A stretch of 64,000 nt of DNA, from NCBI GenBank assembly GCA_947588705.1, contig CANPYT010000003.1, positions 1-64,000 on the forward strand, in the 5' to 3' direction. Under the pieces are notes generated by a model. That model made no database searches, was not told the origin of the DNA, and was given only the letters and a program-made list of their open reading frames with translations. This DNA comes from an uncultured Acetatifactor sp. (GTDB taxonomy: Bacteria; Bacillota; Clostridia; Lachnospirales; Lachnospiraceae). Positions 1-64,000 of this stretch are shown here, piece after piece (within the stretch, counting starts at the first letter, position 1; every line of letters begins with the position of its first letter). A program made the translations under genes and the position numbers.

Positions 1-1005
1 AAATTTTCCTTCCCTCAAGCGCTGTCCTATACGCTGCGCATTTATTTTTAACTTCTTATATTCCTTTTCCGACATAGTATCAATTCTTTCACGGATCTCA
101 AATAGGGATTCTACCGCAATTCCGCACTGATTCTCCAAAATAAAATCCGCCATTGCTGCTTGTTTCCATATCACAATTGGTATCCCACAAGCTAGGTATA
201 GAGAAGTTTTATGTGGATTGTTAATCTTCAGGTAGTCTCCATATTTTCCTATACAACTTTCCGCACTATCCCCGTCCCAAACAAGCCCAAAACTGCCGTT
301 AAGTGCATAAGGAAGTTCATCCGGCGCGTAGGAACCTTGATAATGAACATTTTTTCTCCCATCATCGATATAACCGACGCCAAACAAATTAAATTCACAT
401 TCATTTGGTAAATGATATAGATACTGTGTTTTTTTAGGATCAAGATTTCCAGCAATAATAATAGGCTTTTCTTTTCTAATGTTATTACTATCAATTTGAT
501 TTCTTTGGAAGTGCGGCAATAAATAATCAAAAATTTGCAAAGAAATCAATTTTGATTCATCTAGTTTTAATCTCCGCGCCATATGGTCATTATGTACAAT
601 CATCTTGGTGACTGAATTTAACACTTTAGGTTCTGTAATCGAATAAATAAGTTTCTTTAACCCTTTTTTCTCAACTAATATAACAAGGTCATGTACAATC
701 AGAATAATTTTTACCCCTTTTTGCGATATTCTGTGTAAACATTGCGAAAGGAAAACCGTATTCTCAAGCGGCGGATATTGTACAACAAGTTGATCACCTT
801 GTTTCAAGATGGATAGTGTTTTTTCCCATACATCACGATACACAATATTACGCGTATACTTATGTATACCTTTATGATTTGATTGCTGAATACTCAAAGG
901 GATAAAACCCATGAATTCCAAAATAGCGTTAATATCCCCCCGGGCCTTTCCCCATGCACCACGCATTTGACTTTCGTATGGAATTTCCCGCACATAATAC
1001 TTCAT
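1..1005 (-). CDS. Galactofuranosyltransferase/Gtf3-like glycosyltransferase (partial, 3' end outside window)
   Basis: This gene is missing from the ORF track because its stop lies beyond the left edge. I read 335 codons without a stop from ATG at 1005 (MKYYVREIPYESQMRGAW). A clear AGGAGG-type ribosome site sits about 7 bases upstream. The pattern (short N-terminal block, IVHDLV segment near residue 105, IVHNDHMAR, then VVWD-like LVWDGDS with KINNPHKTSLYLACGIPIV near the C-terminus) is that of the beta-1,6-galactofuranosyltransferase/Gtf3 family, which adds sugars from a nucleotide sugar to a lipid- or protein-linked acceptor in the cytoplasm. It is the most distal visible gene of the polysaccharide operon. 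The family call is by pattern recognition; donor sugar is unknown. ORF 249..530 is a shadow in another frame. Confidence 0.7.
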   Translation of the reverse strand, partial: MKYYVREIPYESQMRGAWGKARGDINAILEFMGFIPLSIQQSNHKGIHKYTRNIVYRDVWEKTLSILKQGDQLVVQYPPLENTVFLSQCLHRISQKGVKIILIVHDLVILVEKKGLKKLIYSITEPKVLNSVTKMIVHNDHMARRLKLDESKLISLQIFDYLLPHFQRNQIDSNNIRKEKPIIIAGNLDPKKTQYLYHLPNECEFNLFGVGYIDDGRKNVHYQGSYAPDELPYALNGSFGLVWDGDSAESCIGKYGDYLKINNPHKTSLYLACGIPIVIWKQAAMADFILENQCGIAVESLFEIRERIDTMSEKEYKKLKINAQRIGQRLREGKF

Positions 1006-1096
1006 ATTATATACCTCCGCTAATGCTTAGTGACTCCTATGATCAACCGTTTTTCTTGGGTTTTATTCATCGGGTTTCACTCCCGGCCAGCATCCA

Positions 1097-2143
1097 TCAA
1101 AACTGCTTTCTTGCAGCACCGTCAAACGGTTTCCCCTGGAAAACAATATTTTTATATTTTTCAAAATCATATAAAAATTCTGGCAGAGCCTTACAAATTT
1201 TATCCACATTCGCTTGTTCTTCCGGGTGCAAGCGAAGTAGTTGCGTATTGTTGATCGATCGTGCTGGATCGAACATTTTCTTTGGACGGGTATGGTTGTA
1301 TAAATGAAGAAAATTTTCTATTTTTTTAATACTTTGATCATAATTATAAACCATATCTTCAAAGTGAATATAAAGTACCCGTTCATTATCCGACTTATGT
1401 TTTCGTATAGTCCTGTAATAGACAATAAACTTATCTACATCGTCGACTGGAGAAAATTTAAAATTAGGATCTTTTGTAAACTTACCTGCCAGATACAAAT
1501 CCCTGGGATCTTTGTCCACCACAATGGCATACGAATCAGCGTAAAACTTCAAACTGTCGCCCGGATTATTACCTGAAAACGGTTGGTCTAGACAAATCGG
1601 CTTCTTCATATCTGCTCCCATTATTTCAAGTATCGCAGATGTATATGCTCTTGCCGCATCGTAAAAATTTTCCGGCTCAACGGAAAAATATTTATTTGCG
1701 CATGGCCACAAGTAAACCCTGTGCCCGACGATTTTTTCAATGATCTTTGGCATGATGATTTTCTTTGACGCAAACGCAAAGATATCCCTCATCATATGCC
1801 CTGTACATACATCAGCCGTATATAATCCTCTGAATTGGAACTGTGTGATTTCATCAATAAAACGTCTGCTCAATTCATAGAATTCTTTTCCATTGCACGG
1901 TTTATGGATAAACGGAACCATATAGGACTTCGAGATTCGCAAAAAGCGTTTAATCGCCGCATCACATGATTCCCCTTTGGTGTACTGTTTCATCAAATGG
2001 TATTCCAGATCCTCAAGTCCATCTACACGATAGCTCATCCAAGATTCAAAAGTGTCATAAACTTGAACATCCTCATATTCCTGTAACAGATCGGATATTA
2101 CAGAAGAACCCGTAGCGCCATACCCGCAGGCCCCTATAACCAT
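1097..2143 (-). CDS. Sulfotransferase-like protein of the polysaccharide locus
   Basis: 348 aa. The N-terminus GACGYGATGSSVISDLL looks like a 5'-phosphosulfate-binding loop. A second block, YAIVVDKDPRDLYLAGK near residue 210, resembles the 3'-phosphate-binding motif (xxxRDPRDxx) of PAPS-dependent sulfotransferases. The length is normal for the family. Such enzymes move sulfate from PAPS to a hydroxyl group, here presumably on a sugar of the exported glycan. It lies between a Gtf3-like gene and an acyltransferase in the same operon, which fits a glycan-decorating role. The start ATG at 2143 has GGAGGG about 10 bases upstream. The first basic residue of the 3'-motif is Lys here, not Arg. A P-loop kinase-like protein of other function is the alternative. 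Confidence 0.55.
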   Translation of the reverse strand: MVIGACGYGATGSSVISDLLQEYEDVQVYDTFESWMSYRVDGLEDLEYHLMKQYTKGESCDAAIKRFLRISKSYMVPFIHKPCNGKEFYELSRRFIDEITQFQFRGLYTADVCTGHMMRDIFAFASKKIIMPKIIEKIVGHRVYLWPCANKYFSVEPENFYDAARAYTSAILEIMGADMKKPICLDQPFSGNNPGDSLKFYADSYAIVVDKDPRDLYLAGKFTKDPNFKFSPVDDVDKFIVYYRTIRKHKSDNERVLYIHFEDMVYNYDQSIKKIENFLHLYNHTRPKKMFDPARSINNTQLLRLHPEEQANVDKICKALPEFLYDFEKYKNIVFQGKPFDGAARKQF

Positions 2144-2180
2144 TGCATTTTCTCCCTCCCAGTACCTTTTTCAATTCTTG

Positions 2181-3314
2181 TTATGTCCCGTAAAATCTTT
2201 TGTTAATTGTTGTGTCGATTTTATGACAGAAAACTCCAAACTTTGACCGATTCAAAATCAATCGTTCCATTTTTTTGCGGATATTCTCAACAGCGCAGCC
2301 AACAATAAAGATTCCTATGGTTAAAGCGACGCTGTAAGGAACATATCCTTTTGTTTGGACCATGGCATCTAAAGCGAAAATCCCTCGCCAAAAAATGGGA
2401 ATTGTTGTTTCATGATTATGTAAAAGATATATGCCAAAGGTATTAGAGGCCATCTGGTTAATCCATTTGTTTTGCGGAATGTGCAAATTTTCAAATAGAA
2501 GAAACAAGCCAAAAGCCGCTGTCAGACATGGAAATGATGACATATCCCGGATGGTGGAATAGTTGTTTCTCATAAACACATTCCCTTGGACTCCCTTCTG
2601 ATACATCCAAATTTCGACTAAAAACATAAAGCCATATGAGCCCACAAAGAGGAGCAGCCCATAGAGTTTTACCCCCCCGCTCAACATTTTCATCCGAGGT
2701 TTCAAGTAGCGGATAAGCATGTATAAAAACGAAAACCATGCCGGTCCAAACATTAATAACTTAAACACAATCTTCACAAAGGTAGAATTGCCCAACAGCC
2801 TTCCATTGAAAGTCACAGTCGGCAAAACGGAAAAAACAAACATACCCACAAGAACGTGCACCAATCGGATGTTCCACTTTTCATACAACCTGTTCAATAC
2901 AGGCATAAGCAGAAGCAAAATCATATAGGAAGAAGCAAACCAATAACTTCTCCCCAAGATCGGCAGAAAGGACTTTACCCAAGTTTGCCATGAAATTTTG
3001 CTGGAAAAGACCACAGTATCCAACAAATTTAAAGCTAACAGGTAAAACAGGGTTTGTAACCACAAGCGTACAATTTTCTGTGAATCAAATCTTTTTTTGT
3101 CAACCAGAAAATAGAGACCGATGATCACAAATACGTTGGTTCCAAACTTCCCGCCCAACAAGAAAAACAGAGATACCATAATGTTTCCATTCAAGGTAAC
3201 CCCATCCAAAACACCACTTAAGGATACCACATGATTTAATATAATAAACAACATGGACAGCACTCTTAACAATTCCAAATTGCTTATCCTGTTCAATGTA
3301 CTTTCTTTTTCCAT
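2181..3314 (-). CDS. Acyltransferase 3 family membrane protein (O-acetyltransferase)
   Basis: 377 aa, about ten hydrophobic segments. The N-terminus NLELLRVLSMLFIILNH is the classical start of acyltransferase family 3, with the family Arg and His residues. A second family-typical segment, SNTFGIYLLHNH, appears near residue 290. Members transfer acyl groups, usually acetyl, to sugars across or at the membrane. In this operon it most likely O-acetylates the repeat unit; a role as a Wzy-like polymerase is less likely but not excluded. Its start lies inside the upstream glycosyltransferase gene (22-bp overlap), so the two are translationally coupled. Confidence 0.8.
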   Translation of the reverse strand: MEKESTLNRISNLELLRVLSMLFIILNHVVSLSGVLDGVTLNGNIMVSLFFLLGGKFGTNVFVIIGLYFLVDKKRFDSQKIVRLWLQTLFYLLALNLLDTVVFSSKISWQTWVKSFLPILGRSYWFASSYMILLLLMPVLNRLYEKWNIRLVHVLVGMFVFSVLPTVTFNGRLLGNSTFVKIVFKLLMFGPAWFSFLYMLIRYLKPRMKMLSGGVKLYGLLLFVGSYGFMFLVEIWMYQKGVQGNVFMRNNYSTIRDMSSFPCLTAAFGLFLLFENLHIPQNKWINQMASNTFGIYLLHNHETTIPIFWRGIFALDAMVQTKGYVPYSVALTIGIFIVGCAVENIRKKMERLILNRSKFGVFCHKIDTTINKRFYGT

Positions 3315-4312
3315 TTCAAATAGCCTTTATATGCGTTTCTGATAATACCCAGATAGGCGTAATGATGTTTTCGGATTAAGTGGAAGAATCTTTTTTCACC
3401 GATATACTGATAGATTCCTGGCGAACTTTCCTGAATTTTTTGCTCAAAATAACGGATATTATCTTTACTTTCTTTATATTTATCACACAAAAACCAGGTT
3501 CGGTAAAGCGCGCCGATGCTCATCGTGATTCGGTCTAAAATAAGAACACGTCTGTCTTCATCCAGCATCTGTTTTTCCTCAAAATGCTGCAATAGCGCAC
3601 ACAGGCTTAAGGCAACCGTTTCCTGCATTCCCACGTTTCTAAGCATATTTGCCTTGTTCACGCTGTTGTTTCCTGTACCCACACAGCGATACAGATACAC
3701 CTTATCATCGTAAAAGATATAATTTCGTGATACAGCGATGGCCCACACAATAAATTCCACATCCACATAATAACAATGTTCGGTAATGCGGGCATGATTT
3801 TGCCTGAGCAGCTCCGTCCTTATGCACATGGTGCTAAGGCCAAACAAGGACGAGTCTGTCGATTTGTCATAGTTCCTTTTCTGTCCTGCCGAAATACAGT
3901 CAAACACAGCATGATTGTGCGGATATCTGACTCCCTGTTCGTCCGTCCACCAGTAATCCGTTACCACAACGTCTGCATCGCATTTATGAAGTTTTTCAAT
4001 ATAATTTGAAAAAGCGTCTGGATCTACCGCATCGTCACCGTCCACGACTCGAAAATATTTTCCAGTCGCCAAGTCAATTCCTTTATTGATTGTCGAGCCA
4101 TGTCCACCGTTCTCTTTGGCGATATAACAAACAGACTCCGAATACATCTGCTGGAAGCGTTTCGCAATTTCGCCAGTTTGATCCTTCGAACCGTCGTCTA
4201 CCACCAGCACTTCAATCTCACCGATGTACCTTGCGTCACACAGAGATTTCAGCGTAGATTCCAGATATTTTTCTACGTTGTATGCCGCAATTACTACCGT
4301 CAAAACTTTCAT
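3293..4312 (-). CDS. Glycosyltransferase family 2 (GT-A fold)
   Basis: 339 aa. The GT2 N-terminus is intact: VVIAAYNVEKYLESTLKSL, then VLVVDDGSKDQT near residue 36, then the nucleotide/metal motif VVDGDDAVDPD near residue 90. The enzyme should move a sugar from a nucleotide donor to a lipid-linked intermediate on the inner face of the membrane. There are no obvious membrane segments. It overlaps the FAD-enzyme gene upstream by 4 bp and the acyltransferase downstream by 22 bp, so it belongs to one coupled unit. The donor and linkage cannot be told from sequence. Confidence 0.88.
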   Translation of the reverse strand: MKVLTVVIAAYNVEKYLESTLKSLCDARYIGEIEVLVVDDGSKDQTGEIAKRFQQMYSESVCYIAKENGGHGSTINKGIDLATGKYFRVVDGDDAVDPDAFSNYIEKLHKCDADVVVTDYWWTDEQGVRYPHNHAVFDCISAGQKRNYDKSTDSSLFGLSTMCIRTELLRQNHARITEHCYYVDVEFIVWAIAVSRNYIFYDDKVYLYRCVGTGNNSVNKANMLRNVGMQETVALSLCALLQHFEEKQMLDEDRRVLILDRITMSIGALYRTWFLCDKYKESKDNIRYFEQKIQESSPGIYQYIGEKRFFHLIRKHHYAYLGIIRNAYKGYLKWKKKVH

Positions 4313-5571
4313 CTTATCTCTCCATCACTAATCCGACTAGACAACTCTCTGGCCCGAAGAAAACAATCCTCCATAGAGCAATACGTCCATTCGCCGTAAC
4401 GCCCCGTCGTGTAGATATTGTTTTGTTCAAGCGATTTTCTTTTCTCCCCCACATACGCCATAGATTCTGCGGATATGTGGACGTAAGCCGGATCAATTAC
4501 AATGCTTTCATACGCTGTTACTTTATGTTTGTCAATCACACCGCATCTTTCAAGGTTAGAAAGTGTCTGCATATATTGTCCTGAAACATCTACTTCCTGG
4601 CTATGTTCGAATCCGATTTCTACATAAACACTGAGTTTATTTTGGCGCAGAATGTTATTATAAAACCCGACTCGATAGAAGTTCACGTCCTTATCAGGAT
4701 AATAGACCCAATGCAGCGAACGGTCGATTGACGGTCTGTCAAAACCGATATTAAATACCAGCACCTTATTCCAAGACAGACATTCTGGTATGCTCTCGCC
4801 CATTAATTCTAAAAGTTGAGGAAACGGAATCGAACTGACCAAATACTGATATTCATAAGTGTCTACTGTGGAAACAATACGTCTGCCAATAGGGTCTATG
4901 CTCAGCACTTCTTCATTCAGGTGGATTTTTTCTTTCCCTACTTGACACAATAAATAGTCAATGACTGTATAAGCACCGTCAACCGGATATATATAGTGGT
5001 CGTTATAAGAAACGTTGTTCCCATTTTTCATATTTTGGATAACCTCAGTCAAGTCCGCATATGGGAAAAAACGCCCCATCGCATCCTGATCCAGTTCATC
5101 TAGGTCGCAGGCATAAAGTTTTTCATTGTACGGAACCAGAAACCGATCACAGATTCCCTTGCCGAACTTTCCAAATAACATATCCTTAAATGATGTATAT
5201 ATCTCTTTTTCTTCTTTAAAAAAAAGATCATATAGACAGTCTATAAAGTCTTCCTTTTTTAATTGATGTATATTTTTTTGAAAAGGATAGTCGATCATTG
5301 AGTTTCGAAAATTAATTTTTGTGTTCTTAATTTGGCGAACACATTTACTCCCCTGAAGCACAGGTTCAAAATAGCGCCTGCTTTCTTCATTTTTAAAATG
5401 GAAAAAATGACCCGCAAAATCCCAAATATATTCTCCGCAGGCTTTGTGAGTCCTGCAAAGGCCACCCGCATCGCTTTCCTTTTCCAACACTACAAAATTA
5501 TTTGAATTTAAATTGCCCGCAAAAGCAAGACCGGATATGCCCGCTCCTAAAATGGCATATTTCACTTTCAT
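4309..5571 (-). CDS. FAD-dependent amine-oxidase/UDP-galactopyranose mutase-like enzyme
   Basis: 420 aa. The N-terminal Rossmann motif ILGAGISGLAFAG (residues ~7-19) followed by an acidic strand end (VVLEKESDAGGLCRT) marks an FAD-binding protein of the protoporphyrinogen oxidase/UGM-like superfamily. A GHFFHF segment near residue 55 and a late YTTGRYGEWTY segment are typical of members found in sugar-nucleotide clusters. Because a galactofuranosyltransferase-like gene is in the same operon, a UDP-galactopyranose-to-furanose mutase-type activity is an attractive guess, but the classical UGM active-site signature was not recognised. It overlaps the neighbouring GT4 and GT2 genes by 4 bp each. 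Confidence 0.65.
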   Translation of the reverse strand: MKVKYAILGAGISGLAFAGNLNSNNFVVLEKESDAGGLCRTHKACGEYIWDFAGHFFHFKNEESRRYFEPVLQGSKCVRQIKNTKINFRNSMIDYPFQKNIHQLKKEDFIDCLYDLFFKEEKEIYTSFKDMLFGKFGKGICDRFLVPYNEKLYACDLDELDQDAMGRFFPYADLTEVIQNMKNGNNVSYNDHYIYPVDGAYTVIDYLLCQVGKEKIHLNEEVLSIDPIGRRIVSTVDTYEYQYLVSSIPFPQLLELMGESIPECLSWNKVLVFNIGFDRPSIDRSLHWVYYPDKDVNFYRVGFYNNILRQNKLSVYVEIGFEHSQEVDVSGQYMQTLSNLERCGVIDKHKVTAYESIVIDPAYVHISAESMAYVGEKRKSLEQNNIYTTGRYGEWTYCSMEDCFLRARELSSRISDGEIR

Positions 5572-6794
5572 AACAACTCTCCCTGTCGATCCTCAATGTC
5601 CAGCGCCTGCATAAAATGGTGATAATATTGTGCAATAGTTTCAGGTCGGTAAATACATTTTGCAGTTTTTCCCTTAAGTTTGCACAGTTCCTCCGAATCA
5701 CTCAAATATTTATGAAGCTGTTCTCTTAACGTTTCCGTCAGATTTTCCGTGTCGAGAAGAACAGTGGCTTCCGTGACGTTTTCTGGCACTCCTCCTGTCC
5801 GGGTAGTAATAAGCGGCGTCCCAGAAGCAAGGCATTCAATCATACTCATACCACATGGTTCTTGCCATACAGACGGCAGGATACATAAATCCGCAATCTG
5901 GTAATATTGATACATTTTCGGATAGGGGATAAGACCAGTGAAAATAATTTTTCCACTTATTCTCTCTGTAATTTGCTTAAGCTGTTCTTCAAAACCATCT
6001 TTTATATCAATATTATAAAATGTGCTTCCTGTCACAAGGAGTGTATAACACTCCTCTTCCAGTCCTGATAAAGCTTCCAGTAATTCAAGAATTCCTTTTT
6101 CCTTCGCTATTCTCCCGGCAAACAATAAAACCGGACATCCCGGATCAATTCCAAGTTTCTTTTTCAGGGTGTCTTTCTCCTCCTGGCTAATTTTTTTTTC
6201 GAAAAGCTTTTCATCTATGGTGTTATGTACAGTTACATATTCTGTCGTCTGCATACCAATCAGTTTTTGAAAGCATCCCGTGATATAATCAGAAACTCCA
6301 ATGATTTTTTTTGCCTGACTCAAATAACTGTCGTATCCAAGTGTCTTTCCCAATTCATTATGTGCATGGTAATAAATCTTTCCCTTGTATTTTTCGAGGT
6401 TGTCACGATATTCTAGCGCACGAAACATGACAACATTATTTTCTAGGACAACCCGGCCATAAGAATGGGCTCTCAGTTCCTTTCCGACCTGCCGCATAAA
6501 CGCCATTCGCTGAAAGAAATATCGATAACTAATCAGATGTTTCTTTCTAAATATATTTTTTGCAAGAAAATAGATCATTCGATCAAGCACTTTTGTCAAT
6601 TTTCTTGTCTGAATCTGATTGATTTTTGTAAAGCGAAAAATTTCCCTGTTTTGATCCGCGCAAGAGTATACTGTAAAATCACACGCATGAAACCTTTCGT
6701 TTTCCTGGATCAGGTTATAAATGATATTTTCCACAGCTCCGCCCTTTGTCGGCGGAACCGGCAAATAACCGCTTGTAATGATAGCGACTTCCAT
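5568..6794 (-). CDS. Glycosyltransferase family 4 (GT-B fold)
   Basis: 408 aa from the ATG at 6794; the track start at 6806 is a GTG four codons earlier. I prefer the ATG because the GGGGGTG stretch upstream then acts as ribosome site. Early residues (GYLPVPPTKGGAVENIIYNL) hold the GT4 acceptor-side glycine motif. VLLFAGRIAKEKGI begins the C-terminal Rossmann domain, and EPCGMSMIECLASGTPLI is the E-x7-E donor-binding motif. It is a retaining glycosyltransferase of the polysaccharide repeat-unit assembly line. It follows the GT4 remnant after a short non-coding gap and overlaps the FAD-enzyme gene by 4 bp. Confidence 0.88.
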   Translation of the reverse strand: MEVAIITSGYLPVPPTKGGAVENIIYNLIQENERFHACDFTVYSCADQNREIFRFTKINQIQTRKLTKVLDRMIYFLAKNIFRKKHLISYRYFFQRMAFMRQVGKELRAHSYGRVVLENNVVMFRALEYRDNLEKYKGKIYYHAHNELGKTLGYDSYLSQAKKIIGVSDYITGCFQKLIGMQTTEYVTVHNTIDEKLFEKKISQEEKDTLKKKLGIDPGCPVLLFAGRIAKEKGILELLEALSGLEEECYTLLVTGSTFYNIDIKDGFEEQLKQITERISGKIIFTGLIPYPKMYQYYQIADLCILPSVWQEPCGMSMIECLASGTPLITTRTGGVPENVTEATVLLDTENLTETLREQLHKYLSDSEELCKLKGKTAKCIYRPETIAQYYHHFMQALDIEDRQGELL

Positions 6795-6895
6795 CCGTGG
6801 GTGCACCCCCTTCGTTTCTCTTTTATTACTGGAAACTTTTCCATCAGTCCTGTCTTCCTGATAATTTCAGAATAAGTGATTTATCCAGCAACCTT

Positions 6896-7309
6896 TTAAC
6901 TATAATTCGCTATCGTTCCAATCAACTCGCTATAATAATCCGCCCATCGTTTTGCCTGATATTTAATGTCAAACTTGTCAATTTGTCCTTCTTTTGTTCT
7001 TTGGTTGTCCTTTCTCCGGAGAACAGTTTCTGCCCATTGTGTGCTCCCTGCCTCAAGATTCAGGAATGTTACATCTTCAGTTATTTTAACCTCTTTGGTG
7101 ATACGATCAGACAGAATACAGGGCAGCCCGGCCACCTGAGCTTCTATGGCAACAACCGGCAAACCTTCATAACGCGATGGTAGCAAGAAAATATCCATCG
7201 CCTGGTAAAGCCGATTGACATCCTTTCTTGATCCTAGAAGATAAATGCACTTACGTTCTTCTCCCATCGTTGTTGCTGACTCATCTTTTTGCATTTTTAT
7301 TTTTTTCAT
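6896..7309 (-). pseudogene. C-terminal remnant of a GT4 glycosyltransferase (tandem duplicate)
   Basis: 137 aa. From residue ~22 on (YLLGSRKDVNRLYQAMDIFL, then SRYEGLPVVAIEAQ) it is clearly homologous to the last third of the upstream GT4 gene (LLGSRRDCERLYQAMDLLLF, SRYEGLGIVAIEAQ). It lacks the whole N-terminal acceptor domain and the first half of the donor domain, so it should have no transferase activity by itself. Its reading frame starts inside the last codons of the upstream gene (29-bp overlap) in another frame. The simplest history is a tandem duplication followed by deletion between the copies. It still has an open frame with the E-x7-E motif, so a small regulatory or structural role cannot be excluded. 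Confidence 0.75.
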
Positions 7310-8396
7310 AAAAATTCTCCAGATTCTTTACCTGTACACAAACGTCATAGGCTGCCATTCTTTCATTTTGAAGGTTTATTTCTCTTACAGACTGCAGTGC
7401 AGCTTCTTTCCAAGTCTGTAATCCTGCGGCAAGATCCAAAAACTCTATACCATCTGAAATTTGGGTTTCCACAGGAACATTCGTTGATGCAAGTACCCGC
7501 AAACCTCTTATTTGTGCCTCAATTGCCACTATGCCCAATCCTTCATACCTTGAGGGAAACAGCAACAGATCCATCGCCTGATATAATCTTTCACAATCTC
7601 TACGGCTGCCTAATAGCCGTACCCCCCCCGCATTTTCAGGCATACTTTCCACACGTGCACGAATGCGCTCAAAATCTTCTCCATCACCAATCATTAACAA
7701 CACGGACTCTGGATTTTGAGCATGGATACTCTGAAAGATATCAATCACAAAATCCTGATTTTTTTGATAACGAAAATTACCAACATGACCGATTACAAAT
7801 TTATTTTGCAACCCTAATTCATCTCTGACCTCATCGCGCACTTGTTTGTTAAAACGATATTTGTCCAGATCAATTGCATTGTTAAAAATAGTTACCTGAC
7901 CATTCCTCATTGCTCTCTTTCCAAACAGCCATTCTCCGGCAAGTTTGGAGCAGGCTGCATAGTGTGTTGCATATATTTTAGAAAATGGACGAAGCATATA
8001 TTTGAAGATGTTTTTCTTCCACTCTCCTGGAGCAGCAGTTGAATGACTGTGTGCGATGCGGATAGGCACACCAGCTTTCTTAGCAGCATAGAGAGGAAAC
8101 ACACTTAAACTGTTAATGTGGGAATGAACAATCTGATATCTGTTTTTACGAAAGATTGTTACAAGCGCAGGTATATATTGACCTAATTTTTGATATGGCG
8201 GAACAATATAAATTCGCCCACCCAGGTTTTTTATCTGATCCTGAAGAAACTGTGTATGAGTAGAATCAGCATCTACGATAAAATCAAACTGTATTTTTGA
8301 CCGATCAATATGTCGATAATAATTCATTACTACCGCCTCTACACCGCCATTAATCATTTTTCCCATGACCTGTGCTACACGTATTGGTTTCGACAT
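7281..8396 (-). CDS. Glycosyltransferase family 4, EpsF-like
   Basis: 371 aa from the ATG at 8396 (MSKPIRVAQVMGKMINGGVE); the track start nine codons earlier lacks a better ribosome site. GGVEAVVMNYYRHID and the HSHINSLSVFPLYAAKKAG segment match EpsF-type GT4 enzymes. VIGHVGNFRYQKNQDF starts the donor domain, and SRYEGLGIVAIEAQ is the E-x7-E motif. It is the first sugar-adding gene after the LoaP leader, so its expression is the one most directly exposed to LoaP control. The downstream remnant at 6896-7309 is derived from a relative of this gene. Confidence 0.88.
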   Translation of the reverse strand: MSKPIRVAQVMGKMINGGVEAVVMNYYRHIDRSKIQFDFIVDADSTHTQFLQDQIKNLGGRIYIVPPYQKLGQYIPALVTIFRKNRYQIVHSHINSLSVFPLYAAKKAGVPIRIAHSHSTAAPGEWKKNIFKYMLRPFSKIYATHYAACSKLAGEWLFGKRAMRNGQVTIFNNAIDLDKYRFNKQVRDEVRDELGLQNKFVIGHVGNFRYQKNQDFVIDIFQSIHAQNPESVLLMIGDGEDFERIRARVESMPENAGGVRLLGSRRDCERLYQAMDLLLFPSRYEGLGIVAIEAQIRGLRVLASTNVPVETQISDGIEFLDLAAGLQTWKEAALQSVREINLQNERMAAYDVCVQVKNLENFYEKNKNAKR

Positions 8397-8715
8397 CCTA
8401 TTTTTGCCCCATCTATATATCAACCATCAATATTATTTTGTAGTTATTATCATTTAGCCTCAAAAGACATTTTAATCTAACAACTCTAAGTTGTCCGTGA
8501 GACACCGTCTAACACGGATATATTTTTTCAATATATCTTTTTATAAAGGTCTAACTTAATACTTATTATGGCAATACCACCAAACATCATAGTACTAGGT
8601 TTCCTATTTTTCCCTTTCTCCGCCCTTCACAATTAGTATTGACGTTTTCAAAATTTTCTTATCATGATAGTAACAATAGTCATGATAGGTTGCAGTAATT
8701 TTTCTGCTTCATCCA
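8397..8715 (-). promoter_or_regulatory. LoaP-associated leader between loaP and the first GT4 gene
   Basis: About 320 bases without a gene. In transcript order it holds an 8-bp hairpin (arms at 8661-8668 and 8681-8688, no U-run after it), then three hairpins packed back to back at 8480-8537, then the GT4 ribosome site. A leader of this kind placed directly downstream of a loaP gene and upstream of long biosynthetic genes is the known arrangement for LoaP-type processive antitermination. That this particular leader is the LoaP target is an inference from position and structure. Confidence 0.55.
8494..8518 (-). promoter_or_regulatory. Bulged RNA hairpin, candidate LoaP recognition element
   Basis: In the transcript this reads as a 6-bp lower stem (UCCGUG with CACGGA), a 2-nt bulge (UU) on the 5' side, a 4-bp upper stem (AGAC with GUCU) and a GGU loop. 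It is followed without spacing by a second perfect hairpin at 8480-8494 (ACAACU/AGUUGU, loop UAG) and preceded by an AU-rich one at 8517-8537 (7 bp). LoaP proteins bind a structured RNA hairpin in the leader of the operon they control, so this bulged element is my candidate. No binding can be shown from sequence alone. Confidence 0.5.
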
Positions 8716-9225
8716 TCATTTCTTCCCCACCACCTCCAGCCCCACCTTCATCTTTACCATCCTTCCGAAAAACTCCACCTCCAGCACGGCTTGTCTGCTG
8801 TGTCGGTTGATGTAAATTACCTTTCCCGTCAGATCCTTCAGGGGGCCCTCCGTAATGACCAGCTCCTTGCCGATGTACTCGCCCACGCTCATTTCAAATA
8901 CCTTGTCCTGATTGATATGTTTCCTTAAAAATTCCGTCTCCTCCTTATATAGGGGGATCGGCCCTTCATCGTCGCCCAGGATTTTGGTAAACCCGGGAAC
9001 AGACTTCAGTGCCCTGTGCAGCTCGTCCGGGTTTTCCGTCACAAAAAAGAGATAACCTGGGAACAGTGCCTTTAGTTTCCGGATCCAAACACCGTTTTCT
9101 TTCCAGGGCTTTTCGTACCTGGGCAGAAAACACTCTTCGTAGATCTTCCGATCTCCCAATTCTCTGTCGCAGATCGTCTTGATCTGTTCTTCCCGCCCGG
9201 TAGGAACCCATACCGCATACCACAT
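8716..9225 (-). CDS. loaP: LoaP, specialised NusG paralogue (processive antiterminator)
   Basis: 169 aa from ATG at 9225 (MWYAVWVPTGREEQIKTICD). The longer track start adds 18 residues of non-family sequence. The NGN domain is complete: WYAVWVPTGREEQ, then LFPGYLFFVTENPDELHRAL, then VPGFTKILG. The C-terminal KOW domain (IGKELVITEGPLKDLTGKVIYI) follows. NusG paralogues of this kind ride on RNA polymerase and suppress termination across long polysaccharide or antibiotic operons. The gene lies between the priming transferase and the glycosyltransferases, with a structured leader immediately downstream. This is not the housekeeping NusG: the spacing and location match loaP. Confidence 0.85.
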   Translation of the reverse strand: MWYAVWVPTGREEQIKTICDRELGDRKIYEECFLPRYEKPWKENGVWIRKLKALFPGYLFFVTENPDELHRALKSVPGFTKILGDDEGPIPLYKEETEFLRKHINQDKVFEMSVGEYIGKELVITEGPLKDLTGKVIYINRHSRQAVLEVEFFGRMVKMKVGLEVVGKK

Positions 9226-9424
9226 CTTTCTCACTCTTTTCTTTGTTCCGCCCCAAAGGGCAGGCTCCGCCACCCGCACCGGAAGATCCGGATCTAAGTG
9301 CGGTTGATTTCAAAAGGTATCACAACGACTTCCGACAATGTGCTCTGGGCAACAATTACCTTCCGTAGTCTTTGTCTGAGCCAGGGGCTTTCCCTGTCAA
9401 AAGCTGGCAGGGATCTCAGGCGTC

Positions 9425-10874
9425 TTACATCGCGCCGTTTCTCCCTAACACAGCCTTAAAGGTCTTTGCAAGGATCTTGAGATCCATGCGAAGGTTCCAT
9501 TCGCTGATATATTTCATGTCCAGCTTTACCACTTCCTCAAAGTCCGTGATACTGCTGCGGCCGCTGATCTGCCATAAGCCGGTGATGCCCGGTTTTGCTG
9601 CCAGTCTGGCCATATGTCTGAACTCATATTGCTCCCATTCCGCCACGGTAGGCGGCCGGGCCGATCAGGCTCATATCACCTTTTAGTACATTGAAAAACT
9701 GCGGGAATTCATCCAGGCTGAAGTCTCGGATAAAATTACCGATCCCTTTTTTGTAGGTTCCGTCAGGCAGCAGCCTGCTTCCGATGATCCTGGGGTCTTC
9801 CTCCATTTTGAACATGAACCCGTTTTTGATCTTATTCTGTGCCATCAGCTCCGCTTTCCGCTGTTCCGCGTCCATATACATACTGCGGAACTTGTACATT
9901 CGAAACCGTCGGCCGTTTCGTCCTACCCTCTCCTGGACAAAGAACAGAGGGCCTGGGGATTTGATTTTGATGGCCGGGGCTAGAAACAGGGCCAGGATCA
10001 GGGTAATTAACGATCCCACCAGACCGCCGACAATATCCAGCATCCGTTTCAGAAACAGCTGGCCGCTGGTGGCGTAATTGACGCTGGTCGTCATCACCGT
10101 ATAATTTCCCAGGCGTTCCACCAGTTGTCTGCGGTTGATCACTCTTTCCCCGTCCAGCAGTTTCTCATGGACGATCAGTCCCATTTCCGAAAAATGTTCC
10201 ATTAGCTCCCCGGGCTGTTCCGTTCCTTCCGGAAGGTTGAAGAAAACTTCATCCACCGGCTCCCTGTGGACATATTCCAGCGCGTCTTCCCACCCTGCGA
10301 CCACGGGAAATCCAGCGATCTGTCCCTGCGCGTGTTCCTGATCCAGAAGCACCACTCCCAAAATCTTGAAATTTTCGTAATTGTGGCTCTTGATATTGTC
10401 CAGGACCGTTGCCGCTATACTTTCCGTTGTCAGGACCAGCAGCGTCCGTTTTCCCTTTCTCACGATCTTTCTTTTCAGGAAGGTTTTCCATAGGATCCGG
10501 GTAACATAGCCGATCGCGCCGTAAATAATGCCTGTGAGGTACATGACGGTCCGGGAAAAGGTACTGCCCTCCTGGACGGAAAACAGGTAAAAAGTCGCAC
10601 AAAGCTCCACCAGGCAGACCTGCCGCAGTGTCACGGTTGCCTCTGACAGATATCCCCTTCTCAGGACATTCTTAAACATATCGGAAAAGATCATCAGTAC
10701 CACGGCGATCAGAGAAAGCACTACCGCCATATTGCGGTAAGTGACCTGGGCATAAAGGATCCCAAATCCGTGCCTTATCATATATGCAGAAAAAAGTGAT
10801 AAATTCAAACAGACCAGATCCAGCATTATAAAATCCAGATGTTTGATCCATCCCTGCGAACATTTTCGATACAT
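9425..10874 (-). pseudogene. Priming undecaprenyl-phosphate sugar phosphotransferase, frameshifted
   Basis: Two overlapping ORFs (416 aa and 73 aa) make one polyprenyl glycosylphosphotransferase of ~465 aa. The N-terminal part has about five membrane segments, followed by a nucleotide-binding-like domain. The catalytic domain begins at KRMLDIVGGLVGSL and includes FVQERVGRNGRRFRMYKFRSM. The frame breaks right after KGDMSLIGP: the frame yields AAYRGG, whereas the next ORF gives RPPTVAEWEQYEFRH and then PGITGLWQISGRS. Restoring two bases (one CG unit) at about 9651-9662 rebuilds the conserved GPRPP motif. This enzyme puts the first sugar-1-phosphate on the lipid carrier, so the break should stop polysaccharide synthesis unless another primer exists or the base call is wrong. 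Confidence 0.85.
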
Positions 10875-10931
10875 AACCGCTTGACCTCTGTACCTTCTTT
10901 TCCGGGTCTACTATTTTCATAATCTTTACGC

Positions 10932-10964
10932 GCAATACCCCCCCCGGAAACGGAGGGGTATTGC
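10932..10964 (-). promoter_or_regulatory. GC-rich hairpin upstream of the priming transferase
   Basis: Arms GCAATACCCC and GGGGTATTGC are perfectly complementary (10 bp) around a C/G-rich loop. There is no U-run after it in the transcript, so it is not a classical terminator. It sits about 60 bases before the priming transferase start and could be an attenuator or RNA stability element. Confidence 0.45.
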
Positions 10965-10976
10965 ACAACCACATGC

Positions 10977-11006
10977 GAAAAATGGGTGGCGGGCGTTACC
11001 CGCCCA
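10977..11006 (-). terminator. Probable terminator after the SPKTG protein gene
   Basis: In the transcript a GC-rich hairpin (GGGCG...CGCCC, or a longer bulged CGGG/CCCG pairing) is followed four bases later by UUUUU. It lies about 50 bases after the stop of the SPKTG gene. It would end the cpsBCD-srtB-lcp unit before the priming transferase and loaP. Confidence 0.5.
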
Positions 11007-11028
11007 ATTAATTATGCATAATTAATTG
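11005..11028. repeat. 24-bp perfect palindrome
   Basis: CAATTAATTATGCATAATTAATTG reads the same on both strands across all 24 bases. It abuts the GC-rich terminator hairpin. It may be part of that terminator region, a protein site, or a scar of a small mobile repeat. Confidence 0.6.
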
Positions 11029-11057
11029 TGTAATTCAAAAAAGAAGAGGTTTAAAAA

Positions 11058-11921
11058 TCAGTGATTAAGCTGTGCTCTCTTTGCGCATACAGCGGCGCCG
11101 GCCAAAAGGATCATGGTCGCGAACACTGCTGTGGGCACGGTCTCGCCGGTCTTGGGAGACACGGGCGTAGACGTGGGAGCTACAGTTTCGTTGGTAGTCT
11201 GCGTAGTCTGGCTGGCAGTCTGTGTAGTCTGGCTGGCAGTCTGTGAAGACTGGCTGCTGGACTGTGAAGACTGGCTGCTGGACTGCGAAGACTGGCTGCT
11301 GGACTGCGAAGACTGGCTGCCAGTCTGCGAGGACTGCTGCTCATTAGTAACCGGATCACCTACTATAGGTGTAGGTGTCGGTGTCGGCGCTACCTCTGCT
11401 ACTGTTACTAAGAACAGCGCATAGTTAGAGTAATCGCTTCTGGTGAATTTGATTACGCCGTTTTCGACCTTAGCGCCTTCGACCGGCTCCCATCCGGACG
11501 TACCCTGATGCATCAGCACATACGTCTCGTTTTCCTTAGTATCTTCAACCTGATAAGGAATCTCAATGGAGATTGTCCCGCTTTGCGACGGTGTGATGTC
11601 CAGTATAAATACCAGATCTACATCTACCTGCGCGCCCGCTTCGATTGTAATAGCATCAGCGGCGGCCTCCACGATTTGTGTCTTCAGGGTGCTGTTTTCC
11701 GCTTCGATCTCATTGCTGACTGCATTTACAACAGTTTCGCCGCCTTCTGGCTCTCTGATCGAAACTTCAACTGGTTCTCCCTGACTGTTTGTTGCAGTTG
11801 GCGTTCCAGCCTTATCCACCCATGTGTTAATGGTGCCAGGGCTTACCTCGGCACAAACCGTCATGCCAAGTGTCATGGCAAGCGCCATAGACAATGCAAC
11901 AATCTTAGAAAACTTTTTCAT
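11058..11921 (-). CDS. Secreted Ser/Gln/Thr-rich protein with SPKTG sortase signal
   Basis: 287 aa. A typical signal peptide (MKKFSKIVALSMALAMTLGM, cut near VCAEV) starts the protein. Residues ~30-175 form a folded domain of beta character with no family I recognise. Then comes PTPTPTP, then a low-complexity stretch of SSQSSQS heptads and TASQTTQ units (~195-245). The C-terminus has SPKTGE, a hydrophobic segment and a basic end (KRAQLNH), which is a cell wall sorting signal of the S/N-PKTG type. The class B sortase two genes upstream is its likely anchoring enzyme. The Ser/Thr-rich stretch is a likely O-glycosylation or polysaccharide-acceptor region. There is an AGGAGG-type ribosome site. 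Confidence 0.8.
   Translation of the reverse strand: MKKFSKIVALSMALAMTLGMTVCAEVSPGTINTWVDKAGTPTATNSQGEPVEVSIREPEGGETVVNAVSNEIEAENSTLKTQIVEAAADAITIEAGAQVDVDLVFILDITPSQSGTISIEIPYQVEDTKENETYVLMHQGTSGWEPVEGAKVENGVIKFTRSDYSNYALFLVTVAEVAPTPTPTPIVGDPVTNEQQSSQTGSQSSQSSSQSSQSSSQSSQSSSQSSQTASQTTQTASQTTQTTNETVAPTSTPVSPKTGETVPTAVFATMILLAGAAVCAKRAQLNH
11197..11330 (-). repeat. 21-bp tandem repeats encoding SSQSSQS heptads
   Basis: Several near-identical 21-bp units (plus-strand core GACTGGCTGCTGGACTG) follow each other inside the SPKTG gene. The unit length is a multiple of three, so copy-number change would alter spacer length without a frameshift. Confidence 0.75.
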
Positions 11922-11992
11922 CGGTTAGTTCCTCCTTTCCTTATTGTCATGTGGTTATATCAAGCCTTACGGCCGGATACCTGATGAATTGC

Positions 11993-13069
11993 TCACTGGC
12001 TCACTTCCTCATAGAACACCTTCAGAATCAGCTCGTATAAAGCTTTCTCGTCCGGGTAAAACTGCTCCAGCACAGCGCCTTCCACGGTCTCCCCCTCCAG
12101 AGAGTAGAACCGCTCCGTAGAAAAACTATAATCCAGGATCTGGGTGGCCAGATAGCTCACCTCGTCCACAGATATGTCCGTCACCATATATTTGCTCAGC
12201 GTTTCATAGAGCTTGACCGGCAGGGTGATGTCTTCTTTCATGGCGGCTTTCGCCGTCTGGGCGTAAGCAGTCAGATACTGTTTCTGCCGCTCTAGGCGTC
12301 TGCCGGCACTGTTAAAGCTTTTGGTGTCCCGGTCATGGAGATAATGGTAAGAGGCGTCTCCCTTTAGAAGCACCGTTTCTCCCTCCCGGAACTTCCATAC
12401 ATCCTCCAGGACTTCCACCTCGACCCCGCCCACGGCGTCATTGATGGAAGGGATCGCCCCCATGTTGACGGAGCAGTACCCATGGATCGGCAGCCCGTAA
12501 AACAGGCGGGAAACCGCGTCCCGGCTGCGCTCGCAGCTGACTGTCGCCCCGTCTCCGTAGGCATGCTGAAGGGTCAGCTGTCCTTTTTCCGTCCAAAGAA
12601 AATGGCCGGTACTGCTGTATATGTCAATATCTGTCATCGTGTCTCGGTTGATGCCGATGACGGATACCTGCTTGGTATGGGGATTTAACACCAGCAGGAA
12701 GATCGCGTCGGACTGGCCGCCGTTGATTCCTTCCTCTTTTACCTCTACCTCTCCCTTGTCGTCGATCCCAAGGAACAGGAACGTCAGAATGTCTTCATTA
12801 TAGCGGTATATCTTCCCCTGGTAACGGACGTCGCCTTCTTCCCAGTTTTCGTCCGTTTCCTCTGTTCCGGTGCCTTCTTCCGGCGCCAGGCCCTCCACGA
12901 TCTGGGCGGCCCCGCTCAGATCTGGGCTCTGTCCTTTATACATGTTATAGATTCGGTTGCGGCCCGAGATCTGCAGCCCTAGGAATATGCCCGTTCCCAG
13001 CACGACTAAAGCGATCAGGACGATCACAAACCGGATCAGCACTCTGTATCGTTTTCTTTTAATTTTCAT
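11993..13069 (-). CDS. LytR-CpsA-Psr (LCP) family glycopolymer ligase
   Basis: 358 aa. One N-terminal membrane anchor (residues ~10-30), a charged linker, then the LCP domain: ILTFLFLGIDDKG, GGQSDAIFLLVLNP, VSVIGINRDTMTDI, and SVNMGAIPSINDAVGGVEV. The conserved Arg/Asp of the NRDT motif, used for pyrophosphate/metal handling, is present. LCP enzymes transfer lipid-linked glycopolymers to the peptidoglycan (or in some Gram-positives to a surface protein) outside the cell. The gene overlaps srtB by 11 bp and precedes the sortase substrate, so the three form one wall-attachment module within the polysaccharide operon. Confidence 0.88.
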   Translation of the reverse strand: MKIKRKRYRVLIRFVIVLIALVVLGTGIFLGLQISGRNRIYNMYKGQSPDLSGAAQIVEGLAPEEGTGTEETDENWEEGDVRYQGKIYRYNEDILTFLFLGIDDKGEVEVKEEGINGGQSDAIFLLVLNPHTKQVSVIGINRDTMTDIDIYSSTGHFLWTEKGQLTLQHAYGDGATVSCERSRDAVSRLFYGLPIHGYCSVNMGAIPSINDAVGGVEVEVLEDVWKFREGETVLLKGDASYHYLHDRDTKSFNSAGRRLERQKQYLTAYAQTAKAAMKEDITLPVKLYETLSKYMVTDISVDEVSYLATQILDYSFSTERFYSLEGETVEGAVLEQFYPDEKALYELILKVFYEEVSQ

Positions 13070-13973
13070 TCTGATCCTCCGCGCTGTCTGTTACGCGTAG
13101 CTGGACTCCCTGCACCAGGTAACGGCGGTCCGGCTTATTGCTGGCACAGGTAGACAGCGTGAGGATCCGGTCTTTCTCCGTTATTTCCTCCACTCGGTCA
13201 AAATTGCTGTTCATGGATCGTACCTCTTTTACTTCTTCCAGGTATTCCCCGAACCCTTCTTCCGTTTTTGTTTCATATCCCGCCAGCAGATGGATATTGC
13301 TGAATTCATAAGCGCCGAACACCCGGTATACGAACACCTCTTCCGGGGTGTAAATGTATATGTACGGATGCATCTGGAAAAATTCCGTATCTTCATAGTT
13401 GTGCAGCCCGGCGAACATGGTGCCGTTCTTCATATTATGTCCATAGACTACGGTATTGTTGTCCGTAAAGTCCGTGGTGTTGTAATCCTCCGTATAGATG
13501 CAGCCCGGCAGGCCCTTTGTGCCGTCGATATTGTAGTTGAGATAATAACTGTTATCCTCAGGATGCCGGAGGATGGGATAATCGATGGAGGAATCCGGTA
13601 TGTAGATCCAGGCGTATATATCGGGGTTGACCTCCATCTTCAGGGATGTAAAGTCCAGATCCTTGTCCGGGATCTCAATTCCGAAAGCTTCCTCCAGTTT
13701 CCTGTTTTTTTCTTCCAGGCTAAGTTCCTCCCAGCTTTTCTCCGGCGCGGGAGTTATGGCCGCCTCCTGAGACTGGTTTTCCGGCTCCGTTTGGTTCGGA
13801 ACCGTCTCCTCGGACAGCTGGCTAAAGAGTTCTTCTTCCCGCCGGCTTGCCATTCCCGCCCGAACCAGGCAGAAAATGGCTGCCGCCGCCCCTGCCAGGC
13901 AGACGACCATCCCTATGATCCAGGCCGGCCTTTTCCCGCCGGCTCCCTTATTTTCCCTTCCGTCCGTGCTCAT
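13059..13973 (-). CDS. srtB: Class B sortase
   Basis: 304 aa. A single N-terminal membrane segment (~19-40) is followed by a linker and the sortase fold. Catalytic residues are visible: His179 in VVYGHNM, Cys276 in TLSTCAS, and Arg283/284 in RRYLVQG. The DYPILRHPEDNSYYLNYNIDG segment is characteristic of the class B type. Sortases cut the Thr-Gly bond of a sorting signal and attach the protein to the cell wall. The SPKTG protein at 11058-11921 is the obvious local substrate. Location inside a capsule-type operon, overlapping lcp, is unusual. Confidence 0.9.
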   Translation of the reverse strand: MSTDGRENKGAGGKRPAWIIGMVVCLAGAAAAIFCLVRAGMASRREEELFSQLSEETVPNQTEPENQSQEAAITPAPEKSWEELSLEEKNRKLEEAFGIEIPDKDLDFTSLKMEVNPDIYAWIYIPDSSIDYPILRHPEDNSYYLNYNIDGTKGLPGCIYTEDYNTTDFTDNNTVVYGHNMKNGTMFAGLHNYEDTEFFQMHPYIYIYTPEEVFVYRVFGAYEFSNIHLLAGYETKTEEGFGEYLEEVKEVRSMNSNFDRVEEITEKDRILTLSTCASNKPDRRYLVQGVQLRVTDSAEDQNEN

Positions 13974-14006
13974 TGAGGAGACCTCCTGTCAAAAATGTTC
14001 CGGCAG

Positions 14007-14717
14007 TTACTCTCCGTATCTGCCATAATACTTTCCGTAATATTTGCCGTAGTATTTACCATAATACTTACCGTAATAGCCCTTGCCCCCCAGTTCGACC
14101 TTGTTCAGCACACATCCCAGGATCCGGCATCCGGCCACGTCAAGCTGTTCCTTGATCTTCTTGGCAAAATGGTAGCTGATCTCCCCGCAGGCAATAACCA
14201 TGACCGCGCCGTCGCAGCATTTGGACACTACCGCGGTATCGATGACGCTTCCAAGAGGCGGCGTATCTATGATCACCATGTCGTAGTCCTTTCTGGCCTC
14301 CTCCACCATTTTCCGAAAACGGCTGTTCCCCAGAAGTTCGCTGGGATTGGGCGGCACCGGCCCGCTGAACACCATGTACAGGTTTTTGATGTCGGTGCTG
14401 CACAGGGCGTTTTGAAAATCCGCCTTGCCAACCAGATAATTCACCAGGCCCAGGCGTACCTTGCCTCTTTTATGCCGCTGGCGCATGACGCTTTTTCTTA
14501 AGTCGGCATCCACCAGAAGGACTTTTTTGCCCATCTGGGCGTAAGACTTGGCAAGTTCAAAGGAAATACTGCTCTTGCCTTCGTTGGGGGTACAGCTGGT
14601 AACGCAGATGACTTTTACGTCCTCGCCGGAAAAGTCGATATTAGTCCGAAGGGTTTTAAACGCCTCCCGGGTCCTGAAATCCAGCTCTTCTTGTTTTAGT
14701 TCGATTTCCTGCATCAC
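14007..14717 (-). CDS. cpsD: CpsD/CapB-type bacterial tyrosine autokinase
   Basis: 236 aa. Walker A SCTPNEGKSS (~41-50), Walker A' VLLVDADLRKS (~66-76) and Walker B MVIIDTPP (~147-154) are intact. The C-terminal tail is a near-perfect run of YYGK units ending GRYGE, which supplies about a dozen tyrosines for autophosphorylation. BY-kinases work with a separate membrane activator (here CpsC, overlapping by 4 bp) and the CpsB phosphatase to set chain length and export. The tail repeat is encoded by 12-bp DNA units, so it can expand or contract in frame. Confidence 0.92.
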   Translation of the reverse strand: MMQEIELKQEELDFRTREAFKTLRTNIDFSGEDVKVICVTSCTPNEGKSSISFELAKSYAQMGKKVLLVDADLRKSVMRQRHKRGKVRLGLVNYLVGKADFQNALCSTDIKNLYMVFSGPVPPNPSELLGNSRFRKMVEEARKDYDMVIIDTPPLGSVIDTAVVSKCCDGAVMVIACGEISYHFAKKIKEQLDVAGCRILGCVLNKVELGGKGYYGKYYGKYYGKYYGKYYGRYGE

Positions 14718-15544
14718 TGCACCTCCATCTCGTCGGAAATGTCTTCCAGGTCGCTGTTGTCATAGGTGTTTTGGGTCTGCGGATCCGAATGGCCGGATTT
14801 TGTCGGCGTTCCGTGCTTTTTATCTTTTCCCCTCTTACTGGTGTTCTCCGCCACAGGGATCATGGCCAGTGTGCTGAGCCCCAGGTATTTTTCCACGTCA
14901 TCCGAGTTTTTCAGCGTGTCATCCGTCAGGAAACGCACCACCAGAAGTCCAGCGCTTAAGAACAGACCGATCAGCGCTCCGATCAGCGTCCATTTCAGGA
15001 TGTTGGGGCTGGAGGGATGCTCCGGCAGGTTTGCGGCGTCCACCAGATTGACCGCCTGGATATCCATGACGCTGGTGATGTGTTCCGCGGCGATCTCCCT
15101 TACCTGGTCCGCGATCATCATGGCCATGGTCGGATCCGGGTTTGTCACCGTGATATTGATGCTGCGGGTGTTTGTCACTGTCTCCACATCCACCTGGTCG
15201 GAAAATTGCTCATAGGAGAGATCCAGGCCGTATGTCTCAATTACCTGTTCCAGCACCGTCCGGCTCTTGATGAGAAGCGCGTAGTCCATGGTAAGCTGGC
15301 TGCCCAGCTGCAGGTCGCTGTAAGTCAGGTTGCTGTTGTTTTCCTGTTTGCTCAGGATATATATTGTGGTAGTGGATTGATAAAGCGGCGTTATGGCCAG
15401 GCTGCTGATCAGGTATCCCGCGACCCCGGCTACGATACCGCTGACCAGAATGACCCCCAGCCAGTGCAGCAAAAAGCCAAACAGGTCTTTCAGATCAATT
15501 TCTATCACGTCGTCATTTGCGTTCTGCATAGATTTTCTCCTCAT
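14714..15544 (-). CDS. cpsC: Wzz/CpsC-type chain length determinant and kinase activator
   Basis: 276 aa. Two membrane segments (~22-43 and ~183-203) flank an extracellular Wzz-type domain containing SQLTMDYALLIKSRTVLEQVI and the family-typical VTVTNPDPTMA-like stretch (here ITVTNPDPTMAMMIAD). The cytoplasmic tail after the second segment is ~70 residues and contacts the kinase in this family. It sets polymer length with CpsD. The gene overlaps cpsD by 4 bp. Confidence 0.9.
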   Translation of the reverse strand: MRRKSMQNANDDVIEIDLKDLFGFLLHWLGVILVSGIVAGVAGYLISSLAITPLYQSTTTIYILSKQENNSNLTYSDLQLGSQLTMDYALLIKSRTVLEQVIETYGLDLSYEQFSDQVDVETVTNTRSINITVTNPDPTMAMMIADQVREIAAEHITSVMDIQAVNLVDAANLPEHPSSPNILKWTLIGALIGLFLSAGLLVVRFLTDDTLKNSDDVEKYLGLSTLAMIPVAENTSKRGKDKKHGTPTKSGHSDPQTQNTYDNSDLEDISDEMEVQ

Positions 15545-15562
15545 TCAAATTGTCAGTCGTAT

Positions 15563-16294
15563 TTACGGGCGGCGGGATAAATCCGTAAGCAGCTCCGACA
15601 TGGCGTTTTCAAACAGAATTGCGTCCGCATACCAGCGGCTGCATTTTTGATACAAATATTCAGCGCAAGCCTTCATAGCGGGGTTTCTCTTTTTCAGGTC
15701 ATGGGTGTCCGTTCCCAGATAATCCACTATCTGCTCCTGGATCAGCTTCCTGACGAACCGTTTGGCGGAACCGCCGAACTGCCCTGTCACGCTGCCCGCG
15801 TTTACCTGGATCCGGCAGCCCATGTCTTTGATCTCCCTGACCCTGTCTGCGTCCTTCAGAAAGCACCGATATCTCTCCACATGAGCCAACACCGGCCTGT
15901 AACCCATTCCCAACAGTTGGTCCGCCGCGTTTCTAATATAATAGAATTCTTCCAGCGGCAAAAATTCAATCAGCGCATATTCCGAACCATTCAGTGTGCA
16001 AAGCTCTCCTCTGTCAAGCTTTTCTTCTAACTCCCCGTGATACAGGATCTCTGTTCCGGGATAAATCCGGATCGGGATCCCCTGTTCCCGCGCGGCCTCC
16101 TGCAGCAGTCTTATCCGTTCCAGCACCGAATGTTTGGCGGCGCGGTATTTCCCCTGCTTATAATGCGGGGTCGCGATCATATGGGAGGTTCCTTCCCTTG
16201 AGGCCCATTCCAGCATTTGCAGCGCCTGTTCCAGATCCTGTGCCCCATCGTCCATCCCGGGAAGAATATGCGAGTGAATATCCACAAATCCCAT
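15563..16294 (-). CDS. cpsB: CpsB/CapC-type PHP-domain tyrosine phosphatase
   Basis: 243 aa, the usual length. Metal-binding motifs of the PHP domain are present: FVDIHSHILPGMDDG at the N-terminus, ATPHY near residue 42, and GTDTHD near 214. It removes phosphate from the tyrosine tail of the CpsD kinase. It is the first gene after the operon promoter. The start ATG at 16294 has AAAGGTAATT upstream as ribosome site. Confidence 0.92.
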   Translation of the reverse strand: MGFVDIHSHILPGMDDGAQDLEQALQMLEWASREGTSHMIATPHYKQGKYRAAKHSVLERIRLLQEAAREQGIPIRIYPGTEILYHGELEEKLDRGELCTLNGSEYALIEFLPLEEFYYIRNAADQLLGMGYRPVLAHVERYRCFLKDADRVREIKDMGCRIQVNAGSVTGQFGGSAKRFVRKLIQEQIVDYLGTDTHDLKKRNPAMKACAEYLYQKCSRWYADAILFENAMSELLTDLSRRP

Positions 16295-16339
16295 AATTAC
16301 CTTTCTTTTTACGGCGCATAGTTTTCGTACCCTAAAGTG

Positions 16340-16395
16340 TAGTCATAATAATGACTATATTTTAGGATTATAGTCTATTTAATGACCATAGTCAA
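16340..16395 (-). promoter_or_regulatory. Sigma-A promoter of the polysaccharide operon with two palindromic operators
   Basis: The -35 TTGACT (16390-16395) and -10 TATAAT (16367-16372) are 17 bp apart. An inverted repeat TGAC-TATG-GTCA (16383-16394) overlaps the -35. A second, TAGTCAT-AATA-ATGACTA (16340-16357), lies just downstream of the start region. The shared half-site TGACTA/TAGTCA suggests one regulator bound at both sides of the promoter, a repressor-like geometry. The divergent HTH gene at 16560 is a local candidate. Confidence 0.75.
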
Positions 16396-16559
16396 GTAAA
16401 TAACTGTAAAATAAAATTTTTATAGGCGGAGTTTTTTTGGTCAAACTGTCCAAGGCAGATGGTAAAAAGGAAAGCGAATTTCAGAAAAAAGGCCGGAAAA
16501 GATCATAAGATACAGACAAAAAAGATTGCTGAAAAGAAATGCAGGAAAGAAGGAAGACA

Positions 16560-16778
16560 ATGATAGATTACACTCCGTTTTGGGAAACTCTGAAGAGTTC
16601 AAAGGAAACAACCTATTCCCTGATCAACAGGCACCATATCTCCAGCGCTACTCTCGATAAACTCCGTAAAAACAAACCGTTAAATACTACCACCATTAAT
16701 GACCTATGTAGGATTCTCCATTGTCGCATTCAGGATATCGCCGTTTATATCCCCTCCGAGTCAGACCAGATTCTATAA
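16560..16778 (+). CDS. Small XRE/Cro-type HTH regulator
   Basis: 72 aa from ATG at 16560, preceded by AGGAAG; the track start seven codons earlier lacks this spacing. The whole protein is one helix-turn-helix domain: TYSLINRHHISSATLDKLRKN, then NTTTINDLCRILHCRIQDIAVYIP, the pattern of small Cro/CI-like (HTH_26) proteins. It is divergent from the polysaccharide operon and may act on the palindromes in that promoter. It could equally be a remnant of a mobile element, as IS pieces follow directly. Confidence 0.75.
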   Translation: MIDYTPFWETLKSSKETTYSLINRHHISSATLDKLRKNKPLNTTTINDLCRILHCRIQDIAVYIPSESDQIL

Positions 16779-16941
16779 GGGTCTTCTTTTTCCTTTTTAC
16801 TGCAATATATTTAGTAAACGGTGGATAGAATGTACCTCGACTGCTGAGAGAAAGCATTGGATAATAGACTATATTTGTATGTATTATGAAGTATCAAAAG
16901 TTTTGTTTCAACTTTTGATACCGCTATACGGAGGTAAGTCT

Positions 16942-17232
16942 ATGGGTTCAGAAACAACTATAATGGCAAAACAACAATACCGTCTCCAGGAATGGACAGC
17001 GCAGATCAGGGACTGCCAGAACCGCCCTGCAGGTATGAGTCTTGTCAATTGGTGTATATGTCATGGCATTACGAAAGCGAATTATTACAGGCTTCGGCGC
17101 GTAAGGAAAGCCTGCCTGGAAGATCTTCAGGAAAAGCACCCGCAGCAGTCAATTATTCCCATAAAAACTGAGCTTGTCCAGCAGCTAAGCAGCAAGGACA
17201 GCTTGGAACAGGCGGGGATCGATATTCAATGA
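16942..17232 (+). CDS. IS66-family accessory protein TnpA
   Basis: 96 aa from ATG at 16942, with GGAGGT seven bases upstream; the 177-aa track ORF is an over-extension. The sequence WTAQIRDCQNRPAGMSLVNW, then CICHGITKANYYRLRRVRK, is the helix-turn-helix domain of IS66 TnpA proteins. It is needed together with TnpB and TnpC for transposition. TnpB is truncated here, so this gene is stranded. Confidence 0.8.
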   Translation: MGSETTIMAKQQYRLQEWTAQIRDCQNRPAGMSLVNWCICHGITKANYYRLRRVRKACLEDLQEKHPQQSIIPIKTELVQQLSSKDSLEQAGIDIQ

Positions 17233-17304
17233 AAGGATTTTCCGTCCATGTGGCGGAATCTACACCTATGCCCCTTCTGGCGGAAGTCCTCCGGGTGATA
17301 CGAG

Positions 17305-17472
17305 ATGCTTAATGACGCTACCTGCTTCAGGGCAGTCTATATCGTCTGCGGCTATACGGATCCTTGCTCCGATATGGACCGGCTTGCGGCCCTTGTCGAG
17401 GCCCAGACCGGGAACCGCCCTTATGTACCGGATACCCTTTACCTTTTCTACGGCCAACGCACAGCCCTTTGA
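17305..17472 (+). pseudogene. IS66 TnpB, 5' fragment
   Basis: ATG at 17305 reads MLNDATCFRAVYIVCGYTD, the start of IS66 TnpB (family form MLND..GFK.VYIV.GYTDLR). The similarity runs on to LYLFYGQRTAL and then stops at TGA, where the inverted IS1380-like piece begins. About half of the normal ~115 residues remain. It is below the ORF track length cut-off. Confidence 0.75.
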
Positions 17473-17907
17473 TCAGATCGCCGGTCAGCCCGTCATAAAC
17501 AAAGAACGGGTGATAGCCATTTCCCTGGTAGTGGCAGTTGAAAGCTACGCCTTCCTGCCTGCCATAAACATCCACTAGCGTGGTGTTTATATTAAAGAGC
17601 AGGTATTCCGGCATTTTGAATAGAGTAGACCACTTTCCGAAGTTCGCGCAGGATCTGCCCCATCTGTTCCAGCGTTGTTTCATCCATGCGGTTGAAAAAC
17701 CGGAACAGTGTCGGCTGTGATGCAAGGGCACCCTTCTCCAGGATTGCCGACATGACGGGCTCGTTTGCCAGCTCGTCAGCACAGTCATCTTCAAAATAGG
17801 CCGCAAAGATCTGATAAATGACCTGCATCGGAGGAAAGATCGCCTCCTTCAAAATTAATTTTAATCTGGCTATTGCTTTCTAAACTTACGGTGTTTAAAA
17901 TATTCAT
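17467..17907 (-). pseudogene. IS1380-family transposase, internally deleted, frameshifted and truncated
   Basis: The start ATG at 17907 gives MNILNTVSLESNSQIKINF and SSDAGH, the normal N-terminus. Sequence then jumps frame into LMQVIYQIFAAYFEDDCADE, RFFNRMDETTLEQMGQ and VVYSIQ. A further frame change at an A-run (CAAAATG) leads to LFNINTTLVDVYGRQEG and YDGLTGDLIKG. About 50 codons are missing at the first jump, where the bases GATGCAGGTCAT can be read as part of both flanks; that is consistent with a deletion between short direct repeats. Full-length relatives are ~430 aa; roughly 145 codons remain. Confidence 0.8.
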
Positions 17908-17976
17908 AAATAGACCTCTTTTCTTGCAGTTTTGTTTGGATTCGACACATGAATTTTACTACAAGTGAGAGGTCTT
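17467..17976 (-). mobile_element. IS1380-family element fragment with internal deletion
   Basis: One end is visible at about 17960-17976 (plus strand CTACAAGTGAGAGG), like IS1380 terminal repeats. The transposase inside is broken in at least three ways (see the pseudogene entry). The other end is cut off at the junction with IS66 tnpB near 17470. Confidence 0.7.
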
Positions 17977-17984
17977 TTCTATTC

Positions 17985-18208
17985 ACTCAATAGATGAAAG
18001 AGCAATAATCGGTTAAAATACAGTAACTACGCGGCTTGTTTTCCTCATACCCTGTACACACGATACACTCCAAACCTGCTGCCTGCAGCAACTCCACAGA
18101 GCGGCGGATCAAGGGTACGCCGTCTATCGGCAAAGTGGATTTCGGCACACGCTCTACATTTCTTGCAATCCGTGTTCCCTTCCCTGCAGCCAGCAAAATT
18201 GCTTTCAT
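17985..18208 (-). pseudogene. Sugar/choline-phosphate nucleotidyltransferase, 5' fragment
   Basis: ATG at 18208 with GGGAGAGG upstream reads MKAILLAAGKGTRIARN, then VPKSTLPIDGVPLIRRSVELL, then IVCTGYEE, the N-terminal Rossmann half of an NTP transferase (LicC/RfbA-like). The glycine loop and the Lys of PKSTLP are intact. The homology stops after ~60 residues, about 60 bases before the IS1380 end, and the frame ends at a chance stop. Insertion of the IS material most likely removed the rest. Its lost product could have been part of the nearby glycan pathway. Confidence 0.75.
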
Positions 18209-18415
18209 TGTAATACCTCTCCCTTTGATATGGGTACTTTTCCAATTACACGAAAAAAGAGCCCTTGCACTCGGCAACGACTCTGACAATCCTTCCATAT
18301 CCTTTGCCTCCATGCAACTTTGTACACTCTCCATAGTGCCTTTATATTATTTTATCGGCTTGTTTCCACAATTTATTAGTGAAATACACTTCAAAAATAT
18401 TTATCTTTCCAAAAA

Positions 18416-19168
18416 CTATACTCCCCCTGTCTCCAACCTGATATACTCTCTTCCTCCTTCCGTCACACGCTCCTTTCTCCGAAATCCTATTTTCTCACAC
18501 AGCCTCAGCGACGCCTCGTTTCCGGGCATCACCAGCGCCTGCACCTCCTGAAAACCCAAATTTTCCCATCCATACGCCAAGATCGCCCGACAGACTTCCT
18601 CCGCATACCCCTGACGCTGCCAAGGTACGCCGATAATAAACCCCAGTTCCGGATCCTGATATCCTTCCCGGTAAGCAAAACCTGCCCGGCCGATGACAGA
18701 ACCGCTCTTCTTCTCCACAACGGTCCACACGCCGAATTCAAAAAAAGTATAAACCTTTTCTATATATTCCCGAATATACTGTTTTTCCTGTTCTTTCTCC
18801 GGATAAAGTTCCTCCATATATTTAGTGATCTCAGGGGCGCTGTATATTCTGTAAAAATCCTCCACGTCTTCCGGGGTGGTCTCCCGGACCAGGCAACGCT
18901 CCGTCTCAAGTATTTTCCAGGGCAGGCCGCGCTGGCGCCGATACACTTTACCCACATATTCCGGATCCAGATTTTCCGGGTCCTGCACCGCATACAAAAA
19001 TCCCGAAAAATCCTGCTCCCTGTTTCCTTCGTGCAGATAGATCAGCACTGCTTTCCCACAACCGCGCAACTTCCCGGCTTCCTCCGGGCTATCCGTCACA
19101 TATAGTATCGGAATTTCTCCCCCGTCCTTTTCCTCCCATGGCAGCGGTATTACACGTAAATAGCTCAA
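18416..19168 (-). CDS. GNAT-family N-acetyltransferase with extra N-terminal domain
   Basis: About 250 aa. The GNAT domain starts near residue 90 (ETERCLVRETTPEDVEDFYRIY) and has the acetyl-CoA loop IIGVPWQRQGYAEEVCRA and the final NEASLRLCEKIGFRRKER. It resembles RimJ/RimL-type enzymes, which acetylate amino groups of proteins or small molecules. The first ~85 residues are a separate unrecognised domain. The track start at 19225 lies on TATAAT, so I place the start at TTG 19168 behind GAGGGAAG. It diverges from the cyclophilin gene. Confidence 0.75.
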   Translation of the reverse strand: MSYLRVIPLPWEEKDGGEIPILYVTDSPEEAGKLRGCGKAVLIYLHEGNREQDFSGFLYAVQDPENLDPEYVGKVYRRQRGLPWKILETERCLVRETTPEDVEDFYRIYSAPEITKYMEELYPEKEQEKQYIREYIEKVYTFFEFGVWTVVEKKSGSVIGRAGFAYREGYQDPELGFIIGVPWQRQGYAEEVCRAILAYGWENLGFQEVQALVMPGNEASLRLCEKIGFRRKERVTEGGREYIRLETGGV

Positions 19169-19212
19169 TTTGTCACTTCCCTCTTTACGTTGCTTCCTTT
19201 TTCCGTTACAAT

Positions 19213-19246
19213 GATTATACAACAAAGATCATCACAAGTCACGGAG
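19213..19246 (-). promoter_or_regulatory. Promoter of the GNAT gene
   Basis: A perfect TATAAT is preceded at 17 bases by GTGACT, a fair -35 match. It overlaps the track's proposed first codon, which is why the start was moved downstream. Divergent -10-like sequences for the cyclophilin gene overlap the same stretch. Confidence 0.5.
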
Positions 19247-19293
19247 AAAGCGCTTTCAGCCGCCCCGTGGACATCACAGAAAGGAATCCTATT

Positions 19294-19815
19294 ATGGCAC
19301 AAAATCCGATTGTCACCATTACCATGAAAGACGGCGGCATCATCCGCCTGGAGCTTTACCCGGACGCGGCTCCTAACACAGTAAACAATTTCATCAGCCT
19401 GGTCAGCCAAAAATATTATGACGGCCTGATCTTCCACCGAGTGATCAAGGGCTTTATGATCCAGGGCGGCTGTCCTGACGGCACCGGCATGGGCGGCCCT
19501 GGTTACAGCATCAAAGGAGAATTTTCCCAGAACGGTGTGAAGAACACATTAATGCACACGGAAGGCGTTCTCTCCATGGCCCGCGCAATGGACCCGGATT
19601 CCGCCGGGTCGCAGTTCTTTATCATGCACAAGACCAGCCCTCACTTAGACGGCGCTTATGCGGCGTTTGGAAAAGTGATAGAGGGGATGGATGTGGTAAA
19701 CCGGATTGCCGAGACGCGCACCGATTACAGCGACAGGCCCTTGGAAAGCCAAGTGATGGAATCTGTCACCGTTGATACCTTCGGCGTGGATTACCCGGAA
19801 CCGGAGAAGTGCTAA
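19294..19815 (+). CDS. ppiB: Peptidyl-prolyl cis-trans isomerase, cyclophilin type
   Basis: 173 aa from ATG at 19294 (MAQNPIVTITMKDGGIIRLE), with an AAGGA ribosome site; the 225-aa track ORF starts too early. Cyclophilin motifs are complete: FHRVIKGFMIQGGCPDGTGMGGPGY, GVLSMARAMDPDSAGSQFFI, and the terminal FGKVIEGMDVV. No signal peptide, so it acts in the cytoplasm on Xaa-Pro bonds. A long hairpin follows the gene. Confidence 0.93.
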   Translation: MAQNPIVTITMKDGGIIRLELYPDAAPNTVNNFISLVSQKYYDGLIFHRVIKGFMIQGGCPDGTGMGGPGYSIKGEFSQNGVKNTLMHTEGVLSMARAMDPDSAGSQFFIMHKTSPHLDGAYAAFGKVIEGMDVVNRIAETRTDYSDRPLESQVMESVTVDTFGVDYPEPEKC

Positions 19816-19889
19816 AAAACAGTGTCAGGCGCTCCCTTGCTTCCCAATGCCTGCCTTTTTCCCTCCACGGATTTGGCATATAACGTCAT

Positions 19890-19920
19890 CGTGCAGGTTC
19901 CTCCAACAGGAACCTGCACG
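19890..19920. terminator. Perfect 13-bp hairpin between ppiB and the convergent yvyF-like gene
   Basis: CGTGCAGGTTCCT pairs with AGGAACCTGCACG around a CCAAC loop. It lies in the gap of two convergent genes, so it probably ends transcription from both sides. Neither side has a long T-run, so termination strength is uncertain. Confidence 0.6.
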
Positions 19921-20027
19921 ACATAACGCTTGTTTTATTAAACTGCTCTCCGGCCATGAAGCCTGCTCTGCTGTAAAACGAAAGTGCAGAAATATAACTG
20001 TCTGCGGCGCCTTGACCTGCCAATACA

Positions 20028-20441
20028 CTAATGCTCACGCCTGGTATGTCTCATGCGGGCATTACTGTCCTTTTCTACGGTCTTCTCCTTCTTTTCTTTC
20101 TTCTCCATAAATTGCTGTCTGTTCCACTCATTCAGGAATCGGAGTTTACATTCCCTGCAGAACCGCCCGGACTGCACCGCGCCGCCGCATCCGTCACAGC
20201 GGATTCCCGACTGGCCCTCCGCCAGCTCCAGCTGCCCTTCCTTCACCCACTGTATGATATAAGATTTTTTCACATCACAGTCTTCCAAGATCTGAGCCAT
20301 CCCCGCACCTGAATGTTCTCTCAGATATTCTTTGACCTCCTGATACTTCTCTTCTATCACCTGTCTGCAATCCTGACAAACCGGCGTATCGTAAACATTG
20401 TAAAAAAGCCGTCTACATTCCCTGCAAGTACATAACTCCAT
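20028..20441 (-). CDS. YvyF-like flagellar-region zinc-ribbon protein
   Basis: 137 aa from ATG at 20441 (MELCTCRECRRLFYNVYDTP) behind AAAGGAG; the track adds 22 non-family residues. Two cysteine knuckles are visible at the N-terminus (CxCxxC...CQDC) and a second pair near residue 90 (CDGCGG...CRECK). In between is a predicted HTH-like segment (SYIIQWVKEGQLEL). This matches the flagellar operon protein family (TIGR03826/YvyF). It starts 13 bases after the flagellin stop and so is co-transcribed with it. A regulatory role in flagellin expression is suspected for the family but not proven. Confidence 0.75.
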   Translation of the reverse strand: MELCTCRECRRLFYNVYDTPVCQDCRQVIEEKYQEVKEYLREHSGAGMAQILEDCDVKKSYIIQWVKEGQLELAEGQSGIRCDGCGGAVQSGRFCRECKLRFLNEWNRQQFMEKKEKKEKTVEKDSNARMRHTRREH

Positions 20442-20454
20442 TTTCCGCTCCTTT

Positions 20455-23400
20455 CTAATTTCCCAACAGCCCCAACACGGCCTGGTTACTTTGGTTAGCC
20501 TGCACAAGCATGGACTGAGCTGCCTGGGAAAGGATCTGATTATTGGAGAGAGAAACCATTTCCTTCGCTACATCTGTATCGCGAATACGTGACTCAGCCG
20601 CCGTTGTATTCTCGGAAACGTTTCGGTTGGAGTTGACGGCATGCTCCAATCGGTTCTGCAGCGCTCCAAAAAAGCTTCTCTTGCTGCTCACGCTCTTTAG
20701 GGCATACGAAACCATGTCTATGGTATTGCGGCAGGCGTCTGCAGTGCTGCAGTCTGCTCCGCCCAGTCCCAGGGCCAGGGTATTCAGCGCAAACCTTGGT
20801 ATGGTAAGATAGTTTGGCACATCTCCACTTTTCTGGATCCGAATGCCCTCGATGATTTTTTTATCCTTACTATAGGGTGATGCCGTATAATAAGGGCTAA
20901 AAAAGGAATCGATGGCTAGGTTTGGCTTCTCATCCCCCTGTATGTTCGCTCTTGTATAATCCTTTGCCGACAGCGACACCTTTGTGGCATCGATCATATC
21001 CTGAACCAGGCTTTCGGCATAGTCATCTCGTCCGATATCGCCCTCGGTCTTAACTTGGAAAGATTGTGTGCCCACTGTCACAGTCTTTGTGCCTGTGGCA
21101 GAACTGTTCACATTTCCGACAGCGTCCTTGTAACTAACCTTGATATTATATTTCTCGGTTGCCCCGGGATAAAGCGAGGCATCTTCATAAATATTTTTGT
21201 CTTTATTGTACACATACTGCCCGTTCGCATCATCCCGCTCCATGGTTACCTCGATCCGGTCTTCATAATCGGAATAGTCAACCTGGTATGTGATACTCTG
21301 TGTGCCGTTGTCCGGACTGCTCAGTTCCAGTGTCTGCTCCGTCCTGTAATCAAAATTCTTATCATGGGGCGTAGTATAAAACTGCGCACTGACATTCGGC
21401 TCCTGATATTCCGGCCTCTCATCCAGGACATAGAATACGCCATCCTTAGCCGCATACTGTTGATAATGATCTTCAAACCCATTGCCCGCAATCTTAACAA
21501 GCGCCTCGGCGATCTTCTGCCCAATAGAGGCCGGATCGTCGGCAAAGCCCTGTTCGATCATCGACGCCACCGAAATTTCCATTACCGGATTCATGTCATC
21601 TGATTTGTCGATCCGGTATCTCACGCCATCCGCGTTATCCCCTCCAAATGTGTCAAAAACGAATTTGAAACTGTAATGCCTGTTACAGGTATTGCAAGTG
21701 GAATCAAAGCCGCTTCCGGTCAGTTCCCAGATATCCCTCGCTGTCTGAAGCCCGGAAAAATCTACTTTTCCGCATCCATATGTCTGTCCGTCTCTCAAAC
21801 TGTATCCTAAACTACCATTTGTCCGCAGCATCGTATCGTCAAGCGTCACCGTATCAGACATTTTTGAGGTTGAAGTGATCTTATCCTCGCCGAGATATTC
21901 CTTTAAATCTTTTGGTTCCAGTTTGTATCCAAGATAGTTCGTCATGAGCTTCCGTAAGATAAAGAGATCTTCATAGGAACCAACTCCATCCTTTACCTGC
22001 TGCAGAAATTCATCATACCTCGCCTCATAGGTGATGGAAAAATCACCGGCGGCATTCTGATAAGTCAGACCGACTGTCGGCGGCGTTGCCGCATTATCTA
22101 TCTCCAGGCCGCTGGCTCCCACGAAGTAGTTACTGTCATCGAAATCCCGTCCTAACGCAAGTTCGTCTTCCAAATCCATGACCGTACCATCTTTCAGGAC
22201 GGCGCCAAGAATATTCGTGCCGTCGGCGTCCAGCTCCAACTCTGTCATATAACTATTCTTCACGCCATAATAAGAGATATTCACGCCGTCCAGGCCGTCT
22301 ATGACAGAATCCACGCTGGTGACATTGGCCAATTTATAGTTAAAAGATATATAAGTATCATCCACTCCCTCATCATCGGAATAGGTATAGGAGAAACCTG
22401 TCTTGATATCATCCCCCTCATTCCATGAACTGATCCCCATCTCCTCCCATGTGCGAAAGGAAGCTGCGATCGTATCCCTTTTATCTGCCGCCCTGTCATA
22501 TCTTTCCAGCCACAGGCCGCTCTCGTCCGCCCTAAGAATATAATCCCCACCCTTTAATATATCTTCTGCCACGCCCTTCGATACACGGAGATTGCTGATA
22601 TTCATGTCTGCATCCACAGCCTGAATAGGCTTGCTGCCTGCATACTGCGCATAAGCCCTGTACCTGAATTTTTCATCCGTTCCCTTGTTGATCGCTCTTA
22701 CCATTCCCTCGAATCCGTCGAAAGCATTGGCAATCTCAAATTCCAAGGTCATCCCATGGTACTGAGCCGTCCACATCCCATTGACATTATGGGTCTCGTT
22801 CACGGACTCCCCTGCTTCGTTCGTAATATCCTTCCACGCTATCAGGTCGCCGTCTATCCTCATCCCTGCCGCGTCCGCGGTGATCTCAAACTCCCGGGTC
22901 ACCTTCGGCACAGTGTCTCCCTCTCTCGCGGAAAAGGTCAGCTTCCTACCCCAGGCATCCTGATAGTTCCATGTTCCCCCATGGAATTTCTGTACATCGC
23001 CGTCTGCATATACCATGCCGGGATCAATCTGATCCCATGGTACTCTGGTGCCATGGAATACGATTCCGCCATATGTCACTTTTCCGGCATCAGCATCATA
23101 AGAAGCGTTAAATATGTTAAAATCATCCGGTTCACCCGTAATGCCTTTTATAGAGAATTCCACCGGATCCTCCACTTCATTATCCGTAGAAAAAATGCGC
23201 AGTTCATTGAATTTTGTTGTCTCATTGATCCTGTTGATCTCTACCTTCAACTGCTGCATTTCTTCATTGATGGCTGCACGGTCTGAGGCAGAAAGAGTTC
23301 CGTTCGCGCCCTTGACAGACAGTTCTGTCATTCTATGTAAAATATCCTGTACCTCCTCCATAGCGCCATCGCCGATCTGTACCCAGGAAATCCCGTCCTG

Positions 23401-23598
23401 CATATTTTCGGTACCCTGGTTCAGACCACGGATTTTCAGACGCATCTTTTCTGAAATAGCCAGTCCGGCCGCGTCATCGGCCGCCCGGTTTATCTTGTAA
23501 CCGGAGGACAGCTTCTCCATGCCTTTGCATATACTTTTATTATTGATCCCTAATTGCCTGTTTGTATACATGGCAGGTAAATTGTGCATAATGACCAT
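20455..23598 (-). CDS. Giant flagellin (1047 aa)
   Basis: The N-terminal D0/D1 region is canonical: MVIMHNLPAMYTNRQLGINN, EKLSSGYKINRAADDAAGLAISEKMR, DGAMEEVQDILHRMTELSVK. The C-terminal helix is also canonical (RRSFFGALQNRLEHAVNSNR, TTAAESRIRDTDVAKEM, ending QAVLGLLGN). In between lies about 800 residues of variable surface domain, far above the common 270-500 aa total. Near residue 635 this domain carries CNTCNRHYSF, a rare Cys pair for a flagellin. I found no HExxH protease motif, so this is not a flagellinolysin. The product is the filament subunit, exported by the flagellar type III system. No other flagellar structural gene is in the window. Confidence 0.93.
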   Translation of the reverse strand: MVIMHNLPAMYTNRQLGINNKSICKGMEKLSSGYKINRAADDAAGLAISEKMRLKIRGLNQGTENMQDGISWVQIGDGAMEEVQDILHRMTELSVKGANGTLSASDRAAINEEMQQLKVEINRINETTKFNELRIFSTDNEVEDPVEFSIKGITGEPDDFNIFNASYDADAGKVTYGGIVFHGTRVPWDQIDPGMVYADGDVQKFHGGTWNYQDAWGRKLTFSAREGDTVPKVTREFEITADAAGMRIDGDLIAWKDITNEAGESVNETHNVNGMWTAQYHGMTLEFEIANAFDGFEGMVRAINKGTDEKFRYRAYAQYAGSKPIQAVDADMNISNLRVSKGVAEDILKGGDYILRADESGLWLERYDRAADKRDTIAASFRTWEEMGISSWNEGDDIKTGFSYTYSDDEGVDDTYISFNYKLANVTSVDSVIDGLDGVNISYYGVKNSYMTELELDADGTNILGAVLKDGTVMDLEDELALGRDFDDSNYFVGASGLEIDNAATPPTVGLTYQNAAGDFSITYEARYDEFLQQVKDGVGSYEDLFILRKLMTNYLGYKLEPKDLKEYLGEDKITSTSKMSDTVTLDDTMLRTNGSLGYSLRDGQTYGCGKVDFSGLQTARDIWELTGSGFDSTCNTCNRHYSFKFVFDTFGGDNADGVRYRIDKSDDMNPVMEISVASMIEQGFADDPASIGQKIAEALVKIAGNGFEDHYQQYAAKDGVFYVLDERPEYQEPNVSAQFYTTPHDKNFDYRTEQTLELSSPDNGTQSITYQVDYSDYEDRIEVTMERDDANGQYVYNKDKNIYEDASLYPGATEKYNIKVSYKDAVGNVNSSATGTKTVTVGTQSFQVKTEGDIGRDDYAESLVQDMIDATKVSLSAKDYTRANIQGDEKPNLAIDSFFSPYYTASPYSKDKKIIEGIRIQKSGDVPNYLTIPRFALNTLALGLGGADCSTADACRNTIDMVSYALKSVSSKRSFFGALQNRLEHAVNSNRNVSENTTAAESRIRDTDVAKEMVSLSNNQILSQAAQSMLVQANQSNQAVLGLLGN

Positions 23599-23637
23599 TC
23601 CGTGTTTCCCCCCTGAAACAACATAAAATTCCTGATC

Positions 23638-23653
23638 TGCTGCTCCATCAGCA
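23638..23653 (-). promoter_or_regulatory. Hairpin with GGA in its loop in the flagellin leader, candidate CsrA site
   Basis: In the transcript UGCUG and CAGCA pair around AUGGAG. A GGA in a hexaloop of a short hairpin is the textbook CsrA target, and another GGA-containing stretch overlaps the ribosome site (AGGGGGGAAACACGGA). In Bacillus, CsrA binds two such sites in the flagellin leader to block translation. The CsrA gene is not in the window, so this is inference. Confidence 0.5.
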
Positions 23654-23664
23654 ATCTAATTTAT

Positions 23665-23690
23665 ATATCGGTACAGAATGCAAAAACTTA
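23665..23690 (-). promoter_or_regulatory. Sigma-D (sigma-28)-type promoter of flagellin
   Basis: The -10 CCGATAT (23665-23671) is a perfect flagellar sigma match. Fifteen bases upstream is TAAG (consensus TAAA). It lies about 70 bases before the flagellin start. Confidence 0.75.
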
Positions 23691-23829
23691 ACCTATGATT
23701 ATGAAATTATTAGCTCTAGACCGTTATTTCAAAAGTATAGAAATTATATAATAAAGCTAACATTAAGATATACAGTATAGGGAATTTATTCGGAATAAAT
23801 GTCCGCCAGATCGGACAAGAGGTATGAAA

Positions 23830-24147
23830 ATGGAGAATCTCAATTTTGCCCTGATAGGGCAGCGAATCAGAGAAATCAGAACCAGCCGGCAGTTTACCCA
23901 GGAATATCTTGCCTTTGTCACAGACGTAAATGTTTCTCATATCAGCAACATCGAGACCAACAAAGTCAAAGTATCCCTAACCCTTCTGGTCTCCATCTGT
24001 AATGCCCTGGATGTGACAGTTGACTATATCCTCGGTAATGAATACCACGCTCCGGCGTCCGTACTTGAGAAAGAACTTCTAAATACCATCAAAGACATGG
24101 ACGAGCCCAAAAAAGAACAATTACTGCGGATAGCGAAGGTTCTGTGA
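23830..24147 (+). CDS. XRE-family HTH regulator
   Basis: 105 aa from ATG at 23830 (second Met of the track ORF), eight bases after AGAGG. The N-terminal HTH is classic: IGQRIREIRTSRQFTQEYLA, VNVSHISNIETNKVKVSL, LVSICNALDVTVDYILG. The C-terminal ~40 residues (LEKELLNTIKDMDEPKKEQL) form a helix typical of chromosomal XRE regulators. It diverges from the flagellin gene and could regulate it, but no operator is evident. Confidence 0.85.
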   Translation: MENLNFALIGQRIREIRTSRQFTQEYLAFVTDVNVSHISNIETNKVKVSLTLLVSICNALDVTVDYILGNEYHAPASVLEKELLNTIKDMDEPKKEQLLRIAKVL

Positions 24148-24394
24148 AACCTGCCCCATGCCTGATCCCGCCGGTATTTCCCCTGTCGGCATTTTCTGCC
24201 AGGATTGCGAGCCTTACCTTGAAAAATATTAGACAGCTAAACGCTCGCCGTTCATATTTTGTTTACAAATCATTCAATGAATCTTTTATTTTTACTCATT
24301 CTTTAGACATTTCTATGGCCTATACTAAAACCATGGCAACAGAGAACACGAGCCAATGCCAGCCACTGTTTACTAGATAACTTTTTCATAATAA
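24148..24394. other. Gap without recognised gene
   Basis: About 250 AT-rich bases between the XRE gene and the terminator hairpin. ORF 24144..24380 has no family features and starts inside the XRE stop, so I do not call it. Nothing else is seen. Confidence 0.5.
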
Positions 24395-24421
24395 ATGCCA
24401 AGGAACAATGTTCCTTGGCAT
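24395..24421. terminator. 12-bp hairpin with 3-nt loop, probable bidirectional terminator
   Basis: ATGCCAAGGAAC pairs perfectly with GTTCCTTGGCAT. On the plus strand CTTTTT follows within 12 bases. On the minus strand an A/T-rich stretch follows. It sits between the convergent XRE and 219-aa genes. Confidence 0.7.
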
Positions 24422-24441
24422 CCTCCCTTTTTAGGGTAATT

Positions 24442-25101
24442 TTACAATTTCCACTTCTCGCCGCTCTTAAGGAAGAAGCATTCGCCGGAATAAGATCCGT
24501 TTTCAGACAGCCGCGCCACGATCTCCAGCATCCTCTCGTCTATCCTGTGATATACACGCCGGTTTCCCCAGGGCAGGCCCTCTATGTATTCCCGCTGGGC
24601 ATCGTCAAGCGACCGCATTATCTGCCTGTAACGAAGAGGTTCCTTTAAGTTGACCGGGCCAAAGTCACACGACAAATAAGAGCAGTCTTCTCCGTTTTCG
24701 TTTCGCTTTTCCCTGAGAAGCTCCCGAAATCCACGGATATCGGCCGTCTCCACCTGCCGGATGCGCCACTGTGCCACAGTCTGCGCTCCTGCCGGCTCTA
24801 GCACCCGCCGAAAACTGCTCCGTCCGTATTGATCCAATTCACGCACATAAACGGCTGTCTCCCTTTTGCGGCTCCCGGGCTCTTCCAGGAGGATCACTCC
24901 ACGATCCACAAGATATTTCCACATCTCCTGCCGCACCCGTTCATACGGTGTAGGGAAGTCCAGCCGTTCTGTGATCTGTTTCGCTGTATATCCCAGGTCA
25001 GCCAGATGGCGGATAGCGCCTCCGCTGGCCACGTCATTTGTAAAATCAGACAATGCGCTCTGAAAATAAGAGTTCAACTCATGCCTTTCCAACAGAACCA
25101 A
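24442..25101 (-). CDS. Conserved-looking hypothetical protein, overlaps aldolase gene
   Basis: About 215 aa; I do not recognise the family. The N-terminal part reads like a winged-helix or HTH protein (IRHLADLGYTAKQITERLDFPTPYERVRQEMWKYLVDRGVI). A middle part holds CSYLSCDFGP, and the end has DAQREYIEGLPWGNRRVYHRIDERM. No membrane segment or signal peptide. The start is uncertain: the track TTG at 25101 and a TTG at 25083 behind GGAAAGG are both possible, and either overlaps the end of fba. That coupling suggests co-expression with aldolase. Confidence 0.6.
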   Translation of the reverse strand: MVLLERHELNSYFQSALSDFTNDVASGGAIRHLADLGYTAKQITERLDFPTPYERVRQEMWKYLVDRGVILLEEPGSRKRETAVYVRELDQYGRSSFRRVLEPAGAQTVAQWRIRQVETADIRGFRELLREKRNENGEDCSYLSCDFGPVNLKEPLRYRQIMRSLDDAQREYIEGLPWGNRRVYHRIDERMLEIVARLSENGSYSGECFFLKSGEKWKL

Positions 25102-25942
25102 ACAGCTCCATCTTTTCCTTCACGGTCGCTTTGATCGCCTCTGTACCGGGCGCCAACAGCTTTCTGGGGTCAAATCCCTTGCCTTCCAGATCTTTACCGG
25201 CTTCCACATATTTCCGGGTTGCCTCCGCAAACGCCAGCTGGCATTCGGTATTCACGTTGATCTTTGCAACGCCAAGTGTGATCGCCTTTTTGATCATATC
25301 CGCGGGGATACCGGTACCGCCGTGAAGCACCAGGGGGAGCTCGCCGGTCAACTGCTGGACCGCATCCAGGGTCTCAAAGCTCAGGCCCTTCCAGTTAGCA
25401 GGATATTTGCCGTGAATGTTGCCGATGCCTGCCGCCAGGAAATCGACGCCCAGGTCTGCGATCGCCTTGCACTCCTTGGGATCAGCGCACTCGCCCATAC
25501 CTATAACGCCGTCTTCTTCACCGCCGATGGAGCCAACCTCAGCCTCGATGGACAATCCCTTGCCATGAGCGGCAGCCACCAGCTCGGTAGTCTTCTGCAC
25601 ATTCTCGTCAATGGGATAATGGGAACCGTCAAACATGATGGACGAGAATCCTGCCTCAATACATTTATAGCAGCCCTCAAATGAGCCGTGATCCAGATGC
25701 AGCGCAACGGGCACATCGATATCCAGATCCTTCAGCAGGCCGTTTACCATACCCACAACAGCGTGATAACCGCCCATGTACTTACCGGCGCCTTCCGACA
25801 CACCCAGGATCACAGGGGACTTGTTTTCCTTTGCCGTCAGCAGGATGGCCTTGGTCCACTCCAGGTTGTTGATGTTGAACTGGCCGACCGCATAGTGGCC
25901 GGCTTTTGCTTTTTTGAGCATTTCAGTTGCTGATACTAACAT
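25079..25942 (-). CDS. fba: Class II fructose-1,6-bisphosphate aldolase
   Basis: 287 aa from ATG at 25942 (MLVSATEMLKKAKAGHYAVG) behind GGAGGT; five track residues before it include the ribosome site. Zinc and active-site motifs: VALHLDHGSFEGCYKCIEAG, SIEAEVGSIGGEED, LVLHGGTGIPADMI, KINVNTECQLAF. The enzyme splits fructose-1,6-bisphosphate into DHAP and G3P in glycolysis. A TTGACA lies about 40 bases upstream of the start but its -10 is ambiguous. Confidence 0.95.
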   Translation of the reverse strand: MLVSATEMLKKAKAGHYAVGQFNINNLEWTKAILLTAKENKSPVILGVSEGAGKYMGGYHAVVGMVNGLLKDLDIDVPVALHLDHGSFEGCYKCIEAGFSSIMFDGSHYPIDENVQKTTELVAAAHGKGLSIEAEVGSIGGEEDGVIGMGECADPKECKAIADLGVDFLAAGIGNIHGKYPANWKGLSFETLDAVQQLTGELPLVLHGGTGIPADMIKKAITLGVAKINVNTECQLAFAEATRKYVEAGKDLEGKGFDPRKLLAPGTEAIKATVKEKMELFGSVGKA

Positions 25943-26069
25943 TTTGATTACCTCCATAATATATTTTTATATTGCGTTTAGCCTGTCAAAATATATATCT
26001 GTAGTATAACACAGGACGATATAAAAAGAAATACCCCATTTATTTTTAGGTTTCCCCCATAATTCCTCT

Positions 26070-26957
26070 TTACTCCTTTACCCGGATCTCCATTCCCTTA
26101 TTGATATTCCGGATCTTCACGCTCTTGTGGCTTCCGCCGTTCTCGCCGTCCAAAGTCCACGCCACCGCCTCGGAGGATTCAAAGATCAGCTCTGCGGCGC
26201 GGAAGCAGTACATGACATCTGTATCAACATTATGGTTCAAAAGAGAGACCATGATATTGTTAAGTTCAATGGGATTTCTTGGTTTTTTGATCAACGTTAC
26301 CTCGAAGACGCCGTCATCCAGCAGGACATTTTTCCCGGTGATATTTTTAAAGCCTCCCACGGAGAAGGAATTGGTCACCATGCCAAAAATAAAGTCATCC
26401 ACGATGGTCTTTCCCTCCCAGCTGACCCGCATGGGAAAAGATTTTATGGATGAGAGACGTTTCATTCCCTCCAGCACATAGGCCATATGGCCCAACAGGT
26501 TTTTGACCTCCTGGTCCGTCTCATAAGACACTTCCGTAAACAGGCCGAACGCGGCAATATATACAAAAACGTCGTCATTGAACGTTCCCACATCACAAGC
26601 ATAGGTCCTGCCGTCCACTATGGTCTCCGCCGCCCGCAGCATATTTTTCGGCAGAGACAGGCTTCCGCCAAAATCATTGGTGCTCCCTGCCGGGATATAA
26701 CCAAGGGGAGTCTTAAAACCGCTTTCCATCATACCTGTGACGGTTTCATCCAGGGTTCCATCGCCGCCGCTGCAGACCACCAGCTCATAATCTCCGGGCC
26801 GGCATTTCATAAGCCGCCTTGCATCTCCCTTGGCCTGCGTGGGAAAAACCGTGATCTCATACCCTGCTTTCGCAAACACGTCCAAAATATCGGAAAGCTT
26901 GTTTTTTATTTTTGCCTTGCCGGCCTTTGGATTATAAATAAAAAGTAGTTTCTTCAA
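26070..26957 (-). CDS. YegS/DagK-type diacylglycerol (lipid) kinase
   Basis: 295 aa from TTG at 26957 (LKKLLFIYNPKAGKAKIKN), behind GAGGTG; a GTG three codons earlier is the track start. The DAGK catalytic domain is intact: LFIYNPKAGK, VVCSGGDGTLDETV, GYIPAGSTNDFG. The family phosphorylates diacylglycerol or related lipids, recycling them into phosphatidic acid. It is the last gene of the ftsH-to-crh run. Substrate cannot be told from sequence. Confidence 0.88.
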   Translation of the reverse strand: MKKLLFIYNPKAGKAKIKNKLSDILDVFAKAGYEITVFPTQAKGDARRLMKCRPGDYELVVCSGGDGTLDETVTGMMESGFKTPLGYIPAGSTNDFGGSLSLPKNMLRAAETIVDGRTYACDVGTFNDDVFVYIAAFGLFTEVSYETDQEVKNLLGHMAYVLEGMKRLSSIKSFPMRVSWEGKTIVDDFIFGMVTNSFSVGGFKNITGKNVLLDDGVFEVTLIKKPRNPIELNNIMVSLLNHNVDTDVMYCFRAAELIFESSEAVAWTLDGENGGSHKSVKIRNINKGMEIRVKE

Positions 26958-27050
26958 AGTCCACACCTCGGCGTAAAGTTTGTCAAAAAAGGCGAAACCA
27001 ACAGTATCCTATTGACTTCGCCCCACCTTATGCGATCTGCCCGGCGATCC

Positions 27051-27311
27051 TTATGCCGTCTTGCCGCTCAGAAAATGTTCGATTCCGTCCACAGCCGCCT
27101 TTTCGTCAGTGCCTTCCGCAGAGACGGTCAGGGCTTCTCCGTTGTCCAGCCCAAGGCTCATCATTCCCATAATGCTCTTGGCATTCACCCTCTTATCGCC
27201 CGACTGGATATAGATCCTGCTTTCGTACTTGCTGGCTTCCTGCACTAACAGCGCCACCGGCCTGGCCTCAAGACCGTTTTCCAGGTTGACCTGAATATCC
27301 TTCTTTGTCAT
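27051..27311 (-). CDS. Crh-like HPr paralogue with Glu15 in place of His15
   Basis: 86 aa, HPr length and fold. The active loop reads NGLEARPVALLVQEA: position 15, the PTS phospho-His, is Glu, so it cannot pass phosphate in the sugar PTS. Ser46 is kept in NAKSIMGMMSLGL, the HPr kinase target. In Bacillus, Crh has Gln15 and sits in the same rapZ-whiA neighbourhood, acting only as a CcpA co-regulator through Ser46-P. The gene order here (rapZ-whiA-this gene) and the hprK gene a few kb upstream support a Crh-type role. The ribosome site is a strong GGAGGAATT. Confidence 0.82.
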   Translation of the reverse strand: MTKKDIQVNLENGLEARPVALLVQEASKYESRIYIQSGDKRVNAKSIMGMMSLGLDNGEALTVSAEGTDEKAAVDGIEHFLSGKTA

Positions 27312-27356
27312 AATAATTCCTCCTCAATCTCTCACACTCTGCCAAATACAGGCGGT

Positions 27357-28229
27357 TTATAATCCCGATCTGAGCTTATCTGCCAATTCGCTTAATTTAC
27401 GAAGCCTGTGGTTGACCCCTGACTTTCCAATAGGGGGGCTGAAACACTCTCCCAATTCTTTCAGCGGAAGATCCTGATTCTCCAGGCGGATCTCCGCCAT
27501 CTCCCGGAGCCCCTGGGAAAGATTCTGCAATCCGTAATGGGCCCTGATATATTCGATATCTTCTACCTGCTTTGCGGCGGCATTCACTGTCTTGGCAATA
27601 TTGGCTGTCTCACAGTTTACCCGGCGGTTTACCGAATTTCTCATCTCCTTAAGGATCCGCAGATTTTCAAGATTCATCAGGGAAACCGGCGCCTCGCATA
27701 CATTCAGCAGATCCACGATGCCGGCCCCCTCTTTCAGGTAGACCACATGATACTTTTTCCGCAGGATCCTTTTTGACTCAATGTCAAAGTGGCCGATCAC
27801 TTCCTGAAGCTGATCCGCCTTTGCCTCGTCTGTGCAGTCAAATTCCAGATGATAGCCTTTGGAAGGATCGCTCATGGAACCAACACTCAAAAAAGCCCCT
27901 CGCAAAAAAGCCCGCTGACAGCAGGAATTTTTTAACAGAATCCTGCTCACCGGCTCTTCCGGGTCTCCAATGCCTTCCAAAACTTTCCGCATCTCCTGAT
28001 ACGTCAACGCCGAACCAGTTTCTATATTATATGTTTTTTTCAATAATGTAAAGCCTTTTCTCACAACGGCTTCATTTTCTGTCTGAAAGCCAATGGTATA
28101 TAAGCCGTTGTCATCACGCCCGTACTGGCCGGAAAAATGTATGATGGCGGCCAGCTCCGCGATCTGGCAGTGCCTGGCCGGACTGATATGCCTGGCGAGC
28201 TCATTCTTCACATCACCCGAAAACGACAT
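27357..28229 (-). CDS. whiA: WhiA, sporulation/division regulator-like DNA-binding protein
   Basis: 290 aa. N-terminal MSFSGDVKNELARH and the LAGLIDADG-like body (RAFLRGAFLSVGSMSDPSKGYHLEF) are followed by the C-terminal HTH (LGECFSPPIGKSGVNHRLRKL). These are the two hallmarks of WhiA. In Firmicutes WhiA affects cell division and chromosome segregation. It sits between rapZ and the crh-like gene as in Bacilli. Confidence 0.93.
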   Translation of the reverse strand: MSFSGDVKNELARHISPARHCQIAELAAIIHFSGQYGRDDNGLYTIGFQTENEAVVRKGFTLLKKTYNIETGSALTYQEMRKVLEGIGDPEEPVSRILLKNSCCQRAFLRGAFLSVGSMSDPSKGYHLEFDCTDEAKADQLQEVIGHFDIESKRILRKKYHVVYLKEGAGIVDLLNVCEAPVSLMNLENLRILKEMRNSVNRRVNCETANIAKTVNAAAKQVEDIEYIRAHYGLQNLSQGLREMAEIRLENQDLPLKELGECFSPPIGKSGVNHRLRKLSELADKLRSGL

Positions 28230-28278
28230 GGGCTGGTCCTCTCCCGGCTGTAGAGCCGCTGCGCGGCCGGTCTGCCTT

Positions 28279-29145
28279 TTACTTTCCGGGATTCTTTACA
28301 TCCCTGTGATACAGCTTGATGCCGTAAGTTCCCTGATCCTTCATACGCTTGTACAATTCATTGGCAAGGGTGATGCTCCTGTGCTTGCCGCCGGTACAGC
28401 CGATAGCCACTACAAGGCTGTTTTTGCCCTCCTTCACATAATTCGGGAGGAGGAACTGTATCATATCCGTCAGCTTTGCCATAAAGGTCTCAGCCTCCTC
28501 AAAACTCATCACATAGTCCTGGACTTCCTTGTCATTGCCTGTTTTCTCTTTCAGATGGTCAATATAGAAGGGATTCGGCAGAAACCGGACATCAAATACC
28601 AGATCTGCGTCCACCGGGATCCCGTACTTAAATCCGAAGGACATCACTGTTACCATGAGGCTGTTGTATTCTCCGTTCTCCACAAAGATCCGCCCCAGCT
28701 CCTCTTTCAGCTCCCTGGTCAGAAGATGCGTGGAGTCAATGACATAGTCGGCGCTTTTTCGCACATTCTCCAGCACCTGCCGCTCCCTGCGAACGCCGTC
28801 CTCCACCCTTCCGTCCGGGGCCAGCGGATGCATCCTTCTGCTCTCCTTATAGCGCTTGATCAGCGCGTTTTCATCAGCCTCCATGAACAGGATCTCAAAG
28901 GAATAGCCCTTCTGCTTCAGTTGGGCAAGGATCCGGGTGGCGTCCTCAAAAGACTGGTCGGTACGGACATCCAGCCCAAGCGCCACTTTACTGACCTCGC
29001 TGTTTGGCATGGAGATCAGCTCCACAAATTTTTCCACCAGGGAAATAGGCAGGTTGTCCACACAATAAAAGCCTACATCTTCCAACATTTTCAGAACGGT
29101 GCTTTTTCCGCTGCCGCTCATACCGGTCACAACTACAAATCTCAT
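28279..29145 (-). CDS. rapZ: RapZ/YvcJ nucleotide-binding protein (RNase adapter family)
   Basis: 288 aa. The P-loop MSGSGKST starts at residue ~9, followed by LEDVGFYCVDNLP, a family signature. The C-terminal domain contains MSFGFKYGIPVDADLVFDVRFLPNPFY and AIGCTGGKHRS. The protein binds GTP/ATP and, in other bacteria, links amino-sugar metabolism to RNA turnover or to competence. It lies between murB and whiA. The leader carries the recurring CAGAGTGTGAGG motif. Confidence 0.93.
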   Translation of the reverse strand: MRFVVVTGMSGSGKSTVLKMLEDVGFYCVDNLPISLVEKFVELISMPNSEVSKVALGLDVRTDQSFEDATRILAQLKQKGYSFEILFMEADENALIKRYKESRRMHPLAPDGRVEDGVRRERQVLENVRKSADYVIDSTHLLTRELKEELGRIFVENGEYNSLMVTVMSFGFKYGIPVDADLVFDVRFLPNPFYIDHLKEKTGNDKEVQDYVMSFEEAETFMAKLTDMIQFLLPNYVKEGKNSLVVAIGCTGGKHRSITLANELYKRMKDQGTYGIKLYHRDVKNPGK

Positions 29146-29192
29146 AATCCCTCACACTCTGTCGTCACATAACAAAACGGTTTTTCTGCGGT

Positions 29193-30101
29193 TTATTCCA
29201 GATAGATGACCTCTGTCTCCAGATCCACTCCAAATCGCAGCTTCACCCGCTCCCGCACCTCGCAGATCACATCCAGCACATCCTGGGCGGAGGCTTTTCC
29301 CACATTGATGATAAAGCCGCAGTGCTTGTCGGAGACTCTGGCTCCCCCTGTCTGATAGCCGCGCATCCCTGCATCCATGATCAGTTTGCCCGCATAATAC
29401 CCCTCCGGCCTTTTGAACGTGCTTCCTGCGCTGGGATATTCCAGCGGCTGTTTCGCCCGGCGCTTCTCCGCAAGCTCCTCCATCTTTGCCTGGATCTGCT
29501 CCCTGTCTCCTTCCTTCAGTTCAAAGGTCACTTCCGTGACGGTAAAGGAATTTTTCCGGAGAGCGCTGGTGCGATACCCAAACTCCATGGTGCTGTTGTC
29601 AAACACCATCGTCTCTCCCTGCCTGCTGACCACCTTTACCTGCGTCACGACCTGGCTCAGCTCTCCGTCATAAGCCCCGGCATTCATCACCACGCCGCCG
29701 CCCACAGTTCCCGGAATGCCGGATGCAAATTCTAAGCCTGTGAGGCTGTGCTCCAGGGCTTTTTTCGCCACCTGCGCCAGCGGCGCCCCCGCCTGGGCTA
29801 TAATATGGCAGCCCTCCACCCGGATCTCACTCATGCCCTTCCCGATCCGAAGAATGACGCCGGGATAACCGTGGTCGCTGACCAGAAGGTTGCTGCCGTT
29901 GCCCAATATGAAAAAGCGCTCTTCTATAAGAGACAGATACTTCTGGACATTTCTCAGCTGTTCCTCATTTTCCAGTTCCAACAGGCAATCGGCAGGCCCC
30001 CCTATCCGAAAGGTGGTGTGGCCTGCCATCGGCTCCTGCAGATAAATATTCTTCTCCGGCACAAAACTTTTCAACGCTTCTATTACTGCTTCACTGATCA
30101 T
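29193..30101 (-). CDS. murB: UDP-N-acetylenolpyruvoylglucosamine reductase
   Basis: 302 aa. FAD-binding motifs TTFRIGGPADCLLEL and ILGNGSNLLVSDHGYPG, then EFASGIPGTVGGGVVMNAGAYDGEL, and the late YPSAGSTFKRPEGYYAG and GFIINVGKAS. This is the type II MurB pattern. It makes UDP-MurNAc, the second step of peptidoglycan precursor synthesis, in the cytoplasm. It sits in the run hprK-glk-murB-rapZ-whiA. Confidence 0.95.
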   Translation of the reverse strand: MISEAVIEALKSFVPEKNIYLQEPMAGHTTFRIGGPADCLLELENEEQLRNVQKYLSLIEERFFILGNGSNLLVSDHGYPGVILRIGKGMSEIRVEGCHIIAQAGAPLAQVAKKALEHSLTGLEFASGIPGTVGGGVVMNAGAYDGELSQVVTQVKVVSRQGETMVFDNSTMEFGYRTSALRKNSFTVTEVTFELKEGDREQIQAKMEELAEKRRAKQPLEYPSAGSTFKRPEGYYAGKLIMDAGMRGYQTGGARVSDKHCGFIINVGKASAQDVLDVICEVRERVKLRFGVDLETEVIYLE

Positions 30102-30150
30102 ACTTTGTCATTTCCTGTTCTGACATTTTTTATTCCTGCGGGGTATTTGG

Positions 30151-31092
30151 TCAGCGGCACAGGATCATGCCCGCTGCGCCGTAGATCCCCGCATCGTTCC
30201 CAAGCTCCGCCAACGCCAGCTTCACTCCCCTGCAGGGAGGGAACGCATATTTATCCAATTCCGGGCGGACAAATTCCAGAAGGATCTCCCCGGCCTTTGA
30301 AACGCCTCCGCCGATCACAAATACTTCCGGGTTTACCACATTAGCAACTGCCGCAAGGCCCTTTCCCAGATACCGGCCGAACCGCCCTGCGATCTCTATG
30401 GCGACCTTATCTCCCGCTTTCACCGCGTCAAACACTGCCTTGGCGGACAGATTGCCCTCCCGCAGAGTGCTGGGGGCATCGTCCTCAGCCAGCCGTCTCC
30501 TGGCCAGGCGGACGATTCCCGTAGCGGACGCATACTGCTCCAGGCAGCCCTTGTTCTTACAGCCGCATTCCTCCGTCTCATTGTCTTCTATATGGATGTG
30601 GCCGATCTCGCCTGCCGCTCCCGTGGCGCCTGTGATAATACTTCCATTCACGATGATACCGCCGCCCACGCCCGTGCCCAGCGTTACCGCCACCATATTT
30701 CTGTAGCCCTTGCCGCCACCCTGCCACATTTCGCCGAAAGCGGCGGCATTGGCATCGTTAGCTACCTTTACCGGTACATTAATATATGCGTTGAGCGCTT
30801 TTGGTATGTTAAAGGGCCTCCATCCGATATTGACCGAGCCGCCCACAAGAGTTCCCTCAGCGTCTACCGCCCCCGGAACGCCGATGCCGATGCCGACCAG
30901 ATCCTTCTCTTCGATTCCCTTTTCCTTCATTTTCTTCCGGATGCTCTCCGCCACATCCGGAAGGATGGATGCCCCCTCGTTGTCCTTCACCGTGGGGATT
31001 TCCCACTTGTCCAGGACGCGGCCGTCCAGATCAAAAAGCCCCAGTTTCACCGTGGTGCCCCCCACGTCTACGCCAAATGCATAATTTCCCAT
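30151..31092 (-). CDS. glcK: ROK-family glucokinase
   Basis: 313 aa. ATP-binding FGVDVGGTTVKLGLFD at the N-terminus, sugar-site VANDANAAAFGE, then VTLGTGVGGGIIVNG, and the ROK zinc motif GHIHIEDNETEECGCKNKGCLEQYAS. It phosphorylates glucose to glucose-6-phosphate. It is 26 bases downstream of hprK, so glucose entry and HPr-Ser-P control are co-expressed. Confidence 0.93.
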   Translation of the reverse strand: MGNYAFGVDVGGTTVKLGLFDLDGRVLDKWEIPTVKDNEGASILPDVAESIRKKMKEKGIEEKDLVGIGIGVPGAVDAEGTLVGGSVNIGWRPFNIPKALNAYINVPVKVANDANAAAFGEMWQGGGKGYRNMVAVTLGTGVGGGIIVNGSIITGATGAAGEIGHIHIEDNETEECGCKNKGCLEQYASATGIVRLARRRLAEDDAPSTLREGNLSAKAVFDAVKAGDKVAIEIAGRFGRYLGKGLAAVANVVNPEVFVIGGGVSKAGEILLEFVRPELDKYAFPPCRGVKLALAELGNDAGIYGAAGMILCR

Positions 31093-31118
31093 ATTCCTTA
31101 CCCCTTTCCGGCCTGTTT

Positions 31119-32063
31119 TTATTCTTCGTCCTCTTCGTCACGCCGCTTGGCCAGAGAATTTTGTACTCTCGTATATAGCTCCTGGGCGGCGTTATACCCC
31201 ATCTTTTTCTGGCGGTGGTTGACCGCCGCGGACTCACAGATAATAGCCAGGTTCCGCCCGGGGCGGATGGGAATATCGTGGCACACCACTTTATTTCCCA
31301 GATATTCGGTATATTTTTCCTCCAGGCCAAGCCTGTCATACTCCTTGTCTTTGTCCCAATCCTCCAACCGGATCACCAGGTCTATGTTCTGGGTGTCCTT
31401 TACGGAAGAAGCGCCAAACAGCGCTTTTATATCCACAATACCTATGCCGCGCAGCTCGATCAAATGCTTTGTCACATCCGGCGCACTGCCCACCAGAGTG
31501 TCATCGCTCACCTTCCGCAGCTCCACCACATCGTCCGTCACCAGCCTATGCCCTCTCTTCACCAGCTCCAACGCCGCCTCGGATTTGCCGATACCGCTCT
31601 CACCGGTAATAAGCACACCCTCGCCATAGACATCGACCAACACGCCGTGCACGGAAATACAGGGCGCAAGTTTCACATTCAGCCAGCGTATGGTCTCGGC
31701 CATAAACGCGGATGTGGACTTCTTGGTAGAGAGCAGCGGTATCCGGTGCGCCAGGGCGGATTCCATAAAAATAGGATCCGGCTGCAGTTCCCTGCAGAAC
31801 ACGATAGCAGGAATGTCATAGCTCATCAGCTCATCGTACACTTCCCGCTTTCTCGCGTCACTCAGGCTTTCCACATAAGTGTATTCCACAAATCCCACCA
31901 CCTGGAGACGGGTGGCGTCAAAATGTTCAAAATATCCCGTCAGCTGAAGAGCCGGACGGTTGATATCGGGCTGAGTGATACGGATCCCCTTCATCTCGAT
32001 CTCGGGAGTAAGATTGTCCAGTTTCATCTTTTCGATCAGCTGGTTCAAAGAAATACTTGCCAT
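31119..32063 (-). CDS. hprK: HPr kinase/phosphorylase
   Basis: 314 aa. Walker A GESGIGKSEAALEL near residue 153, then HRLVTDDVVEL, and the HprK signature LIELRGIGIVDIKALFG. Together they identify the bifunctional enzyme that puts phosphate on Ser46 of HPr/Crh when ATP and fructose bisphosphate are high and removes it when phosphate is high. The Crh-like protein in the same run is a probable target. It has its own promoter in the gap after uvrC. Confidence 0.95.
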   Translation of the reverse strand: MASISLNQLIEKMKLDNLTPEIEMKGIRITQPDINRPALQLTGYFEHFDATRLQVVGFVEYTYVESLSDARKREVYDELMSYDIPAIVFCRELQPDPIFMESALAHRIPLLSTKKSTSAFMAETIRWLNVKLAPCISVHGVLVDVYGEGVLITGESGIGKSEAALELVKRGHRLVTDDVVELRKVSDDTLVGSAPDVTKHLIELRGIGIVDIKALFGASSVKDTQNIDLVIRLEDWDKDKEYDRLGLEEKYTEYLGNKVVCHDIPIRPGRNLAIICESAAVNHRQKKMGYNAAQELYTRVQNSLAKRRDEEDEE

Positions 32064-32169
32064 GTTTTCCTCATTTCTGCGCGGCTCCTTTTGTTCCCCT
32101 CATCTCAAGGGCATCCGTACCCGGCGCCGGCCCTGCCGCGCGTAAAGCAGACCCCGTCTATTACCCTTG

Positions 32170-32198
32170 ATTGTATCACAAGGCATGGCGTATGTGAA
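32170..32198 (-). promoter_or_regulatory. Promoter upstream of hprK
   Basis: TTCACA and TACAAT are 17 bp apart, with a TG one base before the -10 (extended -10). It lies in the only sizeable gap (141 bp) of this run, between uvrC and hprK, so hprK-glk-murB-rapZ-whiA-crh can be transcribed without ftsH-uvrC. Confidence 0.6.
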
Positions 32199-32204
32199 GT
32201 AATT

Positions 32205-34094
32205 TTATTTCAGTTGTTCCTTCTCCTCCCGCTCCCTGTCCCGGAAAAATTTCCAGATGCCCTCCGCCGCACTGCGGTTTAACTCCGGCAACGCCGCCAG
32301 CTCTTCCACGGACGCCGCCCTGATCTCGTCAATGGACTTAAAATGCCGCATCAGCGCTTTCCGGCGGGCGGGCCCCACGCCCGGAATGTCATCCAGCACC
32401 GACTTCACCTGGGCCTTGCTTCGCAGAGACCGGTGATACTCGATGGCAAACCGGTGCGCTTCATCCTGCACCCGGGTGATCAGCTTAAACCCCTCGGAAT
32501 GTGTATCGATCGGCAATTCCACATTGTTAAAATACAGCCCTCTGGTACGGTGGCTGTCGTCTTTGACCATGCCGCAGACCGGAATGGAAATGTGCAGTTC
32601 TTCCAACACGGACAGGGCAATATTCACCTGCCCGCGGCCGCCGTCCATCATCAGCAGATCCGGAAATCTGGTAAAACTTCCATATTCCCTGTCCAGATCC
32701 TTTTCCGCCAGTTCCCGGCTTTCCTCCAGCCCGTGGCGAAAGCGTCTCGTCAGCACCTCCCGCATACAGGCATAATCATCCGGGCCGGACACCGTCTTGA
32801 TCCGAAATTTCCGATAATCGCTTGGCTTCGGCTTTCCCTTCTCAAACACGATCATAGAGCCTACATTTTCAAAGCCGTTTATATTTGATATGTCGAAAGC
32901 TTCCATGCGCTCGATGCGGGAAAGCCCCAACAACGCCGCGATCTCCTTCACCGCCCCCACAGTGCGGCCCTCTTCCCGCTTCAGCCGCTCCCTGTCCTGC
33001 TCCAAAATATGTTTTGCATTCTGCGCGGCCAGCTCAACCAGCTTTTCCTTGGAACCGATCTTCGGCACCCGGAGATACACCCTCGCGCCCTTCCGCCCGG
33101 TAAGCCATTTTTCGATCAACTCCCTGTCGGGAATCTCGTACTGCAGCATCAGTTCCCTGGGAATAAAGGGCGTTCCGGCATAGAACTGCTTCACAAAATT
33201 TTCTAAAATACCGGGCTTGTCATCTTCTGACACATGCGTCATATAGTAATGTTCCCGGCCGATCAGCTTGCCGTCCCGAACGAAAAACACCTGGACTACC
33301 GCTTCCCGTTCATCCTGATACAGGGCGATGACATCCTTATCTTCCCCGACGCTGTCCGTTATTTTTTGCTTTTGGGAAACAGACTTCACGCTGTTATAGA
33401 GATCCCTGTAACCGGCGGCCGCTTCAAAGTCCAACGTCTCCGCGGCTGCCTTCATCTTTCCCTCCAGGTCTTTCAAGATCAGGTTATAATTTCCGTTCAG
33501 AAATTCCAATGCCTGATCCACCTGCTCCCTGTACTGTTCCCTGCTCACATACCCCTGGCAGGGCGCAAGGCATTGTTTGATGTGATAATTCAGGCAGGGG
33601 CGCTCCAAGCCCATGTCCCTGGGAAGACTGCGGTTACAGGTGCGGAGGTGGTAAAGCTTATTCAACAGCTCTATGGTATCCTTCACCGCCGCCGCGCTGG
33701 TATAAGGCCCATAGTATTTTGACTTGTCCTTTTTCATGGTTCTGGAAAAAAGGATGCGGGGATACTCTTCCCCCACAGTGACCTTTATATAAGGATAAGT
33801 CTTATCGTCTTTTAACAGAGTATTATATTTTGGGGAATTTTCTTTGATCAGATTGTTTTCCAGCACAAGCGCTTCCAGCTCCGAGTCAGTGACAATATAC
33901 TCAAAGCGGGCGATCAGAGAGACCATCTTGTCGATCATTGGACCGCGCCCGATATTTTCCCGAAAGTAGGATCGGACGCGGTTGTGTAGATTTACGGCTT
34001 TTCCCACATACAAAATGACATCCTTGTCATCTCGCATAATGTAGACGCCTGGCTCCTTAGGGAGCTTTTTCAGTTCTTCTTCAAAGTTAAACAT
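32205..34094 (-). CDS. uvrC: Excinuclease ABC subunit C
   Basis: 629 aa. N-terminal GIY-YIG nuclease ([22 protein letters not shown]), UVR motif ([26 protein letters not shown]), RNase H-like C-terminal nuclease ([17 protein letters not shown]), and tandem HhH ([17 protein letters not shown]). It makes both incisions in nucleotide excision repair with UvrA/UvrB. It starts seven bases after the ftsH stop. Confidence 0.96.
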
Positions 34095-34101
34095 GCGTTA
34101 T

Positions 34102-36294
34102 CTAATCTATCTTTCCGTTGGAAAAAACACCCGTAGCCTGTTGCTGTTTCTGTTGCTCCTGCTCCTGACTCACGGCCCCGTCCCGTTCTTCAGCCCGGAG
34201 CGGTTCCGGTGCGTCAGCCTGCTCCGGCATCTGGGCCTGAACCGGTTCCCCGGACTGCGAAGGCGCCTCATCCCGCTCTGCCTCCCCGGCGCCGTCTTTC
34301 TTCTCCTCGGGCTCGGGAAGTCCTTTTTCCCTGCGGAAGATCTCCATAAATTCCTTGCCGGTAATGGTTTCCTTCTCGATCAGGTACTCCGCCAGCTTAT
34401 CCATCACATCCCGGTTGTCGCGGAGCAGCGAAAGTGCTTTTTCATAGCTTTCCTTCAGGATCTGAACCACTTCCGCATCGATCTCAGCCGCGGTGGTATC
34501 GCTGCATGTCAGCTCCGCCCGGCCTTCCAGGTACTGGCTTTCTATGGTGGCAAGCCCCACCAGGCCGAATTTTTTGCTCATGCCGTAGCGTGTGACCATA
34601 TTGCGGGCAATGCTTGTCGCCCTCTCGATATCGTTCGCGGCCCCCGTAGTCACCGTATCGAACACGATCTCTTCCGCCGCCCGGCCGCCTACCAGGCCGA
34701 CCAGCATATCCCTCAGTTCCGCCTCCGTATTCAGGTATTTTTCCTCCTCCGGCACCTGCATCACGTACCCAAGCGCCCCCATGGTCCTCGGCACAATAGT
34801 GATCTTCTGCACGGGCTCGGAATTTTTCTGCAGGGCGCTGATCAGCGCATGTCCCACCTCGTGGTAGGACACGATCCGGCGCTCCTCCTTGCTCATAATG
34901 CGGTCCTTCTTTTCCTTTCCTACCAGGACTACCTCCACGGCGTCGAACAGGTCTTTCTGGCTCACATACTCGCGGCCCTCCTTGACCGCATTGATGGCCG
35001 CCTCGTTGATCATATTTGCAAGATCAGAACCCACGGCGCCGCTGGTTGCCAGCGCTATGGCGTCCAGGTCCACGCTCTCATCCATCTTCACGTCCTTTGC
35101 GTGGACTTTCAATATCTCCACACGGCCCTTCAGATCCGGCTTGTCCACAATGATCCGCCTGTCAAAACGGCCCGGGCGCAAAAGCGCCTTATCCAAAATC
35201 TCAGGGCGGTTAGTGGCTCCCAGGATCAGAATACCCTTAGAGCTGTCAAAACCATCCATCTCGGACAGAAGCTGGTTCAGGGTCTGCTCCCGCTCCTCAT
35301 TCCCTCCGCCATACTTGGAGTCACGGCTTCTTCCGATGGCGTCGATCTCGTCGATAAAGATAATGCAGGGCGCGTTCTTCGTCGCTTCCCGGAACAGGTC
35401 GCGAACACGGCTGGCTCCCACGCCCACATAGAGTTCGATAAAGTCGGAACCGGTCAGAGAGAAAAACGGCACATGGGCCTCGCCGGCCACAGCTTTCGCC
35501 AGCAGCGTCTTACCCGTTCCGGGAGGCCCCACCAAAAGCGCCCCCTTGGGCAGCCGGGCGCCGATCTTGGAATATTTTCCGGGATTGTGCAGAAAATCCA
35601 CCACCTCCACCAGCGATTCCTTGGCCTCGTCCTCGCCGGCCACATCCTTAAAGGTCACGCCGGTCTCCTTCTGCACATACACCTTGGCGTTGCTCTTGCC
35701 GACGCCCATGGGTCCGCCGCTTCCGCCCATCCTCCGAAACAGGAAGCTCAAAAGTATCCACATAAGCACAACGGGCAGGATCACGCCCACTATGATATTC
35801 AAAACCAATTCGGAGCTGTCGCTCGGCGTCCTGCGGCCGTCGATGCCATGTTCCTCCAGCCGGGCCATCAGGGTATCCATATCCTCCATGAGGATCGTGG
35901 TATACTGCTCCCGGGTCTCCTGAGGATAAAACCCGAAACCAAAACCATAGCCATAACCATAGCCGGGCGCGGATTTATCGGAATCCTGATCCGCCTTCAG
36001 GGTAAACTGTATCTCCCCGCTGCTCAGCAGATTCACTTCCTCTACTTTCTCTTCCTCGATATATTCCAGGAACCTGCTGTATGAAACCTGCTCGCTCTCG
36101 CCGCTGCCGGAAAGCCACCGCATAAAGCTGATGGCGAGCACCAGGGTACCCAGCGTGACCAAAAGCACCACCAGCATACTGGGCCGCCTGGGCGGCTCGC
36201 CGCCATTCCCGCCTCCGCCGTTCCCGGAACCGTTTGCGCCTCCGCCGTTGTTGTATCCACCGCCATTTCCATATTCATTCAACTGATTTTCCAT
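34102..36294 (-). CDS. ftsH: ATP-dependent zinc metalloprotease FtsH
   Basis: 730 aa. Two membrane segments (~40-62 and ~165-188) precede the AAA domain ([29 protein letters not shown], second region of homology [11 protein letters not shown]) and the zinc site HEVGH (HEAGH in many relatives). It degrades membrane and short-lived soluble proteins. Two oddities: a glycine/asparagine-rich cytoplasmic N-terminus of ~35 residues, and a [12 protein letters not shown] run in the extracellular segment. The C-terminal ~90 residues are acidic and Gln-rich. A good sigma-A promoter lies upstream. Confidence 0.96.
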
Positions 36295-36357
36295 AGTAAC
36301 TCCATTTCAGGTATTTTCGTCTTACATTCAGCATTCCCGTTTCCAGGTGAATTAAAT

Positions 36358-36624
36358 CTATTTTATTATAGAAAGAACCGATTGATAAATCAATAGAAGA
36401 ATTGTGAAAAAATGGTGTTCAAACCGAAAAAGATTTATAAAATGCCCCTATGGCGTCTATAACCATCTGTTTCTGGCCTTCCTCATAATTTTCTCCTGAA
36501 TCTGCTCCTTCCCCTGTTCCAGCCAATCCTCGGGCGCTTTCTGATCGGATACAAGATTCACGCTGATATTGGTCACATAATCGCTTCCTATGGTTTCTAT
36601 CTTCTTTCCTGCCGAAACCTCCAA
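36358..36624 (-). other. Coding-like stretch upstream of ftsH, possible remnant gene
   Basis: On the minus strand I read an open stretch SAGKKIETIGSDYVTN, then VNLVSDQKAPEDWLEQGKEQ, with no stop for at least 50 codons. It has no good ribosome site, no recognised family, and is not in the ORF track. Its 3' limit is unsure (near 36456 or 36358). It looks like the tail of a gene whose front has been lost. Confidence 0.3.
36365..36393 (-). promoter_or_regulatory. Sigma-A promoter of ftsH
   Basis: TTGATT and TATAAT with a 17-bp spacer, about 70 bases before the ftsH start. The -35 is part of a small palindrome (ATTGAT-TT-ATCAAT), which could be an operator. Confidence 0.75.
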
Positions 36625-36851
36625 GAGATGTCAGCCAGTTTAACAGCTACAAGGTGTAATTCTATCAACTTCCCCCTTTTCTGTCAAGGACTGCCGCACA
36701 ACGCGTTCCAGGTACTTCCATTTCTTTTTCGGAATCCGTATTTTTTTCATTCCAATGGGAACGGATTTGTGCTAAAATATATCAGTGATTGTTTGTGCCG
36801 GCGCAGGGCAACCAGAATACAAAAGGCCGCCGGGCCGCAGGGTGGGGAGAT

Positions 36852-38327
36852 ATGAAACCAGGATTCGACAATGAAAAATACTTAAAAATGCAGTCTGAGC
36901 GCATAAAGGAGCGCATCGGCCAGTTCGGGAACAAGCTGTACCTGGAGTTTGGAGGAAAACTTTTTGACGACTACCACGCTTCCAGGGTACTCCCCGGATT
37001 TGCGCCCGATTCAAAGCTCAGAATGCTGATGCAGCTCTCCGAATACGCGGAGATCGTCATTGTCATCAGCGCCGCGGACATTGAAAAAAACAAAGTGCGG
37101 GGCGACCTGGGCATCACCTACGACGTGGATGTGCTCCGTCTCAGAGACGAATTTCTGCAAAAGGGCCTATATATCGGCAGCGTGGTCATCACCCACTATA
37201 CCGGCCAGAACAGCGCCGACCAGTTCAAGGCAAAGCTGGAAAAAAAGAACATCCGGGTATACCTGCATTACACCATTGAGGGATACCCTGCCAACGTTCC
37301 GCTGATCGTCAGCGAGAACGGCTACGGACGAAACGATTACATAGAGACCTCCCGTCCTCTGGTCGTAGTAACCGCCCCCGGCCCGGGAAGCGGAAAGATG
37401 GCTACCTGTCTCTCTCAGCTGTATCATGACAACCTTCGCGGGATCAAAGCGGGGTATGCAAAGTTTGAGACCTTCCCCATCTGGAACATTCCGCTGAAGC
37501 ATCCGATCAATCTGGCTTACGAGGCCGCAACAGCGGACTTAAATGATGTGAACATGATCGATCCTTTCCACCTGGAGGCTTACGGCGAGACCGCGGTGAA
37601 TTACAACCGGGATATTGAGATCTTTCCCGTGCTGAACGCTATTTTTGAGGGCATTTACGGCAGCAATCCATATAAATCTCCCACAGACATGGGCGTAAAT
37701 ATGGCGGGAAACTGCATTATGGACGATGAGGTCTGCTGCCGCGCCTCCAATATGGAGATCATTCGGCGGTATTATTCAGCCCTGAACAAGGTGGTTCGGG
37801 ACGAGGCTTCCGAAAACGAGGTCTACAAGATCGAGCTCCTGATGAAACAGGCAAAGATCACTACAGATGACAGAAGTGTCACATTAGCCGCAAAGAAACG
37901 GGCGGAGGAACTCGGCGTTCCCACCGCCGCCATCGAGCTGCCGGACGGCCATATCATCACGTCCAAAACCACGGCTTTCCTTGGCGCATCCGCCGCGCTT
38001 TTGCTGAACGCCCTGAAACATCTGGCCGGCATAGACCATGACACGCGACTGATCAAGCCGGAAGCCATTGAGCCCATCCAGGACTTGAAGGTGCGCTATC
38101 TCGGCGGGAAAAACCCAAGGCTCCACACAGACGAGGCGCTGATCGCCCTGTCGCTGGCTGCCTGCTCGGATGACAATGCCGGCCGCGCCTTAGAGCAACT
38201 TCCGGCACTGAGAGGCTGCCAGGCGCACACCTCCGTCATGCTTTCGGAGGTGGATATCAAGATCTTTAAAAAGCTGGGCGTGGACCTAACCAGCGAACCG
38301 ATCCTGGCATCGAAAAAACGGTACTGA
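36852..38327 (+). CDS. DUF1846-family protein
   Basis: 491 aa from ATG at 36852 ([20 protein letters not shown]) behind GGGGAGAT; the track start is 21 codons too early. Family-typical stretches: [76 protein letters not shown]. The TAPGPGSGK part looks like a nucleotide-binding loop. The family (PF08903) is widespread in Firmicutes with known fold but no settled role. It precedes pyrG by ~100 bases on the same strand. Confidence 0.88.
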
Positions 38328-38431
38328 CCCTTAGGACTGCCCGAAGGGAACTGTTCCGCTCCCTGCCTGTGGCCGCGCGCTGCCGGATACAGGCAAATGA
38401 CAATCGAAAACAGCGCAGAAAAGAGGTACTT

Positions 38432-40047
<1,616 letters not shown>

Positions 40048-40051
<4 letters not shown>

Positions 40052-41181
40052 AAAAGACATTTTTGAAAAGAACCGCCTCTTTCTTTAAGAAAGAGACGGT
40101 CCTGTGTATCGCAGCTCTGCTGTCCTTCCTTTCCGCTTTTTTGGTGCCGCCTTCCGCGGAATATTGGAAATATATCGACTGGCGGGTATTGGCGTTGCTC
40201 TTCGGGCTGATGCTGGTGGTAAAGGGCTTTCAAAGCATCGGCCTGTTCCAGTACCTCGGGACAAAGCTTCTTTCCCGCATACATACTACCCGGCAGCTCT
40301 GCCTGCTGTTGACTGCTCTCTGCTTTTTCTCCGCCATGCTGATCACCAATGACGTGGCGCTGATCACCTTTGTGCCTTTCGCCGTGATGATCCTCTCCAT
40401 GGCCGGCGGGAAGGAACTCCTCATTCCCGTGGTGGCGCTCCAGACCATCGCCGCCAACCTGGGCAGTATGCTGACCCCCATCGGAAATCCTCAGAACTTA
40501 TATCTCTATTCGGCGTTTTCCATTCCCATGGGGCGGTTTCTGTCAGAAATGCTTCCTCTGACACTCCTGTCATTTTTGCTGCTGACGATCAGCATCTTTT
40601 TGCTGCCGGACAAAAAAATCCAGGCCAAAACCCCGGAAGTGTTTCCGGCTCCTCCCGGCTTCCGGCTGGCCTGTTACCTGCTGCTGTTCCTCGTCGCGTT
40701 AAGCTGCGTGGTGCGGCTGCTGCCCTGGCCGGCGATGCTGGCGATACTGATCGCCGCCGTGCTGATCCTGGACCGAAAGCTTTTCCGGGCGGTGGATTAC
40801 TTTCTGCTGCTGACTTTTGTATGCTTTTTCCTGTTTATCGGAAATATGGAACGGATCCCCGCCATATCCGGGCTGCTGCATGCTTTTATCCGCGGGAAGG
40901 AGCTTCTCCTCGGCATCCTGTTCAGCCAGTGCATCAGCAACGTGCCTGCCGCCATCCTGCTGTCCGGATTTACCGATGCCGCAAGGCCCCTGCTCTACGG
41001 CGTAAACATCGGCGGCCTCGGCACACTGATCGCTTCTCTGGCAAGCGTGATTTCCTTTCGGATCTACGGCGCCGACAGCGATGCCTCCAAAGGACGCTAC
41101 CTGAAAACCTTTACCCTGTACAACATCGCCTTCCTGGCGCCGCTTGCGGCAGCGGCCGCACTGCTTCTTCACCTGACCTGA
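40048..41181 (+). CDS. SLC13/ArsB-like ion transporter superfamily protein
   Basis: 377 aa, about ten membrane segments. Two family motifs: [21 protein letters not shown] and [19 protein letters not shown], the SNP-like hairpin motifs of the citrate/arsenite (IT) superfamily. It is a secondary transporter of an anion such as a dicarboxylate. It is shorter than SLC13 relatives (~450 aa). It is translationally coupled to pyrG but a functional link is not obvious. Confidence 0.75.
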
Positions 41182-41184
41182 CTG

Positions 41185-42069
41185 TCATAATTTCTTTAAA
41201 TAGTGGCCCAGCACATTTACGCCCTCATTCAGCACGATAAAAGCCTCGGGATCGTACTTGTGGATGATGGCCCGCAGCCGGTGCACCTCGTATTTCGAGA
41301 GCATGATGTATAAGATGTGGGAGCGGTCATAAGTATAAGCCCCCAGGGCGGACCACTTGGTGATGCCGCGGTTCAGCTCCTGGAACACTTCCTTTTCCAG
41401 GGCGGTGGTATCCGCTTTGGTGATGACCGTAACCTCCACATTGATGTTCTGGGTGTGTACCCTGTCCATGGCAACAGAATACACGGCGGAATAGATGATG
41501 CAATATACTACGATCTCTATGTCAAACAGCAAAAGGCACACGGCATACAGTGCTATGTTGACAAAAAGGTTGACCTTTCCCACGCTGAAATCCTGCTTCC
41601 ACCTGGCCAGCAGTACGCCTATTACATCCATTCCGCCCCCGGAAGCTCCCATCCTCAGCATGATCCCCGTTCCCGCACCGGCGATGATGCCGCCGACCAC
41701 ACACGCGGCCATTCTCTCTTCTACGATCTGAGCGGTGGGGATCAGCGACAAAAACACCGTTATGGCGGTGACCGCAACAAGAGTCTTTCCAAAAAACCTC
41801 CGCCCGATCCGTTTAAACGCCACCACAAAGATGGGGATGTTTATGGCATAATAAATTACGCCGGCAATATCGAACGTCTCAAAGTGAAGCCCGAAAAACC
41901 GGATAAAGACAGTTCGGATCACCTGGCAGATACCCATGACGCCGCCGGTGTACAGACCGGCGGGCACCACGAAAAGGTTGATGCCTGCCGCGTACAGGAA
42001 CGCCCCCAGGACGCTTCCCAGCGCCCGCTTTCCCTCCTGCTTTACACTCTCTTTATTCATTTTATTCAT
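41185..42069 (-). CDS. YitT family membrane protein (DUF161/DUF2179)
   Basis: 294 aa. Six or so membrane segments in the first 200 residues (GALYAAGINLFVVPAGLYTG-like GAFLYAAGINLFVVPAGLYTGG, then GASGGGMDVIGVLLARWKQ), then a C-terminal DUF2179 domain (ITKADTTALEKEVFQELNRG, YDPEAFIVLNEGVNVLGHY). This two-domain design is the YitT family, of unknown transport role. It overlaps trxA by 8 bp. A second start (ATG at 42060) is possible. Confidence 0.88.
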   Translation of the reverse strand: MNKMNKESVKQEGKRALGSVLGAFLYAAGINLFVVPAGLYTGGVMGICQVIRTVFIRFFGLHFETFDIAGVIYYAINIPIFVVAFKRIGRRFFGKTLVAVTAITVFLSLIPTAQIVEERMAACVVGGIIAGAGTGIMLRMGASGGGMDVIGVLLARWKQDFSVGKVNLFVNIALYAVCLLLFDIEIVVYCIIYSAVYSVAMDRVHTQNINVEVTVITKADTTALEKEVFQELNRGITKWSALGAYTYDRSHILYIMLSKYEVHRLRAIIHKYDPEAFIVLNEGVNVLGHYLKKL

Positions 42070-42388
42070 TGGCCAAAGCCTGCTCGATCTTGTTTTTAAA
42101 TTCCGCCGCGGAAGAAGCCCCCATCCAGCTGGCCGCAGCCGAACCGTTCCGGAAAACCATAAAGGTGGGGATGCTCACGATGCGATACTGTTGGGCGATC
42201 TGCATGTTCTCATCCGTGTTGAGTTTTCCAACCTTCAGTTTCCCCTCAAACTCCTCCGCCACCTTCTCCACCAGCGGAGCCATCATCTTACAGGGGCCGC
42301 ACCAGTCCGCGTAGAAATCTACCAGCACAGGCAGTTCCGACCGCAGCACCTCCTCCTCAAAGTTTTCCGTCGTGAATTTGTATTCCAT
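42062..42388 (-). CDS. trxA: Thioredoxin
   Basis: 108 aa. The redox motif WCGPCKM follows VLVDFYAD, with the cis-Pro loop RIVSIPTFMVFRNG. No signal peptide, so it is a cytoplasmic disulfide reductase. It lies between trmB and yitT in one operon. Confidence 0.94.
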   Translation of the reverse strand: MEYKFTTENFEEEVLRSELPVLVDFYADWCGPCKMMAPLVEKVAEEFEGKLKVGKLNTDENMQIAQQYRIVSIPTFMVFRNGSAAASWMGASSAAEFKNKIEQALANE

Positions 42389-42421
42389 ATTACAGTCCTT
42401 TCCGTGCCGATTGGCGGCACA

Positions 42422-43099
42422 TTATTTTACTTGCGCCCTCCGTCCGGCCATGCCGGTACGGCTGATCACATATTTACAGATCGGGTTGCCCTGCGCAGAA
42501 AATTTTTCCTCATACTCCGTCATCACGTTGCCGCGCACCAACTCCTCATCGCCGTGCAGGTCAAAAGTTATCACCTCCGCCTGCCATCCGGCGGGTTCCA
42601 GCTCCCCCACCGCAAAATCAAACAGCGCCCTGTTGTCTGTCTTGAACTCCAGTTTTCCATCTTTTTTCAGGATCACATCGTATCGGGCCAGAAATTCCCT
42701 GGAGGGAAGCCTGCGCTTGGCATGTCTGTCCTTGGGCCATGGATCCGAAAAGTTCAGGAAGATCCGATCCACCTCGCCAGGTGCGAACACAGACAAGATA
42801 TCCTCCGCATCCATGCGCAGAAATTTCAGGTTCGGGAGCTCCTCCCGCTCCATCTTCTGGATCGCCCGGAGCAGTACGCTGGAATATTTTTCAATTCCGA
42901 TATAATTGATCTCCGGGTGGGCCTTAGCCATAGTATGTATGAATTTCCCCTTTCCCATTCCGATCTCGATCTGTATGGGGGCATCGTTTCCAAAAATTTT
43001 CTTCCATTTGCCGGGGCAGTCCGGCAAAACCGCCTCCTGCACCACATAAGGGCTCCCCGCGATCACCTCTCTGGAACCCGTAATATTCCGCAGTCTCAT
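42422..43099 (-). CDS. trmB: tRNA (guanine-N7-)-methyltransferase
   Basis: 225 aa. SAM-binding IQIEIGMGKGKFIHTMAKAHPEINYIGIE, the catalytic IFLNFSDPWPKDRHAKRRL, and FKTDNRALFDF. It makes m7G46 in tRNA. First gene of trmB-trxA-yitT, with its own good promoter. Confidence 0.95.
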   Translation of the reverse strand: MRLRNITGSREVIAGSPYVVQEAVLPDCPGKWKKIFGNDAPIQIEIGMGKGKFIHTMAKAHPEINYIGIEKYSSVLLRAIQKMEREELPNLKFLRMDAEDILSVFAPGEVDRIFLNFSDPWPKDRHAKRRLPSREFLARYDVILKKDGKLEFKTDNRALFDFAVGELEPAGWQAEVITFDLHGDEELVRGNVMTEYEEKFSAQGNPICKYVISRTGMAGRRAQVK

Positions 43100-43143
43100 A
43101 AACCCTCTTTCCGTTCTCTCTGACAGGATCTGCTTTTAAACTT

Positions 43144-43171
43144 ATTATACCACAGGAAACCAAAAGGTCAA
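43144..43171 (-). promoter_or_regulatory. Promoter of trmB-trxA-yitT
   Basis: TTGACC and TATAAT with a 16-bp spacer, 45 bases before trmB. Confidence 0.7.
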
Positions 43172-43217
43172 TTTAAACACACACCAGAAAAAATGTAACG
43201 CGCTCCCTCTTTCCTCT

Positions 43218-43245
43218 TTGGTTTTTTTCAAAAATGTTGTATACT
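43218..43245 (+). promoter_or_regulatory. Promoter of the D-Ala-D-Ala carboxypeptidase gene
   Basis: TTGGTT and TATACT with a 16-bp spacer, about 30 bases before the start; divergent from the trmB promoter. Confidence 0.5.
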
Positions 43246-43274
43246 GTACCTACACGGAAACGGAGAGAGTGCCT

Positions 43275-44831
43275 ATGTATAACAGCTTTTTATCGATCTG
43301 TCAGAAAATAACAGGAAAATCCCGCCAAACGGATCCTTCCGCCCTAATAGCCCCTTACCGCAGGCGGCGGCTGTCGGCCGTGTCAGTATGCGCCGCCATC
43401 CTGCTTTCTTTTTTCCGGTGCCTTACGGTCTCGGCGGCGCCCTCTGAGATAGAGCAGCGCCTGGAGGCGCAGCGCGCCATGGAGATCCAGTCGAATCTGG
43501 TTGAAAACTGGCCTACCGGCCCTGTGGTGTCCGCCGAGTCCGCCATTCTCATGGAAGCGGAGACCGGAACCGTCCTCTATGCCAAGAACATACATCAGAA
43601 ACAATATCCCGCCAGCACCACCAAGATCCTGACCACCCTGATCGCCACGGAACAATGCCAGATGGACGAGATGGTGACTTTTTCCCATGACGCCGTCTTT
43701 GACACGCCCCGGGACAGCAGCCATATCGCCATGGACGTAGGACAGGCCATCACCATGGAACAGTGCCTGAACGCCATCCTGATCCGGTCAGCCAACGAGG
43801 TTTCCTTCGCGGTTGCGGAACATATCACGGGCACCTCCGACTGGCAGGTCTTTGCGGATATGATGAACCAGCGGGCAAAAGAACTGGGCTGCCTGAATTC
43901 CCATTTTGTCAATCCCAACGGTCTGCCCGACGAAAACCATTACACCACCGCCTACGACCTGGCCATGATCGGAAGGGCTTTTTTCGCAAATGAGATGCTG
44001 TGCCAGATCTCCCTCACAAGAAGGCTTGAGATCCCTGCCTCCGATACGCTGCCCCAGGCTAAAGTGGAGATAAATCAAATGGCGATCATTCCCGGCGGCG
44101 CATATGCCTATGAGTATTTGATCGGCTGCAAGACAGGCTACACCAATGCCGCCAGAAGCTGCCTGGTATCCGCTGCGGAGCGGGACGGCATGAAGCTGAT
44201 CTGCGTAGTGATGCACGATGAGTCTCCCTACCAATATGAGGACACCATCGCGCTCTTTGACTATGGATTCAGCAATTTTGAAAAGGTAAACGTAGCTCAG
44301 ACCGAGACGAAATATGACATAGACAATACGGGATTTTTCTATGGAGGGAACGATATTTTCGGAAGCTCCACTCCCATCCTCTCCCTGAACAGAGATGACT
44401 ATATCGTCCTGCCCAGGACGGCGTCCTTCGCAGATACGGAGTCCTCCATCTCCTATGACACCTCCAGCGAATACCAGGCTGCCGTCATCACCTACTCCTA
44501 CCACGGGGTGGACATCGGCTCGGTCCGGGTGAATTTTACCGTAAGCCAGCCCCGGACCCATATGTTTGATACCTTCGCCGGATCGGAAGAATCCGAGGAA
44601 GAAGAGAAGGATGCGCAGAGACCTGTGATCTACGTAAATATTATTCGGGTCTTGATCGGAATGGGCGTGGTCTGCGCAATTATCATTATCGCCGCGCTGA
44701 TCCGGGCTTTCCTGAAAAAATACCAGTTTTCCGGCTGGGGAAACCGCCGGGCCTGGAAAAAAGAAACCAGAGGCCGCAGAAAGAAGGCAAAAAGGGCCAA
44801 CCGATTCCGGGATTATGACTTCTGGTCCTGA
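43275..44831 (+). CDS. D-alanyl-D-alanine carboxypeptidase (PBP5/DacF type)
   Basis: 518 aa from ATG at 43275 behind GGAGAG; the track start is 19 codons too early. N-terminal membrane signal (~35-58). The penicillin-binding motifs are in order: PASTTKIL (SxxK), RSANEVS (SxN) and CKTGYTNAARSC (KTG). A C-terminal single membrane segment (~455-480) is followed by a very basic cytoplasmic tail (KKYQ..RRAWKKETRGRRKKAKR). Many family members end in an amphipathic helix instead, so this real anchor and Arg/Lys tail is notable. It trims the pentapeptide of peptidoglycan. Confidence 0.92.
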   Translation: MYNSFLSICQKITGKSRQTDPSALIAPYRRRRLSAVSVCAAILLSFFRCLTVSAAPSEIEQRLEAQRAMEIQSNLVENWPTGPVVSAESAILMEAETGTVLYAKNIHQKQYPASTTKILTTLIATEQCQMDEMVTFSHDAVFDTPRDSSHIAMDVGQAITMEQCLNAILIRSANEVSFAVAEHITGTSDWQVFADMMNQRAKELGCLNSHFVNPNGLPDENHYTTAYDLAMIGRAFFANEMLCQISLTRRLEIPASDTLPQAKVEINQMAIIPGGAYAYEYLIGCKTGYTNAARSCLVSAAERDGMKLICVVMHDESPYQYEDTIALFDYGFSNFEKVNVAQTETKYDIDNTGFFYGGNDIFGSSTPILSLNRDDYIVLPRTASFADTESSISYDTSSEYQAAVITYSYHGVDIGSVRVNFTVSQPRTHMFDTFAGSEESEEEEKDAQRPVIYVNIIRVLIGMGVVCAIIIIAALIRAFLKKYQFSGWGNRRAWKKETRGRRKKAKRANRFRDYDFWS

Positions 44832-44872
44832 TCCCTTCGCCCCGCTTCCGCCTTCCTTCCGCTTTCTATCCT

Positions 44873-45859
44873 TTACTGGTGTTTTTTGTTTTTCCTGACA
44901 TCCGCCCGATGGTGGTTTTTCCGGTGATGCAGTTCCTTTGCCTGCTCGCTTCTTGCCCGGAGGGCCGCGGCCTCCTCCGGTGTGATGAGTTTTGCCGTCT
45001 TCTCAGCAAAAAGCCTGTCCTCCTCGGACTTTCTGAACCTGAGCTTATACTTGATGTATCCATGTTTCTCGCAGTAGGCCATACAATAGTAATGCCTGTT
45101 GTTCACGGTAAACCATTTCAGCTTCTTTTTCAGGTTGCGGTGGCAGAGATAACATTTGCTGGACATGACTTCCCTGTCCGAAAACGCATCTCCCTTGTCC
45201 GAAAACTCTCTGCTGATATATTTGACATATGTGTCAAATTGAATATGGATCTCTTTTTCCCGGCTGGCCGGAGGATGAAACACATCGAACGACACTCTCT
45301 TCGTCACTTCCGGCTTTTCCTTCAGGATTTTCGACAGCAGCCTGCCCGTGTAATAGGCGTCGCTGAAAGCCCGGTGAAAGGGGATATCCTTTTCCAGCTC
45401 CGCCTGGTCTACCGCATTCTCCAACCCCCGCCTTGACTTTCCGTCCTCATAGGCCAGGCTGAAAAGCTTCTGCACATCCAAGAAGGCAATAGGGCCATCT
45501 GACAGCGGTGTCATATTATAGTAGCGCATATTCCGCTGCAGCTCCGTCAGATCCGAGCCGCCCCAGGTACAGAACAGATAGTTTTCCTGTCCGCACCAAT
45601 CCAGGAACTCCCCCATCACCTCCGGAAATGGCCTGCCTCTTTCCAGTTCCTTCATCTGCAGGTGAATAAGCCGGCTGGTGATCTGGTGCATCTCCGGATA
45701 GACGCCGGGCCGGACCAGACGGCTGAACTCGCTGATCATGACCCCATCTCCGTTCAGTTTGATGGCGCCTATCTCAATGATCTCAAAGGGGATGCCGGGA
45801 ACCTCCTCCCGGCCGTCGGTGCTTTGATTCCATTCCAAATCCAATACGATATAATTCAT
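44873..45859 (-). CDS. DEDDh-type 3'-5' exonuclease (KapD/ERI-1-like)
   Basis: 328 aa. Exonuclease motifs: VLDLEWNQ (DxE) at the start, HRAFSDAYYTGRLL (H...D) near residue 165. The C-terminal third holds a likely zinc site (CYLCHRNL..., YYCMAYCEKHGY) and a basic, His/Lys-rich end (HHRKNHHRADVRKNKKHQ) suited to nucleic acid binding. It probably trims RNA or DNA ends. It overlaps the esterase gene by 4 bp, so they are co-expressed. Confidence 0.82.
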   Translation of the reverse strand: MNYIVLDLEWNQSTDGREEVPGIPFEIIEIGAIKLNGDGVMISEFSRLVRPGVYPEMHQITSRLIHLQMKELERGRPFPEVMGEFLDWCGQENYLFCTWGGSDLTELQRNMRYYNMTPLSDGPIAFLDVQKLFSLAYEDGKSRRGLENAVDQAELEKDIPFHRAFSDAYYTGRLLSKILKEKPEVTKRVSFDVFHPPASREKEIHIQFDTYVKYISREFSDKGDAFSDREVMSSKCYLCHRNLKKKLKWFTVNNRHYYCMAYCEKHGYIKYKLRFRKSEEDRLFAEKTAKLITPEEAAALRARSEQAKELHHRKNHHRADVRKNKKHQ

Positions 45860-46692
45860 AGAATTTCCTTAACAAAACGGCTTTCAAGCCAGGTATGCGC
45901 CAGAGAGATCCAGGAGGAACACTCTTCCTGGATCGCCCCTCCCTCCGCGTTCTGCGTCAGCCGGTTAGCCAATCCAAGGCCATGGCCGCCGCAGGGGTAC
46001 ATATGAAATTCCGTGGACACCCTCGCCCGGCGCAGCGCGTTGACAAATAACAGCGAATTTTCCACCGGCACAGCCTCATCCGTAAAGGTGTGCCAGAGGA
46101 AAGCGGGCGGTGTATCTTCACTCACCCTGTTTTCCAAAGACAGATACTCGGAAAGCTCATCTTCCCGCTCCCGCAGCAGGTTTTCAAAGGATCCCCTGTG
46201 GGCGTATTCTCCCGCGGTGATCACCGGATAACAGAGAATCATTCCGTTCGGCCGAAGCTGTTCCCGATCCAGCCCCTTCTGTCCAAGAGCCTCCGCCAGG
46301 AAATCCTCCTTCCATAAAGTGCCCAGGCAGGCCGCCAGATGGCCGCCTGCGGAGCAGCCCTGCACAATGATCTTGTCCGGGTCCACATGCCATTCCTCCG
46401 CGTTCCGGCGGATCAGCGCCATGGCGGAGGCCAGCTCTGTCAATGCCGTCGGATATACCGCGGGGGCGCAGGAATATTTCAGCACCGCCGCGTGATATCC
46501 CATCGCCAGAAACTGCAGGGCCAGCGCCTCCCCCTCCCGTTCCGAGGTATAGGCATAGGCGCCGCCCGGGCAGATCAAAATCAAGGGCCTGGTATCGATC
46601 CCGACTTCCTTATGATAATCCTGAATATAGGTGATCAGCCGGGCCTCCGGCAGCGACCCCCGCACCTGAATCTGACAGGTAAGATGAATCAT
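45856..46692 (-). CDS. Alpha/beta hydrolase, acetyl-esterase-like (BD-FAE family)
   Basis: 278 aa. Oxyanion loop LICPGGAYAYTSEREGE, nucleophile GCSAGGHLAA, acid FTDEAVPVENSL and catalytic His in PCGGHGLGLANR. No signal peptide, so intracellular. Such enzymes take acetyl groups off xylo-oligosaccharides or related sugars after uptake. The partner gene is an exonuclease, which gives no hint of substrate. Confidence 0.88.
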   Translation of the reverse strand: MIHLTCQIQVRGSLPEARLITYIQDYHKEVGIDTRPLILICPGGAYAYTSEREGEALALQFLAMGYHAAVLKYSCAPAVYPTALTELASAMALIRRNAEEWHVDPDKIIVQGCSAGGHLAACLGTLWKEDFLAEALGQKGLDREQLRPNGMILCYPVITAGEYAHRGSFENLLREREDELSEYLSLENRVSEDTPPAFLWHTFTDEAVPVENSLLFVNALRRARVSTEFHMYPCGGHGLGLANRLTQNAEGGAIQEECSSWISLAHTWLESRFVKEIL

Positions 46693-46779
46693 GTGTTCTT
46701 CTCTCCCTTCTGTTTCTTCCGGTTTCCAGCCATCCGGCTTTTCTTTTTTCCAGTAAGCCTTTTCTTAGTAAGCTTTTTC

Positions 46780-48213
46780 TTAGTAAGCTTTTCCCCAGTA
46801 CACCATTTTCTTTGCCGGTTTGCCGCAGCAGACGCAGGTATCCGCAATATGCTCCTGTTCGAAAGGCATACAGCGGCTGGTGACGCTGAGCTTTTCCTTG
46901 ATCTCATCCTCGCAGCTCTGTTCCCCGCACCACATGGCTTTCACAAATCCGGATCTCTCGTGAAATATCTTCACAAATTCATCCATGCTGGAAGCAGTAT
47001 AGGTGTGAAGATCCCGATGTTTCCTCGCCCTCTCAAGCATCTCCCGCTGAATGGCATCCAGAAGCTCCTCCACCCTGCTCTCCAGCTCCTCCAGAGAAAC
47101 CTCCGTTTTCTCCCTTGTATCTCTGCGGCAGAGTACGCACCTTCCGGCCTCCATGTCCTTCGGCCCGATCTCCACACGGATCGGATACCCTCTCATCTCC
47201 GCGTCGGCAAACTTCCATCCGGGAGATTTGTCCGTATCATCCAGTTTCACCCGGCAGACCTTTTTCAGCCGTTCCGTAAGCTCACGGGCTTTCTCCAGCA
47301 CACCTTCCTTTTTCTGCTGGATAGGGATCACACATACCTGGATGGGCGCTACTTTCGGCGGCAGCACCAGCCCCTCATTGTCTCCGTGCACCATGATGAT
47401 AGCGCCTATGAGCCGGGTAGTCATGCCCCAGGATGTCTGGTGGACATATTTCAAAGTATTGTCTTTGTCCGCGAACTGAATGCCGAACGCCTTTGCAAAA
47501 CCATCGCCAAAGTTATGGCTGGTGCCGGACTGAAGGGCCTTTCCGTCGTGCATCAGCGCTTCGATGGTATATGTCGCGACCGCTCCCGCAAACTTTTCCT
47601 TCTCCGTCTTCTGACCCTTGATCACGGGGATCGCCAGCACCTCCTCACAGAAATCCGCGTACACGTCCAGCATCTGGATCGTGCGCTGCTCCGCTTCCTC
47701 CGCTGTGGCGTGGGCGGTATGCCCTTCCTGCCACAGAAATTCCCGGGAACGCAGGAATGGCCTTGTCTCCTTCTCCCAGCGGACCACGGAGCACCACTGG
47801 TTATATACCTTCGGCAGATCCCTGTAAGAATGAATATCGTTCTTATAAAAATCACAGAACAATGTCTCTGAGGTAGGGCGCACACAAAGACGCTCCTGCA
47901 GGGGCTGCAGGCCCCCGTGCGTCACCCATGCCACCTCCGGCGCAAAACCCTCCACATGATCTTTCTCCTTCTGAAGCAAAGATTCCGGTATAAACATAGG
48001 CAGATAGACATTCTCCACCCCTGTCTCCTTAAACCGGGCGTCCAGCTGCTTCTGGATCAGCTCCCAGATCGCGTAACCCGCAGGCTTGATCACCATACAG
48101 CCCTTTACGGAAGTATAGTCGATCAATTCCGCTTTTTTCACCACATCCGTGTACCACTGGGCAAAATCCACATCCATGGATGTGATCTCTTCCACCATTT
48201 TCTTGTCTGCCAT
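46780..48213 (-). CDS. proS: Prolyl-tRNA synthetase, archaeal/eukaryotic type (ProS type 3)
   Basis: 477 aa from ATG at 48213 behind GGGAGG; the track's 83 extra N-terminal codons are untranslated leader with tandem repeats. Class II motifs: [86 protein letters not shown]. The C-terminal zinc-like domain ends in WGKAY, the Tyr-terminal end of this type; there is no inserted editing domain. It charges tRNA-Pro and is controlled by a T-box upstream. Confidence 0.95.
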
Positions 48214-48256
48214 TTCCATCCTCCCTTTCTTTTCCCGGCCCGCGCCCCTTGCGGCA

Positions 48257-48408
48257 GCTGCCACACGGCCATGCAAGCCCGCCCGTCTGGCCCGCTGCCC
48301 GCGGAAGTCGCCAAATGGCCTTTGCAAACACGTCCGTTTGGCTCGTTGCCCGCGGAAATCTCCACATGGCCTTGCAAGCACGTCCGCTGGGCCCGCTGTC
48401 CGCAGGAA
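48257..48408 (-). repeat. Three 51-bp tandem repeats in the proS leader
   Basis: Units at 48358-48408, 48307-48357 and 48257-48306 align base for base with about 80% identity; each starts TTCC(T/G)CGG and contains GGCCAT or a close form. A decayed fourth copy follows. They lie between the T-box terminator and the proS ribosome site, outside coding sequence. Confidence 0.8.
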
Positions 48409-48410
48409 TA

Positions 48411-48455
48411 AAAATGCGCCGGGGATCCGATCCCAAAGGGACCGGATTCCCGGCG
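48411..48455 (-). terminator. T-box terminator helix
   Basis: CGCCGGG-ATCCG-(G/T)CCC pairs with GGG-CGGAT-CCCGGCG around an UUU loop, and CAUUUUUAUU follows. It shares bases with the T-box sequence, so the antiterminator and terminator exclude each other. Confidence 0.85.
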
Positions 48456-48723
48456 GTGCCACCCTGTTTGACGCTGGCGCGTCCTCTCATCTGCCCGTAA
48501 CGCCGGCCCGCGCCATGCTTTCCGGCCCTTAGGCCGCTCGCACGGAAACTCCGGGGCAGGTTCCAGATCCTCCGCATAAGGGCCTCCCAGCCGCAGGCTG
48601 TTTCCCGTCTGCCACGCCCTCTCTCTGGGATGCTTCCAATCTGTACTGATCCCCTTCTCAGTCACCTCATATCCGGGCGCCAAAGCCTTTCCCCGACTCA
48701 GCTCCCACGATTGCCTAAAAGAA
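48411..48723 (-). promoter_or_regulatory. T-box riboswitch of proS
   Basis: The T-box bulge sequence AGGGTGGCACCGCCG (48451-48465) is nearly consensus and is followed directly by the terminator helix. Upstream are Stem I-like features (CCCAGAGAGAGG, then GGAACCTGCC), where CCT after GGAA is a plausible proline specifier codon. Uncharged tRNA-Pro would pair with both and let transcription run into proS. The specifier assignment is tentative; the T-box and terminator are clear. Confidence 0.88.
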
Positions 48724-48753
48724 ATTTTAGTGTAAGGGCATGGAATTTGTCAA
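48724..48753 (-). promoter_or_regulatory. Promoter of the T-box-proS transcript
   Basis: TTGACA and TAAAAT with an 18-bp spacer. The -35 lies inside remnant sequence of the adjacent histidine kinase pseudogene (codons for SLTNSM). Confidence 0.7.
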
Positions 48754-49212
48754 GCTTTTTTTCACCTGCCCTGGCTATCCGGATCCGCGCCTCTCGGGCG
48801 GAAGCTCCATACACGCTTCGATCGCGTTGTCCAGGAGATTGCCGATGACGATACAAAGATCCAGCGCCGATACGGAAAGGGCCACCGGTATCTTTGCATC
48901 CGCCTTTACCTGGATCCCCTTCCCGGCCGCCACAGAGAGCTTGCTGTTAAGAATGGCGTCCGCCATCCTGTTTCCCGTCCTGACCACCGTCTCCACATTG
49001 GTGAGGTCATCGTCCAGCATGTCCAGATATCTCTCGAGCTCCTCGTATTCACCCCGGGCCGCGTAAACCTTCATGGTCTGAATGTGGTGCCTGTAATCAT
49101 GCCGCCAGCCCCGCATTTTACCGAACATGTCCTCCACTTCCGCGTAATATTTCCGCAGGATCTCCTTCTCAAATGACGCGGCCCGTTTTTCTATCAGCTT
49201 ATCAAACAGCAT
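48733..49212 (-). pseudogene. GHKL (AgrC-like) soluble histidine kinase, 3' end decayed
   Basis: The ORF of 145 aa starts with a good ribosome site (GGGAGGG) and reads MLFDKLIEKRAASFEKEILR, then MRGWRHDYRHHIQT (phospho-His region) and IGNLLDNAIEACMELP (N box). A stop then appears where the family continues with the ATP lid and G boxes. Past the stop the same frame still gives GQVKKSLTNSM, a recognisable trace, so the gene was lost by small deletions. Without the ATP domain it cannot phosphorylate. It is 20 bases downstream of an intact LytTR regulator gene. Confidence 0.75.
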
Positions 49213-49231
49213 TTCACCCTCCCTGCCTGTA

Positions 49232-49933
49232 CTACAGATATTTGATCAAAGCAGTGTGGACCGCATCGTAAGATCCCCGGCTGACGGGAAGAGTTTCTCC
49301 GTTCACCATAGTCACTTCCGTGCGCGTGACCTTCTTAATATACTTCAGCGATACAATATAAGAGCGATGTACTTTAAAAAAGGTATCGTCCAGCTGTTCC
49401 GAGAACCTTGCCAGGGCCATACGCGCCCGGAAATTGCCCTGCGCCGTGTGGACAATGATGTATACGTTTTCTGACTCCACATACAGGATGTCAGCCAGAG
49501 GTACACGGATCCCGCCCTCCGATGTGGAAAGCAGCACCGAACGCTGCCGGTAAGCCAGGTTTTCCGCCGCTTTGTCCAGCACCTCCCAAAGTTTTTGCGT
49601 GTTCACCGGCTTGAGAAGATAATGAAGGGCCGAGACGTCAAAACCATCGCTGAAATACTCATAATATCCGGTGATAAAGACGATCTGCACCGTAGAATTG
49701 TCTTTCCTCACCTGCTTTGCGAGCTCAATGCCGTTCTTTCCCGGCATCTCAATATCCAGCAGCAAAATATCAAAATCCTTTTCTTCCTCATAATCAAAGA
49801 AAAAGGATCCTGCGTCCGCATATCGTTTCAATTCCGCCGGGTGGCGGTTTTTCTTTGCCCACTCCGAGACCGTCTCGTAAAGATAGTCCCTCTGGGAAAC
49901 CTGATCGTCGCAGATCGCTATTTTAAATTTCAT
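49232..49933 (-). CDS. LytTR-family response regulator
   Basis: 233 aa. Receiver domain with IAICDDQVSQRDYL, phospho-Asp in ILLLDIEMPGKNGIEL and Lys in YLLKPVNTQKL; then the LytTR DNA-binding domain (ILYVESENVYIIVHTAQGNF, FFKVHRSYIVSLKYIKKV). Such regulators pair with GHKL kinases to control peptide-signalled or surface genes. Its partner kinase downstream is broken, so it may be orphaned or use another kinase. Confidence 0.9.
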   Translation of the reverse strand: MKFKIAICDDQVSQRDYLYETVSEWAKKNRHPAELKRYADAGSFFFDYEEEKDFDILLLDIEMPGKNGIELAKQVRKDNSTVQIVFITGYYEYFSDGFDVSALHYLLKPVNTQKLWEVLDKAAENLAYRQRSVLLSTSEGGIRVPLADILYVESENVYIIVHTAQGNFRARMALARFSEQLDDTFFKVHRSYIVSLKYIKKVTRTEVTMVNGETLPVSRGSYDAVHTALIKYL

Positions 49934-49968
49934 AGCCTACACCTGAATCCCTGTCCAAAAACCGCCGT

Positions 49969-50376
49969 TTATCTTTTTTTCCGGCTCAGCTGAAACAGAT
50001 CCATGGCATATCCGTAAGCGTCAGCAGCCAGCGCGTTCAGATCAGTAGACAGCACCTGGGGCGGTTTTGCCGTATCCTGTCTGCCCAAGACCTTCTGCGC
50101 ATAAAGCGCATGCTGTTCCCCCTGGGCCTGCAGCCGGTCCCGCAGAGAGATCTCCCGGGCAAGATCGCTCTGCGCCTCGGCTCTCTCTATCATCGCCTGA
50201 ACCTGTTCCTTCATCCGCTCTTTTATCCGTTTCTGCCGTTTATCCCACCAAGTCTCTTTCTGCCTTTCCGTCTGAGCGCACTGCTGGCCATACTTCTTCC
50301 AGGCGTTCCTCAGCTCATTGTTTCCGACAAAGCCGGAGCCGCCGTTTCGCCCGTTTTCAACAGATCCCACTGCCAT
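49969..50376 (-). CDS. Hypothetical coiled-coil protein
   Basis: 135 aa, family not recognised. After a Gly/Asn-rich start it is almost all charged helix (KRIKERMKEQVQAMIERAEAQ, SLRDRLQAQGEQHALYAQKV), ending with a basic tail. No membrane segment or signal. It is 35 bases upstream of the LytTR gene on the same strand, so probably one transcript. Confidence 0.6.
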   Translation of the reverse strand: MAVGSVENGRNGGSGFVGNNELRNAWKKYGQQCAQTERQKETWWDKRQKRIKERMKEQVQAMIERAEAQSDLAREISLRDRLQAQGEQHALYAQKVLGRQDTAKPPQVLSTDLNALAADAYGYAMDLFQLSRKKR

Positions 50377-50537
50377 AAAAGAACCCTCCCGCCCGCCTGC
50401 GGCGTCATGCGCAGGCTTATCCTGATATTTTATTTATCGGCAGTTTTTCTGTGTGCTTAAACCTCGCTGCCCGGAAATTTCGATATCCCCGCGGATCCTT
50501 TTGCGGGATCTTTTTTTGAATTTTTTTCTGAAAACTA

Positions 50538-50566
50538 TTGACATTCCACCAACTGGAAGGTATAGA
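50538..50566 (+). promoter_or_regulatory. MerR-type promoter with operator in the spacer
   Basis: TTGACA (50538-50543) and TATAGA (50561-50566) flank the inverted repeat TTCCA-CCAAC-TGGAA (50544-50558). A dyad filling the spacer is the hallmark of MerR-activated promoters. The gene 95 bases downstream is a MerR protein, so autoregulation is likely. Confidence 0.75.
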
Positions 50567-50660
50567 GTAAACATACAAAGCACAGGCAGCCCACCCGGGA
50601 ACACAGAAACTGCCGCCAAAACAACGGTGTCTGCGCCCGAAGCGCAAAAGTGAGGACTTC

Positions 50661-51302
50661 ATGAAGATCAATCAGGTGGAACAGACGATCGGGATCACCA
50701 AAAAGAACATCCGCTTCTATGAACAGGAGGGCCTGCTGAAGCCTGTTCGGATAGCAAACGGCTATCGGGATTACTCCCCCGAGGACTTGGAACGCCTGCA
50801 GCTGATCAAATTGCTGCGGAAGCTGGACATTCCCATAGATGAGATCCGCAGGCTTCAGGAGGGCAGCCAGACTCTGAAAGATTGTCTTGAAAGGCATCTG
50901 ATCTCCCTGAGGCGCAGACGCAGCAACCTGGAAGCCATGGAACGCTTCTGCATACGGCTGCTGGACGAGGACAGAACTTTAGACAACCTGGACGCGGAGG
51001 CGCTCCTCCGGGAAATGGAACAACAGGAAAGCGGAGGTGTCATGTTTAAGAACATTCAAAAAGATGACAAAAGGAAGCTGCTGAAAAGCGCTGTCCTTTC
51101 AGCGGTGGTCGTCCTTTCGATCCTGCTTCTGAGCCTTGGATTTCTGGTATGGCTGATCTTTCAGAACTTAGCCATGCTGGCGCCGCTTTTTCTGATCCTG
51201 TTCCTGACCCATCTGATCCTGATCGTGGGAACCCTGCTTGCTTTGTGGGAAAGGATCAAGGAAATCGAAGGAGGGGAAATGAATGAAGCTAGTAAATATT
51301 GA
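50661..51302 (+). CDS. MerR-family regulator with C-terminal membrane domain
   Basis: 213 aa. The MerR winged helix (MKINQVEQTIGITKKNIRFYEQEGLLKP, YRDYSPEDLERLQLIKLLRKLD) and dimer helix (~85-120) are typical. Then, instead of a ligand pocket, two strong membrane segments follow (~145-172 and ~175-197) and a short acidic tail. A membrane-tethered MerR would read a membrane signal directly. It overlaps the YbjQ gene, which is followed by a CPBP protease, so the three form one operon under the MerR-type promoter. Confidence 0.85.
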   Translation: MKINQVEQTIGITKKNIRFYEQEGLLKPVRIANGYRDYSPEDLERLQLIKLLRKLDIPIDEIRRLQEGSQTLKDCLERHLISLRRRRSNLEAMERFCIRLLDEDRTLDNLDAEALLREMEQQESGGVMFKNIQKDDKRKLLKSAVLSAVVVLSILLLSLGFLVWLIFQNLAMLAPLFLILFLTHLILIVGTLLALWERIKEIEGGEMNEASKY

Positions 51303-51618
51303 CCACATACCCGGCAAGGAAATCGAAGCGCTGGATATCGTAAAGGGAACCGTAGTCCACACAAAGAATGTGGGAAGGGATTTCATGTCCGCTATGAAGA
51401 CACTGGTGGGAGGCGAACTGACCAGCTATACCCAGATGTTGAACGAAGCCAGACAGATTGCCGTAAAGCGCATGGTTGACGAGGCGGAAGCGCTCGGTGC
51501 GGATGCCATTGTAAACGTCCGTTACGGCACTTCCTCCGTCATGTCGGGAGCCGCTGAGGTGATCGCTTACGGAACCGCCGTAAAAATTGTAGAAAGGCAG
51601 GATATAGGGCATGAGTGA
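51283..51618 (+). CDS. YbjQ/UPF0145 family protein
   Basis: 111 aa. IEALDIVKGTVVHTKNVGRD, then LNEARQIAVKRMVDEAEALGADAIVNVRY, the fixed core of the UPF0145 (putative heavy-metal-binding) family. The members form pentamers; the cellular role is unsettled. It overlaps merR by 20 bp and the CPBP gene by 8 bp, so it is coupled to both. Confidence 0.9.
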   Translation: MKLVNIDHIPGKEIEALDIVKGTVVHTKNVGRDFMSAMKTLVGGELTSYTQMLNEARQIAVKRMVDEAEALGADAIVNVRYGTSSVMSGAAEVIAYGTAVKIVERQDIGHE

Positions 51619-52543
51619 GACATCGGAAGAGACAAAGAAAATGAACCGCAGGCGTATTTTGCTCTACCTGATCCTGACATTCGGAATGACCTGGCTTTTT
51701 GAGTTCCTGGTGATATGGCCCCTGGCGTTAAGCGGCAGCCAAAGCTCGCTGGCTCTGGCCCAGGGCCTGTTGACCGTTGCCATGTTCTGCCCCGCACTGG
51801 GCGCACTGCTCACCCGGATCATCACCCGGGAGGGATTTCAAAACGCCATGCTGGCACCAAAAAACGGCAGACGGAGCATTCCCTACTTTTTCCTGGGATG
51901 GTTCGGCCCTCAGATCCTCACCATGATCGGCGCGGCAGTTTATTTTCTCGTGTTTCCCGAGCGCTTCGACCCGGGCATGGGCGCCATGAGGGCAACGCTG
52001 GCCGCTCAGGGCCTGGAGGCCACGGACTCGATGGTGGCCCTTACTGTGGTGTCTCAGATCGTATCCGGCATCCTGCTGGCGCCCCTGCTGAACGCCATAC
52101 CCTGTTTCGGCGAAGAATGGGGCTGGAGAGGATACCTGCTGCCAAAGCTGTCGAAAGACATGGGCACACTGCCCACACTGCTTCTCTCCGGCGTGATCTG
52201 GGGGATCTGGCATCTGCCAGCCACTATGCTGGGCCATAATTACGGCACCGGCTACCCCGGTTATCCCATAACCGGCATTCTTGCCATGTGTGTGTTCTGC
52301 GTCACATTGGGGATTTTTCTGTCCTACCTTACATTCCGCACCGGCAGCTGTATTCCGGCGATACTCGGCCACGGCGCCTTAAATGGTTTCGCCAGCGCCG
52401 GCATACTCTTCACCGACGGAACCGCCATAAATCCCTTCATCGGCCCCACACCCACCGGCATTCTCGGGGGAAGCGCTTTCCTTCTGTGCGCCGTGGTTAT
52501 GGCCGTACTTCTCGTAAGACAAAAAACGCCGGCAGAGCTTTAA
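51611..52543 (+). CDS. CPBP family intramembrane (CAAX-type) protease
   Basis: 310 aa, about eight membrane segments. Catalytic motifs FGEEWGWRGYLLPKL (EExxxR) and GVIWGIWHLPATMLGH (FxxxH-like with His), then the third motif HGALNGFAS. These glutamic-type membrane proteases handle prenylated proteins or peptide toxins/bacteriocins. Operon with a membrane-tethered MerR suggests an envelope-stress or self-immunity role, by inference only. Confidence 0.88.
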   Translation: MSETSEETKKMNRRRILLYLILTFGMTWLFEFLVIWPLALSGSQSSLALAQGLLTVAMFCPALGALLTRIITREGFQNAMLAPKNGRRSIPYFFLGWFGPQILTMIGAAVYFLVFPERFDPGMGAMRATLAAQGLEATDSMVALTVVSQIVSGILLAPLLNAIPCFGEEWGWRGYLLPKLSKDMGTLPTLLLSGVIWGIWHLPATMLGHNYGTGYPGYPITGILAMCVFCVTLGIFLSYLTFRTGSCIPAILGHGALNGFASAGILFTDGTAINPFIGPTPTGILGGSAFLLCAVVMAVLLVRQKTPAEL

Positions 52544-52558
52544 CGCCCTGCCGGTTTT
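52529..52558 (+). terminator. Terminator overlapping the end of the CPBP gene
   Basis: CCGGCAG pairs with CTGCCGG, followed by TTTTAT. The 5' arm lies in the last codons of the CPBP gene, so the stem does double duty. Confidence 0.75.
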
Positions 52559-52564
52559 ATGTAC

Positions 52565-53260
52565 TCATCCTCTCAGTTTTCTTACCGCTTTAGCCTGAAT
52601 CAGGCATCGGCCGTGTTCCTCCAGCCGAAGCAGCAGTTTTTCCTCCGCCCCGTAAATATTTCCAAATTCCATCGCCTGGATACAGGCTCTGCTGAACCGC
52701 TCATAGGAAGCGTTTCCTTTTCCCAGGCAGAGATAATAGACATCCTCCATCTCATAAAGCGCACTGTCCACCCGAAGGTTCCCGGGCAGTACCGCCGCAT
52801 AATTCATCACATCCCGGAGCCTGTCAAAAGAAAAGATCGCAAAGTCCGGCTTCTTGGCAGGGGCAGGCGCCTGAGACGCGGCTTCAGCAGGGGCGGATGC
52901 CTCGATCTGGGCAGGAACGGGCTGTTCCGAAGCCATCCCCACTTTTTCCTTCGCCTTCTGCAGCACACGCTTCATCTCTTTCAGACACTCGATCAGCGAT
53001 GAAGGCTCGTTCTCCGGATCCCTCTCGGAAAAAGTCAGAATCAGCCCCTGGTCCGGAAGCATCATGATCTGCAAGTCAAAGGAATACTTGGGCGGCTTAT
53101 AGCCCACCGCTTCCTCCGCCTGCACGATGATTTCCTGCACTACCTCTTTCGCCTTTTCGCTGCGCAGCACAAAGTCCTTATAATCAATGTCATATTCGTC
53201 CAGCTCTTCATTGGAGAGAAAGCATTTCACCGTCTTGTCATCTACTCGTTCTATCCGCAT
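52565..53260 (-). CDS. mecA: MecA adaptor protein
   Basis: 231 aa. N-terminal substrate-binding domain MRIERVDDKTVKCFLSNEELDEYDID, a Glu/Ala/Pro-rich linker (~115-140), and the C-terminal ClpC-binding domain (FSFDRLRDVMNYAAVLP, GNASYERFSRACIQAMEFGNIY). MecA delivers proteins such as competence or stress factors to ClpCP. It has its own promoter (TTGAAA-17-TATTAT). Confidence 0.88.
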   Translation of the reverse strand: MRIERVDDKTVKCFLSNEELDEYDIDYKDFVLRSEKAKEVVQEIIVQAEEAVGYKPPKYSFDLQIMMLPDQGLILTFSERDPENEPSSLIECLKEMKRVLQKAKEKVGMASEQPVPAQIEASAPAEAASQAPAPAKKPDFAIFSFDRLRDVMNYAAVLPGNLRVDSALYEMEDVYYLCLGKGNASYERFSRACIQAMEFGNIYGAEEKLLLRLEEHGRCLIQAKAVRKLRG

Positions 53261-53316
53261 ACTCTCATCCTCTCATAAATACACAACAACTCTGGCCATA
53301 TCTCACATATATGACT

Positions 53317-53345
53317 ATAATAACATGATATTCCTGATTTTTCAA
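53317..53345 (-). promoter_or_regulatory. Promoter of mecA
   Basis: TTGAAA and TATTAT with a 17-bp spacer, about 55 bases before the start. Confidence 0.65.
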
Positions 53346-53374
53346 TGAGATCTATTTTCCAATTTATTGGTGAA

Positions 53375-53536
53375 TAACAGTTCAGCCAGACGCCTGATTT
53401 GATGGAAAATCGTGCTTGCACGAATTTTCCATCATGTCTGGCGGCTGAGAGAGCGCCGTTTTATGAGCAAAGGCAGGCGCACAGCGCCGGAGAGCGCGTC
53501 AGCGCGGCTTTGCGAATGGCGTGGGCTGAACTGTTA
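53375..53536. repeat. MITE-like element with 13-bp terminal inverted repeats
   Basis: TAACAGTTCAGCC at 53375-53387 is the exact reverse complement of GGCTGAACTGTTA at 53524-53536. The 162-bp body is rich in further dyads, including a 10+5 bp hairpin at 53401-53432. It encodes nothing. It sits at the decayed end of the RdgB fragment. Confidence 0.6.
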
Positions 53537-53553
53537 CATTGGAGAATCTCCCC

Positions 53554-53748
53554 TCAATCGCCGACCTGACCATGTCCAGCTCCTCCTCCATGATGCAGTG
53601 CGGAAAGAGGCGTATTTCCATCCTCCGTCACCTCCGGGATCTCAGCCGTCATATCATTCAGACTTAAGATCTCAAGCGAAAGCCCACTCAGCCATTCCCG
53701 GGCATCCGACAGCTTTGCCGGATTTCCGGTCCCATACAGCAGCTTCAT
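53554..53748 (-). pseudogene. RdgB/HAM1-type NTP pyrophosphatase, N-terminal fragment
   Basis: MKLLYGTGNPAKLSDAREWL, then EIPEVTEDGNTPL, is the start of a non-canonical purine NTP pyrophosphatase (xxATGNxxK motif). The match ends after ~47 residues; normal length is ~195-200. What follows is unrelated and runs into the MITE-like element. The 3' two thirds are lost, so no activity is expected. Confidence 0.7.
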
Positions 53749-53958
53749 ACCTCTCTACTCCTTCCCATGAAATATCCTGTCTGCGCTTTTCATACGCATA
53801 GATCCCAATGATCCAAAACCGCGTCCTTTTCATACGCTACATGTTACACTCTCGATCCCCCACTGTCAACTCATTCCGCCCTACCCTGTTTTCCCGCTTT
53901 GTGCTATACTGAATAAAAAAATGTCTGCACATACAAAATAACGAAAGGAAGCTTTTCC

Positions 53959-55797
53959 ATGGAAATGCGTGTAAAAGAAACAGCAGTCCAATTTTTATCC
54001 GGCGGCGGCAGGCTCCTGCCTTTTCAGCCTTTTCCCCCCGCGGCCCGGCGGGAAGCTTATGAGGCTTTGCCCCAAAAGCTGCGCCGGAAACTGATCTCTC
54101 TTGGCGAGGATGTACTGGACACGCCTTATCCCGCCTTAACCGCCTCTGCTTTTATGGACTATGGCCGCACGGGAAACCGCGTCCGTTTTGAAACTCCGTA
54201 CTTCAAAAGACGGCATATGCTCAATGCCTTTGTCACCGCGGAATGTATGGAGGGGGAGGGCAGGTTCCTGGATCGGATCGCAGACGGTATCTTTGCTCTC
54301 TGTGAGGAGAGCGCCTGGCAGCTGCCCGCTCACAATTCCTATCTGCGCGGTGCGCCCGCAGAGCTCCTGCCGGATGTTTCCCGCCCTGTGCTGGATCTTT
54401 TCGCCTGTGAGACGGGAGCTCAGCTGGCCTGCATCCTGTACCTGCTGAAACCGCAGCTGGACCAGGTCAGCCCGGCGCTCTGCCAGCGGATCCACCTGGA
54501 GCTGGAACAGCGCATTCTCCGGCCGTACCTGACAGAACATTTCTGGTGGATGGGCAGCGGTGAGGAACCCATGTGCAACTGGACGCCCTGGTGCACCCAG
54601 AATGTGCTCCTCACCGCCTTCCTCCCGGGATGCCCGGAGGATTCCGGCCGACAGATCCTCCGGAAAGCCGCCGAGAGCTGTGATTTCTTTTTAAAGGATT
54701 ACGGGGAGGACGGCTGCTGCGACGAGGGCGCTCTCTATTTCCGCCGGGCCGGCCTTTGCCTGGACATGGCATGTGACATCATGGACCAGGTGACCGGCGG
54801 AGCCTTTTCTCCGCTTTACCGCTGGGAAAAGATCCGAAACATCGCCGCTTATATCTTAAACGTCCATGTGAGCGGGAGATATTATTTCAACTTTGCGGAC
54901 TGTTCCCCCTCCGCCGGCAGGGCAGGCGTAAAAGAGTACCTTTTCGGGAAACACACCGGCCAGCCTGCCCTGATGCAGTTTGCCGCCGAAGATTACCGGG
55001 AGGCGGGAGACGAGATCTACCGCGAGGAACTCTATCAGCTGAACTTATACTATCAGCTGCTGAATGCCTTCACACACCAGGAAGTCATGTCCGTCAATAC
55101 GGCGGGCCGCCCTGCCCCTCAGGACATTTTTTATCCCAGCGTGGGCCTTTTTATCGCCCGCAGCGGTCACTTCGCCCTGGCGGTAAAGGCCGGGGGCAAC
55201 AATGACAGCCACAACCACAATGACACCGGAAGCATCACCCTGTACCAGGACGGCCAGCCTTTGCTTGTAGACATCGGCGTGGAGAGCTACACGAAGAAAA
55301 CGTTCTCACCCCAGCGCTATGAGATCTGGACCATGCAGTCCTGCTACCATAACCTGCCTACTATTGACGGACTGGACCAGCACGACGGGCCCGAGTACCG
55401 CGCCGCGGAAGTACGCTCCTCCCTTACGAAGGAGCGGGCAGAAATATCCATGGAGCTGGCGGGGGCTTATCCTTTTTCGGAACCGGGCCGCTCCTACCGG
55501 CGCCGCGTCACTTTGGACAAGATCCAGGACTGTGTGCTCCTCACAGATATCACAGACTGCCGGGATGTGGTCTTACACTTTATCACCGATGAAAGACCTC
55601 TGTCCGTCGAAGAAAACCGCCTGCGGGTAAAAGGAGCGGATATTTCCTTCCGGGGCGCTTCCCTTTTGGAGACAGAGATCCTGCCCATCACGGACGAACG
55701 GCTCCGAACCGCCTGGGACCATCCCCTGTACCGCGTCAACCTCAAAATGACAGAAAGGGAATTTACGATGCGGATCCGATCCAATATCGCCGGATAA
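53959..55797 (+). CDS. Heparinase II/III-like protein
   Basis: 612 aa. The first half is an alpha/alpha barrel like that of polysaccharide lyases (WQLPAHNSYLRGAP, WMGSGEEPMCNWTPWC, LKDYGEDGCCDEGALYF). The second half starts the beta-sandwich with GNNDSHNHNDTGSITLYQDGQPLLVDIG, the heparinase II/III signature. No signal peptide is seen, so it likely acts inside the cell on imported uronate-containing oligosaccharides. Unusually it stands alone, without transporter or sulfatase genes. An extended -10 (TGCTATACT) precedes it. Confidence 0.85.
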   Translation: MEMRVKETAVQFLSGGGRLLPFQPFPPAARREAYEALPQKLRRKLISLGEDVLDTPYPALTASAFMDYGRTGNRVRFETPYFKRRHMLNAFVTAECMEGEGRFLDRIADGIFALCEESAWQLPAHNSYLRGAPAELLPDVSRPVLDLFACETGAQLACILYLLKPQLDQVSPALCQRIHLELEQRILRPYLTEHFWWMGSGEEPMCNWTPWCTQNVLLTAFLPGCPEDSGRQILRKAAESCDFFLKDYGEDGCCDEGALYFRRAGLCLDMACDIMDQVTGGAFSPLYRWEKIRNIAAYILNVHVSGRYYFNFADCSPSAGRAGVKEYLFGKHTGQPALMQFAAEDYREAGDEIYREELYQLNLYYQLLNAFTHQEVMSVNTAGRPAPQDIFYPSVGLFIARSGHFALAVKAGGNNDSHNHNDTGSITLYQDGQPLLVDIGVESYTKKTFSPQRYEIWTMQSCYHNLPTIDGLDQHDGPEYRAAEVRSSLTKERAEISMELAGAYPFSEPGRSYRRRVTLDKIQDCVLLTDITDCRDVVLHFITDERPLSVEENRLRVKGADISFRGASLLETEILPITDERLRTAWDHPLYRVNLKMTEREFTMRIRSNIAG

Positions 55798-55877
55798 TTT
55801 TACCGTGAATGAAAATGCGGGAGTATGGGAAGTATATGCTTTGAACGCTGTACGGATAACAGCAGAAAAGAGGCTAT

Positions 55878-56405
55878 ATGACATTAGATGGAAATGCCCG
55901 CAGAACGGCAATTTTAGTATTTCTTGAGAGACAGACCGGCCCCGTCAGCGGCTCGGAGCTGTCGCGGCAGTTTGGTGTCAGCCGCCAGGTCATCGTCCAG
56001 GACATCGCTCTCCTTCGGGCGGAGAACAGGAATATTCTTTCCACCAACAAGGGATATGTCCTCTTCCATCCCCAGGAAAAGCACGCCGGCTATACCACGG
56101 TCATCTCCGTAAAACACACCGCGGAGCAGGTGCTGGACGAGATGCTTTCCATTGTTGAATACGGCGGTTCCATGCTGGATGTGTTTATCGACCACGATCT
56201 CTATGGGCAGATCCGGGCCAACCTGGTCATCAACGATGTGGACGATGCGGCGGAATTTTGCCATAAGCTGGCCCGAAACGGGTCCCCGACCTTAAAGGAA
56301 CTGACAGAGGGCTGCCATTACCACACTATCTCCGCGCCATCCGAAAAAGTCCTGAACCTGATCCGCAGGGAACTGCAGGAAAAGGGGATCCTGGGAGAGG
56401 AGTGA
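55878..56405 (+). CDS. niaR: NiaR-type transcription repressor (niacin-responsive)
   Basis: 175 aa. HTH_11 domain (RRTAILVFLERQTGPVSGSELSRQFGVSRQVIVQDIALLR) followed by the 3H domain with its three conserved His regions (VISVKHTAE, DVFIDHDLYGQI, GCHYHTI). The family represses NAD synthesis and niacin uptake genes when nicotinate is present. No NAD gene is in the window. It converges on aguB with a six-base gap. Confidence 0.9.
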   Translation: MTLDGNARRTAILVFLERQTGPVSGSELSRQFGVSRQVIVQDIALLRAENRNILSTNKGYVLFHPQEKHAGYTTVISVKHTAEQVLDEMLSIVEYGGSMLDVFIDHDLYGQIRANLVINDVDDAAEFCHKLARNGSPTLKELTEGCHYHTISAPSEKVLNLIRRELQEKGILGEE

Positions 56406-56411
56406 TCCTGC

Positions 56412-57287
56412 TCATCTCCCGATTTCCCCATACATTTCCGGCCTCCTGTCCCGAAACAGGCCCCAGCTGAAACGCAGCTCTTCCGCCGCTTCCAAATCAA
56501 AAGTATGCAGGATCGCTTTCTCTTCCGTCCGCCCGGCCTCCTCCACCACTTCCCCCGTCTCGTCCGTGATAAAGGAAGAACCGTAAAATGTCAGGGAAGA
56601 GTTTTGCCAATTATTTTCCGCGGCAGGCTGCACCCGCTCTTCCCCGACGCGGTTTGCCGCGATCACCGGCATCACGTTGGCGGCGGCGTGTCCCTGCATA
56701 CACCGTCTCCAGTGAGACATGCTGTCGCACCCTATAATAGGTTCCGAGCCGATCGCCGTAGGATACAGCAGAAGCTGCGCCCCCATCAGCGCCATGCACC
56801 TCGCTGCCTCCGGAAACCACTGATCCCAGCAGATCCCCACGCCGATCCTGCCGTATGCGGTATCCCACACGCGAAACCCGGTGTTTCCCGGCGTAAAATA
56901 AAATTTTTCCTGATAGAAATGATCATCCGGGATATGCGTTTTTCGGTACACGCCAAGGATTTTCCCGTCCGCGTCTATCATGGCGGCGGAATTGTACGTC
57001 ACATTTCCCGCCCTTTCAAAAAAGCTGACAGGCATCACCACTTTCAGCTCCGCCGCCAGCCCCTGAAAGTGTCTCACCGCAGGGTTTTCCTCCAGGACTG
57101 TCGCCAGCTTATAGGAATCATAATTTCTCTCCTGGCAGAAATACCGGGTCTCAAACAGCTCCGGCAGAAGCGCCACCTGCGCTCCCCTTCCGGCCGCCTC
57201 CCGCACCAGCTTTTCCGCCGCCGCAATATTCTCGTCCCTAACGCGATCGCAGTACATCTGTACCGCCGCCACTGTCACGTTTTTCAC
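56412..57287 (-). CDS. aguB: N-carbamoylputrescine amidase
   Basis: 291 aa from GTG at 57287 behind GGGAGG. Nitrilase-family triad: Glu in ALLPELFETRYF, Lys in VYRKTHIPD, Cys in GVGICWDQWFPEAAR. It turns N-carbamoylputrescine into putrescine, CO2 and ammonia. Last gene of the polyamine operon, directly after agmatine deiminase. Confidence 0.93.
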   Translation of the reverse strand: MKNVTVAAVQMYCDRVRDENIAAAEKLVREAAGRGAQVALLPELFETRYFCQERNYDSYKLATVLEENPAVRHFQGLAAELKVVMPVSFFERAGNVTYNSAAMIDADGKILGVYRKTHIPDDHFYQEKFYFTPGNTGFRVWDTAYGRIGVGICWDQWFPEAARCMALMGAQLLLYPTAIGSEPIIGCDSMSHWRRCMQGHAAANVMPVIAANRVGEERVQPAAENNWQNSSLTFYGSSFITDETGEVVEEAGRTEEKAILHTFDLEAAEELRFSWGLFRDRRPEMYGEIGR

Positions 57288-57377
57288 ACTATCCTCCCAT
57301 CCGTCTCCGCCGACACACGGATCCTATGGCCCCGCTCCGCAAAATTCCGGGCCAGATCAGAAACATCCCTTTTCACG

Positions 57378-58472
57378 CTAGCCCGGAATCTGCTGCGTGA
57401 TACAGTGAATGTTTCCTCCGCCGATGAGGATATCCCTGGCATAGATCTGGATCACCTCCCGCCCCGGAAAGAGCCCCTGCAGGATCTCCTTTGCCCGTGC
57501 GTCCGCAGGATCCCCAAACCCCGGCATCACGATTGCCTTATTGGCAATATAAAAATTCACATAGGAAGCCGCCAGCCTCTCTCCCGGCGTCCGGGTAGGT
57601 TCATCCCAGCAGTTGTCCAGCCCGGCGCACTCTTCCCCGGTAATGACCACCGGTTTCGGCAGAGGCAGCTTATGCACCTTAAGGCGCCTGCCTTTTGCGT
57701 CCGTGACCCGCTCCAGATATTCCAGACATGCCCTGGACATGCCGTACTGCACATCGTCCTGATCCTCTGTCCAGGCCAGAACCACTTCCCCCGGCTTCAC
57801 AAATGCGCAGATGTTATCCACATGTTCATTGGTCTCGTCCTTATAGATTCCACATGGCAGCCAGAGCACTGTGGACACGTTCAGGTATTTCCGCAGGATC
57901 TCTTCTATGTCCTCCCGGCTGAGCCCGGGATTCCGCCCCGGGCTCAAAAGACAGGTCTCCGTCACCAGGCAAGTGCCCTCCCCGTCCACATGGATGGATC
58001 CGCCCTCCAGGATAAATTCCCGCTTGTCGTAAACATCTGTCTCCAGCAGGTCACAAAGCTTCCGGGCCATCCGATTATCCTGATCCCACGGGAAATACAG
58101 TCCGTCATATAAACCGCCCCAGGCGTTAAATCCCCAGTCGATACCCCGGATCTCCCCCTTTTCATTTATGACAAACGTGGGGGCATAATCCCTGGCCCAG
58201 GCGTCATTACTGGACATCTCCACCACCCGTATCTGTTCCGGCAGCATGGCTCTGGCATTATCATACTGGGCTCCGCTGGCGCATACCGTCACCTTCTCCG
58301 ATCGGGAGATGGCTTCCGCCACCTGCGCAAAAGCTTTCCTGGCCGCGTATCCCCCATACTGCCAGGAATCCGGCCTTTCCGGGAAAATCATAATGCAGCC
58401 CCGGTGATGTTCAAATTCCCCGGGCATACGAAACCCGTCTCCGGCGGGAGTCCCGTTTTTGATCTGTCTCAT
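57378..58472 (-). CDS. aguA: Agmatine deiminase
   Basis: 364 aa. MPGEFEHHRGCIMIFPERPDSW, SNDAWARDYAPTFVIN, the EGGSIHVDGEGTC block and the catalytic Cys in GGGNIHCITQQ. It hydrolyses agmatine to N-carbamoylputrescine. The leader carries the recurring GGCAGAATGTGAGG motif. Confidence 0.94.
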   Translation of the reverse strand: MRQIKNGTPAGDGFRMPGEFEHHRGCIMIFPERPDSWQYGGYAARKAFAQVAEAISRSEKVTVCASGAQYDNARAMLPEQIRVVEMSSNDAWARDYAPTFVINEKGEIRGIDWGFNAWGGLYDGLYFPWDQDNRMARKLCDLLETDVYDKREFILEGGSIHVDGEGTCLVTETCLLSPGRNPGLSREDIEEILRKYLNVSTVLWLPCGIYKDETNEHVDNICAFVKPGEVVLAWTEDQDDVQYGMSRACLEYLERVTDAKGRRLKVHKLPLPKPVVITGEECAGLDNCWDEPTRTPGERLAASYVNFYIANKAIVMPGFGDPADARAKEILQGLFPGREVIQIYARDILIGGGNIHCITQQIPG

Positions 58473-58549
58473 GGTTCCTCACATTCTGCCGTAGGAAACG
58501 GCATATTTTCTATTTATCGGGATTTCCTTACCCGGCCTTTCCTGTTCCG

Positions 58550-59713
58550 TCAGGAAAGCCGATCCCGGAAATCCCTATAGCCAAACTGCTTTATGAGCCT
58601 GCATCCGCCGTCTTTTTCCCGCAGGGCGATAGCGGGCAGGCACATTCCGTTAAATGTATTGTTTTTCACCATAGAGTAGATCGCCATGTCTTCAAACACC
58701 AGCCTGTCGCCTTCCTTCAGCGGCCGTTCAAAAGAATATTCCCCTATCACATCCCCCGCCAGGCATGTGGGGCCTCCCAAAAGAAACGTATATGCTTTCT
58801 CCCCCGGCTGGCCGCTTCCCTTAAGCGGCGGCCGGTAAGGCATCTCCAGCACATCCGGCATATGGCAGGCGGCGGAGGTGTCCAGAATAGCTATGTCCTT
58901 TCCATTGTGCAGAGTCTCCAGCACCGTAGTTACAAGGAATCCAGCGTTCAGCGCAACCGCCTCTCCGGGCTCCAGGTATACCGTCAGGCCATATTTTTCC
59001 TGCATCCGGCGAATGCACCGTTCCAGCCGGGGGATGTCATAGCCGTCCCGGGTAATATGGTGGCCCCCGCCAAAATTGATCCATTTCATTTCCGGAAGAT
59101 ATTTTCCGAACCTTTCTTCCACGGCGTCCAGGGTTTTTTCCAAGTCGTCGGAATTTTGTTCACAGAGCGTATGAAAGTGCAGGCCGTCTAAAAGCTCCTT
59201 CTTCCCGCCATTCTCGAAATTCTCAAGCGTCATCCCAAGCCTGGACCCCGGTGCGCAGGGGTCGTAAATGGCATGTTCCGCCTGGGTGGAGCATTCCGGA
59301 TTGATGCGAAGCCCTATGCTTTTCCCAGCGGCCTTTGCCCTTTCCCCAAATTTCTCCACCTGCCGCCAGGAGTTGAACACCATATGGTCGCAGTACCTCA
59401 GCAGCTCCTCAAACTCCTGTTCTTTAAAGGCCGGGGCATACACATGATTCTCACATGCTTTTCCCTGTCTCCTCAGGGGAACCGCCATCTCCTCATATCC
59501 AAGCCTGGCCTCATACAGGCCGCTGGCTGTGGCTCCGGCAAGGGAACCGCCCAGGAGAGGATACATTACATACATGGAAAATGCCTTTTGCGCCAGCAGG
59601 ATCTTTGCCCCCGTCCTGTCCATGACGCCTTTCAGGATTTCCAGATTCCGTTCTATCAGCGCCTGATCCACCACATAACAGGGTGTTGGCAGCTGCGAAA
59701 GATCCATCTTCAT
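58550..59713 (-). CDS. nspC: Carboxynorspermidine/carboxyspermidine decarboxylase
   Basis: 387 aa from ATG at 59713 behind GAGGGGAAG; the track adds 17 codons. PLP-binding Lys in ILLAQKAFSMYVMYPLL, substrate and PLP loops NFGGGHHITRDGYD and EPGEAVALNAGF, Cys in GGPTCLAGDVIGEY. An alanine-racemase-fold decarboxylase that finishes spermidine (or norspermidine) from the carboxy form. It follows the dehydrogenase in the operon. Confidence 0.93.
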   Translation of the reverse strand: MKMDLSQLPTPCYVVDQALIERNLEILKGVMDRTGAKILLAQKAFSMYVMYPLLGGSLAGATASGLYEARLGYEEMAVPLRRQGKACENHVYAPAFKEQEFEELLRYCDHMVFNSWRQVEKFGERAKAAGKSIGLRINPECSTQAEHAIYDPCAPGSRLGMTLENFENGGKKELLDGLHFHTLCEQNSDDLEKTLDAVEERFGKYLPEMKWINFGGGHHITRDGYDIPRLERCIRRMQEKYGLTVYLEPGEAVALNAGFLVTTVLETLHNGKDIAILDTSAACHMPDVLEMPYRPPLKGSGQPGEKAYTFLLGGPTCLAGDVIGEYSFERPLKEGDRLVFEDMAIYSMVKNNTFNGMCLPAIALREKDGGCRLIKQFGYRDFRDRLS

Positions 59714-59770
59714 ACTTCCCCTCATTCCGCCGTGCTCCGCGGTCTTTCCCGGAAAACCGCACACACCTGC

Positions 59771-60304
59771 CTACCGTATCTCCGCCATGAGCATATCCGA
59801 ACAAGCCTTTTCCACCTTCCAAACCGCATCCGCGTACCTATGGCTGGCAGGCAGGAACAGATAAACCGCCGCCACAGCCAGCACTCCAAAAAACAGGAGC
59901 TGGATGAAATACAGAAATACCGCCAAAGGGGATGCCGCCCGAAACGCCGGATCCAGTATCAGGTAAACCATGCCGATGTACTGGCCGATCAGCGCCACAT
60001 TCCCCAATACCAGCAGCCACAGGCACAGAGCCCCCTGGTAAGTGCGGCTGGCGCACCACAGGAAAAACATCCCGATCAGAAGCCGCAGGATCTCCCTGCC
60101 CGTCTGGGAGAAATCTCCAATGGTTCCCATGACCGCCAGGCCGCACAGAAAGTTTAACAGATATATGCAGCGAAGCGTCCACAACATCACTCTCCGAACC
60201 TTCACAAAATTTTTTGTTCCGGGCTGCTCTTCATAAAGCTCCTGCAGCTGTTTCGCCCTGTATGCCTTTACCCTTTCCTGCAGCTCTCTACTGATTCTTT
60301 TCAT
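59771..60304 (-). CDS. Unknown membrane protein of the polyamine operon
   Basis: 177 aa, about four membrane segments (~40-60, ~70-85, ~90-113, ~125-150) between a basic N-terminus (MKRISRELQERVKAYRAKQL) and a short cytoplasmic end. I recognise no family. It lies inside the operon between the dehydrogenase and nspC, with its own ribosome site, so a link to polyamine handling (for instance export or sensing) is possible but unproven. Confidence 0.65.
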   Translation of the reverse strand: MKRISRELQERVKAYRAKQLQELYEEQPGTKNFVKVRRVMLWTLRCIYLLNFLCGLAVMGTIGDFSQTGREILRLLIGMFFLWCASRTYQGALCLWLLVLGNVALIGQYIGMVYLILDPAFRAASPLAVFLYFIQLLFFGVLAVAAVYLFLPASHRYADAVWKVEKACSDMLMAEIR

Positions 60305-60351
60305 TTTTCCTCTTATTCCGCCGCGTCAGCGGCCATTTCAAAAACAGGGAT

Positions 60352-61611
60352 TCAATCCACCAAAACAGGGTCTTCTTCCACCGTCCAGGGGAGGCCGTAC
60401 TGATTCAGCGCCTCCATAAAGGGATCGGGGTCAAATTCCTCCACATTGAACACACCCGGTTTCTTCCAGACTCCCGACATCACCAGCATGGCCCCGATCA
60501 TAGCCGGTACGCCCGTAGTATAGGAAATGGCCTGGGAGCCAAGTTCTTTATAGCATTCCTGATGGTCACAGACGTTGTAGATGTAAACGGACTTTTCTTT
60601 TCCATCCTTTAGGCCGGTAAAGATACAGCCGATGTTGGTCTTTCCCACCGTGCGCGGGCCCAAAGAGGCCGGATCCGGCAGCAGCGCCTTCAAAAACTGG
60701 ATGGGAACGATCTCCTTTCCCTCAAAAAGCACAGAGTCGGTGCGCAGCATTCCTACGTTTTCCAGGCATTTCATATGCGTCAGGTAACTCTGGCCGAAGG
60801 TCATAAAGAACCGGATCCGCTTCACGCCGGGAATGTTCTGAGCCAGGGACTCAATCTCCTCGTGGTGCAGCAGATACATATCTTTCTTTCCCACCTGGGC
60901 AAAGTCGTATTCCCGCTTTATTTCCATGGGCCTGGTCTCCACCCAATGCCCGTCCTCCCAATAGGAACCGTTGGCGGACACCTCCCGGAGATTGATCTCC
61001 GGATTAAAGTTGGTGGCAAAGGGGTAGCCATGGTCTCCGCCGTTGCAGTCCATAATGTCGATATAGTGGATCTCGTCGAAGTAATGCTTCAACGCATATG
61101 CGGAAAACACGCTGGTGACCCCGGGGTCGAAGCCGCTGCCCAGCAGACCGGTAATGCCTGCCTTCTCAAAGCGCTCCCTGTAGGCCCACTGCCAGGAATA
61201 ATCAAAATACGCGGTAAAGCCCTTCTCCCTGCAGCGCTTCTCGTAAACAGCCCGCCACTTTGGATCTTCCGTATCCTCCGCCTCATAGTTTGCGGTGTCA
61301 ATATAATCCACACCGCAGGCCAGGCAAGCGTCCATTATCGTCAGGTCCTGGTAAGGCAGGGCGAGGTTCAGGACCGCCTTTGGCCGCTCCTTCCGGATCA
61401 GCTCCGTCAATTCCTCCACACTGTCCGCATCCACCTGAGCGGTGGTGATCACAGCTTCCGTCTTTCCCTGAAGTTTCTCCTTCAGCGCATCGCACTTTGA
61501 CACAGTGCGGCTGGCAATACAGATCTCCGAAAATACATCCGCCTTCCCCGCACATTTCTGAATTGCCACAGAAGCCACGCCCCCGCAGCCGATGATCAAT
61601 ATTTTTGCCAT
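60352..61611 (-). CDS. Carboxy(nor)spermidine dehydrogenase (saccharopine dehydrogenase family)
   Basis: 419 aa. NAD(P) loop ILIIGCGGVASVAIQKCAG at the start, YIDTANYEAEDTEDPKWR, GSGFDPGVTSVFSAYA, DCNGGDHGYPFATNFNPEIN. This is the CASDH/CANSDH subgroup, which joins putrescine with aspartate semialdehyde and reduces the product to carboxyspermidine. With nspC downstream it gives an S-adenosylmethionine-independent spermidine route. Confidence 0.9.
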   Translation of the reverse strand: MAKILIIGCGGVASVAIQKCAGKADVFSEICIASRTVSKCDALKEKLQGKTEAVITTAQVDADSVEELTELIRKERPKAVLNLALPYQDLTIMDACLACGVDYIDTANYEAEDTEDPKWRAVYEKRCREKGFTAYFDYSWQWAYRERFEKAGITGLLGSGFDPGVTSVFSAYALKHYFDEIHYIDIMDCNGGDHGYPFATNFNPEINLREVSANGSYWEDGHWVETRPMEIKREYDFAQVGKKDMYLLHHEEIESLAQNIPGVKRIRFFMTFGQSYLTHMKCLENVGMLRTDSVLFEGKEIVPIQFLKALLPDPASLGPRTVGKTNIGCIFTGLKDGKEKSVYIYNVCDHQECYKELGSQAISYTTGVPAMIGAMLVMSGVWKKPGVFNVEEFDPDPFMEALNQYGLPWTVEEDPVLVD

Positions 61612-61693
61612 TTTTCCTCACATTCTGCCGCCGTCCGCAGCGAAACCACGAAATTTCCTCTTGTCCTTCCCGCCAGATCCGACCTGCATCCCG

Positions 61694-62554
61694 TCACTCG
61701 TGCACTTCCACGTTCCGCAGCAGCTTCTCCACATATGCCGGCAGGCAGAATGCCCCCTCATGCAGCTTCGGCGTGTAATATTTTGTCTCAATGCCCCGAC
61801 CCAGCCACCGCTCCGCGTTCAGGTCGCGGACAGGATGATATTTTTTGGAGGCAAAGCCAAACAGCCAGTGGCCGGAAGGGTAAGTCGGAATATGGGCCTG
61901 GTAGACGCGGCTTATGGGAAAGCTCTCCACGATCCGCTTATGAGCCCTCATACATGCCGTTGCATCCGCCTCGTAAAAAGGGCTCTCATGTTGATTTACC
62001 ATGATCCCGTCCTCCTTCAGGGCCTTATAGCAGTTGCCGTAAAACTCCTTGGTAAACAGCCCTTCCCCCGGTCCGAAGGGGTCGGTGGAATCCACGATGA
62101 TCAAATCGTACTCGTCCTCCCTGGAACGGACAAACCGCAGGCCATCCTCATAATAAATGGAGACACGCGGGTCATCAAGCTTGCAGGCCGTTCTGGGAAG
62201 AAAATCCTTACAGACCAGGATCACCTGCTCGTCGATCTCCACCAGGTCAATGTGCTCGATCTCCGGATACCGGGCGAGCTCCCGGATCACGCCGCCGTCC
62301 CCCGCTCCGATGACCAGCACCTTTTTCACGTCCGGGTGCACCGCCATAGGCACATGGACTATCATCTCGTGGTAAATAAACTCATCCTTCTCTGTCAGCA
62401 TCACATAGCCGTCCAGCACCAGAAAACGGCCAAACTCCGGCGAGTCAAACACATCGATCCTCTGAAAGTCACTTTCCCCGCCGTACAGCTGCCTGTCCAC
62501 CCGGATGGACAGCTTCACATCAGGGGTGTGCTGCTCCGAAAACCATAGTTCCAT
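61694..62554 (-). CDS. speE: Spermidine synthase (aminopropyltransferase)
   Basis: 286 aa. WFSEQHTPDVKLSIRVDRQLY, LVLDGYVMLTEKDEFIYHEM, the SAM-type loop VLVIGAGDGGVIRELARYP, DPRVSIYYEDGLRFV, and DLIIVDSTDPFGPGEGLF. It would use decarboxylated SAM to make spermidine. No speD is in the window, so its donor supply is unclear. It sits between arginine decarboxylase and the alternative-pathway dehydrogenase. Confidence 0.94.
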   Translation of the reverse strand: MELWFSEQHTPDVKLSIRVDRQLYGGESDFQRIDVFDSPEFGRFLVLDGYVMLTEKDEFIYHEMIVHVPMAVHPDVKKVLVIGAGDGGVIRELARYPEIEHIDLVEIDEQVILVCKDFLPRTACKLDDPRVSIYYEDGLRFVRSREDEYDLIIVDSTDPFGPGEGLFTKEFYGNCYKALKEDGIMVNQHESPFYEADATACMRAHKRIVESFPISRVYQAHIPTYPSGHWLFGFASKKYHPVRDLNAERWLGRGIETKYYTPKLHEGAFCLPAYVEKLLRNVEVHE

Positions 62555-62611
62555 ATTATCCTTCCTTTCTGTTGACGATTCTTTTATAACAGGGATCTTC
62601 CCCGTTCCCGG

Positions 62612-64000
62612 CTATTGCGCCCATTCCTCTTTCAATACGTTCAGCCTCTCGATCCGGGCATCCTCTGGCCCTGTCATGGAGCATCCCTTCTCCCGGGCAT
62701 ACGCGATGTATTCCAAGATCGGCCCGGTGATCTCCTCCCCCGGCGCCAGGATGGGAATCCCCGGCGGATAGCACATGACAAATTCACTGCATATACGCCC
62801 TTCCGTCTGTTCCAGGGGCAGGGATTCCTTTTCCGCGTAAAAAGCATATTGGGGCGATACCGCCACTTTCGGCTCAATGTATTCCTGGGTAAACATTCCC
62901 GTGTTGTCTCTTCCGTACTTTCGCCGGATCTCCACCAGCGCACTGATCAGCCGCTCTATATCCCGCTCCCTGTCGCCGATGGACACATAGGCCAGCACAT
63001 TTGCAATATCGCCCAGTTCCATCTGGATATCGTACTCATCCCGAAGGATATCATAGACCTCGATCCCCGCCAAGCCTACGCCGAGAGTGTTCACCGTCAG
63101 CTTGGTCTTGTCAAAGTCATAAATGCTGTCTCCGTTTATCAGCTGGGAGGTGTATGCGTAATACCCTCCGATCCGGTTGATCTCCTCCCTGGCATACTCC
63201 GCCAGCGCCACCACCTTCCGAAACTCTTCCCTGCCCCGCAGGGCCAGATTCCTCCGGGAAATGTCCAAGCTTGCCAGCAGCAGGTAGGAAGCGCTGGTGG
63301 TCTGGGTCAGGTTGATGATCTGCCGCACATAGCCCGGCTGCATGGACGGGCCGGTCAGCAGAAAAGAACTCTGCGTAAGGCTTCCTCCTGATTTGTGCAT
63401 ACTCACCGCAGCCATGTCCGCCCCGGCTTCCATAGCGGATACCGGCATATCCTCCCCAAAATAAAAATGCGTACCATGAGCCTCGTCCACCAGCACCTTC
63501 ATCCCGCTCCTGTGAGCCAGCTTCACGATACTTCTCAGGTCAGAACAGATTCCGTAATAAGTAGGGTTATTCACCAGCACCGCCACGGCGTCCGGGTTTT
63601 CCCGGATCGTCCTCTCCACCTGGGATACCTTCATGCCTAGGGCGATACCAAGCCGGCCGTCCATATCCGGATTCACATAGATGGGGATGGCGCCGCTCAA
63701 CACCAGCGCATTGATGACGCTGCGGTGCACGTTCCGGGGCAGGATGATCTTATCTCCCTTTTTACAGACGCTTAAGACCATGCTCTGCACGGAAGATGTG
63801 GTCCCGCCCACCATCAGAAAGGCATACGCGGCGCCAAACGCCTCCGCGGCAGCACCTTCCGCCTCCCGGATCACGGAAATGGGATGGCACAGATTGTCCA
63901 GGGGCTTCATGGAATTTACATCCAGGGAAACACACTGCTGGCCCAGGAGCTTCACCAGCTCCGGGTTTCCCCTCCCCCGCTTATGTCCGGGCACGTCAAA
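62612..64000 (-). CDS. speA: Orn/Lys/Arg decarboxylase family, probable arginine decarboxylase (partial)
   Basis: The gene runs off the right edge; the frame stays open to 64000, where it reads FDVPGHKRG. PLP Lys in MHKSGGSLTQSSFLL, LVDEAHGTHFYFGEDMP, and the late YPPGIPILAPGEEIT, all fixed for this fold-type I family. Because agmatine deiminase and carbamoylputrescine amidase are in the same operon, arginine is the likely substrate (yielding agmatine). First visible gene of the operon; promoter and N-terminus lie outside. Confidence 0.9.
   Translation of the reverse strand, partial: FDVPGHKRGRGNPELVKLLGQQCVSLDVNSMKPLDNLCHPISVIREAEGAAAEAFGAAYAFLMVGGTTSSVQSMVLSVCKKGDKIILPRNVHRSVINALVLSGAIPIYVNPDMDGRLGIALGMKVSQVERTIRENPDAVAVLVNNPTYYGICSDLRSIVKLAHRSGMKVLVDEAHGTHFYFGEDMPVSAMEAGADMAAVSMHKSGGSLTQSSFLLTGPSMQPGYVRQIINLTQTTSASYLLLASLDISRRNLALRGREEFRKVVALAEYAREEINRIGGYYAYTSQLINGDSIYDFDKTKLTVNTLGVGLAGIEVYDILRDEYDIQMELGDIANVLAYVSIGDRERDIERLISALVEIRRKYGRDNTGMFTQEYIEPKVAVSPQYAFYAEKESLPLEQTEGRICSEFVMCYPPGIPILAPGEEITGPILEYIAYAREKGCSMTGPEDARIERLNVLKEEWAQ

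Follow-up and report, generated by a model that had tools for sequence, protein, structure and literature searches.

A conserved leader of covarying hairpins and an ops-like 9-mer beside loaP in Lachnospiraceae: a probable LoaP loading site

Immediately upstream of loaP, the window (the whole stretch of 64,000 nucleotides analysed here) holds a composite leader, read on the minus strand from 9362 to 9256 as hairpin P1, then hairpin P2 and then the 9-mer TGGCGGAGC, with the consensus TGGCGAAGC-N-Y-R. This leader is conserved in strand and position, its hairpins covary, and across the Lachnospiraceae, a large gut-bacterial family, it is a marker of loaP genes and of polysaccharide operons. It is likely a loading leader for LoaP, in which an RNA hairpin would be combined with an ops-like pause, and probably represents the boarding site of LoaP on RNA polymerase. 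Judged by its sequence, it differs from the UNCG-type dfn hairpin already published, from ops and from the Rfam families.

Results

The loaP locus

The source of the window is a Lachnospiraceae genome whose nearest relatives are rabbit-gut Acetatifactor MAGs, and the features of the locus are collected in Table 1. The loaP product scores 147 bits against NF033641 antiterm_LoaP, above the curated cut-off of 125, confirming that the NusG paralogue pointed out in the preliminary description is a true LoaP. Its setting in a polysaccharide operon was also borne out, an EPS sugar transferase, loaP and glycosyltransferases forming an exopolysaccharide operon on the minus strand. A spacer of ~200 nt separates the sugar transferase from loaP and encloses the conserved leader, and on the other side 319 nt lie between loaP and the start of the GT4 gene at 8396. 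On the minus strand, no clear intrinsic terminator was found in the 319-nt gap or in the stretch that separates the P2/9-mer element from loaP. Single-sequence AlphaFold modelling of LoaP reached a pLDDT of 47, and no conclusion rests on the model.

Two further observations concern the upstream side. The frame of the EPS sugar transferase is broken by a frameshift near 9640, its C-terminal part running on in another frame, which may be due to an assembly error or indicate a pseudogene. At 10988-11004 (minus strand), between this gene and the one at 11058, a GC-rich hairpin with a T-run after it resembles a terminator.

Table 1. Features of the loaP locus in the window
Feature	Position	Strand	Basis
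EPS polyprenyl glycosylphosphotransferase, upstream of leader	9425..10874	-	PF02397 / TIGR03025
P1, apical part of doubly bulged hairpin AAGGUAAUUGUUGCCCAGAGCACAUUGUCG, bulged U8 and U11	9333..9362	-	R3 match; covariation in A6, A7
P2 (CCGCAC/GUGCGG), then ops-like motif and CUGCCCUU	9256..9303	-	R1, R2 matches; covariation in A4
Ops-like 9-mer TGGCGGAGC (consensus TGGCGAAGC)	9264..9272	-	in 51/67 loaP loci
Predicted pause, T-1 / G+1	9261..9262	-	inferred from Y/R columns, in register with ops pause
loaP, NusG paralogue LoaP, 169 aa	8716..9225	-	NF033641, PF02357
H1-H3, three hairpins; real, not the conserved LoaP element	8479..8537	-	fold z -3.1
GT4 glycosyltransferase, first gene downstream of loaP	7281..8396	-	PF00534, PF13439

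The ops-like 9-mer

The 9-mer was first noticed by comparison of loaP flanks, as TGGCG[AG]AGC upstream or just downstream of the gene. In sense orientation it occurs at most 350 nt from 51 of 67 distinct Lachnospiraceae loaP genes, with a single antisense occurrence and a mean of ~0.6 in dinucleotide shuffles, the exact 9-mer being missing within 350 nt at 16 of the 67 loci. Housekeeping nusG loci carry it in one case out of 20, either strand being counted. Some loaP genes of other Clostridia also have it, as do hardly any of 13 more distant loci. On the non-template strand, the 9-mer could form a mini-hairpin GC-GNA-GC. The column of the predicted pause is a pyrimidine in 42 of 52 elements (p 9e-6) and the next one a purine in 41 of 52 (p 4e-5), both values being simple binomial ones against 0.5; U-runs come after 21 of 52 elements elsewhere, versus 8.9 expected.

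Pairing beyond these features was not general. Over all 52 elements, neither a hairpin P3 after the 9-mer nor a lower stem joining its 3' side to upstream sequence did better than shuffles, such pairing being seen at single loci (L096, L068, L163 and L172). At three loci outside Lachnospiraceae (L163, L172 and L212) the element is flanked by GGTCATAGC ... GCTAT(G/A)(G)CC, and these flanks could possibly form a long lower stem. A stem of 8-9 bp that ends in a T-run, terminator-like, encloses the element at L096, L097 and L068. Tandem loaP-like pairs (L071-L074, L096, L097 and L113, the last with three genes in a row) have the element after them, not before. L205-L208 and L211 share a conserved block upstream of loaP, GTAAACGGTCAC(T/A)AAAGAAGG...TGTCGAATA, whose TGTCGAA we take to resemble a Spo0A box.

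Covarying hairpins P2 and P1

P2 ends exactly 1 nt before the 9-mer. Pairing probabilities at positions -2 to -5 from the 9-mer reach 0.64-0.92, versus 0.30-0.46 in shuffled sequences, and the value at -1 is 0.07. In alignment A4 the P2 stem is 98% paired, with 72 cells changed on both sides, and all four modelled pairs covary, the overall covariation of 0.943 comparing with 0.303 after shuffling and no more than 0.19 after sliding; A4 was fitted to the P2 structure, a bias in favour of P2 from which the pairing-probability test is independent. The R1 model, built without the window sequence, has its sole match within the 64 kb here (E 0.014), and for R2, the P2-motif model, 9303-9256 is the sole match in the whole genome of the window.

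A second motif, ~65-80 nt upstream of the 9-mer (log-likelihood 256, versus 60-67 in shuffles), corresponds to the apex of P1, a covarying hairpin with two bulged bases. P1 is 96-97% paired, with covariation of 0.52 (A6) and 0.50 (A7) versus 0.25 and 0.15, and its R3 match in the window reaches 39 bits (E 3.3e-7), the window P1 sequence having been included in the building of R3. A P1 was recognisable in no more than about half of the elements. Its model gave no convincing match outside Lachnospiraceae, the one at L203 being on the wrong strand.

Genome-scale search with the P2-motif model

Among 299 genomes, 31 matches of at least 27 bits were obtained, 26 of them, by our own count, beside loaP or loaP-like genes, most of these 26 loci having contributed to the model. 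The blind part of the test is formed by the loaP-like genes not fetched earlier (L224, L225, L227-L231 and L233). All of these lie within ~170 nt downstream of an element and were reached via the RNA alone, their products being below the LoaP family cut-off. At L229, a 220-aa ORF lies 169 nt downstream of the element and a second one ~1 kb downstream; at L230, element and loaP-like ORF overlap at the start of the ORF as listed. The genes at L224, L225, L227, L228, L230, L231 and L233, which had escaped detection as LoaP at the E-value applied, often encode 170-270 aa and stand directly behind the element, preceding sugar-transferase or other polysaccharide genes.

Five matches are not beside loaP, and three of them correspond to a contig end (L193) and to two sites in G328, one of which (L187) was inspected and resembles coding sequence. 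Two elements, at 4414-4451 (L222) and 5351-5388 (L223) of the reverse strands, have aminotransferase-type polysaccharide genes after them and no loaP close by; the genomes concerned carry loaP on other contigs. These two elements might be trans targets of LoaP.

Three hairpins behind loaP

The preliminary description had placed a new LoaP target in a ~320-bp leader between loaP and the GT4 gene, in three hairpins packed end to end. The length of the gap is right, but the name of leader belongs to the conserved region upstream of loaP. The hairpins exist on the minus strand from 8537 to 8479, as H1 (GATATATT-GAAAA-AATATATC), H2 (CCGTG-TT-AGAC-GGT-GTCT-CACGG) and H3 (GACAACT-TAG-AGTTGTT), and the 76-nt segment containing them folds at -17.7 kcal/mol, versus -10.1 (sd 2.5) in dinucleotide shuffles, none of 200 being as low. 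H2 has the TT between two stem parts; an outer stem of 6 bp would require bases that the ends of H1 and H3 also use, and in the best fold this stem counts 4 bp.

As the conserved LoaP target, H1-H3 was rejected, given the near-absence of homologues and the decay of H1 and H2. The gap sequence has no significant full-length DNA homologue among 60 genus-mates, its homologues being limited to L038 and L127/G088, that in G088 found by a two-sequence profile, with all copies behind loaP; a DNA search for the block in 250 family genomes added just short, unconvincing matches. At the two other loci H1 is lost and H2 partly broken; H3 keeps 7/7 pairs in all three copies, with one double change. The comparison with other loaP genes that had been suggested as a check of conservation and covariation thus went against the three hairpins, while the expectation of a new structured LoaP target nearby held for 9256-9362, on the other side of loaP, where covariation is strong.

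On balance, the H1-H3 block is read mainly as a recombination scar, debris of variable genes at a place where polysaccharide cassettes swap behind loaP. In its first part, the L038 block holds the decayed remnant of a GT4 gene start (alignment score of 54 versus a shuffle maximum of 38; the peptide read from the block has no Pfam match), L127 carries a 140-nt partial tandem repeat (81%), and a 137-aa C-terminal GT4 glycosyltransferase fragment at 6896-7309 of the window, behind an apparently full-length GT4, suggests cassette exchange behind loaP; the pairing of H3, kept in all three copies, is left over from that account. In both L127 (1360-1797) and L038 (3540-3830), a block of ~300 nt lying between loaP and the first gene was observed to contain an H3-like hairpin and GT4 gene-start relics. 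That H1-H3 constitutes a second, lineage-specific LoaP target or an attenuator is highly improbable, for although H3 pairing is maintained, all copies stand behind loaP and the fold beats shuffles, there are just three loci with H1 lost and H2 partly broken, the L038 block starts in a GT4 relic, no U-tract follows the block on the minus strand, and the leader covariance models R1 and R3 have no match in it.

Discussion

A composite loading site for LoaP at the P1/P2/9-mer leader is suggested by (i) the register shared with ops, (ii) the spacing of P2, and (iii) what is known of LoaP, which binds a leader hairpin, counteracts NusA and benefits from a pause. The nascent RNA would fold P1 first, this hairpin being the best candidate for direct LoaP binding. 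Some 65-80 nt further on, as counted from apex to motif, RNA polymerase would transcribe P2 and then TGGCGAAGC-N-Y followed by R, and would pause at Y with P2 located 12 nt behind the RNA 3' end, in a hairpin-stabilised, his-type and NusA-stimulated pause. In the bubble, the non-template strand might fold as GC-G-A-A-GC, a mini-hairpin of the ops type whose loop is one base shorter. LoaP, made from this very operon, would be recruited at the pause, displacing or antagonising NusA, and would then ride along with the polymerase as it traverses the long polysaccharide operon. Pausing, binding of LoaP and read-through are each predicted for the leader. This mechanism may not carry over from the published LoaP case, in which the target is UNCG-type and pause-free, UNCG hairpins showing no enrichment here.

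In its full form, the proposal is that clostridial LoaP is loaded RfaH-style, through a non-template hairpin with a single-purine loop, a pause stabilised by an RNA hairpin and NusA, and a LoaP-binding hairpin, which we put forward tentatively, as credible rather than probable. If true, such loading would bring together two recruitment modes, ops/RfaH and RNA-hairpin/LoaP, within a single leader, and would provide a partner for ops-like hairpins with non-T loops.

Recognition purely at the RNA level is possible though rather doubtful. LoaP would then bind P1 and/or P2-UGGCGAAGC RNA once clear of polymerase, in a dfn-like manner, the likeness to ops would be coincidental, and UGGCGAAGC would act as a single-stranded or GNA-loop RNA motif. 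Such recognition agrees with the covariation of both P1 and P2, with the small hairpin that r(GCGAAGC) could also form, and with LoaP being the one NusG paralogue known for specific RNA binding, both of its domains being involved, at a dfn hairpin that is pause-free (PMC12691694). However, taken alone it leaves unexplained the constant distance of 1 nt between P2 and the 9-mer, the Y-R step 10 nt after the motif start and the ops register. Regarding UGGCGAAGC itself, roles at the RNA level and in non-template DNA are inseparable by sequence alone.

It is very unlikely that TGGCGAAGC serves some unrelated polysaccharide-operon regulator as its DNA site, such as a promoter element or an activator site, since the 9-mer, despite being close to polysaccharide operon starts, is sense-only and 3' of a covarying RNA hairpin, keeps its association with loaP even where loaP comes first and the element second, and would be transcribed at L100, L105, L110 and L114, loci whose best promoter matches are good and stand ~115-120 nt further upstream.

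The leader makes testable the question raised in PMC11001881 of whether ops-like non-template hairpins with non-T loops recruit other elongation factors. Being recognisable, it makes LoaP regulons predictable in gut Lachnospiraceae (capsule and exopolysaccharide operons), and searching with it exposes LoaP-like genes missed by the protein model. For LoaP, one type of target has been studied so far.

Comparison with known systems

In his-type pauses, about 11-12 nt separate the hairpin from the RNA 3' end, and a pyrimidine occupies -1. The leader is similar in placing P2 12 nt behind the predicted 3' end with a pyrimidine at -1, these being predicted features, and differs in combining P2 with an ops-like motif.

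LoaP acts as an antagonist of NusA and works through a hairpin in the leader RNA, with a pause further downstream as an aid; the hairpin it targets in Bacillus velezensis, dfn/mln, is of the UNCG type and does not induce pausing (PMC12691694). The present leader resembles dfn/mln in that a leader RNA hairpin is tied to LoaP and to long biosynthetic operons. On the contrary, it shows two hairpins plus an ops-like 9-mer, and the pause that aids antitermination downstream of the dfn/mln hairpin is here a predicted one. No UNCG hairpin of at least 6 bp was found within 700 nt of the loaP of the window, and such hairpins near loaP occur at 5 of 58 loci versus 2.55 expected, this lack of enrichment leading us to reject a dfn-type hairpin as the LoaP target here.

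EAR (eps-associated RNA), an antitermination RNA of polysaccharide operons in Bacillales according to Irnov and Winkler (2010) as reported in PMC12691694, shares with the leader the tie to polysaccharide operons, the leader being, as far as that account goes, simpler, with two hairpins, and loaP-linked. At the gathering threshold the window matches no Rfam family, EAR included, and near loaP there was no match at E <= 10. No earlier description of the P1/P2/9-mer leader was found in the open-access literature, although the subscription LoaP papers (2017, 2021 and the crystal-structure one) may hold one.

In the ops element of RfaH, the E. coli relative of LoaP, the non-template strand pairs G2:C9, C3:G8 and G4:A7 around a G5-T6 loop, with the pause at U11 (PMC11001881). 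As in ops, a short leader element of polysaccharide-type operons would have a NusG paralogue as partner, and GCGAAGC reads like the ops hairpin GC-G(GT)A-GC with one base taken out of the loop, aligning in the register of the ops pause; sequence data on their own permit both a GC-G-N-A-GC non-template hairpin and Y/R at that register. The exact ops 12-mer with T6 is absent, and loops of ops length (GGCGNNAGC) are present at 3 of the 67 loaP loci, none of them GGCGGTAGC. While the loop of ops is GT and RfaH needs T6, the loop here is a single A or G, so the element is not ops itself. Moreover, unlike in ops, the 9-mer is preceded by covarying RNA hairpins, and its partner would be LoaP instead of RfaH.

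Follow-up and report, generated by a model that had tools for sequence, protein, structure and literature searches.

A recurrent sortase B, LCP and secreted protein module in Lachnospiraceae polysaccharide clusters suggests a protein carrier for surface polymer

Introduction

Gram-positive capsules are taught as linked straight to peptidoglycan. The capsule-type gene cluster described here, from an uncultured Acetatifactor sp. of the Lachnospiraceae, raises the question of whether some are attached otherwise: genes for a sortase, an LCP glycopolymer transferase and a small secreted protein with an SPKTG motif are embedded among its polysaccharide genes. A preliminary description of this DNA suggested that the polymer is hung on the SPKTG protein rather than directly on peptidoglycan. 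The window analyzed is the first 64 kb (64,000 nucleotides) of contig CANPYT010000003.1, and the locus was compared with its relatives across the family.

Gene organization of the capsule-type cluster

All features of the cluster lie on the minus strand of the window, in the order cpsB, cpsC, cpsD, srtB, LCP, SPKTG protein, cpsE, loaP. A promoter-like site, TTGACT-17-TATAAT (16367–16395; 11/12 matches, by consensus only), is found 5′ of cpsB (15563–16294), which encodes a tyrosine phosphatase of the CpsB/CapC type (PF19567, E = 2e-88). It is followed by the Wzz chain-length determinant cpsC (14714–15544; PF02706/TIGR01006) and the BY-kinase cpsD (14007–14717; TIGR01007, 236.7 bits, above cut-off). 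The three genes of interest come next: srtB (13059–13973) shares 11 bp with the LCP open reading frame (11993–13069), and the gene for the SPKTG protein (11058–11921) starts 72 bp after the LCP gene with its own ribosome-binding site. Downstream are cpsE (9425–10874), the priming glycosyl-phosphotransferase, and loaP (8716–9279), a NusG-family antiterminator (NF033641, 146.5 bits, cut-off 125). With cpsB, cpsC, cpsD and the priming enzyme all present, the cluster has the gene set of a capsule operon of the CpsBCD/E type. Glycosyltransferases and an acyltransferase follow loaP up to the contig end; no flippase or polymerase was seen in the capsule cluster, which extends to that end.

The three ORFs therefore sit on the minus strand between kinase and priming enzyme, where the preliminary description had placed them, and profile searches bore out the identities it gave to the flanking cpsB/C/D, cpsE and LoaP. 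For cpsE the identity stood but an intact gene did not: a tblastn search with the L064 homologue recovered it as two ORFs (9624–10874 and 9425–9646), split in the assembly by a frameshift near codon 437. A terminator-like hairpin (10988–11004, by consensus only) is also present between the SPKTG gene and cpsE. An Rfam search found no known RNA elements between the genes, and a weak mir-1286 match, which falls on a repeat, was rejected as chance.

A class B sortase paired with a divergent LCP

The window sortase (304 residues, with an N-terminal transmembrane helix) carries the Pfam sortase domain (PF04203, E = 1.6e-14, above cut-off). Its best NCBIfam match is the class B sortase family TIGR03064 (150.3 bits vs a cut-off of 153.75), its nearest solved structure is the Listeria sortase B Lmo2181 (E = 3e-31), and class B enzymes account for almost all of the top sequence hits in the PDB. 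Alignment shows an intact catalytic set consisting of His179 (13437–13439), Cys276 (13146–13148) and Arg284 (13122–13124).

The LCP (358 residues; PF03816, 62.9 bits vs a cut-off of 24.6) keeps residues Asp103, Asp121, Arg142, Arg247, Arg258 and Arg261, which are retained in essentially all of 113 aligned copies. By its domain and these conserved Asp and Arg residues it belongs to the glycopolymer transferase family, and transfer activity is predicted. The Acetatifactor genome encodes four sortases and four LCPs. Two LCPs are canonical, lie far from sortases and are predicted to serve ordinary wall polymers; the other two, divergent and low-scoring, are encoded in the window and on contig C77, and both overlap or abut a sortase B gene.

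This pairing holds beyond the one genome. Among 61 genomes, ~27 of the 29 divergent-type LCPs lie within ~2 kb of a sortase B, as opposed to 0/108 canonical LCPs; both counts are approximate, made by eye from printed positions among the sortases listed, and the first includes one pair (G033:C9) added after its locus was inspected. A contrast of this size argues that the pairing is not due to chance. A search of 85,462 species, one genome each, returned 311 stretches related to the window LCP, the best 80 of which are essentially all from Lachnospiraceae, and the clade is present in 124 of the 396 Lachnospiraceae genomes drawn (104/280 genera).

Recurrence and genomic neighborhood of the triplet

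The three genes form a genuine recurrent module. A second triplet occurs in the same genome on contig C77, among glycosyltransferases and an ABC exporter, where the third gene encodes a small secreted protein ending in APKTGEF. In a first survey of 108 loci we found 102 LCP-sortase pairs, and a small secreted protein follows them in nearly all cases where the contig allowed; many loci come from metagenome assemblies, and some third genes were lost at contig ends. Gene order shifts between srtB-LCP-protein, as in the window, LCP-srtB-protein and, once, srtB-protein-LCP, yet the linkage persists.

We then considered the 56 unique copies flanked on each side by 4 kb of sequence or more. The expectation that the triplet recurs beside both cpsBCD and loaP was correct in its first half: cpsB/C/D/E genes lie within 8 kb of 43/56 copies, but loaP accompanies just 5/56 at that distance, which rules it out as a constant partner. 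Any glycan marker was found within 8 kb of 46/56, a lower bound because the marker profiles came only from the window and locus L009, so that the triplet resides mostly within polysaccharide clusters and not away from them. In the remaining 10/56 the same 8-kb interval holds no polysaccharide marker, and some of these orphan copies are beside pyruvate:ferredoxin oxidoreductase (PFOR) and pheST, EF-G/EF-Tu, or ABC sugar transporters.

Sorting signal and sortase are kept or lost together

The window protein (287 residues) consists of a signal peptide, a compact β-rich domain, a Ser/Gln-rich linker, the SPKTG motif (res. 255–259; 11145–11159, found by pattern, compare the (S/P)PXTG of C. difficile SrtB), a transmembrane helix (res. 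264–286 in the AlphaFold2 model) and the basic tail KRAQLNH, helix and tail spanning 11064–11132. It thus has every element of a cell-wall sorting signal, together with a signal peptide. The β domain has no significant match in the PDB and is weakly ZU5/GAIN-like.

Relatives end in four ways. The full kind, as in the window, has SPKTG, APKTG or a close variant followed by a transmembrane helix and basic tail; the bare kind, found at about ten loci, has APKTGEF, SPKTGE, SPKTGR or SPKTGN at the very end and lacks the helix; five Eisenbergiella proteins stop exactly at SPxT (SPQT, SPMT, SPNT, SPRT, SPNT); and the last kind has no signal. The kind of end tracks the paired sortase. We scored 137 loci with a small secreted protein: 87 with an intact sortase, 32 with a dead one and 18 without a sortase close by. 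A full or bare signal accompanies the intact His-Cys-Arg set in 87/87 (eight of them judged by eye after being missed by the regular expression), and a cleavable signal accompanies a broken catalytic set in 0/32. Among the 18 loci without a close sortase, signals are seen only in L195, L264 and, by eye, L256; L195 has an intact sortase 3.2 kb away, and L256 and L264 have a sorting signal with no sortase nearby.

Contrasts drawn on supported branches of the LCP tree gave five with this association, none against and two ties (sign test p = 0.06, underpowered); the full tree contains 12 changes. The cleanest single case is L216, which falls within a group of relatives whose sortase and signal are intact: its sortase has His replaced by Gln and Cys by His, and its signal is gone, while sister loci keep both. 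This joint retention and loss strongly supports the secreted protein as the substrate of its neighboring sortase B, the window pair included. At loci whose sortase is dead or missing, the secreted protein still adjoins an LCP that retains its catalytic residues; the survival of this linkage after sortase loss supports a partnership between LCP and protein.

Two ends of the secreted protein

The preliminary description called the protein Ser-rich. Relatives do not conserve the Ser-rich stretch: their linkers are rich in Asp, Gly, Asn or Thr, vary in length or are missing, and we rejected the repeat as the glycan site. What is conserved is a single serine at the mature N-terminus. Ser27 (11841–11843), at position three of the window protein once matured as predicted, ranks first in conservation after the signal-peptidase Ala, with Ser in 126/137 aligned proteins; Pro usually comes next, giving a mature N-terminus of X-X-Ser-Pro. 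Using a crude predictor that places cleavage sites by a simple rule, Ser falls at mature position +3 in 88/133 and within +2 to +4 in 117/133. For comparison, Ser occurs at +2 to +4 in 199/965 other frames with signal-like starts and in 9/26 other sorting-signal proteins, a few of them apparently overlooked family members.

Ser27 is maintained regardless of sortase state: 80/87 with an active sortase, 31/32 with a dead one and 15/18 with none. Two residues of the β domain behave in the opposite manner, His138 being kept in 80/87 proteins with an active sortase and 2/32 with a dead one, and Ser165 in 82/87 and 1/32. Since Ser27 is indifferent to the sortase and His138 and Ser165 are tied to it, the two ends seem to have two jobs, one at the N-terminal serine independent of the sortase and one in the C-terminal half dependent on it. 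Because the protein is short and fast-evolving, alignments are approximate outside the N-terminus and the motif. This conservation pattern makes Ser27 a candidate glycan acceptor.

Catalytically dead sortases

The broken sortases are not decayed genes, because their reading frames stay open in many species and because the one modeled resembles sortase B. In the Parablautia-type group, whose members share ~45–65% mutual identity, most copies have the catalytic set Lys-x-Gln: His is changed to Lys, Arg to Gln, and Cys to Gln, Ser, Lys, Arg, Glu or Asn. In Eisenbergiella the set reads Arg-Gly-Arg. For the Parablautia muri copy, AlphaFold2 gave a model (mean pLDDT 78.8, ~90 within the domain) whose matches to solved structures of sortase B reach E = 1e-16, and three of four pseudo-sortases tested carry the Pfam sortase domain, two of these below cut-off. 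A lipobox is present in most pseudo-sortases and also in some intact sortases, which rules out a lipoprotein form exclusive to the dead enzymes. Separate origins for the Eisenbergiella and Parablautia-type proteins were considered and dropped, as the sortase tree allows one origin; the dead sortases of L204, L216 and L248 look separate. The literature searched contained no published description of catalytically dead sortase-fold proteins, and as far as we found, these would be the first described cases of a sortase fold retained after loss of its catalytic residues.

A protein-carrier model and its alternatives

We slightly favor a model in which the triplet is a protein-carrier module for the polysaccharide of its cluster, the LCP joining polymer to protein and the sortase anchoring the conjugate. 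First, the small protein would be exported and its signal peptide removed, exposing X-X-Ser-Pro. Second, the dedicated LCP would shift the finished polymer from undecaprenyl-pyrophosphate onto a hydroxyl of the carrier, most likely Ser27 at mature +3, in place of or besides peptidoglycan. Third, the dedicated sortase B would cut SPKT|G and couple the protein to peptidoglycan, so that the polymer is wall-held via the protein. LCP enzymes transfer lipid-linked glycans to hydroxyls, and a conserved N-terminal serine, in a protein that is always encoded with a dedicated LCP, would be a natural acceptor. The early proposal of a polymer hung on the SPKTG protein has thereby gained a recurrent module, a strongly supported sortase substrate and a setting mostly in glycan clusters; the polymer-protein bond itself, and Ser27 as its site, we infer. 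Counting against the model are the ten well-flanked copies with no glycan marker, the signals of L256 and L264, the roughly ten bare ends without a helix and the low power of the contrast test, and it leaves the conservation of His138 and Ser165, seen only with an active sortase, unexplained.

The strongest competitor, which we hold to be unlikely though it deserves serious weight, is that the LCP joins polymer to peptidoglycan as usual and that the small protein is an LCP-binding scaffold or chaperone fixed near the wall by the sortase. The canonical LCP residues fit such a role, as do the compact β domain, whose fold matches are weak and non-significant, and the persistence of the protein in lineages where sortase anchoring is impossible, as expected of a scaffold. 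A scaffold gives no account, however, of why a single serine at the mature N-terminus should be the top conserved residue of a fast-evolving protein, or of the need for covalent anchoring, and canonical LCPs are already in the genome.

We regard as improbable an indirect effect, whereby uncleaved precursor builds up in the membrane without the sortase and the resulting stress stops capsule display. GspA of Actinomyces oris provides a precedent, its accumulation reportedly killing srtA mutants, and such stress would likewise yield an acapsular srtB4 mutant in Mediterraneibacter gnavus. Those mutants, however, show wild-type growth in vitro (PMC13121745). Bare substrates, which lack a transmembrane helix, have no means of blocking the membrane like this, and still their active sortase is kept.

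Sortase B genes often adjoin their substrate gene, and the same is seen at the genome's other two sortase B loci, outside the LCP pairs, where sorting-signal proteins are also nearby. That an ordinary sortase B and substrate merely share the capsule operon, with no functional tie to LCP or polymer, is nevertheless very improbable given the ~27/29 versus 0/108 association (among the sortases listed), the linkage that stays as gene order varies, the persistence of LCP and secreted protein together after inactivation or loss of the sortase, and the loss of capsule in M. gnavus srtB4 mutants (PMC13121745).

Returning to the carrier model, a broader version is possible, though we give it somewhat less than even weight: in a system widespread among Lachnospiraceae the LCP would conjugate capsule or exopolysaccharide to the N-terminal serine of the carrier and sortase B would anchor it, several lineages having swapped in a dead, mostly lipoprotein pseudo-sortase (or none) and also lost the carrier signal, leaving the polymer membrane-held non-covalently or released. 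Our data suggest that in some Lachnospiraceae the capsule is suspended from a protein anchored to the wall. If true, a protein-carrier route common in a dominant gut family would change how its capsules are extracted, studied and targeted.

Comparison with known systems

In A. oris, LcpA glycosylates GspA and SrtA anchors it; gspA and lcpA are suppressors of srtA lethality (PMC6381275). The parallel drawn to Actinomyces in the preliminary description applies to the LCP and the sortase-anchored protein, whose genes adjoin in the A. oris system (PMC6381275) as they do in the window and dozens of relatives. It does not extend to the kind of sortase: a housekeeping class A enzyme anchors GspA, whereas here a dedicated class B sortase lies in a capsule-type operon. 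The A. oris LCP is a glycosylating enzyme; the role of the LCP here is predicted.

M. gnavus offers a link to a capsule, one tied to gut colonization and inflammation (PMC13121745). Display of this capsule needs srtB4 (RGna_12035) and the LCP gene RGna_12040, within a cluster defined as RGna_12030–12060; the text gives no reason for the sortase requirement and names no carrier protein (PMC13121745). As in the window, the sortase B gene is adjacent by locus tag to the LCP gene, with a capsule phosphatase gene (RGna_12055) close by. Judging by its gene neighbors and their numbering, RGna_12040 probably belongs to the divergent LCP clade, and the cluster boundaries point to RGna_12030 as the predicted carrier, again by locus-tag numbering. 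If true, the carrier model would explain a published puzzle, the loss of the M. gnavus capsule without a sortase, and it names the missing gene and one testable residue.

C. difficile SrtB has, to our knowledge, no tie to LCP or capsule genes. Like the window enzyme, it is a class B sortase matched with an SPKTG-type motif, its specificity being (S/P)PXTG (FEBS Lett 2014, as cited in PMC13121745). Finally, the window LCP shares its fold family and conserved Asp and Arg residues with the classical LCPs TagTUV, Cps2A and the capsule-attaching enzymes of S. aureus; unlike them, it belongs to a divergent clade with lower Pfam scores, whose genes are physically linked to those for a sortase and a small secreted protein.

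Catalytically dead sortases and the ends of the secreted proteins

In loci L127–L163 of the surveyed relatives, which are Parablautia-type or belong to Eisenbergiella, an intact LCP glycopolymer transferase is adjoined by a catalytically dead pseudo-sortase, mostly a lipoprotein, whose His-Cys-Arg set is broken. The sortase B fold of one such pseudo-sortase was confirmed by AlphaFold2/Foldseek on its predicted structure. At L156 (Eisenbergiella tayi DSM 26961), a single dead sortase lies between two LCP genes, in the order LCP-sortase-LCP-secreted protein. The Parablautia-type loci within this range also encode, between cpsD and LCP, a membrane protein that contains a pair of Ig-like domains (e.g., L132, 9023–9898 of that locus).

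The C-terminal ends of the secreted proteins vary. In Eisenbergiella L148, L152, L155, L156, and L158, SPxT forms the exact C-terminal end, which is the point at which a sortase would cut, and the adjoining sortases carry His-to-Arg and Cys-to-Gly substitutions. Other secreted proteins lack both the transmembrane helix and the basic tail and terminate in a bare motif of the APKTGEF/SPKTGE type (L009, 7486–8004 of that locus; L052, L057, L065, L101–L103, L105, L126, L203, L212, L218, L222, and L243). An intact sortase adjoins every bare-motif protein in these loci, and this type of end seems to have had several separate origins.

Other genes and remnants in the window

A frameshift near codon 437 splits cpsE (9425–10874) relative to its relatives, with the L064 homologue matching in two frames; this may reflect either true inactivation or an assembly error. 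A glycosyltransferase C-terminal fragment (6896–7309) shares 41% identity with the C-terminus of its intact neighbor (7281–8423) and looks like a truncated duplicate. A transposase remnant (DDE_Tnp_1_4) and an N-terminal nucleotidyltransferase fragment (16699–18334) separate the cps cluster from a GNAT-like gene. The 1047-residue flagellin encoded at 20455–23598 has normal N- and C-terminal domains flanking a very large central insert.

Beta domain of the small secreted protein

In the beta domain of the triplet's small secreted protein (11058–11921 in the window, minus strand), His138 and Ser165 (numbered as in the window protein) show conservation only in loci that have an intact partner sortase. 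The fold of this domain bears a weak similarity to ZU5/GAIN domains.
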